A stretch of DNA of 33,467 bases from positions 1 through 33,467 of the forward strand of contig JAJYOK010000029.1 of NCBI GenBank assembly GCA_021796215.1, read 5' to 3'. The notes below the pieces were generated by a model. The model was given only the letters and a program-made list of their open reading frames with translations, made no database searches and was not told the DNA's origin. Of the stretch, positions 1 through 33,467 are shown in pieces. The stretch's first letter is position 1, and each line of letters begins with the position of its first letter. A program made the translations under genes and the position numbers. This stretch comes from Bacteroidota bacterium (lineage in GTDB: Bacteria; Bacteroidota; Ignavibacteria; UBA10030; UBA8401).

Positions 1-469
1 TTATCGGAATGGCGCAAAACGAACACGGGTTGTCGCAGCCTTCAGAAATTTTCAGATAGGCATAGTGGTGCGGCGTAGAAAGCGTGCGCTCGCCGAGAAG
101 ATCGTGTTTGTAATTTCCGCCAAGCGCAGTAACGATTTTCGGCTGTTCGTTCGAGCCAAAAAAACTGCTGACCTCCGGAATTTCTTTTTGCAAATCTGCG
201 TGGTACCGTTCTGAAAGGCATCCCATCACATACACGTGCTCGAGCTTCCCTTGATTCTTCCGCTTCACAGCTTCAAGAATTGTTTCGATGGATTGTTTCT
301 TCGCATCTTCGACGAATCCGCACGTATTGATAATGGCAACGGATGCATTGTCAATATTCTCCGTCACTTCAAAATCATTTCCATGCAGCTGGCTTTGCAG
401 CGCCTCAGAATCAACTTGATTCTTTGCGCAGCCAAGCGTGATGATGTGAATTTTTTTTGTCGGAGTCAA
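1..469 (-). CDS. rimO: Ribosomal protein S12 methylthiotransferase RimO (partial, C-terminus outside window)
   Basis: This is the N-terminal ~156 residues of a methylthiotransferase of the MiaB/RimO radical-SAM family, which adds a methylthio group to Asp89 of ribosomal protein S12. The UPF0004 domain opens with ITLGCAKNQVDSE, carrying the first cluster cysteine, and continues with NTCGFVEDAK and VMGCLSERY, the other two. Near the window edge the radical-SAM cysteine motif reads SEGCDNPCSFCAIPI (CxxxCxxC). The LGCAKN-VDSE wording is more like RimO than MiaB. An in-frame TAA lies just upstream, so the likely start is the TTG at 469-467; no ATG precedes the first motif and no clear ribosome-binding site is visible. 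It sits directly behind the HEPN gene and is probably transcribed with it. Confidence 0.9.
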   Translation of the reverse strand, partial: MTPTKKIHIITLGCAKNQVDSEALQSQLHGNDFEVTENIDNASVAIINTCGFVEDAKKQSIETILEAVKRKNQGKLEHVYVMGCLSERYHADLQKEIPEVSSFFGSNEQPKIVTALGGNYKHDLLGERTLSTPHHYAYLKISEGCDNPCSFCAIPI

Positions 470-475
470 TTGCGT

Positions 476-865
476 TTAAATTAATTGTTTTAATTTAGCT
501 ATCGCTTTGTTCATTGCCATAGAATAATCCGGCAAGAGTTTATAAATTTCTTCCGCGTAATCAACATCGTATGTGTGAACGAGAAGGTTACGCGTGTCAA
601 TCATTTCAAGATACACTCTATCATTGTCGACAGCTCCAAGCTGGAACGCAATTCGCACGCTGTCTTTCGGGGAATTCACAATCAGACCTTTCCCGCGTGC
701 AAACTCACGCAATATTTTCCAAAAAAGTTCAAAGCACAATTCAAAACGAAGAACAGCAGAATCTCTCACAAAAGGATTTTTCACTTCTTTCAAAGCGATT
801 GACAGTTGCTCTGAAATAGCATGAAAACTTTGCAAAAGTTCTATAAGTTTTACGTTCTCGTCCAT
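476..865 (-). CDS. HEPN-type toxin / nucleotidyltransferase substrate-binding protein (HepT-like)
   Basis: This 129-aa all-helical protein resembles the HI0074 nucleotidyltransferase-binding family, part of the HEPN superfamily. The motif RNLLVHTY near residues 92-99 fits RX4HXY, which in studied HepT toxins is the RNase active site plus the tyrosine that the partner AMPylates. All key residues are present, so it looks functional. It directly follows the MNT gene, and together they form a HEPN/MNT (type VII) toxin-antitoxin module. The start is either the ATG at 865 or the TTG at 871, which would overlap the MNT stop codon by 4 bp; coupling is likely in both cases. It could instead be a non-toxic substrate-binding subunit. 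Confidence 0.85.
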   Translation of the reverse strand: MDENVKLIELLQSFHAISEQLSIALKEVKNPFVRDSAVLRFELCFELFWKILREFARGKGLIVNSPKDSVRIAFQLGAVDNDRVYLEMIDTRNLLVHTYDVDYAEEIYKLLPDYSMAMNKAIAKLKQLI

Positions 866-867
866 TG

Positions 868-1188
868 TCAATTTTTAAAAAGGATTTTTGTATGTTGAGC
901 GGCGACTGCTTTAAAACGCTCCGGCGCCTTCGAAAAATCCACAACGTCAATTTTTTGAAGAACAGGTATCTCTTCCAGTTCGTCTTTTAATGCGAAAAAT
1001 TTTCCAATGTCAAGTTTTGATGGCGCAATAATCCCAAAATCGTAGTCTGATGTTGGGTTGTACTTTCCTGAAGCACGCGAGCCGAAAAGGAAAAATTCTG
1101 CACCGCGCACATCTGCAAGATACTTCTGTGCAATTGCTGAAGCTCGTTGCAACACCTCATCGGCATGTAATGGTTTCCGGTAAATCAT
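868..1188 (-). CDS. MNT-type minimal nucleotidyltransferase (MntA-like antitoxin)
   Basis: This small protein (106 aa from the chosen ATG) contains the polymerase-beta-fold nucleotidyltransferase signature GSRASGKYNPTSDYD, which is GS-x10-DxD with the two metal-binding aspartates. A third acidic residue is in the following KIDVVDF strand. In MntA/HepT pairs this enzyme transfers AMP to the HEPN tyrosine and so neutralises the toxin. An earlier in-frame ATG at 1248 would add 20 residues that look unlike the family; the ATG at 1188 has a weak AGG six bases upstream and is preferred. It lies between cdsA and the HEPN gene, so the pair appears to have been inserted between cdsA and rimO. Confidence 0.85.
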   Translation of the reverse strand: MIYRKPLHADEVLQRASAIAQKYLADVRGAEFFLFGSRASGKYNPTSDYDFGIIAPSKLDIGKFFALKDELEEIPVLQKIDVVDFSKAPERFKAVAAQHTKILFKN

Positions 1189-1254
1189 AAGTTGCCTGCG
1201 CAGCCCGGCGTGATGAAGTGATTTTCTCTCGCTTTTTCGGTCATTCATTACTTT

Positions 1255-2214
1255 CTACGACAACACAACAAAATCAATATAAAGATACAAAATCGGTGCA
1301 ACAAATAACAAACTATCGAATCGGTCGAAAACGCCGCCGTGTCCCGGAATAAGATTCGATGAATCTTTCACGCCAGCATCGCGCTTAAACAGCGATTCGA
1401 CCAAATCGCCCAGCTGCCCTGCGGTGCCGATGATAATGCCAATAATGATTGCCTGATGAAGTTTCAAATACGGAAGAAAAAAAATCTGCGCCAAAGACAT
1501 TGTTACAACTGCGGCAATAAATCCCCACAGGGCGCCTTCCCACGTTTTTCCCGGACTGACACGAACGAACAGCTTATGTTTTCCCATAGCCGTCCCGCCG
1601 AAATATGCCGCTGTGTCGCACATCCAGATTGTCGCGAAAATTGCAATCACCGTCATTCCTCCCCACGCGTACGTCGTTGCATGTACGAATTCGTCCGAAT
1701 ATCCTGCGCTGAGATCAAGATGCTGCTGCGTCAACCAGTACGGAAATTCCATGCCGAACAATTCACGCAGCCCCAAAAGCGAACCGGCGAACAATCCTAT
1801 ATAAAAAATGCCGAGAAGAGTATAACCGATATTCACGAACACCGAGCCTTTATTTCGAAAAAGCTCCGTGAGCAAAACAATCACAACAGAAAGAAGAAGA
1901 ACCGTGAAAAGCATTTGCCACTTCGTCATCAGCGAGAGTCCGATTCCGCGATCAACAAAATACGGGAGGATGAAAAACTGCAGTTGCTCATGGAAAAAAG
2001 CCACATTGATGAAGAAAGCGGCTGTCATTCCAATTTCTTTTTGCGGCGACGCGCCTTTCCGCAACGCGAGATCGTAGAACTCGTGCAGCGACAACAATGA
2101 AATACCTGTGACAAAAGTAAAGAACCAAATGCCGCCGTAATAACATGCCAGCACAATTGCCGGAATGGCGACAACGGCAACAAGAACGCGCGAACGAAGA
2201 TTCGATGTACTCAT
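1255..2214 (-). CDS. cdsA: Phosphatidate cytidylyltransferase
   Basis: CdsA makes CDP-diacylglycerol from phosphatidate and CTP in the inner membrane, the branch point of phospholipid synthesis. The 319-residue protein has about eight hydrophobic segments. Near the C-terminus it carries the family signature as SLFKRDAGVKDSSNLIPGHG followed by GVFDRFDS, which includes the KD, PGHGG and DRxD elements. Length is slightly above the usual 270-300 residues. The gene overlaps the preceding zinc-ribbon gene by 4 bp (start ATG inside its end), indicating translational coupling in the long minus-strand unit. Confidence 0.96.
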   Translation of the reverse strand: MSTSNLRSRVLVAVVAIPAIVLACYYGGIWFFTFVTGISLLSLHEFYDLALRKGASPQKEIGMTAAFFINVAFFHEQLQFFILPYFVDRGIGLSLMTKWQMLFTVLLLSVVIVLLTELFRNKGSVFVNIGYTLLGIFYIGLFAGSLLGLRELFGMEFPYWLTQQHLDLSAGYSDEFVHATTYAWGGMTVIAIFATIWMCDTAAYFGGTAMGKHKLFVRVSPGKTWEGALWGFIAAVVTMSLAQIFFLPYLKLHQAIIIGIIIGTAGQLGDLVESLFKRDAGVKDSSNLIPGHGGVFDRFDSLLFVAPILYLYIDFVVLS

Positions 2215-2687
2215 AGACGTTGAATGGTTTCGATGTGAATGAAATCTTCAAGACCTAATTCTGTAAGAATTGTAATAGCATGTGCGCGGTCGTCTTTTAC
2301 GACGAACACCCGTACGGCAGAATCGGCTCTCTCGCTTTTGAAATCAAAAAATTCTTTGGGCGAATACACAAGCGGCAGAATACCGTTCGCTTTCAAATTA
2401 CTGACAATGACGTCGGCTTCGAATTCCGAATCCGATACGCCAAGCAGCGCATGACGATCTAAAAATACGATATGGGTCCCGATATTTCGGGAGCAGAATA
2501 TTTTTTTCTCTTTCGTCACAGCGCAATCGCCGCACACAGGCATTCCGCAGACAACGCAAGCGCCTACCGCAGCGGCACCGGGATGATTGCCACACTCAAT
2601 CTCGGCGATTGTGGAAACCGCTGCACCGCAGTTCAGGCAAAAATGCATTTCTTCTTTTGTCGGACACGAACAATTCGGACAGATCAT
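2211..2687 (-). CDS. Zinc-ribbon/B-box-like protein of unknown function
   Basis: This 158-aa cytosolic protein starts with a zinc ribbon (CPNC at residues 3-6, CLNC at 17-20). A second cysteine/histidine cluster follows at about 32-65 (CGNHP, CVVCGMPVCGDC), resembling a B-box-type zinc finger. The C-terminal ~70 residues (LLGVSDSEFEADVIVSNLKANGI) resemble the ferredoxin-like DUF2007 putative signal-transducing domain, whose typical pattern is movement between N-terminal sequence and LL..aGI. The gene overlaps both neighbours by 4 bp, so it is co-translated with the CPBP protease and cdsA. Function is unknown; the cysteine clusters suggest metal binding. The DUF2007 match is from pattern memory only. 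Confidence 0.75.
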   Translation of the reverse strand: MICPNCSCPTKEEMHFCLNCGAAVSTIAEIECGNHPGAAAVGACVVCGMPVCGDCAVTKEKKIFCSRNIGTHIVFLDRHALLGVSDSEFEADVIVSNLKANGILPLVYSPKEFFDFKSERADSAVRVFVVKDDRAHAITILTELGLEDFIHIETIQRL

Positions 2688-3631
2688 GCGACCGCCTCAG
2701 GTTTTTCCACCGGCTGCAGCGACGACGTCACATGAAGATAGACATACAACGACAGAAGAAATATCAGCGCTGAACCGATCATCATCGTAACAACAACGGA
2801 GAGACCGACATCTTCAGAGCCGAGCAGAAAATTGACTTCGGGTGATAACACGACATTTGCCTGCACGTGCTCGCCAATCACTGAAACAAAGTTGTTGGTA
2901 AAATGAGCAATCATCGGAATCAGAATTGTTTCAGAACGGGAACGAAGAAATCCTAAATAAATGCCGAGTGCGGCGAGCGGCACAAGCAAAAACGGATTGA
3001 GATGATACAGGGCAAAAATGATTCCTGTCCACACAAACCCTTTTGTTTTTGTCGAGGCAAGCGTCAGGTTTTTCTGTATGAGCCCGCGGAACAGTATTTC
3101 TTCGCACACAGCCGGTGTGAGCGCGACGACAAGAAAGACAACGAACAACTCGGGAGTTGAATTCGCATGAACCAGCAGGCGAAATGTTTCTTCAATCACT
3201 TTTTCCACATAATCAACGATCGGTTGAAGCGAGGTCGGCAGCGGAATTTTATCCTGAAGAATCAGGTAACCTTCAAAAAACTGCTCAAGCGAAAAAACTC
3301 CGACAATGGTAAGAAGGATTTCCGCCGTTTTAGGCCTTCGTGTTCCAAGGACGGAAGCGGCACTGCCATTCTGCCATCGCATCAAAAACCATGTTGGGAG
3401 CAGAAGGAAAAGTATTTGCGCGGCGAACGTTGACCACCGCATCACCGCAGCATTATCCTGCGTTACAGATGAACCGAAGAAAAACACCGTAAGGGCGCCG
3501 CCGATAAGCTGATACAAAACAAAAATTCCGATAAGCGCGATGACCGCGAAGCCCAGCGGCTGCATTCGCGGGTACGATACGGCAGGCGGTACCGTGACTG
3601 AATTATTTTCGTCCGTCAAAAGATCAGGCAT
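2684..3631 (-). CDS. CPBP family intramembrane glutamic endopeptidase
   Basis: This is a polytopic membrane protein of the CPBP/Abi family (relatives of the CAAX prenyl protease Rce1). Three diagnostic motifs are visible in the 315-aa form. They are CEEILFRG (E177, E178, R182), FALYHLNP (H210) and IAHFTNNF (H243), which together form the catalytic Glu/His site in the membrane. Seven or so hydrophobic segments are present. An upstream in-frame ATG at 3664 would give an implausible 41-bp overlap with the preceding gene. The ATG at 3631 leaves an 8-bp overlap and is preferred. The substrate is unknown; roles in protein maturation or bacteriocin immunity are known for relatives. Confidence 0.88.
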   Translation of the reverse strand: MPDLLTDENNSVTVPPAVSYPRMQPLGFAVIALIGIFVLYQLIGGALTVFFFGSSVTQDNAAVMRWSTFAAQILFLLLPTWFLMRWQNGSAASVLGTRRPKTAEILLTIVGVFSLEQFFEGYLILQDKIPLPTSLQPIVDYVEKVIEETFRLLVHANSTPELFVVFLVVALTPAVCEEILFRGLIQKNLTLASTKTKGFVWTGIIFALYHLNPFLLVPLAALGIYLGFLRSRSETILIPMIAHFTNNFVSVIGEHVQANVVLSPEVNFLLGSEDVGLSVVVTMMIGSALIFLLSLYVYLHVTSSLQPVEKPEAVA

Positions 3632-4646
3632 GGCGGACCTTCGATTTGCGGGAAACCCGGACAAGTTGAAAACCTCGTCGCTTTTTGGCGGAAGAATGCA
3701 TTTCTAATTTAATCATTGCTGCAAGAAGTGGAATCATTATTTCGTGATGTCCGGCAAAATCGTAGCCAGTGCCTTTGTTCTGTGTCGGGCGCGTTACCAC
3801 ATTCATCATCGGACGGTAGTGGCGAAGCATATCGAAATTTGCCGTCGTAAATCCCTGAACATGATGGCCGAGATTGCGTGCGACTGTCAGCGCTTTCAAA
3901 AACACTTCCGGCATAATTACGGCTGAACCGATATTCAACACAACGCCGCCGTTGGTCAAATCTTTAACGGAGTTTGCAAAAGTTTTGAAATCGCGGAAGC
4001 TCAATTCCCCTGTCGCCGCGCCGTCCATTGTCGGCTGCTGATGAATGATATCGGTTCCAATCGCTGCGTGGATTGTCACCGGCACATTGTGTTCGAAACA
4101 ATTTGTGAGAATGGAGACGGAAGCGTTCGGCGCTTTTGCTTCAATGAGAGCCTTTGCAAGCGTTTCGCCGTATCCACAATCGCTCGTATAAAAACTGAGC
4201 GACAGCGCAGTGTTAATGAAGTCGCCTGTTTCCTTCGACATCCCGAAACGTCCGTCGAGAATATTTTCCGCAACATCTTCCGAAGTTTTTCCCCACATTG
4301 CAGTTTCAACATCGTGGATTGACGCGGCGCTGTTCATCGCAATTGCCGTGACGATGTTCCTGCGAACCAGATCAATGAGAAGCGGCGCCAAGCCGACTTT
4401 GATGACATGAGCGCCCATCATCACGATCACAGGTTTGTTCTTCGTCCGCGCGCGAACAATGTCGCGGACAAGCGAGCGGAGATTTTGTGCGGCTAGAATA
4501 TTCGGAAGACTGCCGACAAAACCGGAAAAACTCTGCGCCGACGGCTCGAATACTTTTCCAAAATCCTTCGGCGTCACTTTGCTTTTTCTTCCTTTAATTG
4601 AAATCGTTTTGATCTTCGACAAATCTACTTGTTTGAAGCGTGACAT
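3624..4646 (-). CDS. Deoxyhypusine synthase-like protein (COG1899-type), function unknown
   Basis: This 340-aa protein resembles bacterial members of the deoxyhypusine-synthase fold family. Recognisable stretches are PVIVMMGAHVIKVGLAPLLI, the AMNSAASIHDVETA segment, the ALWGKTSEDV-like segment that follows, and VLNIGSAVIMPEVFLKALTV. True deoxyhypusine synthase modifies eIF5A with spermidine and NAD, but bacteria lack eIF5A; some bacterial relatives make homospermidine. The segment GYDFAGHHEIMIPLL near the C-terminus lies where DHS has its catalytic lysine, and I see no lysine there, so a different reaction is likely. It lies 1 base from the end of the DUF3108 gene and overlaps the CPBP gene, so it is part of the same unit. 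The family call is from pattern recognition. Confidence 0.65.
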   Translation of the reverse strand: MSRFKQVDLSKIKTISIKGRKSKVTPKDFGKVFEPSAQSFSGFVGSLPNILAAQNLRSLVRDIVRARTKNKPVIVMMGAHVIKVGLAPLLIDLVRRNIVTAIAMNSAASIHDVETAMWGKTSEDVAENILDGRFGMSKETGDFINTALSLSFYTSDCGYGETLAKALIEAKAPNASVSILTNCFEHNVPVTIHAAIGTDIIHQQPTMDGAATGELSFRDFKTFANSVKDLTNGGVVLNIGSAVIMPEVFLKALTVARNLGHHVQGFTTANFDMLRHYRPMMNVVTRPTQNKGTGYDFAGHHEIMIPLLAAMIKLEMHSSAKKRRGFQLVRVSRKSKVRHA

Positions 4647-4647
4647 T

Positions 4648-5433
4648 TTATTTGATCCTTGCTGTAAGTGGGCCGCTTAATCCGCTATATTCCCGAAGTT
4701 CGGCATCAATCGAGCCGATGAGCACCTGCGTGCTGACTTTCACCGGAATTTTCCTTTCATCGTCTGACAGCCAAATCAATATTCTTCCCTCGCTTTTGAA
4801 GAGGCCGCCTTCCTTCACCATTGGTTCGACGATGATGCATTTAAATGTTCCTGCTTTCACTTCGACGGTTTGCCTGCCGATATATTTGACATCAAGTGAA
4901 TACGTTGAATCTTTATAAAAATTATGAAGATGAATGCGCTCGCCGGGGCGTGAATGCGAAAAATCTGCTGTACGAACATAATAAAAAGCGGAGACAATAT
5001 CATGAACGTGCGGCGGAATGGGAAATTGTCCTTTGCTCGTGTAGGCGATATGGCTGTGCTGGTCAAAATTCGCCTCGAAATCTCTTCGGAAGCTTCCTTC
5101 TTTCACATGCTGCTCAAACCGCCACGGAAAAACTCCCTTCACATCAAGAAATGTTTCATAGCGGTCGCGCACTTCATAAATCCAAGAAAATGACGGCGTT
5201 GAGTTCACTTCAAACTGTACTTTGTAGCAGAGATTGCCGGCGATCGTATCATACTCGGGAATAGACATTACCGCTTCGCCGGCAGTGACAAACGCATAAC
5301 CAACATCGAATACCAGTCGTTCTCCAACCGAAAAAGCTTTTTGCCCATTCGTCTCTTGCGCGTGAAGCGCCGGCATGCACGCAAACACAACGGAAAAAAT
5401 AATGGTCCGGCAGCTATTGTTCAATCTTTGCAT
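4648..5433 (-). CDS. DUF3108 domain exported protein
   Basis: This 261-aa protein has an N-terminal signal peptide (hydrophobic run TIIFSVVFACMPALHA, likely cleaved before QE). A DUF3108-type beta-rich domain follows. The opening FSVGERLVFDVGYAFVTAGE, the middle PPHVHDIVSAFYYVR and the ending LIWLSDDERKIPVKV are typical of the family. Members are periplasmic or outer-membrane-associated and likely adopt a lipid-binding, incomplete beta-barrel-like fold; no enzymatic role is established. Its start overlaps the GT9 gene by 20 bp. This is consistent with co-expression with envelope polysaccharide genes, but that does not prove a shared pathway. Confidence 0.82.
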   Translation of the reverse strand: MQRLNNSCRTIIFSVVFACMPALHAQETNGQKAFSVGERLVFDVGYAFVTAGEAVMSIPEYDTIAGNLCYKVQFEVNSTPSFSWIYEVRDRYETFLDVKGVFPWRFEQHVKEGSFRRDFEANFDQHSHIAYTSKGQFPIPPHVHDIVSAFYYVRTADFSHSRPGERIHLHNFYKDSTYSLDVKYIGRQTVEVKAGTFKCIIVEPMVKEGGLFKSEGRILIWLSDDERKIPVKVSTQVLIGSIDAELREYSGLSGPLTARIK

Positions 5434-6469
5434 TCGAGCTCACAAGTTCGGTGATCGCGTCAAAAACATCGCGCACAGCAATTTGATCCATGCACACATT
5501 TGATTGACATGCGCCGCCGCGGCACAGCGGACATGTTTTGTTATCAGCTGTAAAAATTTTTTTTGCCGCCGTGTACGGTCCCCATCGCACCGGACTGCAT
5601 GGGATGATCGGCGGATAAAATGCAGCGACCGGCGTTCCGACAATTGATGCGATATGGAGCGGTCCCGTGGAATTTGAAACGAACACCGCCGCACGCTTGC
5701 ACAAAGCGCCAAGTTCACTCAGCGAAAGTTTTCCTGACATGTTCACGGCGTGTGTTTTCATTCCGTCGGAAACTTTTTCTACAAGTGTGCGTTCGTTTTC
5801 ACTTCCGGTGATCACGACAGAAAAATGTAATTGTTCGTGAAGCATATCGCCGAGTGATGAAAACTTTTCCGGACTCCATTCGCGCGCAGAACCGCCGCTC
5901 CCCGGATGTACAATGGCGAACTTTCCGGTAATATTATTCTCTGCAAGAATCGCTTCGACAGCCCGCTCTGCTTCCTTCGGAATATTGAATTCAAACTCCG
6001 GCGGCTGGGAGATGTCCACGCCAATTGTTTTAAGTAAGTTGAGATTATATTCCACCTCGTGCCGTTTCGCGTCTTTCCGGTGTTCAAAAACACGCCGGTT
6101 AAAGAAGAACGAATACCAGCGGTACCCTGTTCCGACACGAATTGGAATTCCGGCAAAAAACATCAGCGTAGTGATACGGAGGCGCGGATACGGAATGATA
6201 ACGAGGTCGAAATGCCGCGAGCGGATTTGCCGCAGTGTGTTCCACAACGAAGCAATTCTGTCTTCGTGCTCATAGATCAGAATTTCATCCACGCATGAAT
6301 GCCCTTCGACCAATTCACGCGTGTATCGCCTGACAAGCACGGAAATTTTTGCTTCGGGAAAATTGCGTTTTAACACCGGCAACAACGGTAATGAAAGAAC
6401 AAGATCGCCGATGCGGTCGGTGCGGACGAGAAGAATGTTTCGGATGTTGGAGTTCACTACACGCTGCAC
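5414..6469 (-). CDS. Glycosyltransferase family 9 (LPS heptosyltransferase-like)
   Basis: GT9 enzymes such as WaaC/WaaF transfer heptose from ADP-heptose to the LPS inner core on the cytoplasmic face of the membrane. The first domain starts NILLVRTDRIGDLVLSLPLL, the hallmark RxDRIGD glycine/aspartate loop. The second domain has the nucleotide-sugar-binding region FAIVHPGSGGSAREWSPEKF and SNSTGPLHIASIVGTP. A C-terminal cysteine cluster, CPLCRGGACQSNVC, is common in this family. The start is uncertain. An in-frame TTG at 6526 is the longest option. A GTG at 6469 follows an AGGAAG sequence, and a GTG at 6457 lies just ahead of the conserved domain. Acceptor and donor cannot be told from sequence. 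Confidence 0.9.
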   Translation of the reverse strand: MQRVVNSNIRNILLVRTDRIGDLVLSLPLLPVLKRNFPEAKISVLVRRYTRELVEGHSCVDEILIYEHEDRIASLWNTLRQIRSRHFDLVIIPYPRLRITTLMFFAGIPIRVGTGYRWYSFFFNRRVFEHRKDAKRHEVEYNLNLLKTIGVDISQPPEFEFNIPKEAERAVEAILAENNITGKFAIVHPGSGGSAREWSPEKFSSLGDMLHEQLHFSVVITGSENERTLVEKVSDGMKTHAVNMSGKLSLSELGALCKRAAVFVSNSTGPLHIASIVGTPVAAFYPPIIPCSPVRWGPYTAAKKIFTADNKTCPLCRGGACQSNVCMDQIAVRDVFDAITELVSSNAKIEQ

Positions 6470-6565
6470 TACGACGGCTCGCTTCCTGTGAATTTTTATA
6501 CGATGCAAAAAATGTGTGGCGCGCAAGAAGAGTTAACAGATAATACGCTTCTCCACAACAGCGGA

Positions 6566-7285
6566 TTACTTCAGCGGCTCATCCATAATGGGATATTTCT
6601 GCCATCCTTCAAAATCGAAGTGCCACCATTCCGTTGAAAGCGGAATAAAACCGTGCCGCTTCATCACATCTTCCAACAGCGCACGGTCTTCGATTGCTTT
6701 TTCCGGTAATTGCATATAATCGCGGTGAGCTTTTTCTGTAAAGTCATCAAACGGTGTCGGCATTTCAAGTTGATTCCCAAGCGAATCAACAATTGTCAGA
6801 TCAACTGCGGCGCCGCGGTTATGGCGCGAGCCATTTGCCGGATTTGCAACGTATCGGTCGTCCGGAACAAGCGCCCACATTTTTTTCTGAACAGACAACG
6901 GGCGGTAACCGTCAAACACTTTCAATCCTAATTTCTGCTTTTGCAGCTCTTGTTGAACCGCGTGCAAACTTTCCGCTGCCGCCCGGCGCAGCATGCAGAT
7001 TGCCGCCGGATACAACACTTCGTGTGTGAAATTATTCGGCGTTGCGTATCGAATATCGAGAACAATAGTGGAATCAACAGAACGAATATTCACAATGTCG
7101 CTGTCGTTTTGAGCAAGAAGCCGCGCTCCCGATAACCACAACAACGCAACGGCACAAAAAGCCAGAATATTTGGATGAATGGATAAATGGATTATTGGAT
7201 TGATGTTCTTGAATTTCCCGTTCATCCAATAATCCGGTAATCCATCAATCCTTTTTTGTCTCTTGGTGATTTTGTGGCTCATCAT
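6566..7285 (-). CDS. ddpX: D-alanyl-D-alanine dipeptidase (VanX/DdpX, peptidase M15D), exported
   Basis: This zinc dipeptidase hydrolyses D-Ala-D-Ala, either recycling peptidoglycan fragments or, in vancomycin-resistant Gram-positives, removing the target. The catalytic motifs are clear: VFDGYRP with the substrate-binding arginine, SRHNRGAAVDLT with the His/Asp zinc ligands, and EWWHFDF with the catalytic Glu and the last His. A hydrophobic stretch (ILAFCAVALLWLSGARLLAQ) indicates a signal peptide, so it acts in the periplasm. The ATG at 7285 abuts the upstream stop codon; an internal ATG at 7225 would give a shorter, more normal signal peptide. The N-terminal codons coincide with an inverted repeat at 7189-7235, so this end may be a recent addition. 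Resistance is not implied. Confidence 0.9.
   Translation of the reverse strand: MMSHKITKRQKRIDGLPDYWMNGKFKNINPIIHLSIHPNILAFCAVALLWLSGARLLAQNDSDIVNIRSVDSTIVLDIRYATPNNFTHEVLYPAAICMLRRAAAESLHAVQQELQKQKLGLKVFDGYRPLSVQKKMWALVPDDRYVANPANGSRHNRGAAVDLTIVDSLGNQLEMPTPFDDFTEKAHRDYMQLPEKAIEDRALLEDVMKRHGFIPLSTEWWHFDFEGWQKYPIMDEPLK
7189..7235. repeat. 12-bp inverted repeat inside the 5' end of the dipeptidase gene
   Basis: GGATTATTGGAT (7189-7200) is matched by its exact reverse complement ATCCAATAATCC (7224-7235), separated by 23 bases. Related GGATNNATG-like words continue on both sides (7173-7204 and 7241-7250). The element encodes the variable N-terminal part of the dipeptidase precursor, upstream of the hydrophobic signal segment. 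It may be a dispersed palindromic element or a hairpin affecting translation start. Confidence 0.6.
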
Positions 7286-8455
7286 TTATGAAACAAATAC
7301 TTTTGCAACATCCAACAGCATTGAGGGCTGATTCCACAGTGCTGTGCGGAAAATTCCGCCGAGCGTACGTTTGTGTTCCGGTAATTTCAGTGCGCTGGTG
7401 CAGATTGAATTCAACGTGTCGTCGGAAAAACCGGCGATGGCTTCTTTGATATTATAGAACACCTCATGCCGCCAGCCGAGCCGCTTCTGCCAGCGTTTTT
7501 CATAGTGGGCTAAAAATGAAAGATCATCTTTCTGAATTGCTTCTGCGGCAACTTCGCCCGCGATCATGCCGCCGATCATCCCGGAAATAATTCCTCCGCC
7601 GGAAACGGGATTCACCTGATGTCCGGCATCGCCGACAAGCATCACGCGGTTTTTCACCAGCGTGTCGCACGTCTTCGCGCAGGGAACGCCGCCGGCAATG
7701 TGTGTCAGCACTGCCGCGTTCGGAAATTTCTTTTCAATGAATTCCTGAAGAAATTTTATTGCCGATTTTTTTTTCGCTTCTTCAACGCTCAAACCGAGTC
7801 CGACATTGGCGGTATGTTTTCCTTTCGGAAAAACCCACAAATATCCGCCGGGAGAGACCTCATCGCCGAAATAAAAATCAAGCGTCTCATCATCAACATC
7901 AATGCCCGAGATCGTCATCTGCGCGCAGCTTTCCATGTCGCGGATATGGCATGTTGTATCAATACCCGCCCATTTGCCGACGCGCGATTCTACTCCGTCA
8001 GCGCCGATAACAACCTTGCACGAAATTTCTACTTTCACATCTTTGATCAGCGCTTTCACGCCGGTCACTTCGCCGTTGTTGTCTTTCAGTAAATCATAGA
8101 CGTATGCTTTCGTCACAACTTCTGCGCCTTCAACGGCGGCAAGTTTTGCAAGCTCATAATCGAAAATGCGGCGTTCAAGCACATAGCCGGCGCCGTCCAA
8201 CTGCGGAATAACACTGCTGCCGTTCGGCGCAACAAGGCGAAACTTCGTCACGGTTGAAGCGATCCATTTCGGATCCGGCTGAATGAATTGAATCACACCT
8301 TCATGGCTTACCGCTTCACCGCAGCGCACAGGATAACCGACATCGCGGTCTTTTTCCAGCATCAGCACGCTTGCGCCGTTCGCCGCCGCATAACGAGCCG
8401 CAGTTGAACCCGCTGGTCCTGCTCCAACAACTATAACGTCGTACTGTTGTTTCAC
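7286..8455 (-). CDS. Geranylgeranyl reductase family FAD-dependent oxidoreductase
   Basis: This 389-aa flavoprotein belongs to the geranylgeranyl reductase branch of the p-hydroxybenzoate-hydroxylase superfamily, which saturates double bonds in isoprenoid chains. It has the FAD dinucleotide-binding site VIVVGAGPAGSTAARYAA at the N-terminus and GYPVRCGEAVS, a family-typical cysteine-containing loop. GGYLWVFPKG is the YxWxFP substrate-pocket motif, and VMLVGDAGHQVNPVSGGGI is the second FAD motif. The start is GTG at 8455. It lies 12 bp after the ferredoxin gene, the likely electron donor. Possible substrates are a menaquinone side chain, polyprenyl lipids or carotenoid precursors; the sequence does not decide. 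Confidence 0.9.
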   Translation of the reverse strand: MKQQYDVIVVGAGPAGSTAARYAAANGASVLMLEKDRDVGYPVRCGEAVSHEGVIQFIQPDPKWIASTVTKFRLVAPNGSSVIPQLDGAGYVLERRIFDYELAKLAAVEGAEVVTKAYVYDLLKDNNGEVTGVKALIKDVKVEISCKVVIGADGVESRVGKWAGIDTTCHIRDMESCAQMTISGIDVDDETLDFYFGDEVSPGGYLWVFPKGKHTANVGLGLSVEEAKKKSAIKFLQEFIEKKFPNAAVLTHIAGGVPCAKTCDTLVKNRVMLVGDAGHQVNPVSGGGIISGMIGGMIAGEVAAEAIQKDDLSFLAHYEKRWQKRLGWRHEVFYNIKEAIAGFSDDTLNSICTSALKLPEHKRTLGGIFRTALWNQPSMLLDVAKVFVS

Positions 8456-8467
8456 AAATTTTGATTT

Positions 8468-8728
8468 TTATTTCAATGAATTGGCAAATTGAAAATCATC
8501 CACTGCAACAATATCCTTCGGCAAATCCTGAATTCCTTCACGGTGAAATTCCAGCACTTCCCACGGGCACGCCCAGACGCACTTGCGGCAATTCGTACAT
8601 CGGTCTTCGATGATGGAAAGCTTTGCTTCCATCAATTCAATGGCATCTTCGGGACACACGCCGACACAGCAGCCGCAAAAATCGCATTTGCCGGGGCGAA
8701 CGTAAATCATCAGAAATGGTTTTGCCAT
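8468..8728 (-). CDS. 2[4Fe-4S] dicluster ferredoxin
   Basis: This 86-aa electron-transfer protein has two cluster-binding motifs: CDFCGCCVGVCPEDAIEL and CTNCRKCVWACPWEVLEF. Both follow CxxCxxCxxxCP. The chosen ATG at 8728 is preceded by AAGGAA about 11 bases upstream; the earlier in-frame ATG at 8770 would add a non-conserved 14 residues. The adjacent geranylgeranyl-reductase-family gene suggests that it delivers electrons to that flavoprotein, as is seen for several archaeal GGR/ferredoxin pairs. That role is inferred from context. Confidence 0.93.
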   Translation of the reverse strand: MAKPFLMIYVRPGKCDFCGCCVGVCPEDAIELMEAKLSIIEDRCTNCRKCVWACPWEVLEFHREGIQDLPKDIVAVDDFQFANSLK

Positions 8729-8808
8729 CGTTAAAAATTCCTTATTTCCCGCCGCAGCAGGTTTCAACAAAGATAGAAAGTCATGCCGCGAAAATCAAAC
8801 ATTCTTTT

Positions 8809-9240
8809 TCAGCGGCTTCCGGCTTTTACCGAAAGCAATTCCACTTCAAAAATCAGTGTTGAATTCGGCGGAATGACGCCGGGAACACCGTGGCTTCCGT
8901 AGGCAAGTTCGGGCGGAATTGTGAATTTTGTTATGCCGCCGGCTTTCATTGTGGCAACACCGTCATCCCATCCTTGAATAACCTCGCCGACACCGAGCCG
9001 GAATGTAAACGGCTGATGGCGGTCTAGTGAACTGTCGAATTTTTTCCCGTCCTCAAGCCAGCCCGTGTAATTCACCGTTACGGAATCTCCGCGTTGCGGC
9101 GCAGCACCTGTGCCTTCTTTAATAACTGTATAACGAACTCCTGTTGATGTCACGTGTTCACCTTTCTTAACGCAGCCGCTGAACGTGATCAGCGCGGCAA
9201 TTGTAAAAATGCAGAATATCCTCTTCATTATTTCGTTCAT
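8809..9240 (-). CDS. FKBP-type peptidyl-prolyl cis-trans isomerase, lipoprotein
   Basis: This 143-aa protein begins with a lipoprotein signal (KRIFCIFTIAALITFSGC, lipidated Cys23). A single FKBP domain follows, which catalyses proline isomerisation during periplasmic protein folding. Family features are GDSVTVNYTGWLEDGKKFDS, the active-site stretch FRLGVGEVIQGWDDGVATMK, IPPELAYGSHG and IPPNSTLIFEVELLSV. The ATG at 9240 has AAGG five bases upstream and is preferred over the upstream candidate at 9285. A strong minus-strand terminator ends only about 12 bases upstream of this start, so expression probably depends on read-through from HU or on a promoter not obvious to me. Confidence 0.92.
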   Translation of the reverse strand: MNEIMKRIFCIFTIAALITFSGCVKKGEHVTSTGVRYTVIKEGTGAAPQRGDSVTVNYTGWLEDGKKFDSSLDRHQPFTFRLGVGEVIQGWDDGVATMKAGGITKFTIPPELAYGSHGVPGVIPPNSTLIFEVELLSVKAGSR

Positions 9241-9251
9241 AAAAGCCTTAG

Positions 9252-9300
9252 CAAAAAAAATGCGTGTTCTCCGAACAATCTGCATTCAGAAAACACGCAC
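9252..9300 (-). terminator. Intrinsic terminator downstream of HU
   Basis: Read on the minus strand, TGCGTGTT-type arms (9291-9299 pairing with 9261-9268) enclose a loop of about 22 bases and are followed by a run of eight T. It lies 20 bases past the HU stop codon and directly ahead of the FKBP start, so it separates or attenuates the two genes. Confidence 0.75.
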
Positions 9301-9320
9301 TATCCTGTGCGAAAATACGA

Positions 9321-9611
9321 TTACATTCCGCTGGTTAAAATTGCGTCTTTTGCTGCTTTCGCAACTCGGAACTTCACAACTTTTTTGGCAGGAATCTGAA
9401 TGATCTCGCCCGTGGCGGGATTGCGTCCTTGGCGCGCCTTACGATCTACCAATACCAGCTTGCCGATTCCGGGAATCGTGAACTGATTTTTGGCTTCGGT
9501 GTAGGCAAGATTCGCCAGCTCTTCAAAAATCTGCGCGACCAGCTTTTTCTTGAAACCGAACTTCTTCGCAAAGTGGTCTGCAACCTGCGACTTCGTCATG
9601 GCTTTTGCCAT
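9321..9611 (-). CDS. HU family DNA-binding protein
   Basis: This 96-aa nucleoid-associated protein bends DNA as a dimer. The N-terminal helices (MTKSQVADHFAKKFGFKK) and the beta-arm region are typical, the latter with GRNPATGEIIQIPAKKVVKF carrying the intercalating proline in RNPATG. The length matches the family (90-100). An excellent ribosome-binding site, AAAGGAG, lies about seven bases before the ATG. A terminator follows directly, so it is probably transcribed alone at high level. It cannot be assigned to HU-alpha or HU-beta. Confidence 0.96.
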   Translation of the reverse strand: MAKAMTKSQVADHFAKKFGFKKKLVAQIFEELANLAYTEAKNQFTIPGIGKLVLVDRKARQGRNPATGEIIQIPAKKVVKFRVAKAAKDAILTSGM

Positions 9612-9822
9612 TGTGTGCTCCTTTATTTGGTGATAGGGTTGTGAAATGTAGCGTGAATTATTTTTCGTTGTTTTTCAAGCAAATCAACGTTCGATTGGAA
9701 ATATACAAAAAACATAATAAAATGCTACTATTTTTTTTATTATTCAGGAACTTTTTATTGAACCGGCTATGTTCTATTCACTGTACATTAGATGACATTC
9801 ACTAAAAAGTGAGGAAGGTTTT

Positions 9823-10284
9823 ATGAAGAAGACCAATTTATCTCTTATTCTCGCACTCCTTGCAATGGCAAGTTTTTCCCTCTTTGCACAGGGAAAAAGT
9901 GCTAAAACAACGTCAAATAAGACAATTAAAGGCTATTTGATGGATAGTATGTGTGCTACGATGGCAGTCAGTAAAGGGCCAAAAGTCGCAATGGAAAAAG
10001 CCGAGAAACACTCGAAATCCTGTGCTCTTGAAGACGACTGTGAAGCAAGCGGGTATGGCGTGATGTCTGAGGGAAAATTCATAAAGTTTGATAAGAAGGG
10101 GGATAAAGATGCGCTTGCCCTTTTGAACAAAACCGATAAGAAAAACCATATCATGATTGAAGTAACGGGAATGAACGGGAAAGATAATTTTGCAGTTTCT
10201 TCGATCAAAGAGATTGCCGATAATACAGGCGCAACAGACAATGCTAAAAAATCTGATATGCACGAACATCACAAAATGAATTGA
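9823..10284 (+). CDS. Small exported protein, unknown function
   Basis: This 153-aa protein has a clear signal peptide (KKTNLSLILALLAMASFSLFA, cut before QGK). The mature part has a conserved-looking arrangement of cysteines, IKGYLMDSMCA, then HSKSCALEDDCEASGYGVM, followed by GKFIKFDKKGDKDAL. This suggests disulfides or metal binding in the periplasm. I have seen this GYxxDxxCA...KSCAL...SGYG pattern in uncharacterised exported proteins but know no function. The tail is rich in His/Met (SDMHEHHKMN), a possible metal-binding stretch. GGAAGG six bases before the ATG is a good ribosome-binding site. It is a single-gene unit ending in its own terminator. Confidence 0.8.
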   Translation: MKKTNLSLILALLAMASFSLFAQGKSAKTTSNKTIKGYLMDSMCATMAVSKGPKVAMEKAEKHSKSCALEDDCEASGYGVMSEGKFIKFDKKGDKDALALLNKTDKKNHIMIEVTGMNGKDNFAVSSIKEIADNTGATDNAKKSDMHEHHKMN

Positions 10285-10305
10285 CGGTGATGTTCGCAGT
10301 TACAG

Positions 10306-10341
10306 AAAGCCTCCCTGCTCCAGACAGAGAGGCTTTTTTAT
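10306..10341 (+). terminator. Intrinsic terminator of the small exported protein gene
   Basis: AAAGCCTC (10306-10313) pairs with GAGGCTTT further on, followed by TTTTTA. It starts 22 bases after the stop codon. Confidence 0.85.
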
Positions 10342-10376
10342 TGTACAACGTATAACCTTGTCAGCGTTAATTTAGA

Positions 10377-10409
10377 AGATGGACTCCACCTTGAAGATGG
10401 AGTCCATCT
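10377..10409. repeat. Perfect 12-bp inverted repeat at the 3' end of the GNAT gene
   Basis: AGATGGACTCCA and TGGAGTCCATCT form a perfect hairpin with a 9-base loop. It abuts the TAG stop of the minus-strand acetyltransferase gene. No T-run follows on either strand, so it would be an RNA-stabilising hairpin or a dispersed palindrome and not a classic terminator. Confidence 0.7.
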
Positions 10410-10919
10410 CTAATCCACGACAAGATCGTACCTCTGTTCTTTCAGAAATTTTCCAAAACTCGTTGATTCTTTTTCTTCCGTCAGCACAAATCCTGCCCGC
10501 AAATACAAATGTGCCGCGGCTGTCAGTTCATGAGTTGTCCACAAATACGATTTTTTGTAAGCGCAGCGACGGAAAAATTCCATGTATAGTGCCATCAGTT
10601 TTTTACCGAGACCGATTCCTCTGTATTCCGGACACAGAAGAAAATACCGCAGTTGTGCCGCGTTTCCCCTGTTCACTAAAAACAAGCAGCCTATAATGCG
10701 GTTCTTGTGCTCGCAAATCCAGACGCATTCCTTCTTCGGATTGTAATTTTTGTAGAACTCGCACAATCCCGCAGCGACGTAGGTTTCAAATTCGATGCCG
10801 TAATGATATTCTTCTTTGTACAACTTCCCGTGAAGATAAATAATGTACCCGATGTCGCCCGGCTTTAATTCGGTGCGAATCGTAATATCATCAAGAGAAA
10901 GTTCTTCCTTTTGTTTCAT
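10410..10919 (-). CDS. GNAT family N-acetyltransferase
   Basis: This 169-aa protein carries the acetyl-CoA-binding motif A as LLCPEYRGIGLGKKLMA (Q/RxxGxG/A form RGIGLG). The strand before it (AQLRYFL) and the later ELTAAAHLYLRAGF, a typical motif B, complete the GNAT core. The region GIEFETYVAAGLCEF resembles the acetyltransferase half of MarR-GNAT fusion proteins, but no MarR domain is present. The substrate is unknown. The ATG at 10919 lies only about 7 bases after a good -10 box, so the message may be leaderless; an upstream ATG at 10943 falls inside the promoter and is rejected. Confidence 0.87.
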   Translation of the reverse strand: MKQKEELSLDDITIRTELKPGDIGYIIYLHGKLYKEEYHYGIEFETYVAAGLCEFYKNYNPKKECVWICEHKNRIIGCLFLVNRGNAAQLRYFLLCPEYRGIGLGKKLMALYMEFFRRCAYKKSYLWTTHELTAAAHLYLRAGFVLTEEKESTSFGKFLKEQRYDLVVD

Positions 10920-10925
10920 AAAACG

Positions 10926-10954
10926 AACATACTGCAATTGCACGACTCTGTCAA
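10926..10954 (-). promoter_or_regulatory. Sigma70-like promoter for the GNAT gene
   Basis: On the minus strand, TTGACA (10954-10949), a 17-base spacer and TATGTT (10931-10926) make a near-consensus promoter. The expected start of transcription coincides with the ATG at 10919. Confidence 0.65.
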
Positions 10955-10973
10955 GTTCTCAATGGTGCGCTAC

Positions 10974-11002
10974 TTGACGTTTGCCTCACAAATTTTTACA
11001 TT
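10974..11002 (+). promoter_or_regulatory. Sigma70-like promoter for the MFS transporter gene
   Basis: TTGACG (10974-10979), a 17-base spacer and TACATT (10997-11002) point towards the transporter at 11077. The -35 boxes of this and the divergent GNAT promoter lie in an inverted repeat, GTCAAGT (10950-10956) and ACTTGAC (10972-10978), so one regulator could control both. Confidence 0.6.
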
Positions 11003-11076
11003 GACCGCAGTTTGATGAAAGATAAAGAACACCGAAGTTCTTTTTTCGGACAACCTCAAACAATCTCACTACTTTC

Positions 11077-12312
11077 ATGTCCCTTCTCAACGAATCTGAA
11101 AAACCGACAATACAACACTACAGAATTCTCTTCATGAGCTGGGCGGGATGGGTATTCGATTTCTATGACCTCATTCTCTTCTCGTTCCTTCTCATTCCAA
11201 TCGGCAAGGAACTTCACCTTTCGAATGTAGGATTGTCGTACGTGCTCGGCGCGTCGCTTGCCGCAACAGCTGTTGGCGGCGTTGCATTCGGAATTCTTTC
11301 CGACCGGTTCGGAAGGAAAAATGTTCTTCAATGGACAATTCTCACGTACAGCATCGGCACATTCCTGTGCGGGCTTGCGTCATCGCTTGAAGTGTTGCTC
11401 TTCTTCAGGATCATCACCGGCTTTGGCGTTGGCGGCGAATGGGCAACAGGTCAAACGTACATTGGCGAATCTTTTCCGCCGAAAATGCGCGGGAGATACG
11501 GCGCAATAATGCAAACCGGCGCGCCGTTCGGTATTGTGCTTGCATCAATCGTCGGAGGATTTGCCGCACCGGAAATCGGCTGGAGAATTTGTTTCTTTCT
11601 TTCCGTTCTTCCCGCTCTTCTCGTCGTCTTCATCCGGAAAAGACTGCCTGAATCCGACGTGTGGCTCGAAAGAAAATCCCTTCCTGATTCGCAAGCTTCC
11701 GGAAACAGATTTCTTGAATTGTTTTCCCCCGCACACAGAAATCTTTTCTTGAAATCTCTCACCCTCGCCATCTTCGACATGTCGGCATATTGGTTCACCT
11801 ATAGCTGGCTGCCCGGCTATCTTCATCAGGAACGACAGTTTACATTAACAAAATCCGCCGCGTGGATGCTTGTAACGCAGGCTGGCGGCTTAATCGGTTA
11901 TCTCACGTTCGGCATGATGGCAGATAAAATCGGCAGAAGACCCGCGTATTCGATTTATTCATTCGTGATGGCAATCGGACTTGTAATGATAACGATCATG
12001 TGGAACGAGGTTGTGGTTTTTCCCACTCTTGCGCTTGCATTCATGTTCCTTGTCGGATTCGGCACAGGAATGTTCAGCGGCTACGGCCCGTTGTTCGCCG
12101 AACTTTTTCCCACATCCATCAGAAACACGGCGATGGGTTCGGCATTCAATCTCGCGCGCGGCGTTCAGTTTTTCACACCGGTCATCATTGCAGTGATCGC
12201 GGAACAATACGGGCTCGGCGGCGGAATTTCTCTCGCAGCATTGTTCGCGCTTCTCACCGGAATCTGGATCTGGACTTTCCCCGAAACAAAAGGGAAAATA
12301 CTGGATACATGA
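11077..12312 (+). CDS. MFS transporter, metabolite:H+ symporter type
   Basis: This is a 411-aa, 12-helix major facilitator. The loop 2-3 signature is GILSDRFGRK (residues 72-81) and its counterpart in the second half is GMMADKIGRR. RIITGFGVGGEWATGQTYIGE and LPESDVWLERK resemble the sialate/aromatic-acid/metabolite:H+ symporter subfamilies, which import organic acids. The substrate cannot be assigned. The protein starts MSLLNESEK and has no signal peptide, as expected. It stands alone between a divergent promoter region and a convergent rubrerythrin gene. Confidence 0.9.
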   Translation: MSLLNESEKPTIQHYRILFMSWAGWVFDFYDLILFSFLLIPIGKELHLSNVGLSYVLGASLAATAVGGVAFGILSDRFGRKNVLQWTILTYSIGTFLCGLASSLEVLLFFRIITGFGVGGEWATGQTYIGESFPPKMRGRYGAIMQTGAPFGIVLASIVGGFAAPEIGWRICFFLSVLPALLVVFIRKRLPESDVWLERKSLPDSQASGNRFLELFSPAHRNLFLKSLTLAIFDMSAYWFTYSWLPGYLHQERQFTLTKSAAWMLVTQAGGLIGYLTFGMMADKIGRRPAYSIYSFVMAIGLVMITIMWNEVVVFPTLALAFMFLVGFGTGMFSGYGPLFAELFPTSIRNTAMGSAFNLARGVQFFTPVIIAVIAEQYGLGGGISLAALFALLTGIWIWTFPETKGKILDT

Positions 12313-12350
12313 AGATTCCTGATCGCCCGCTCACAATAGCATTTCTGAAA

Positions 12351-12384
12351 TAAAAAAGCCGGCAAGTGCGCCTGCCGGCTCTTT
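12351..12384 (-). terminator. Terminator of the rubrerythrin gene
   Basis: AGCCGGCA (12357-12364) and TGCCGGCT (12373-12380) form an 8-bp GC-rich stem. Read on the minus strand it is followed by TTTTTTA, so it ends rubrerythrin transcription. It may also block convergent transcription from the MFS gene. Confidence 0.85.
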
Positions 12385-12408
12385 CCCCCGGAAAAAAAAT
12401 AAAGCGGC

Positions 12409-13035
12409 TTATTGGAATGTCACAAATCTATCGCGCGGTGTCATCGAAATGCCGCAGCGCGCAGGCGCCGTTCCTTCGTACGTGTTGCCGCACGTTGTGC
12501 AAACCTCATATTGCGACGGCATGGATTTCTCATTTTTCTCCTCTAACATCTTCAGTGCATTAGTGTACATCACCTTATGCTTTTGCTCTGTTTGGTACGC
12601 ATAGTTGAACGAGATCAACGCGATGTTTACGTTCGCGTCGTTGGCGTCCTTAATAAAGCCGGGATACATTGTCGTCACTTCGTACGTTTCTCCCTTTACT
12701 GCATCTTCAAGGTTATCCTTCGTTGATTTCACTTCAAACTTCGGCGTTACTTCTCCTGCCTTCTCGCCAAGCTGTTCCAGCGCGGCTTTATGATTTCCGG
12801 CATGAATGGACTCGGATTTTGAAGCCGCTTCGAAAAGCAATGCGATTTTCGGGTACCCTTCCGCTTTCGCTTTCTTCGCATAGGCGGCATACTTTGCGCT
12901 CGCCGTGGTTTCGCCGGTAAACGCCGCTTTAATATCTTCAATGACTTTTGCGCGCGCCGAATTATCAGATGCCATGACTTTCGCCGATGCAAGAAGCACG
13001 AGCAGTGCAACAGACAGCATGAAATACTTTTTCAT
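12409..13035 (-). CDS. Exported rubrerythrin with incomplete rubredoxin domain
   Basis: Rubrerythrins are diiron peroxidases that reduce H2O2. The ferritin-like domain has all expected ligands: FTGETTASAKY, the EXXH pair in KSESIHAGNH, KGETYEVTTMYP and TEQKHKVMY. The C-terminal rubredoxin-like part reads CTTCGNTYEGTAPARCGIS; the usual CPxC second knuckle is CGIS, so the fourth cysteine is replaced by serine. A signal peptide (KKYFMLSVALLVLLASAKVMA) sends the 208-aa protein out of the cytoplasm, which is unusual. AAAGGAT lies about seven bases before the chosen ATG; the upstream ATG at 13110 is rejected. A nested palindrome at 13068-13092 lies in the promoter region. Confidence 0.9.
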   Translation of the reverse strand: MKKYFMLSVALLVLLASAKVMASDNSARAKVIEDIKAAFTGETTASAKYAAYAKKAKAEGYPKIALLFEAASKSESIHAGNHKAALEQLGEKAGEVTPKFEVKSTKDNLEDAVKGETYEVTTMYPGFIKDANDANVNIALISFNYAYQTEQKHKVMYTNALKMLEEKNEKSMPSQYEVCTTCGNTYEGTAPARCGISMTPRDRFVTFQ

Positions 13036-13067
13036 TGGTGTATCCTTTCGTACATATTTAATGAATA

Positions 13068-13092
13068 GTGAGTTGGTGAAAATTTCACTCAC
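13068..13092. promoter_or_regulatory. Nested palindrome upstream of rubrerythrin, candidate operator
   Basis: GTGAAAATTTCAC (13076-13088) is a perfect odd palindrome, and GTGAG (13068-13072) with CTCAC (13088-13092) forms a second, outer pair. It lies 33-57 bases upstream of the rubrerythrin start. It does not match the PerR or Fur boxes I know. Confidence 0.45.
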
Positions 13093-13143
13093 AAGATACG
13101 CCGGCAACACTAAAAGCTTCTTTAATACAATCTTAAAATTTGA

Positions 13144-14526
13144 TTAGAAATTTTTCGGGAAGCGGAGCGTGAGCGTCGTCCCTTCCCCCACTGTGCTCTG
13201 CACGGAAAGAAAAATATTCTGCAGGTCCGCAAGGCGCTTGGCAATAGCCAGTCCTAAGCCGGTTCCGGCAACGGAGGAATTCCTCGATTCATCGGTGCGG
13301 TAGAATCGGTCGAAGATATGCGGAAGCTGCTCTGCGTTGATACCGTATCCCCGGTCGGTAATAGCGCACAGGACTTGCCTGTCAATTTCTTCAATACGAA
13401 TCGTCAGCGAGGTCCCTTCATCGGAGTATTTGATCGAGTTGGAGAAAATATTTGTAAGAAGAATTTCGAGCATGTGCGCATCTGCCTGAACAATGTGCCC
13501 CGCGGTGTAACGGAAGTTGAGCTTTGTTCTGTGCTTTGCCAGGGATGATTGCATCCGCGCCAACACGTTGGAAATCTGCTCTCCAAGATCGAGAGGCTCA
13601 GGCAATTTCTTTTGCCGCTCGCTTTCGTACCGGGCAAGCAGTAAAAGCTGTTCCACAAGAGAAGAAAGGCGATTCACCTCGCCGATTACTTCCGTAACTT
13701 TTGCAACGTACTGCTCCGCTTTCCGGGGACGGCGTATCAGAACTTCCAGCGTTCCTTTCATCGCGGTGAGCGGCGTGCGTAATTCATGCGAAGCATCTGA
13801 TGTGAATTGCTGTTCGCGCTCGACCGCATCCTGCAGCCGGTCGAGCAGTCCGTTGATCGTTGCCGTAAGGCGGTACAATTCGTCCCTATGCGGCGGAAGT
13901 TCGATGCGCTCGCCGAGATTTTCCTTTGTGATATGCTCGGCAGTAGAAATTACTGCACCGATGGGCGTAATGCTCTTCCCCGCAATAAAACGGCTCACGG
14001 TAAAAGTCACGAACAGCGCAATCGGATAAACAATAAGCAGCACGATTCTCAGGCTGAGAAGCAGCAGCTCTGCTTCATCCAGCGGCAAAGCGACCAAAAG
14101 ATACCCGAGCGTCCTGTTTTCTGTACTCTGGATCGGCAGCTGCAATTGACGCACTGACGCGCCGGAAAGAGTGGCATTATAATAAGTCCGCTCGTGAAGA
14201 GCGGGACGAAACTGCAACGCGGACGAAAGAAGATTCTCGGATTTCCGTAACTGCGTTCCCGCCGTGTCCACAACTTCGAGAAAAACCGGATTCACTTCAG
14301 CATTGTGGTGTTCCCCTTCCTTCCACTCGTACGGATTGGCAAAGATGAACTGGTTGCTCAGCACGACAATGCTTTTGAATACTTCCAGCGACTCCGCATC
14401 GAGGTCGCCGTCAAGATGGCTGTACATTGTGCGCGCGGCAACTTCATACAAAAGAAAAAACAAAACTGCAATGATCACGCCGGTGGTGATAACGTAGTAC
14501 GTCGCAATTCTGTCGCGCAGGCTCAT
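13144..14526 (-). CDS. Two-component sensor histidine kinase
   Basis: This 460-aa membrane kinase has TM1 at about 9-28, an extracytoplasmic sensor region to about 150, and TM2 at about 155-178. HAMP (to about 235), a HisKA domain with FTSDASHELRTPLTAMKG (phospho-accepting His247) and a HATPase domain follow. N, G1 and G2 boxes appear as LLTNIFSNSIKYSD, CAITDRGYGI and GTGLGLAIAK. The architecture matches CusS/ArlS-type kinases. Its ATG overlaps the response regulator stop by 4 bp, so the pair is co-translated. The signal is unknown; the DUF2231 partner may point to redox or metal sensing. Confidence 0.95.
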   Translation of the reverse strand: MSLRDRIATYYVITTGVIIAVLFFLLYEVAARTMYSHLDGDLDAESLEVFKSIVVLSNQFIFANPYEWKEGEHHNAEVNPVFLEVVDTAGTQLRKSENLLSSALQFRPALHERTYYNATLSGASVRQLQLPIQSTENRTLGYLLVALPLDEAELLLLSLRIVLLIVYPIALFVTFTVSRFIAGKSITPIGAVISTAEHITKENLGERIELPPHRDELYRLTATINGLLDRLQDAVEREQQFTSDASHELRTPLTAMKGTLEVLIRRPRKAEQYVAKVTEVIGEVNRLSSLVEQLLLLARYESERQKKLPEPLDLGEQISNVLARMQSSLAKHRTKLNFRYTAGHIVQADAHMLEILLTNIFSNSIKYSDEGTSLTIRIEEIDRQVLCAITDRGYGINAEQLPHIFDRFYRTDESRNSSVAGTGLGLAIAKRLADLQNIFLSVQSTVGEGTTLTLRFPKNF

Positions 14527-15200
14527 GGTAATTGTTGATCACGCATAACGTACCCGACCCCCCGCACCGTTTCGATGAGGTTCATCCCTCCATCGGCGCC
14601 GAGTTTCCGGCGGAGATAGTTCACGTACACATCAATAACAGAAGTATCGGCATCAAAATGAATATCCCACACATGCTCGATGATGCGTGTGCGGGTGCAG
14701 ACTTTTCCTTTATTGCGCATCAGGAATTCAAGCAAAGAAAATTCTTTTGGTGTCAATGAAATTGCTCTGCTGCTGCGTGTTACCTGATGAGTTTCCGGAT
14801 CAAGAACAATATCGCTGCACTTCAGTATCTTGCCCCCGTCTTCTTTGGTGCGGAGTTGAACTCGAATGCGGGCAAGAAGCTCTTCAAATTCGAACGGCTT
14901 TTTAATATAATCATTCGCCCCCACATCCAACCCGAAAACAGTATCGGCAACAGTATCTTTGGCGGTCAGAAAAATAATCGGCACCGTCGTATTCGTCAGC
15001 CGGACTCTCCGGCAAATTTCAATGCCGCTGATTCCCGGCACCATCCAGTCGAGAAGCAGGCAGTCGTACTCGTTCGTCTGGGCAAATTCCAATCCGAGAT
15101 TTCCGTTTGGTACAACATCAACGGCAAATCCTTCTTCTTCCAACCCTTGCTTGATAAAGTTGGCGATCCCTTTTTCATCTTCGACGAAGAGAATTCTCAT
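14523..15200 (-). CDS. OmpR/PhoB family response regulator
   Basis: This 225-aa protein has a receiver domain with FVEDEKGI acidic residues, phosphorylation site Asp51 in LLLDWMVPGISGIE, LTAKD and the conserved lysine in YIKKPF. The C-terminal winged helix binds DNA (LTPKEFSLLEFLMRNKGKVCTR, then DVYVNYLRRKLG and GVGYVM). It is phosphorylated by the adjacent kinase. The start at 15200 lies 6 bases beyond the DUF2231 stop, with only a weak AGG upstream. The DUF2231, regulator and kinase genes form an operon. Confidence 0.96.
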   Translation of the reverse strand: MRILFVEDEKGIANFIKQGLEEEGFAVDVVPNGNLGLEFAQTNEYDCLLLDWMVPGISGIEICRRVRLTNTTVPIIFLTAKDTVADTVFGLDVGANDYIKKPFEFEELLARIRVQLRTKEDGGKILKCSDIVLDPETHQVTRSSRAISLTPKEFSLLEFLMRNKGKVCTRTRIIEHVWDIHFDADTSVIDVYVNYLRRKLGADGGMNLIETVRGVGYVMRDQQLP

Positions 15201-15206
15201 GAATGC

Positions 15207-15713
15207 CTAGTCCGTGTCTTCCGTTTTCTGCCCGGAATTTTCCTGCATCTGCACTTCAGCAGGTGTCATATCAATCTGCAGACGCACGCCGGCAGCATGT
15301 TTGTACACTAATTGTCCGCCGAGATGCCCTGTCCGGACAATGGAGAGTGCGCCGAGAAGAAATAAAAAGACCGAAACCCATTGTAAAGCGCCTTTGAATT
15401 TTTTCAGCGCTACCAGCACGATGCGTACAGCACTTACAACAATCATGGTCCAGAGCGTCAGGGTCGCGGCAGATTCATGTGTCTCCAGCGCGTACTTCAG
15501 GCTCCCCGCTTCAATTAATCCTTCGCTGGCAAGATTTCCTGAAAAATATGCCGCTATCACTCCAAGTGTGCCGGTGATCAAAAGATAAAATCCGGCACGC
15601 GAATAAAATTCTTTCTTCAGAATTGCTCCCGTAATATCCGCAATAAGCCCGACAATTAAAAGAGCAATGGGGAAATGAATGATAAGGGGATGAAGCGTGG
15701 TAAGATCGAACAT
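15207..15713 (-). CDS. DUF2231 membrane protein
   Basis: This 168-aa protein has four predicted membrane helices and family-typical histidines: LHPLIIHFPIALLI at the N-terminus, ETHESAATLTLW in the middle and RTGHLGGQLVYKHAAGV near the end. The conserved histidines suggest heme or metal binding in the membrane; no function is established. It leads the operon with the response regulator and kinase, preceded by a strong AGGAGG site about six bases before the ATG. It could be the target or an accessory sensor of that two-component system. Confidence 0.85.
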   Translation of the reverse strand: MFDLTTLHPLIIHFPIALLIVGLIADITGAILKKEFYSRAGFYLLITGTLGVIAAYFSGNLASEGLIEAGSLKYALETHESAATLTLWTMIVVSAVRIVLVALKKFKGALQWVSVFLFLLGALSIVRTGHLGGQLVYKHAAGVRLQIDMTPAEVQMQENSGQKTEDTD

Positions 15714-15870
15714 GCTGCCTCCTGTTCTTGATGAATGGGTTTGAGTTGATACTTATTACAGGGGCAATATATCTATGGCTCTCTTAAGCGCACCTAAAAA
15801 GTTTCTTAGAAATTGCTTAAAGGCAAAGAATTAAATTATAGAACGTTTCAATGCCTGAGTATTGCCATTC

Positions 15871-16097
15871 CGTCATTCTCTTCTTGAAATCTATCTTCCC
15901 CTTTCCTCATTCGAAGCATAAACTGTAGCCGGGGCCGCTGACCTCGGCAATCCGGCATCAACGATGCCCGCTGCAATCGCTTTCGTCATTCTCTTCCTGA
16001 AATTTATCTTTTCCCCTTCCTCATTCGAAGAATAAACTGTAGCAGGGGTCGCTGACCTCGGCAATCCGGCATCAACGATGCCCGCTGCAATCGCTTT
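15871..16097. repeat. Two tandem copies of a ~114-bp repeat
   Basis: Copy 1 is 15871-15983 and copy 2 is 15984-16097, about 90% identical, followed by the start of a third copy (CGTCATTCTC at 16098). Because 114 is a multiple of three, the minus strand stays open across both copies and would encode a repeated TKAIAAGIVDAGLPRS peptide. I regard that reading as a by-product and not a gene. The remaining intergenic DNA (15714-15870) shows no gene. Confidence 0.85.
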
Positions 16098-16116
16098 CGT
16101 CATTCTCCGATACGCT

Positions 16117-16268
16117 TGCCTGTAGGCACGGACGCACGTCCGGGCATTCTCTCGAAATGTTCAGACGATTTTCTGTCTGCTCCGCCCTTCGGCGGACTTG
16201 CACGGTTACTGCTTGCATTGCGTTACTTCAGTGTGTAATTTGTGAAGTAACGGGAAGGTCTTGCGACC
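16117..16268. repeat. Cluster of five perfect hairpins in non-coding DNA
   Basis: In 152 bases there are TGCC/GGCA (16117-16128), GGACG/CGTCC (16130-16141), CAGAC/GTCTG (16162-16179), TCCGCC/GGCGGA with a CTTC loop (16181-16196) and CGTTACTTCA/TGAAGTAACG (16221-16252). A short GGTC/GACC follows at 16257-16268. The density suggests a structured RNA, a compound palindromic repeat or a recombination site. No coding frame is evident between 15714 and 16323. Confidence 0.6.
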
Positions 16269-16323
16269 GTTCTTACACTATAAAATATACCACTACCGGA
16301 CTTTAACCCAACACGAGAATGGC

Positions 16324-16548
16324 ATGCAAACTTCTGTTGTAACAACAAACGGACGTATCACCGTACCGGCAAAACTACGGCGCAAACTAAAAATGAAACC
16401 GGGAACAAAACTTGTCGTCATCGAACAGGAAGGCGGCTTTGTTGTGAAACCGCTCAACAAAAAATATTTTGAAAGCCTTGCCGGAATTTTGCCTGCAAAA
16501 GGAAAAGCTTCAAGAGCGCTTCTCAAAGATCGGCGAACCGAAAGGTAA
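16324..16548 (+). CDS. AbrB/MazE/SpoVT-domain antitoxin-like protein (orphan)
   Basis: This 74-aa protein has the swapped-hairpin DNA-binding fold of AbrB/MazE: VVTTNGRITVPAKLRRKLKMKPGTKLVVIEQEGGFVVKPL. These proteins usually repress their own operon and neutralise a PIN or MazF toxin encoded just downstream. No toxin gene follows here, and the C-terminus (ALLKDRRTER) stops shortly after the place where such antitoxins continue, so it may be a remnant. The in-frame ATG at 16261 lies in the hairpin region and is rejected. Confidence 0.82.
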   Translation: MQTSVVTTNGRITVPAKLRRKLKMKPGTKLVVIEQEGGFVVKPLNKKYFESLAGILPAKGKASRALLKDRRTER

Positions 16549-16831
16549 AGGACGCTTGTTTCGTTGCAGGATTGGCAATGATGATAGAAAAGTGCTGACG
16601 TCGCTATCAGCAATAAAGAATTAAACGGTGGAAAATAAGAAAAGAGGTAATCTTTTAGTCTTAATGAAACCACCCAATTATAAAGTTCTGTTCTATGGAT
16701 AAGTAATTGTAGTAAGCAAAAACGTAGGTGGTTTTGTGTATTGTGGTCCTTTTTATTACCTTTGTGCTAAACATAATGTGACAAAACTTATTAGAGGATC
16801 AAGAAAAGCCTCGACTACCACCCTCACTATT
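16549..16831. other. Non-coding left flank of the restriction-like cassette
   Basis: I see no supported gene here. Composition shifts to AT-rich. AAACCACC (16667-16674) and GGTGGTTT (16727-16734) form an 8-bp inverted repeat 52 bases apart. The Vsr frame is open back to 16736, but those codons do not resemble the family. Confidence 0.5.
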
Positions 16832-17350
16832 ATGCACTCGCTAATAACTTTGGCCATTACAACTAGAACTATTATTAAAACGCTAGCAAGGGAATCTCAA
16901 ACGGGACGAGTCAAGACACGATTCCCTTCTTTTGCTGACTTGAAGCCAGCGTCGGTCGTAAGCTCACGCACAAAGAAATCCAATCGAAGCCAAGGAACAA
17001 AACATGAATTGCTCTTAATGCGAGAATTAAAACATATTGGACTTCATTTTAAGCATCACGTAAAAAATCTACCGGGCAAGCCAGATATAGTTTTTCCGCG
17101 GCAGCAAGTTATTATTTTTTGCGACGGAGACTTTTGGCATGGGCGAAACTGGCGAGCACGGTGGCATAAGTTAATAAAAGGAACAAATGGAAAATATTGG
17201 AAAGCAAAAATTGGTAGTAACATTGAGCGAGATAAAATCGTAAATGAAACTTTAAAAACTCTTGGATGGAAAGTCGTTAGAGTGTGGGAAACAGATATAA
17301 AATCACACACCCAAAAAATTGCACAACAAATATTCAGAGCTGTCAAATGA
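16832..17350 (+). CDS. Vsr-like (very short patch repair) endonuclease
   Basis: This is a PD-(D/E)XK-fold nuclease of the Vsr family. E. coli Vsr nicks next to T:G mismatches arising from deamination of 5-methylcytosine. Visible landmarks are GTKHELLL (E59), LPGKPDIVFPRQQVIIF with the metal-binding D85, DFWHGR (H103), KYWKAKI and GWKVVRVWETDI. Where E. coli Vsr has its zinc cysteines (HGCFWHHHHC and WEC), this protein has CDGDFWHGRNW and WET, so the structural zinc site is absent. The start is uncertain; ATG 16832 is the nearest ATG before the FPSFADLKPAS motif. The stop overlaps the ParB-like gene by ATGA. The cassette includes a cytosine methyltransferase, the expected partner. Confidence 0.85.
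   Translation: MHSLITLAITTRTIIKTLARESQTGRVKTRFPSFADLKPASVVSSRTKKSNRSQGTKHELLLMRELKHIGLHFKHHVKNLPGKPDIVFPRQQVIIFCDGDFWHGRNWRARWHKLIKGTNGKYWKAKIGSNIERDKIVNETLKTLGWKVVRVWETDIKSHTQKIAQQIFRAVK
16888..16928. repeat. 9-bp perfect inverted repeat at the 5' end of the vsr gene
   Basis: AAGGGAATC (16888-16896) and GATTCCCTT (16920-16928) are perfect reverse complements separated by 23 bases. The position near the uncertain Vsr start suggests an operator or a translation-controlling hairpin. It also encodes part of the Vsr N-terminus in the present model. Confidence 0.55.
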
Positions 17351-18543
17351 AAAAAGAAAAATCAATGATTGCAGGCTTAGGGCGAAAACGCCCTCAAATT
17401 GATATTCCAATTTCGTTGATCGAATTGGACAATCAAAATCCAAGATTACCGGATGAATGTCAGGGTGGATCACAATTAGATATTATGCAAGTTCTGCTAC
17501 GTGAGTTTGATCTTGAAGAATTAGCCTTTTCAATGGCAGAAAACGGTTATTTTGATGAAGAGCCTATCGTGGTTGTCCCAAAAAAATTGCCAAGTAAATT
17601 CAGTTTAAATTCTGGTAAAGCAGTAGAAGAAACGGAGCGAGAACTTGAACAGTTAATAGCTGATGGAAAAATCTCATTTACTGCTGTAGAGGGTAACCGT
17701 CGCACTGCAACTGCAAAATTATTGGTTGATGAAGCATGGAAATCCCAAATAAAAACTAACTCGGATTTTCCTGTTCCACGCAATAATGCTGTTGTAGAAG
17801 ATTTATTAAAAATCCCTGCCATTTGCTACGGAAATAGAAGTGAGGTATCACCATATCTTGGAGTTAGGCATATTGCTGGTATAATGAAGTGGGATGCGTT
17901 TGCAAAAGCCAGATATATTTCATCTATGATCGAACAAGAAGCGAAGATTCATAATAAAAATATTGAGGAGGGGGTTCGCGAAGTTCAAAGACAGATTGGC
18001 GATAGATCAGATTCAATTAAACGCCAGTATCTTTATTACAAGATTCTTGAGCAAGCTCATGACGATACATCGTTTGACGTTAAGCCTGCAACAAAAAGAT
18101 TCTCCCTAATTACAGTTGCATTTAATTATCCATCGATTAGAGAATTTATCGGAGTTCCATCTTACAAAGCACTTGATGTTAATAAAACTCTTGTTCCTAA
18201 GAAAAAACTAGAAAATCTCGAAACACTTTTGACTTGGATGTATGGTAATGGTAAGGATAAGTCTCCTATTCTTACTGATTCTCGAAATATCGGTAAATTA
18301 TTGGCTCCTGTGTTAGCAGACAGGGAAGCAACGGAATATTTAGTAAAGTACGGAAATTTACAGGAAGCATACGATAGAAGTGGCGGAGATAAAATATTTC
18401 TCATGAAAAAATTAAACGATGCTAAAAGAAATTTATCCTATGCTCTTACTGTTGCCTTTAAATATAAAAAGGATAAAGAAGCTGTTTCATTGTTAAAAGA
18501 TTGTTCAGATGTCCTTTCCGAACTTGAAAAAACATTATCATAA
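17347..18543 (+). CDS. ParB-like nuclease-domain protein of a restriction-like cassette
   Basis: This 398-aa protein starts with a ParB/Srx-type domain. The segment SLIELDNQNPRLP followed by LEELAFSMAENGYFDEEPI resembles ParB box I, and VEGNRRTATAKLL (residues 114-126) matches the GxRR nucleotide-binding box II. ParB relatives bind CTP and DNA, and some act as nucleases. The C-terminal ~270 residues are mostly helical with no recognised motif; no helix-turn-helix is obvious. It overlaps vsr by ATGA and ends 3 bases before the putative endonuclease gene, so it is part of a single transcription unit. It may give DNA binding or a CTP-dependent switch to the cassette; this is inference. Confidence 0.7.
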   Translation: MKKEKSMIAGLGRKRPQIDIPISLIELDNQNPRLPDECQGGSQLDIMQVLLREFDLEELAFSMAENGYFDEEPIVVVPKKLPSKFSLNSGKAVEETERELEQLIADGKISFTAVEGNRRTATAKLLVDEAWKSQIKTNSDFPVPRNNAVVEDLLKIPAICYGNRSEVSPYLGVRHIAGIMKWDAFAKARYISSMIEQEAKIHNKNIEEGVREVQRQIGDRSDSIKRQYLYYKILEQAHDDTSFDVKPATKRFSLITVAFNYPSIREFIGVPSYKALDVNKTLVPKKKLENLETLLTWMYGNGKDKSPILTDSRNIGKLLAPVLADREATEYLVKYGNLQEAYDRSGGDKIFLMKKLNDAKRNLSYALTVAFKYKKDKEAVSLLKDCSDVLSELEKTLS

Positions 18544-18546
18544 TTT

Positions 18547-19377
18547 ATGGAACCAATAAATACGGATTCTATTTATTCGTTAGCTGATTGGAGCGAGTTT
18601 TTAGTTATACACAATCAGCAAGAGTTATCAAAGGCAAAATTGGCTTCTATGCTGAATGTTAATCGGGGTAGTATAGATGAAGAGCAGATTGATAGTATAT
18701 TCACTGAACTTAGTAGAAGACACTTGCTTTATGGTGAATACTCGCCTTTTAAGCTTAATAATGATGTTTTGATCCCTAACTTGTCGTGGCAAGATTACCC
18801 AGAATATATGATGTGTCTTATTTTTTCGTTAAGAGGAGTTGAAAAACGAAAAGGTACAAACGATGGGACAAAATTATTCGAACGTTTATCAAGGGAAGCT
18901 ATTATATCATATTTAAGCCCTACCGCTGAGGTAATTGGTTTTCCCAATGCCCAATCCCTTGCAAAACAAATTGAAGACATTTCGAAAAAAACCTGTGAAA
19001 GATTAGGTTCACGAAAAGTCAAACCAAAAGACAAGGATAAGGGTGTAGATATAATTGCGTGGAAGTCTCATGGTGATTTAAGAGATAATCAGATTGTGTT
19101 GCTTCTTCAATGTGGTGCGGGATTGCATTTTGGATTAAAAAAACCAATTTCATTGCCCGCTTGGTGTGAATTCATACAGTGGTCTGCTAGACCAATACCC
19201 GGAATTATAATACCAATTATTGTTTCAATAGATGATTGGATTGAGGTTCGTGATGATTACAATTTGGTTTTTGATCGCGTAAGGATTTATCGTGCTTTAA
19301 CAGGAAGAGATCTTGCAGATCAAAGTTTGCGTGCTGAAATGTTAGGGTGGTGTAAGACAAAGTTGAATGAACAATGA
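18547..19377 (+). CDS. Putative restriction endonuclease (PD-(D/E)XK-like)
   Basis: This 276-aa protein has no firm family name from my reading. The central segment KDKGVDIIAW (D168) followed by QIVLLLQCGAG (Q188) and FGLKK (K198/K199) fits a PD-(D/E)XK core in which Q replaces the usual acidic residue. LFERLSREAI (E112) could be the N-terminal helix glutamate. A QC..G..(W/F)...K pattern occurs in other predicted nucleases near methyltransferases. The N-terminal ~80 residues are helical and may be a DNA-recognition domain. The last codons overlap the methyltransferase start by ATGA, so this is the likely cutting partner. Confidence 0.6.
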   Translation: MEPINTDSIYSLADWSEFLVIHNQQELSKAKLASMLNVNRGSIDEEQIDSIFTELSRRHLLYGEYSPFKLNNDVLIPNLSWQDYPEYMMCLIFSLRGVEKRKGTNDGTKLFERLSREAIISYLSPTAEVIGFPNAQSLAKQIEDISKKTCERLGSRKVKPKDKDKGVDIIAWKSHGDLRDNQIVLLLQCGAGLHFGLKKPISLPAWCEFIQWSARPIPGIIIPIIVSIDDWIEVRDDYNLVFDRVRIYRALTGRDLADQSLRAEMLGWCKTKLNEQ

Positions 19378-20726
19378 AGTTTATCGATTTATTTGCAGGC
19401 ATTGGTGGCTTTCATAAAGCCTTAAAAGAATTAGGGCACGCTTGTGTGTTTGCTAGTGAAATTGATCCCGTGTTGCAAAATGTCTATGAAAAATCATGGG
19501 GAATGAAACCACATGGTGATATAAGAAAAATTGTTAGAGAGAATATTGATCTAATACCCGAGCACGATATTCTTTGCGCGGGTTTTCCATGTCAGCCTTT
19601 TTCAAAAGCAGGTAAACAAGAAGGAACGGAAGATACAATAAGAGGTAACTTGCTTAATGAAATTGTAAAGATTCTTAATTACAGAAAGCCAAATTATTTC
19701 ATTCTTGAAAATGTTCCTCATCTGGCAAGACACAATGACGAGGAAACGTGGAAAAAGATGAAGGCAAAACTCGTCGGAGCGGGCGATGGTTATTTCGTTG
19801 ATCAAAAAATTTATTCCCCTCATGAATTTGGTATTCCTCAACATCGTAAAAGAATCTTTATCGTCGGTAGTAAAGTAGGATTATCTCATTTCAAATGGTT
19901 GGAGCCACCTCAAACAAAGGTAAGCGTTGATAGTGTTATTGAGGCAAAGCCCGCGATTATAAAAGAAATTGGTAAAGATGAAAAAGAATGTCTCAAGATT
20001 TGGCAGGAGTTCATCGAGGCTATTCCAGAGAACATAAAACTACCCGGCTTTCCTATTTGGGCAATGGAATTTGGAGCAACCTATCCTTATGAGAGAGAAT
20101 ATCCACATAAAATTCGCTCAACTAACTTAGCGGAGTACAAAGGCAGCTTTGGTTGTAGCTTAAAAAACTTGACGAAAAGCCAACAGATGAAGTGCTTGCC
20201 GAGCTATGCCACTGTTAAGCATACATTCCCTGACTGGAAACGACGCTATATCCGAGAGAATAGGAAGTTTTATTCTGATAATAAAAAAGATATTGAGGAT
20301 ATTGTCAAACGAATCGCGTCATTCAAATTTCAAAGTTGGCAAAAACTTGAATGGAATGTTGGCGAGAGCAAAAGAAAGATTTCTGAATATATAATTCAAT
20401 TCAGAGCATCGGGAATCCGAATTAAACAACCAGATTTTTTCCCGTCACTGGTTTGCCCCACAACACAAATACCAATTATTGGTTGGCAAAATAGATACAT
20501 AACAAAAAATGAGGGACTGAAACTTCAATCACTTGAGGGCGTAACGCTTCCTAGTAATGACAATGCAGCGTTTAAGGCTTTAGGTAATGCAGTCAACGCA
20601 GAGATTGTAAAAAGGATTGCTGAAAAATTGTTCCTCGAATGGCCAGCCACAAAAATTATTGATTTGCACAAACCAGTAAGAGATACTATTCATTCCAAAG
20701 ACAAAGCGATTCGAGCATTTGCCTAA
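19374..20726 (+). CDS. DNA (cytosine-5-)-methyltransferase
   Basis: This 450-aa enzyme transfers a methyl group from SAM to C5 of cytosine in a specific site. Motif I is FAGIGGF (7-13), motif IV is GFPCQPFS with catalytic Cys73, and motif VI is ENV (112-114). Motif VIII is PQHRKRIFIVG, and motif X is ALGNAVNAEIV near the C-terminus. The long variable part between VIII and IX-X determines the recognition site, which I cannot predict. Its ATG overlaps the putative endonuclease gene by 4 bp. Its place with Vsr and an endonuclease-like gene suggests a restriction-modification role and not an orphan regulator. Confidence 0.95.
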   Translation: MKFIDLFAGIGGFHKALKELGHACVFASEIDPVLQNVYEKSWGMKPHGDIRKIVRENIDLIPEHDILCAGFPCQPFSKAGKQEGTEDTIRGNLLNEIVKILNYRKPNYFILENVPHLARHNDEETWKKMKAKLVGAGDGYFVDQKIYSPHEFGIPQHRKRIFIVGSKVGLSHFKWLEPPQTKVSVDSVIEAKPAIIKEIGKDEKECLKIWQEFIEAIPENIKLPGFPIWAMEFGATYPYEREYPHKIRSTNLAEYKGSFGCSLKNLTKSQQMKCLPSYATVKHTFPDWKRRYIRENRKFYSDNKKDIEDIVKRIASFKFQSWQKLEWNVGESKRKISEYIIQFRASGIRIKQPDFFPSLVCPTTQIPIIGWQNRYITKNEGLKLQSLEGVTLPSNDNAAFKALGNAVNAEIVKRIAEKLFLEWPATKIIDLHKPVRDTIHSKDKAIRAFA

Positions 20727-20736
20727 TTTTATACCT

Positions 20737-20951
20737 CGCTTCCCCAAAATGTTGTACACAAAAAGCAAAAACACCCTATGTCAAAACCATACGAAGAAAA
20801 ACCGCTCCTCATCAAATGCCCCAACTGCAAGCAGACGCACGAGCCGGATTACATCGAAACAACGCAGCGATACATCTGTCCCATCTGTGCTGAGCCGCTC
20901 GGTGCGCAGGTCGTCATCGAAAAAAAGAAACGCGGAATGAAATAACTCTCT
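20737..20951. repeat. Direct repeat A carrying a zinc-ribbon gene copy
   Basis: This segment matches 22974-23191. Both begin CGCTTCCCC.AAATGTTGTACAC, have a short divergent stretch before the ATG, and are then nearly identical to the shared TAACTCTCT. It starts 11 bases after the methyltransferase stop. Its right end is exactly where the rhuM reading frame starts to look normal (20952). Confidence 0.9.
20778..20945 (+). CDS. Small zinc-ribbon protein, copy A
   Basis: This 55-aa protein (MSKPYEEKPLLIKCPNC start) has two CPxC knuckles, CPNC at 14-17 and CPIC at 34-37, so it probably binds one zinc. It differs from copy B at 23018 by two residues (S2/A and G42/D). The base in front of the ATG lacks the AAAGGA ribosome-binding site that copy B has, so it may be poorly expressed or silent. 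No function is known; a basic tail (EKKKRGMK) could contact nucleic acid. Confidence 0.75.
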   Translation: MSKPYEEKPLLIKCPNCKQTHEPDYIETTQRYICPICAEPLGAQVVIEKKKRGMK

Positions 20952-21284
20952 GGTCGCCCAGATTCTGAACTGCGTCCCTCGTTTTGATTTAACTCTATAC
21001 CCAACCGAAATGATAACGTCAAGGTTGTAGTACTGCGTCTTATATATTTTCCCGTCTGCCGCAGTATGTAAGAAATCCTTACATACTGACTTTTTCTCCA
21101 ATTCCTTTTCCTTAAAAATATTCCCGATATGTTGTGTAATTGCCACACGATCTCTGCCAAACAATGCCGCCATTTGCGCCTGATTCAGCCACACAGTCTC
21201 ATTTTCCAGACGGACATTAATTGCTTCTTTCCCGTCCTGAGTTTTGTAAATAATTACTTCGCCTTTATCGGATCGGCTTTTCAT
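20952..21284 (-). pseudogene. rhuM-family gene, 3'-truncated
   Basis: The first 111 codons match the RhuM family (virulence/cell filamentation-type N-terminal domain). Landmarks are the helix-turn-helix-like VWLNQAQMAALFGRDRVAIT, HIGNIFKEKEL, QYYNLDVIISVGYRVKSKRG and TQFRIWAT. In intact members about 200 more residues follow. Here homology stops at the ACC codon ending at 20952, exactly at the border of direct repeat A; the frame then runs antisense through the zinc-ribbon gene to 20781. The chimeric protein is unlikely to be functional. RhuM genes are often carried by mobile or defence islands. Confidence 0.82.
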
Positions 21285-21473
21285 GTAATCAGTTTGTTCT
21301 AAAGGTTTTTATTCTCATTCCCAAATCCATCGCTCACCGCGCAATCATCCTCAACACGCCACAAAGTACATTTTCCATTTTTCAATTGCAACAAAATTAC
21401 ACGCATCCCCCCATTCCCGCTCCGCGTTGACAAACCGCAGAACGGGAAACAGAGGGAATGTTTTTTTTCTTTC

Positions 21474-22154
21474 TTACTTCACCGGCGGTTCAGCCGGCGG
21501 AGCTTCCGTCTTTCCTGCGGATCTTCCCGCAGGTATCGGCTCGAACTCCGTCAGTATCTCCGGGCTATCCTCGAAGACCGACTTCGCCGAGCTGCGGACC
21601 TTCCGCATCAGCTTCTTCAGATCATCAACCGCCGCATCGCGCGCTTTGGTCGCGTTCTTCCGAAGCTTCTTTGCGTTTTCCTGCTCCGCATCCGCTTTCG
21701 TTAGATCAACGGAAGAGGTGCCTAACAGCGCGATCGTCGCATCGGTAATGCCGTGCTTGCCAAGCTCGGCAAGATGTGCCTGCGCCGGGGTTTTAAGATA
21801 CTCCAGCTCGGCATTGATCCCTTTTACCGTGTTCGGGATTTTGCTGCCGACATGGAATTCTCTCATCCGCACCTTGTCCTCTTCCCCAAACTCCGCCTTC
21901 GCCCCGTTCTGCACTTTGCGGATTAGGGTGAACGCTTTCTCCAGCTTTATATTCTGGATGTTCGTCAGGTCATCCACCGTCTGTACTGCCCTTTGCTGCA
22001 GGGTGTTGTTCAGACTGCAGGTTTCTATTTCCGCCTTAAGGTCGGCGGCGAGGCTTGCCGCTATGCCTGTTTCTGCAGGCGGCGATGCATACTTCTCGGC
22101 AACACCGAGAAGAACGTTTCCTTTTTGGAGAACGTCATTCGCTTCTTCTGTCAT
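21474..22154 (-). CDS. Helical protein of unknown function
   Basis: This 226-aa, almost wholly alpha-helical protein has many Ala/Lys/Glu/Asp residues and no signal peptide or membrane segment. Coiled-coil-like stretches lie at about 145-200 (SSVDLTKADAEQENAKKLRK and following). The C-terminus is proline-rich (GKTEAPPAEPPVK) and contains PAGRSAG, encoded by a palindrome at 21514-21533. I do not recognise the family. It lies between two copies of the zinc-ribbon gene, alongside the truncated rhuM, in a repeat-rich accessory region. The region 21285-21473 downstream holds nothing I can identify. Confidence 0.6.
   Translation of the reverse strand: MTEEANDVLQKGNVLLGVAEKYASPPAETGIAASLAADLKAEIETCSLNNTLQQRAVQTVDDLTNIQNIKLEKAFTLIRKVQNGAKAEFGEEDKVRMREFHVGSKIPNTVKGINAELEYLKTPAQAHLAELGKHGITDATIALLGTSSVDLTKADAEQENAKKLRKNATKARDAAVDDLKKLMRKVRSSAKSVFEDSPEILTEFEPIPAGRSAGKTEAPPAEPPVK
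21514..21533. repeat. Palindromic element inside the helical-protein gene
   Basis: CCTGCGG (21514-21520) and CCGCAGG (21527-21533) flank a 6-base loop. In frame it encodes PAGRSAG, similar to the LPAGQ-AG insertions in the TPR gene at 25104 and 26156. Confidence 0.55.
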
Positions 22155-22346
22155 GTGTACCTCCGTTGATATTGTTATGAGTTGATTGTGATGTGCCGCA
22201 GAGGCGGCATTTCAATTTCTTTGTACTTGTCATTCCGGCATGTTCTTAGCCGTAATCCCATTCTCTCCCTCATGGCTGCAAGCCCGCCGGCTTCTTGGCG
22301 AAGGGAGATTAAGAGCGGGGTCAGGCACCGCTCCTCAAAATCCGCG

Positions 22347-22640
22347 AAAATAGCACATTTCGGCAGGAAAATCCGATTTCCCGCACGGATAATTCAATTT
22401 CCCGGACGGAAAATCCAATTTCCTGCACGGATAATCCAATTTCCCGGAAGGTTTGTCACATTTCCCGGACAGTTTGTCCAATACCCCGGGCGGATAATCC
22501 AATTTCCCGGACGGATTATCCAATTTCCCGGACGGATAATTCAATTTCCCGGTCGGATAATTCAATTTCCCGGACGGTTTGTTCCATTTCCAGGACGGAT
22601 TATCCCTTCCGAAAACCGGATTATGCGGTTTCCCGGATAA
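22347..22640. repeat. 21-bp tandem repeat array, ~14 units
   Basis: The consensus unit is ATAATCCAATTTCCCGGACGG, with variants that start TTTGT, ATTAT or AAAAT. The two outer units are the most degenerate. Since 21 is a multiple of three, the frames stay open on both strands: the plus strand would read repeated RIIQFPG and the minus strand repeated GKLDYPS heptapeptides. Neither frame has a convincing start and ribosome-binding site. It lies about 190 bases upstream of the helical-protein gene on the minus strand. Confidence 0.9.
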
Positions 22641-22973
22641 ACCATTTCAAAGTTGAAACGGATCATCATTCGCCCGGTGCTTCTTCTCTCTTTAGCACAG
22701 AGAAAATACGCGGGCGCAGAAAAAAATGTGAATGCAGCGGTAAATAAGCGTGGCGGGTAATAAGCCTTCCGACAACCTCTCTGTAACCATCTTTCCGATG
22801 GCTCTTTCCACCATTAGGTTGCTCCGCGGGCTGAACAAGACCCCGGGGTAACTCTTCGCATGAGGTTACAATACGGTTTTTCACGAAAAATGTCAACCGT
22901 TTTTTGCGAAATTTTTACATTTTTTATTTTCATAGCGGCAATGACTGCCGCCTGAAATTTCCTGCCGCTTGTT
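22641..22973. other. Intergenic segment without recognisable gene
   Basis: This segment contains a short hairpin (CCATC/GATGG at 22787-22801) and AT-rich sequence near 22890-22935. I see no supported coding region, RNA gene or mobile-element end. Confidence 0.4.
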
Positions 22974-23191
22974 CGCTTCCCCGAAATGTTGTACACTGAA
23001 TGAAAAAAGGAAGCCCGATGGCAAAACCATACGAAGAAAAACCGCTCCTCATCAAATGCCCCAACTGCAAGCAGACGCACGAGCCGGATTACATCGAAAC
23101 AACGCAGCGATACATCTGTCCCATCTGTGCTGAGCCGCTCGATGCGCAGGTCGTCATCGAAAAAAAGAAACGCGGAATGAAATAACTCTCT
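22974..23191. repeat. Direct repeat B carrying a zinc-ribbon gene copy
   Basis: This is the partner of 20737-20951; the gene part differs at only two bases. After the shared TAACTCTCT the two copies diverge at once. The two repeats lie in the same orientation about 2.2 kb apart, so recombination between them could delete the intervening genes. Confidence 0.9.
23018..23185 (+). CDS. Small zinc-ribbon protein, copy B
   Basis: This 55-aa protein (MAKPYEEKPLLIKCPNC start) has CPNC and CPIC knuckles 20 residues apart and a basic tail. The ATG at 23018 follows AAAAGGA with six bases between, a good ribosome-binding site; the frame is open back to an ATG at 23000, which would place the site inside the gene. 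Copy B is probably the original, expressed version. Function unknown. Confidence 0.8.
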   Translation: MAKPYEEKPLLIKCPNCKQTHEPDYIETTQRYICPICAEPLDAQVVIEKKKRGMK

Positions 23192-23198
23192 CCGGCAT

Positions 23199-23267
23199 CG
23201 TCATTCTGAACGAAATGAAGAATCCATCTACTTCGCTGATGCTCAGCTCCGAAGTAGTCCGTCGGAC
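23199..23267. repeat. Dispersed-repeat-like hairpin element
   Basis: The sequence CGTCATTCTGAACGAAATG followed by AAGAATCC resembles a widespread intergenic element in many genomes (antisense reading ILHFVQND). CTACTTCG (23228-23235) pairs with CGAAGTAG (23250-23257), and GTCCGTCGGAC (23257-23267) forms a second small hairpin. Confidence 0.55.
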
Positions 23268-23391
23268 ACGACAGATGTGCAACATTTTTCTTAAAGAAAA
23301 GCATAAAAGAATTCACACGCCTCTTTACTTTCCTCCCTTCCTGTCTCTTCATTGATTGAAACCGAAATTAGTGGTATCTTACCCGCTGGAG

Positions 23392-26300
23392 ATGAAAACT
23401 TCGATCCCTTTATTGTGCCGAATTACCCTCGTGAGCCTGCTCCTGTTTTCTGTTGTTTTTGCGCAGGATACAAAAGAGAACGCCGACCTTAAGCTTGCGT
23501 TGAATCTGTACAACGACAAGATGTACGATCTCGCGCTCGAGCAGCTGAAGCAATTCGTTTCAACATACCCCGCAAGCCCGCAAAGCATTGACGCAAAATT
23601 TTACATTGCGAAAACATATCAGGCGCTCGGAAAATCAGACGAAGCGCGGACAACATTTCAGAATTTTGCCCTCACCTATTCCGATAATGCGAAAGCGCCG
23701 GATGCGTGGTGGAGCGTCGGCGAATTGTACGCGCAACGTGCGGACAGCACCGGCGATAAAAAAGAATACGCCGATGCCGCATCGTCGTTCGAGCGTATTA
23801 AAGTCTTCCAGCCGAAAAGCAAGATCGCTCCGAAAGCTCTTCTCATGGCGGCGGAATATTTTGACAAAGCATCAGACCCTGAAGACGCAAAGCGTGTCCT
23901 CACTTCTTTGTTCACTGAGTATCCTGCGGACGCACTTGTTCCCGAAGCGCATCTGCGCCTCGGCCAGATATTTTTCCGTGAAGGAAATCTGATCTCTGCA
24001 GGAAAAGAATTGGCGAAAGCGCGCGAAGCCGGCGCGGATACGGAGCTGAAAGGAAAGATCACCATCGAGCTCGGCAAGCTTGCCGAAGCCGAAGGCAGCC
24101 GGAACGAGGCGGAAAATCTCTACCGCTCTCTTATCGAACCAGAAAACGGTACGAAGCTGAAAGCAACGCCGAAGGCAGGGAAAAATACGAAGCAAAATCT
24201 TTCCCCCTCCGAAGCGCAGGCGCGGCTTCTGCTCGGCAAATTGCTTCATACGTCGGGTCGCAGCGACGATGCCGCCGCACAATTCAGCGCACTGACCGCA
24301 GACTCAGCTTCGATCTCCGAAAATATTCTCCAGCAAGCGCTCTTCGAACTCGGAAAGATCTATTATGAAAATAAAAAATATAAACCGGCAGCGGAAGCAT
24401 TCGGCAGATCGCTGAATTATCCCGTTGATTCTTCATTGGCGCTCACCGCTCGTCTCCGGCTTGGCGAAAGTTATACAGCGCTGAAGGAATACCGCCGCGC
24501 GCTCGATGCGTACGCGCCGGTCATTTCGCAGTCCGGAGCAGCGCCGGAAAAACGGCTCGCCCTCATTCGTTCCGCGCTCGCCTCGGTGAAACTGAAAGAA
24601 TATACTGCGGCGGCAAAACTCTTCTCGCAATTCTCCGAAGAATATCCCGGCGATAAAGAGCTTCCCGAAGTTCTTTTCCGGACCGCAGAGATTGAGCGTA
24701 ATTTTTTGAAGGACGGACAAAAAGCCGCCGACCTGTATAAAGAGTTCCTGCTGAAATACGAAAAGAATAAATATGTTGACGATGCTGAATTCGGGCTTGG
24801 CGAAGCGTACGAACTGGCGCACGAGAACGCGCAGGCGATGAAAGCGTACGACAACGTCCTGACGCACTACAAATCAAGTCCGTTTTACGAAAGCGCGCAG
24901 GAACGGAAACAATTCTTACAGAATTATCACGCACCCGACCGTGAAAAAGGGACCGAACAGCTTGCACTCCTCATGGGCGACCTGATTCTGGAAAAACCGC
25001 GCGCGGAACTCGCGATGCGCCTCGGCGATATTTATTTCAACATCCTGCTCGACTATCAGCAGGCGGCACTGCAATATCAGAAAGTGGAAAGCATCAGCAC
25101 CGGCCTGCCTGCCGGACAGGAAGGTTCGGCGATACGGGAAGAAGCGGCATACAAACGGACGCAGGCGCTGATGAAGCTGGCGCTGGTTGAAAACCCCGCC
25201 GGGACGGATACAAACTCGCTTCCGGAAACGAAAACCGCTCTGCTCGATTTCATCACGCAATATCCGGCGGGGAAATACGCGCAGAGAGCTGAGTTCGATC
25301 TTTTCTCGCTTCAGCTTCCGGATGCCGATGCCACCAAACGGATTGATATTTGCAAACAATTTCTGAACAATTATCCGGAATCTCCTTTCGTTCCCGATGT
25401 TCTGCTTGTGCTCGGAAACGCGTACCGCGATAAAGGATTTTTGGACGCTTCGATCCAGATATATAAATTGCTCGCCACAAAGTTTCCGCTTTACGGCGGT
25501 ACACCGGAGGCAACAGCAATGCTGGGAATTCAGCTTGCGCATATGGGACGAAGTGACACCGCTTCAATTGTGATCAACGATTATCTGCAATCAAATCCGG
25601 ACGGGGAATTTGCGGCGAATGTATTGTACGAAAAAGGAATGCTCAACGTCCGCGATGAAAGACCGGACGCCGCCGCTGACGCGTTCGAAGAATTGCGTTC
25701 AAAATTTTTCTACACAGAGTTCGCGGATAAATCTCTCGATCCTCTCGCGCAAAGTTATCAGAAGCTGGGCAAGTTCGATAAAGCCATAGCGCTGTATCAG
25801 GAGCAGCTGCAGCAGCTTCGCTCTCCCGTACAGGATCATCCGAAAGCGGAAGCCGCGACCGTGCTGAAGCTCGCGCAGACGTACGATGCCGCAAGTGATA
25901 CACTTAATGCAAGAAAATACTATACCGAATATCTCTCAGGCGAAACGACACCGGACAACGCATCAACGGCATACTACCGCCTCGCATTGTTCGATGAGCA
26001 GAACGGAAACTCCGATGCGGCGCTTCACGACCTGGAAAATTCCGTTGCCGCGCTCCGCACCGCGACGAACACGGCGGAACTTGCGGCTCTCTATTTCACG
26101 AACGGAAAATACGAAAAATCAATTCAGGAATACGCCGCACTTCAAAAACTTTCCGACCTGCCCGCCGGACAGGCAGGTGCAGATTCGTCACAAATAAAGA
26201 CTGCGCAGGTTCGTACCATTATTGCATTGTTCCGCCTGGACAAAAACAAAGAAGCAGAAGCGAAGATCGCTGAATTCAAAAAACAGTATGGCAGCGATTT

Positions 26301-27162
26301 ATATGCCGGCGCGCAATTTACGCTGGAAAAAGCACAGGCATTATTTCGCGCAGAGAAATATACGCCGGCAATGGATCTTCTCCGGCCGTTCGTATCGAAG
26401 AACGATACAAGTTCATTGCTTGCCGACGCAAATTTCTGGATCGGGAAAATCCATGAGGTTACGAATCAATCCGACAGTGCGATGGCGCGGTATAATTACA
26501 CGCTCAGAACTTTCCCGCAATCGCCCATCCTTCCGAAAGTATATCTCGCGCTCGGCAATATGTATTACTTCAAAGAAAAATACGATGAGGCGATCAAATA
26601 TTACCGTTTGATCGTAGATAAACCCGCACTTGCGCCGGACCTTCTGCCGTTTGCGATGAACAATCTCATCGAGGCATATAAGCAAGTCGGTTTATACGAC
26701 GGCGCAATGGATCTCATCCGCGATTTCATCAACCGTTATCCGAACGATGCGTCAATTTTGGATAAAAAGATAGACCTTGGAATTCTGTACCAGAAATTAG
26801 GATATTATGACCAGGCAATTCTTCAGTTGCAAAGTGTGCTTGACTACGCCAACAAGGATGTCGAGGCAGAGGTCCGCTACTACATCGGCGAGTCTGAATA
26901 TGATAAAGGCGATTACCAGCAAGCGATCCTCGAATTTCTGAAAGTGCCGTACCTTATCACGCAGAGAACAAAGCTCGACTGGACTCCGAACGCCTATTAC
27001 ATGTGCGGGCAGTCGTACGAAAAAATGGGCAAGCTCGATCAGGCGCTCAGTATGTACCAGCAGATTGTTGATAAGCCGGGCATTGATGCGGTGTTCAAAT
27101 CTGCCGCACAAAAAGAGATCAACCGCGTCAAAGGCTTGATGAATAACAAAAGTCTGAATTAA
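23392..27162 (+). CDS. Large secreted tetratricopeptide-repeat protein
   Basis: This 1256-aa protein has a signal peptide (KTSIPLLCRITLVSLLLFSVVFA, cut before QD) followed by TPR-type helix pairs throughout, such as YNDKMYDLALEQLKQFVSTY, AKFYIAKTYQALGKSDEA and FWIGKIHEVTNQSDSAMARY. Tol-Pal YbgF-like spacing (P-S-x-A-x-A-x-F/Y) is common. It probably acts as a periplasmic or outer-membrane scaffold. Two short segments (GLPAGQEG and DLPAGQAG) break the pattern and are encoded by palindromic insertions at 25104 and 26156. The frame is open upstream to a TTG at 23356, but the ATG at 23392 puts the signal peptide at the start. GGAG lies immediately before it. Confidence 0.88.
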   Translation: MKTSIPLLCRITLVSLLLFSVVFAQDTKENADLKLALNLYNDKMYDLALEQLKQFVSTYPASPQSIDAKFYIAKTYQALGKSDEARTTFQNFALTYSDNAKAPDAWWSVGELYAQRADSTGDKKEYADAASSFERIKVFQPKSKIAPKALLMAAEYFDKASDPEDAKRVLTSLFTEYPADALVPEAHLRLGQIFFREGNLISAGKELAKAREAGADTELKGKITIELGKLAEAEGSRNEAENLYRSLIEPENGTKLKATPKAGKNTKQNLSPSEAQARLLLGKLLHTSGRSDDAAAQFSALTADSASISENILQQALFELGKIYYENKKYKPAAEAFGRSLNYPVDSSLALTARLRLGESYTALKEYRRALDAYAPVISQSGAAPEKRLALIRSALASVKLKEYTAAAKLFSQFSEEYPGDKELPEVLFRTAEIERNFLKDGQKAADLYKEFLLKYEKNKYVDDAEFGLGEAYELAHENAQAMKAYDNVLTHYKSSPFYESAQERKQFLQNYHAPDREKGTEQLALLMGDLILEKPRAELAMRLGDIYFNILLDYQQAALQYQKVESISTGLPAGQEGSAIREEAAYKRTQALMKLALVENPAGTDTNSLPETKTALLDFITQYPAGKYAQRAEFDLFSLQLPDADATKRIDICKQFLNNYPESPFVPDVLLVLGNAYRDKGFLDASIQIYKLLATKFPLYGGTPEATAMLGIQLAHMGRSDTASIVINDYLQSNPDGEFAANVLYEKGMLNVRDERPDAAADAFEELRSKFFYTEFADKSLDPLAQSYQKLGKFDKAIALYQEQLQQLRSPVQDHPKAEAATVLKLAQTYDAASDTLNARKYYTEYLSGETTPDNASTAYYRLALFDEQNGNSDAALHDLENSVAALRTATNTAELAALYFTNGKYEKSIQEYAALQKLSDLPAGQAGADSSQIKTAQVRTIIALFRLDKNKEAEAKIAEFKKQYGSDLYAGAQFTLEKAQALFRAEKYTPAMDLLRPFVSKNDTSSLLADANFWIGKIHEVTNQSDSAMARYNYTLRTFPQSPILPKVYLALGNMYYFKEKYDEAIKYYRLIVDKPALAPDLLPFAMNNLIEAYKQVGLYDGAMDLIRDFINRYPNDASILDKKIDLGILYQKLGYYDQAILQLQSVLDYANKDVEAEVRYYIGESEYDKGDYQQAILEFLKVPYLITQRTKLDWTPNAYYMCGQSYEKMGKLDQALSMYQQIVDKPGIDAVFKSAAQKEINRVKGLMNNKSLN
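25104..25124. repeat. Palindromic element in the TPR gene, copy 1
   Basis: CCTGCCTGCCGGACAGGAAGG is an imperfect palindrome that adds about GLPAGQEG in frame between two TPR helices. Confidence 0.65.
26156..26178. repeat. Palindromic element in the TPR gene, copy 2
   Basis: ACCTGCC (26156-26162) and GGCAGGT (26172-26178) flank CGCCGGACA. In frame it encodes DLPAGQAG. It is closely related to copy 1 at 25104. Confidence 0.7.
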
Positions 27163-27208
27163 CTATTGTTTCTTTCCATGCACTCACCACAGATGACTGG
27201 CAGGCGCC

Positions 27209-28426
27209 ATGTTTGAACAAGAAACCGAACAATTGAAGGAACGCATCCACCGCTCGACAATTCAGAGCGGCGGTACGATCACCCTGCGCGCGCTCACGGA
27301 ATCCGGCATTCCCGAAAATGTGAAAGCATTCTTCCGCGCTGAGATCTATTCGAGTCTGGCAGAGGAGCGCAAAAAAGAATCGAGAAGCAATAAGTTCGAT
27401 TATTCCAACAAAGATGTTGAAGCGCTGCAGGAACAAATTGATCAACTGCTCATTGACAACTACATTCTTCCGAAAAAAGAATTTGAAGAGATACTGGACA
27501 AAGGCGTTCATTTTCTCTTCAACTATCTTTGCAGGCCGCAATGGACGCTCGGCAGTTATTTGTTCGACGAAGCAAAAGCAGTTTCTGCCCGCGATATTCT
27601 CCTGAAGCTTCATTGTTGTTTCGATTACAATTATTTCCCGACTGTGCTTCAACGCTTCATCCGGCAGCGAAATATTCAGGAAATGACGGCGGAAGAAGGA
27701 AGAAATGTTCTTAAAAAAATAGATTCGGAGGTCACAAAGAATCTTTCGAGCAGCCAGCTTGCCCAGCTTGCTCAGCCGGTGTTTGAATTTGTTGCGTATG
27801 CCCGTTCGTTTCCCGAGAATATTCTAAAAGCAACCGCCCCGACGCGTGCATTGATGTATTTCTTCGATGATAAACAGATGACGGATATTCATGAAGAGCT
27901 CGTGCGCGAGCGCGACAATGCCGGAATGAAAGAAATCGCTCTCCCCAATCTTATGCGCATCATTGAGCACACGCCCGGGCGAAGCGAAAACATCCGAAGC
28001 GGATCTCCCCCAAAGGGGTTTTCAACCGGCAACGGAGAACAATTCCCGGCAGTTGCCGCTGAAGTGAACGAAATGTCACACAACGAAACTGAGTTTTCTG
28101 TTCTGCGCGCAGAAGAGCAAGTATCGTCACCCGAATCGTTTCATCTTCCGCCAAAAGATGAAACACGGCGGACAAGTCCGCCGGCGCCGCTGCCGCCGCT
28201 CTTCTCACTCGATGAAGAGCGTTCCATAATTAAAAAAGTATTTCAGCAGGATGAAGATGCCTTTCACCGGAAAGTCGAGGAAATTCTCGCCGCAGTTTCA
28301 TGGGATGAGGCGTCGCTTATCATTGATCATCATTTCACGATGAGCGATGTTGACCCGTTCACGAAAGAAGCCATTCTTTTCACCAACAATCTGCAAAAAA
28401 GGTTTCAAGCAGAAAACAGACCGTAA
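27209..28426 (+). CDS. Conserved-looking protein of unknown function (405 aa)
   Basis: I do not recognise this family. The first ~250 residues are mostly helical and start MFEQETEQLKERIHRSTIQ; the middle (about 255-335) is low-complexity and proline/serine-rich, typical of a linker. A helical C-terminal part follows (about 335-405, SLDEERSIIKKVFQQDED...). There is no signal peptide or membrane segment, so it is probably cytoplasmic. It lies 46 bases after the TPR gene and ahead of obg, on the same strand. The order helical domain, linker, helical domain suggests a scaffolding or adaptor protein. Confidence 0.7.
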   Translation: MFEQETEQLKERIHRSTIQSGGTITLRALTESGIPENVKAFFRAEIYSSLAEERKKESRSNKFDYSNKDVEALQEQIDQLLIDNYILPKKEFEEILDKGVHFLFNYLCRPQWTLGSYLFDEAKAVSARDILLKLHCCFDYNYFPTVLQRFIRQRNIQEMTAEEGRNVLKKIDSEVTKNLSSSQLAQLAQPVFEFVAYARSFPENILKATAPTRALMYFFDDKQMTDIHEELVRERDNAGMKEIALPNLMRIIEHTPGRSENIRSGSPPKGFSTGNGEQFPAVAAEVNEMSHNETEFSVLRAEEQVSSPESFHLPPKDETRRTSPPAPLPPLFSLDEERSIIKKVFQQDEDAFHRKVEEILAAVSWDEASLIIDHHFTMSDVDPFTKEAILFTNNLQKRFQAENRP

Positions 28427-28435
28427 GCAAACTTC

Positions 28436-28489
28436 AATTACGAATGATAGATGATAAATGGAAAATTGACACATTCTTCATTCGTAATT
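28436..28489. repeat. 12-bp inverted repeat upstream of obg
   Basis: AATTACGAATGA (28436-28447) and TCATTCGTAATT (28478-28489) are perfect complements with 30 bases between. The right arm lies in the spacer of the obg promoter, so the structure could affect obg expression. It may also be a dispersed repeat. Confidence 0.6.
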
Positions 28490-28495
28490 CATAAT
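28466..28495 (+). promoter_or_regulatory. Sigma70-like promoter for obg
   Basis: TTGACA (28466-28471), an 18-base spacer and CATAAT (28490-28495) make a good promoter. Transcription would start near 28502, about 9 bases before the obg ATG, so the leader would be very short and lacks a ribosome-binding site. Confidence 0.55.
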
Positions 28496-28510
28496 TAAAA
28501 AATTGAATTC

Positions 28511-29524
28511 ATGTTTATTGACTCGGCAAAAATTTATATTCGTTCCGGCAGCGGCGGCAACGGCATCATTCACTGGCGGCGCGAAAAATATGTTCCCAAA
28601 GGAGGACCCGACGGAGGCAACGGCGGCCGCGGCGGCGACGTTATTGTTCGCGCGGACAAGCAATTGCACACGCTTATGGATTTTCGCTACAAGCGCCGTT
28701 ACATTGCGAAGAACGGAAATCCGGGAGAAGGTTCGAACTGCGAAGGGAGATCTGCGGACACGGTTATCATCAAAGTGCCATGTGGAACAATTCTTCGCAA
28801 TGCCGATACCGGAAAAATTCTCGCCGATCTTGTCGAACACAACTCGGAAATTATTATTGCAAAAGGCGGACGCGGCGGCAAAGGCAATTCGGAATTTGCC
28901 ACATCAACAAATCAGGCGCCGCGCATTTGCACTCCCGGCGAAGCCGGACAGGAATTGAATCTTGAACTCGAGCTCAAACTTCTTGCCGATGTCGGATTGG
29001 TCGGTTTTCCCAACGCAGGAAAGTCAACGCTCATTTCAAAAATTTCCGCTGCTAAACCGAAGATTGCCGATTATCCGTTCACGACACTTCACCCGAATTT
29101 AGGCATGGTGTACTTCGCCGAAGAAAAAAGTTTCGTTGTCGCCGATATTCCCGGTTTAATCGAAGGCGCACACACGGGGAAAGGATTGGGCATTCAGTTT
29201 CTCCGGCACATCGAGCGAACGAAGGTTCTTGTTTATCTCATTGAATGCACAAGCGGCGATCCGAAAAAAGATTTTACTGTTTTGCGTGACGAACTGAAAG
29301 CATTCGGTCCTTCTCTTCCGAATCAGCTGAAGTCTGATCAGCCTTTGGCTGAAAAACCAACCCTCATCGCACTGACGAAATTAGATATTGCCGATGACAA
29401 GCTGCAAAGCGAAGTGAAGAAAATAAAATTCGGCAAGGGAATTCCTGTACACTTCATTTCTGCCGTTACAGGCGAAGGATTAAAAAAACTTGTAGCGGCA
29501 ATGTGGGAAAAAGTTAGAGAATAA
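28511..29524 (+). CDS. obg: GTPase Obg/CgtA
   Basis: Obg is an essential GTPase that binds the 50S subunit during ribosome assembly and links it to stress control. The glycine-rich N-terminal domain is clear ([20 protein letters not shown], then [14 protein letters not shown]). The G domain has G1 [10 protein letters not shown]3 DIPGLIEGA and G4 TKLD. The protein is 337 aa, so it lacks the extra C-terminal OCT domain of Bacillus Obg. The chosen ATG gives the canonical [16 protein letters not shown] start. It is followed 44 bases later by ruvB. Confidence 0.97.
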
Positions 29525-29568
29525 ACGTTTCATTGAATTTCACCGCTGTACTTCGTAGATTCTTCTTC

Positions 29569-30612
29569 ATGATAAAGAGAAACTCAGACTTCACAACTCC
29601 CGAACGCCTGGAAAACGACGTTGAATTCGATCAAGCGCTTCGCCCAACGGCGTTTCAGGATTTTTTCGGCCAGCAAAAAATTGTTGACAATCTGAAAGTC
29701 TTTATCTCCGCTGCACGCAAGCGCGGCGAGCCGCTCGACCATGTGCTTCTCACGGGTCCGCCCGGACTCGGAAAAACGACACTCGCGTACATCATTGCCA
29801 ATGAAATGGGATCGAACATTAAGATCACGTCGGGGCCGGTGCTCGACAAACCAGCTGATCTTGCGGGGCTGTTGACGAATCTATCCGAAGGTGACGTGCT
29901 TTTCATTGATGAAATTCACCGCCTGAATCCTGTTGTAGAAGAATATTTATATTCGGCGATGGAAGAATTCCGTTTGGACATTATTATTGATTCGGGACCG
30001 AGCGCGCGAAGTATTCAGCTTTCGCTTCCGAAATTCACGCTCGTCGGCGCAACAACACGCGCCGGACTATTGACCGCTCCGCTGCGGGCGCGGTTCGGCG
30101 TCACCAATCGCCTCGATTATTACCTGGCTGATGTTCTCTTCACCATCATCAAGCGTTCTGCAAATATTCTCGGCGTCAAGCTTGACGACTTCGGCGGCTT
30201 GGAAATTGCAAAACGCTCGCGCGGAACTCCGCGCATTGCGAACCGCCTGCTCAAACGCTGCCGCGATTTTGCCGAAGCGGAAGAATCTTTGAAACAGCAT
30301 AAAGGCGTCATTACAAAAGAAGTTGCCGAACATTCGCTGAAGATGCTGGAAGTTGACGATCACGGTTTGGACGAAATGGATAAACGCATTCTCCGCACGA
30401 TCATTGAAAAATATTCCGGCGGGCCGGTCGGCGTCGGCACGCTTGCAGTTGCCGTCGGCGAAGAGCCGGGAACGATCGAGGAAGTGTACGAGCCGTATTT
30501 GATTCAGGAAGGTTTCATTAAACGCACGCCGCGCGGACGAGAAGCAACGGAAATTGCATATAAGCATTTTGGAATGAAAGAAAAAGAAATCGCTCAACGT
30601 TCGCTTTTTTGA
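29569..30612 (+). CDS. ruvB: Holliday junction branch migration ATPase RuvB
   Basis: RuvB forms hexameric rings that drive Holliday junction migration with RuvA. Walker A is GPPGLGKTT, Walker B/sensor is DEIHR, and sensor 1 is [10 protein letters not shown]. The C-terminal winged helix shows [21 protein letters not shown] with the arginine-rich tail. The 347-aa length is normal. The ATG at 29569 gives [14 protein letters not shown]; an in-frame TTG 12 codons upstream is less likely. No ruvA is in the window. Confidence 0.97.
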
Positions 30613-30657
30613 TGAACAATATCTATTTTGTTGTTATCAGATATATTCGAAGAAAAG

Positions 30658-32874
30658 ATGGGCACAATGAAACGCATTCTTTATCTTCTTCTTATCCTCG
30701 CTTATGATTTCAGCTATTCTCAAAACGAGTGGACTTGGAACAACCCTTATCCTGTTGGAGCAAAACTCAACGGCATTTTTTTTATAAATAGCACAACAAT
30801 ATTCACCGTGGGCAACGGTGGTAACGTTTTAAAATCAACCGACAGCGGTAAAACTTGGGAGAACAAAGTACTTTTGCCCTACAGTTCATTGCAAAAAATA
30901 TCCTTTGCCAATAACCAGTATGGAATAATAATCGGAGGAGATGAAAGCGCTGAAAACGGCGGGCTATTCGTAACAACAGATGGCGGAGTTCATTGGGCAG
31001 ATCAATATCCACTTGGCCTTCAAGACAATCACTATTACGCTTTTTTTGATATTCAACTTACCAATGATTCAATTGGGTGGATCGGAGGATTTACTGGTAT
31101 TCTTAAAACAACAGATAAAGGAACAACCTGGCATAAAACTGTTGGAGCCAGTGGTTGGACAACATCATTGTATTTTATTAACGATTCAACGGGTTGGAGT
31201 TCAAATTCTGTGGGAGGAATATTAAAAACTACCGACAAAGGCGAACATTGGACAACCATTGCTTCGCTTGGTTGGTATTGGACAAAACGAATCCGTTTTG
31301 CAACACCATCAGTAGGTTGGATTGTAGGACAAAAGCTTTACGAAAATATCGGGTTTATTGCAAAAACTACAGATGGAGGAACAACGTGGGAATTCCAAGA
31401 CAGTTCGGGCGTTGGATATCATGATCTGTGCATAATTGATTCACTCAATGTCGTTGCAGTCGGAGATAATGGATTGATTCAGTACACAAGGGACGGCGGA
31501 AATATGTGGTTATATTCCGGAACAAACAATCACGATGACTACAACGACGTGGCGTTAGAAAATAATAAACTCTGGGTGATCGGTGGTAATTACAATTATC
31601 CTGCTATTCTAATCAACAATCTAGATTCCCTCTCGTGGCTATGGAATGCTCAAAAAACCTACTTTACTCTCTCTTCATTGAATGCGGTAAGCTTTGCGGA
31701 TGATTCCTTGGGATGGCTCAGTGGCGAGGGTGGCGCGTTATTTAAAACAACGAACGGCGGTTTATCATGGGAACCGTTAGATTTATTTTCTATCAACTTC
31801 CTTTCTGCATGCAGTCCGTCTCCTAATTCCTTGTTCCTAGGAGGTGACGACGGTGAATTAGTAGTAACAAAAGATGCTGGAGCTACATGGAGAGTGTTGA
31901 CATTTGCAAAGTACGAAGGCGTGACACAGATCCAATTCCCAACAGATCAAAAGGGCTGGTTTGTACTTTCATCAGATTCTTACGGCGGAAGTGTGTATTA
32001 CACAACGGATGCAGGTTTGACTTGGTCGAAAGTGATAAGAGATTCATTTTCAAATCCTTTAGTGGTTCAGAAGATACAATTTTATGATTCTTTGTACGGC
32101 TGGTACAACGAACCTGCACCAGTGCTATTAACAAAAAAGAATTCCTCACTGCAACCGCATTTAAATAGCATTGGAAGATTTTTCAGAACAACTGATGGTG
32201 GTACAACTTGGATTGAATACAGCACTCCTGGTATCATTAATCAATTCTCTTTCGTCTCCCAAAATGAAGGGTGGTTGTCTGTAACAACATTTAACGATAC
32301 TCTATACAAAACAACTGATGGTGGAATTACGTGGGAACCTCATTCGGTTATTCCTAACCTTCACTCTTCAGATGAATTAACTTTTGTCACAGAAAATGAG
32401 GGATGGCTAAGAATAAACGGTGAAGTTTTCCATACACAAGATGGTGGTACATCTTTTGTAAAAAGCGTGAACGGGAATGTCTATGGTAATTATCCTCGAT
32501 TATATTTTACGTCTAAGGACAACGGCTGGTTTGTTGGAAATAACGGAATGTTGATGCACTATTCTAAGACACCGACTATCGTTATCAAGGGAAAGTTGGA
32601 CATCACACCATCTGCATTTGTATTATATCAAAATTACCCGAATCCTTTTAACCCATCCACAACAATTGAGTTTGAAGTTCCAACAAGAACATTAGTAAGA
32701 TTGTCAATCTATAACATGTTGGGGCAAAAAGTAGATGAGCCTATGAATGAAGTAAAAAATGCTGGAATTTACCGGATTATTTGGAATGCACAGAACTTAG
32801 CTTCTGGTACATATTTTTGTAGGCTACAGTCGAAAAGTTCTGTGGTTACAAAAAAGCTTTTATTGCTGAAATAA
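30658..32874 (+). CDS. Secreted YCF48/BNR-type beta-propeller with T9SS sorting domain
   Basis: This 738-aa protein has a signal peptide (MKRILYLLLILAYDFSYS). Many repeats of the form T(T/D)DGG(T/I)TW follow, each strand pair carrying a WxxxGx..GxILKTTDxGTTW-like motif, as in Ycf48/Hcf136 and BNR propellers. The last ~75 residues form a type IX secretion (Por) C-terminal sorting domain: LYQNYPNPFNPSTTIEFEVP, then LSIYNMLGQKV and SGTYFCRL. It is therefore sent through the periplasm and anchored at, or released from, the cell surface. In this context it is most likely a surface adhesin or hydrolase scaffold; no catalytic residues are obvious. The start is ATG 30658 or 30667. Confidence 0.92.
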   Translation: MGTMKRILYLLLILAYDFSYSQNEWTWNNPYPVGAKLNGIFFINSTTIFTVGNGGNVLKSTDSGKTWENKVLLPYSSLQKISFANNQYGIIIGGDESAENGGLFVTTDGGVHWADQYPLGLQDNHYYAFFDIQLTNDSIGWIGGFTGILKTTDKGTTWHKTVGASGWTTSLYFINDSTGWSSNSVGGILKTTDKGEHWTTIASLGWYWTKRIRFATPSVGWIVGQKLYENIGFIAKTTDGGTTWEFQDSSGVGYHDLCIIDSLNVVAVGDNGLIQYTRDGGNMWLYSGTNNHDDYNDVALENNKLWVIGGNYNYPAILINNLDSLSWLWNAQKTYFTLSSLNAVSFADDSLGWLSGEGGALFKTTNGGLSWEPLDLFSINFLSACSPSPNSLFLGGDDGELVVTKDAGATWRVLTFAKYEGVTQIQFPTDQKGWFVLSSDSYGGSVYYTTDAGLTWSKVIRDSFSNPLVVQKIQFYDSLYGWYNEPAPVLLTKKNSSLQPHLNSIGRFFRTTDGGTTWIEYSTPGIINQFSFVSQNEGWLSVTTFNDTLYKTTDGGITWEPHSVIPNLHSSDELTFVTENEGWLRINGEVFHTQDGGTSFVKSVNGNVYGNYPRLYFTSKDNGWFVGNNGMLMHYSKTPTIVIKGKLDITPSAFVLYQNYPNPFNPSTTIEFEVPTRTLVRLSIYNMLGQKVDEPMNEVKNAGIYRIIWNAQNLASGTYFCRLQSKSSVVTKKLLLLK

Positions 32875-32890
32875 AAATTGGAATCTAACT

Positions 32891-33467
32891 ATGGACAAAG
32901 ACCTTCAATCAATTCAGGAAGTGCGCGACCTCGTTGCGAAAGCAAAGGGCGCACAGATCGCATTTCGAAATTATTCTCAAGCGCAGGTTGATGCCATCGT
33001 AAAAGCAATGGCGGATGCCGGCTTCACCGAAGCCGAACGCCTTGGCCGCATGGCACACGAGGAAACCGGATTCGGAAAACCTGAAGACAAGAAAAAGAAA
33101 AATGAATTTGCAACGCAGCGAACGTGGGAATCAATCAAAGACCTGAAAACTGTTGGCATTATTCACGAAGACAAAGAAAAAAGAATTGTCGAGATCGGCG
33201 AGCCGATGGGCGTCGTTGCCGCGCTGATTCCTTCGACAAATCCGACCTCGACGGCAATGTTCAAAGCGATTATTTCTGTGAAGGGAAGAAACGGCATCGT
33301 CGTCAGCCCGCACCCGAAAGCGGCGCGGTGTACACTCGAGGCAATTCATGTTGTCGCGCAGGCGGCGGAACGCGCCGGGGCGCCGCAGGGACTCATTGCT
33401 TGCATGCCGACGCCGTCGCTCGAAGGAACGAGCGAATTGATGCGGCACAAGCTCACAGCCATTATTC
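32891..33467 (+). CDS. Acetaldehyde dehydrogenase (acylating)-like protein, N-terminal part
   Basis: The first 192 codons match the EutE/PduP/AdhE-type aldehyde dehydrogenases, which convert acetaldehyde and CoA to acetyl-CoA with NAD. Landmarks are MGVVAALIPSTNPTSTAMFK and GIVVSPHPKAARCT, followed by AAERAGAPQGLIACM. The catalytic cysteine would be further on and lies outside the window. The opening DKDLQSIQEVRDLVAKAKGAQ could contain an encapsulation-type helix, as in microcompartment aldehyde dehydrogenases, but I cannot confirm this. Confidence 0.88.
   Translation, partial: MDKDLQSIQEVRDLVAKAKGAQIAFRNYSQAQVDAIVKAMADAGFTEAERLGRMAHEETGFGKPEDKKKKNEFATQRTWESIKDLKTVGIIHEDKEKRIVEIGEPMGVVAALIPSTNPTSTAMFKAIISVKGRNGIVVSPHPKAARCTLEAIHVVAQAAERAGAPQGLIACMPTPSLEGTSELMRHKLTAII

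What the first reader, a model, noticed from the sequence alone, without database searches (positions are those of the whole stretch)
16832..20726. Candidate new four-gene restriction/defence cassette: Vsr-like, ParB-like, PD-(D/E)XK-like, C5 methyltransferase
Four same-strand genes overlap (ATGA twice) or are 3 bases apart, are visibly AT-richer than both flanks, and end 11 bases before a direct repeat. A methyltransferase with Vsr is known; addition of a ParB-box protein and a QCGAG-type nuclease is not a combination I can name. Structure and overlap are seen; a defence role is inference.
Basis: partly seen in the sequence, partly recalled or inferred. Interest (0 to 1): 0.75.

Follow-up and report, generated by a model that had tools for sequence, protein, structure and literature searches.

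The report
ParB-guided restriction-modification-like defence cassette
Four neighbouring bacterial genes form what looks like a DNA-cutting defence system in which a DNA-clamp-type protein (ParB-like) is always paired with a nuclease and accompanied by a DNA-methylating enzyme; the same unnamed module occurs in hundreds of bacteria and in E. coli prophages, but nobody seems to have described or tested it.

Summary
Four same-strand genes, Vsr (16832-17350), ParB-like (17347-18543), winged-helix PD-(D/E)XK (18547-19377) and C5 methyltransferase (19374-20726), overlap or lie 3 bp apart, at 36.9% GC against about 47.7% around them. They sit in a ~7.5 kb insert absent from one congener; another congener carries a different Vsr-C5 MTase pair beside the same AbrB-type gene.

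The core is the ParB-nuclease pair. In 80 relatives found by ParB, 73 have the nuclease directly downstream (72/73 gaps <=20 nt). Nine of nine intact loci found by the nuclease have the ParB upstream. The two co-diverge (r=0.87), and 65/73 have a C5, D12 or N6/N4 MTase nearby. Vsr is optional, but a genome of the same order has the same four genes in the same order. The module fills the P2-prophage defence hotspot in E. coli genomes and is present in phage Wphi.

Predicted folds are confident: ParB/KorB-type NTPase clamp, and winged helix plus restriction-enzyme fold with a relocated but always present lysine. Pfam, PADLOC, NCBIfam and PHROGs do not name the pair; PD-lambda-5 and GmrSD are distant relatives.

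Best reading: a modular R-M-like system with a ParB-nuclease effector. Defence activity is inferred, not shown.

The parts
16832..17350 (+). Vsr-type mismatch endonuclease (start codon uncertain; conserved domain ~16964-17296)
   Evidence: TIGR00632 112.4 bits vs cut-off 97.85; E. coli Vsr 1cw0 E 2.8e-15; D of 'GKPDIV' kept, the FTHGCFWHHHHC zinc/active-site stretch is FCDGDFWHGRNW here
17347..18543 (+). ParB-like protein: N-terminal ParB/Srx NTPase fold (about residues 16-180, Box II EGNRR at 115-119), helical/HTH DNA-binding region, helical C-terminus
   Evidence: AlphaFold pLDDT 94.1; KorB 8qa9 Z 9.7 over 204 residues, ParB 7bnr Z 9.3, Noc 7nfu Z 8.8; D28, N31, R33 and E115-R119 invariant in 74 sequences
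18547..19377 (+). Winged helix (residues ~6-79) + PD-(D/E)XK nuclease domain (~100-265); predicted active site E112, D168, Q188, K198
   Evidence: AlphaFold pLDDT 94.6; MspJI, BsmI, BsaWI, SdaI, FokI matches at Z 6.4-7.1; lysine at 190 or 198, never both or neither, in 72/72
19374..20726 (+). C5-cytosine DNA methyltransferase, motifs intact (GFPCQPFSKAGKQ, ENV, QHRKR); the only C5 MTase found in the held genome
   Evidence: PF00145 6e-63; HhaI 4e-40; one match in G000
15823..23347 (.). Genomic insert holding the cassette; absent in congener G395, where the flanks 15822 and 23348 lie 69 bp apart
   Evidence: blastn of window vs L162

Best explanation
The cassette is a restriction-modification-like defence system with a two-protein effector. 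Steps: (1) the C5 methyltransferase marks host DNA at its own site [family knowledge; site unknown]; (2) Vsr repairs the T:G mismatches that deaminated 5-methylcytosine leaves [family knowledge]; (3) the ParB-like protein binds a nucleotide and loads onto DNA, probably as a KorB/ParB-type clamp, and delivers or licenses the winged-helix PD-(D/E)XK protein, which cuts DNA lacking the mark [inferred from fold, obligate pairing and partner choice]. Shown here: gene content, fold predictions, the obligate ParB-nuclease pairing, the repeated MTase partnership, match between pair lineage and MTase chemistry, selection on all three genes in E. coli, and residence in mobile-element defence sites. Inferred: nucleotide use, cutting, self/non-self discrimination by methylation, and anti-phage activity.
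For: Pairing: nuclease directly downstream of ParB in 73/80 genome loci, 72/73 gaps <=20 nt, and in 39/44 viral contigs; from the nuclease side, all 9 intact loci (window included) have ParB upstream. Co-divergence r=0.87, 0 of 2000 permutations. Partner: DNA MTase in 65/73 loci, same strand within 200 bp in 52; in 55 of these 65 no MORC/Z1/DUF4420/NotI restriction gene was found in the locus, so the pair is the obvious candidate restriction component there. Lineage match: pairs with C5 MTases and pairs with adenine-type MTases fall in largely separate clades, 5 label changes. Same MTase, different pair: Wphi and 12474III MTases are 98% identical while ParB is 34% and nuclease 26% identical, as if the pair moves as a unit. 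Active nuclease: every one of 72 members keeps exactly one lysine, at 190 or at 198; restriction-enzyme fold. Clamp fold: KorB Z 9.7. Site: between portal and replication-endonuclease genes of P2-like prophages, the hotspot named in PMC9519451. dN/dS 0.03-0.04 in E. coli copies.
Against: No biochemistry, methylome or phage data. The ParB Box III residues of true CTPases are not evident, so nucleotide and clamp action are unproven. About 9 loci carry the pair beside MORC-Z1-DUF4420 modules and 4 beside NotI genes, which fits an accessory role as well. The lysine swap has only one or two origins on the tree, so its strength is conservation, not repeated events. The adenine clade switches between D12 and N6/N4 MTases several times, which a strictly site-specific nuclease would not tolerate easily.
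Confidence: 0.6

Rival explanations
1. The ParB-nuclease pair is a backup (guard) module attached to complete R-M systems: it senses failed or inhibited restriction, or MTase loss, and then degrades DNA or kills the cell, as PrrC-like or Abi add-ons do.
For: The pair also sits beside full restriction sets: MORC-Z1-DUF4420 and NotI, and beside PD-lambda-5_A/_B pairs in L042, L057, L088, L093. PD-lambda-5 was described as a compacted 'RM+Abi' system (PMC9519451). HEPN family MAE_28990 was listed as 'in operon with a ParB nuclease and DNA methylase genes' (PMC3710099).
Against: In 55 of 65 MTase-bearing loci no other restriction gene of the searched kinds is present, and in the window only Vsr is. 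The nuclease has a DNA-restriction fold, not an RNase fold.
Confidence: 0.25
2. The winged-helix nuclease is modification-dependent (type IV-like): it attacks incoming DNA carrying a foreign modification, and the MTase serves another purpose such as competing for sites.
For: Closest sequence-plus-fold matches include the modification-dependent MspJI and AspBHI, and winged helices fused to nucleases can read N6-methyladenine (PMC11037411).
Against: No SRA/PUA reader domain in the model. Those enzymes rarely have MTase neighbours (section heading in PMC11037411), whereas this pair has them in 65/73 loci. A 5mC-dependent cutter beside a 5mC writer would be self-destructive unless specificities differ.
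Confidence: 0.1
3. Chance neighbours: an orphan C5 MTase with Vsr next to an unrelated ParB-like plasmid or phage maintenance gene and a hypothetical gene.
For: Orphan MTase-Vsr pairs are common, and another congener has a Vsr-C5 MTase pair beside the same AbrB gene.
Against: Tight gene overlaps, the same four-gene order in another family of the order, and MTase association across many phyla and in phages.
Confidence: 0.03

Closest known systems
PD-lambda-5 (Vassallo et al. 2022, PMC9519451)
   Same: ParB-type N-terminal region is homologous (hhalign 99.9%, E 4e-32, 216 columns); works with a DNA MTase; prophage setting; PADLOC PD-Lambda-5_B is the very D12 MTase that sits beside some of these pairs
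   Different: PD-lambda-5_A is longer (450-505 aa) with an unrelated C-terminus, no separate winged-helix nuclease, and a D12 instead of a C5 MTase; nuclease profile vs PD-lambda-5_A: no match (0.4%)
GmrSD / DUF262 type IV enzymes (PMC4619093, PMC12373910)
   Same: ParB-fold NTPase coupled to a nuclease, sometimes as two genes
   Different: DUF262 not detected here; HNH/DUF1524 nuclease instead of PD-(D/E)XK; no MTase; they cut modified phage DNA
MORC-Z1 C5-MTase R-M systems (Iyer 2008, PMC2292703)
   Same: C5 MTase of the window is ~64% identical to the one next to MORC-Z1-DUF4420 in L018; Vsr is a frequent companion
   Different: No MORC, Z1 or DUF4420 gene in the window; the ParB-nuclease pair is in their place
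PADLOC candidate PDC-M38A
   Same: N-terminal ParB part aligns (profile 88-357 of 715)
   Different: PDC-M38A carries a second half, which by its matches looks like an ATPase (my reading); here the second gene is a winged-helix nuclease
Orthodox type II R-M with Vsr (Dcm/EcoRII-like)
   Same: C5 MTase + Vsr + a PD-(D/E)XK protein
   Different: The candidate REase is obligately paired with a ParB-fold protein and belongs to no REase family in Pfam or PADLOC

Membership tests
PD-lambda-5 | PD-Lambda-5_A protein matched over its full length | tested here: not met
   Best profile 48.6 bits in short N-terminal stretches; homology limited to 216 columns; a true member (L042) gives 443.7 bits over its full length
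PD-lambda-5 | PD-Lambda-5_B = D12 adenine MTase | tested here: not met
   Window MTase is C5 (PF00145); no D12 gene among window ORFs with the local model
Type II restriction-modification | DNA MTase gene adjacent to an REase-fold gene | tested here: met
   ATGA-overlapping genes; REase fold
Type II restriction-modification | Intact PD-(D/E)XK catalytic residues | tested here: inconclusive
   D168 and Q188 present; canonical lysine position 190 is G, but K198 is present and substitutes in 58/72 members
Type II restriction-modification | REase and MTase recognise the same DNA site; methylation protects | not testable with these tools
   Needs methylome and digestion assays
ParB/KorB CTPase-fold proteins | ParB/Srx fold with Box I and Box II motifs | tested here: met
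   KorB Z 9.7/204 residues, rmsd 4.3; ParB Z 9.3/94 residues, rmsd 2.3; D28, N31, R33 and EGNRR invariant in 74; EGNRR instead of GERR
ParB/KorB CTPase-fold proteins | Nucleotide binding/hydrolysis and DNA clamp loading | not testable with these tools
   Needs DRaCALA/crosslinking; PMC12704722 shows such folds can take CTP, ATP or GTP
GmrSD/DUF262 | DUF262 (PF03235) domain | tested here: not met
   No Pfam match for the ParB-like protein at E<=1
MORC-Z1 R-M | MORC-type GHKL ATPase and Z1 helicase genes | tested here: not met
   No hit among window ORFs with models built from L018-L097
Vsr | Vsr family profile above curated cut-off | tested here: met
   112.4 vs 97.85 bits
Vsr | Zinc-site Cys/His of E. 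coli Vsr (C66, H71, C73; numbering from memory) | tested here: not met
   THGCFWHHHHC aligns with CDGDFWHGRNW: a non-zinc Vsr variant

The most novel reading that the evidence does not exclude
A distinct class of restriction in which a ParB-family nucleotide-switched DNA clamp, not a helicase or a self-contained endonuclease, selects the DNA and hands it to a separate winged-helix PD-(D/E)XK nuclease. The module can be attached to cytosine- or adenine-methylating MTases, which would supply the self/non-self code.
Probability: 0.35. Interest if true: 0.88.

Novelty: new variant of a known kind. Interest (0 to 1): 0.74.

Why it matters
If right, it adds an unnamed, widespread restriction module to the defence catalogue. 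447 ParB relatives were found in one scan of 84,980 species genomes, and ParB-nuclease-MTase cassettes were found in at least 103 of 5,426 complete E. coli genomes. It would also give ParB-type molecular switches a job in immunity and explain three genes of a classic P2-family phage (Wphi orf98, orf96, mth). It is directly testable in E. coli K-12 with a cassette that already exists in a laboratory phage.

Tried and rejected
Filing it as PD-lambda-5: rejected on both defining proteins. GmrSD/DUF262: no Pfam match. PDC-M38: only the ParB half matches; its profile's second half hits ATPase-like genes everywhere (146/198 genomes), which made that family search useless as a presence test. The flanking repeat as cassette boundary: it bounds the next block instead. 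Is the nuclease hidden in the PD-lambda-5_A C-terminus? No. Sequence search of the pair against PDB gave nothing meaningful, so fold comparison was used. The nuclease alone found no phage or plasmid by tblastn, and a single-sequence IMG/VR scan found none; the ParB alignment was needed. Literature searches for ParB + MTase + nuclease systems returned no description of this pair; the library lacks most subscription journals, so a prior report (for example in the P2-hotspot literature) cannot be excluded. Promoter/terminator scans were uninformative.

Full report
WHAT IS THERE. Four open frames on the + strand were confirmed: Vsr 16832-17350, ParB-like 17347-18543, nuclease-like 18547-19377, C5 MTase 19374-20726. 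The junctions are ATGA, a 3-bp gap, ATGA. GC is 36.9% against 47.7% (s.d. 1.8%) for equal stretches outside. The MTase is the only C5 MTase found in the held genome. The cassette lies in a ~7.5 kb segment missing from congener G395, where window positions 15822 and 23348 are 69 bp apart. In congener G200 the same AbrB-type gene (window 16261-16548) is followed by a different Vsr + C5 MTase pair. So the site behaves as an exchange point for R-M genes; this is an inference from three genomes.

WHAT THE PROTEINS ARE. Vsr passes the curated TIGR00632 cut-off but lacks the zinc-site pattern of E. coli Vsr. The MTase is closest to HhaI among solved structures, and its catalytic motifs are intact. 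The two middle proteins are unnamed. The second has no Pfam family and only weak PD-Lambda-5_A/PDC-M38A hits. The third has nothing above cut-off in Pfam or NCBIfam and only one weak PADLOC hit (LmuA, E 0.007, winged-helix region). PHROGs places them in phrog_3694 and phrog_14650/3984, all 'unknown function'. Models built on 74 and 72 relatives are confident (pLDDT 94.1 and 94.6). The ParB-like protein aligns with KorB (Z 9.7, 204 residues, rmsd 4.3), ParB and Noc. The nuclease-like protein is a winged helix followed by a restriction-enzyme domain resembling BsmI, MspJI, BsaWI, SdaI and FokI (Z 6.4-7.1). By the tool's own note such Z values alone are middling, but several unrelated REases cover the same domain, and Foldseek gives MspJI probability 0.99.

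ACTIVE SITE. In 72 homologues D168 is invariant and E112, D164, Q188, C189, G192 and D243 are nearly so; R244 and R246 are invariant. The lysine two residues after Q188, expected for a QxK site, is present in only 14. The other 58, including the window, have lysine at 198. No sequence has both and none has neither. On a ParB tree this needs two changes. I read it as one or two relocations of the catalytic lysine with constant need for it, which argues for an active enzyme (inference).

THE REAL UNIT IS A PAIR. A genome scan with the ParB alignment found 447 relatives; the best 80 were fetched. Of these, 73 have the nuclease homologue directly downstream, with gap <=20 nt in 72/73. The rest include short contigs and broken copies. 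In the reverse direction, nuclease hits across the phylum gave nine intact loci (the window among them) besides contig-end and degraded ones, and all nine have ParB upstream. In viral contigs 39/44 ParB loci have the nuclease. Pairwise distances of ParB and nuclease correlate at 0.87 (0/2000 permutations; n=70). Those of ParB and C5 MTase correlate at 0.52 (n=27).

THE METHYLTRANSFERASE IS A MODULE. Of 73 pairs, 65 have a C5, D12 or N6/N4 MTase in the locus, 52 on the same strand within 200 bp; in 55 no MORC, Z1, DUF4420 or NotI gene is present. Partners identified by Pfam/PADLOC: D12 = PD-Lambda-5_B, N6_N4 = PF01555, MORC-Z1-DUF4420, NotI. On the pair tree, C5-linked and adenine-linked pairs separate, with five label changes overall and several D12/N6N4 swaps. 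In P2-like phages nearly identical MTases (98%) go with very different pairs (ParB 34%, nuclease 26%).

VSR IS OPTIONAL. Six of the 80 loci have a Vsr gene, all in loci of the C5 class. The same four-gene order as in the window occurs in G483, same order but a different family (Vsr 54%, ParB 28%, nuclease 26%, MTase 49%).

DEFENCE CONTEXT. 251 E. coli genomes have a match, and 103 of 5,426 have a place covering at least 80% of the cassette query; all are chromosomal. In SMS-3-5 it lies between the portal and replication-endonuclease genes of a P2-like prophage, as in phages 12474III and Wphi. PMC9519451 reports defence systems in exactly that interval. E. coli copies show dN/dS of 0.03-0.04 for all three genes (the dS values are large and approximate). 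RefSeq names the genes ParB N-terminal domain protein, hypothetical protein and DNA cytosine methyltransferase.

HOW IT MOST LIKELY WORKS. The MTase marks self. The ParB-fold protein, by analogy with KorB/ParB, binds a nucleotide and encircles or bridges DNA and delivers the winged-helix nuclease to unmarked DNA. Vsr limits mutation at 5mC. Only the gene content, folds, pairing and contexts are shown; every functional step is inferred. The main rival is a guard/Abi module riding on R-M systems. It is favoured by the loci that also carry MORC-Z1 or NotI genes, and disfavoured by the majority in which the pair is the only candidate effector.

KNOWN OR NOT. It is not PD-lambda-5 by two failed tests, although the ParB region is clearly related, and it is not GmrSD. 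The 2013 HEPN survey noted ParB + methylase operons with a HEPN protein. The 2025 ParB-fold survey (PMC12704722) discusses fusions to MTase and HNH domains; the passages I read do not describe this two-gene pair. No open paper in the library described it, but subscription papers could not be searched. I therefore rate it a new variant of a known kind (R-M-like), with a real chance of being a mechanistically new class.

Noticed in passing
G200:C106 (locus L161:4646-6131): In a congener the AbrB-type gene equivalent to window 16261-16548 is followed by a different Vsr + C5 MTase pair, with a NGCFWHGHTC-type (zinc-like) Vsr: the site looks like an R-M exchange point.
   Followed up: partly
window 20736-20951 and 22973-23191: A ~216-bp direct repeat (94%; 98% over 178 bp), found only twice in the genome, flanks a 2.2 kb block with a RhuM-like fragment; its role is unknown.
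   Followed up: partly
window 22319-22647: About 11 copies of a 21-bp tandem repeat encode a RIIQFPG-type heptapeptide on the + strand ORF 22182-22640; possibly a non-coding variable repeat.
   Followed up: no
window 15896-15993 and 16010-16107: A 98-nt direct repeat (95%) lies just upstream of the AbrB-type gene, near the left end of the insert.
   Followed up: no
L042, L057, L088, L093: PD-lambda-5_A-like and D12 MTase (_B-like) gene pairs lie directly beside a ParB-nuclease pair, two related ParB proteins in one locus; suggests PD-lambda-5 and this module work together or share an origin.
   Followed up: partly
L065:3-2120: ParB protein with an extra ~355-residue N-terminal region of unknown nature fused to it.
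   Followed up: no
L196 (G630:C218) 129-3384: C5 MTase - ParB - 262-aa protein - Vsr: same layout but the third gene is not recognised by the nuclease model; possible effector replacement.
   Followed up: no
E. coli NZ_CP173544.1 and NZ_CP196168.1 (hits H21, H22): The cassette is interrupted by an IS5-family element in two genomes; in G207:C52 and G258:C82 the nuclease gene is broken by stops: loss of the effector recurs.
   Followed up: no
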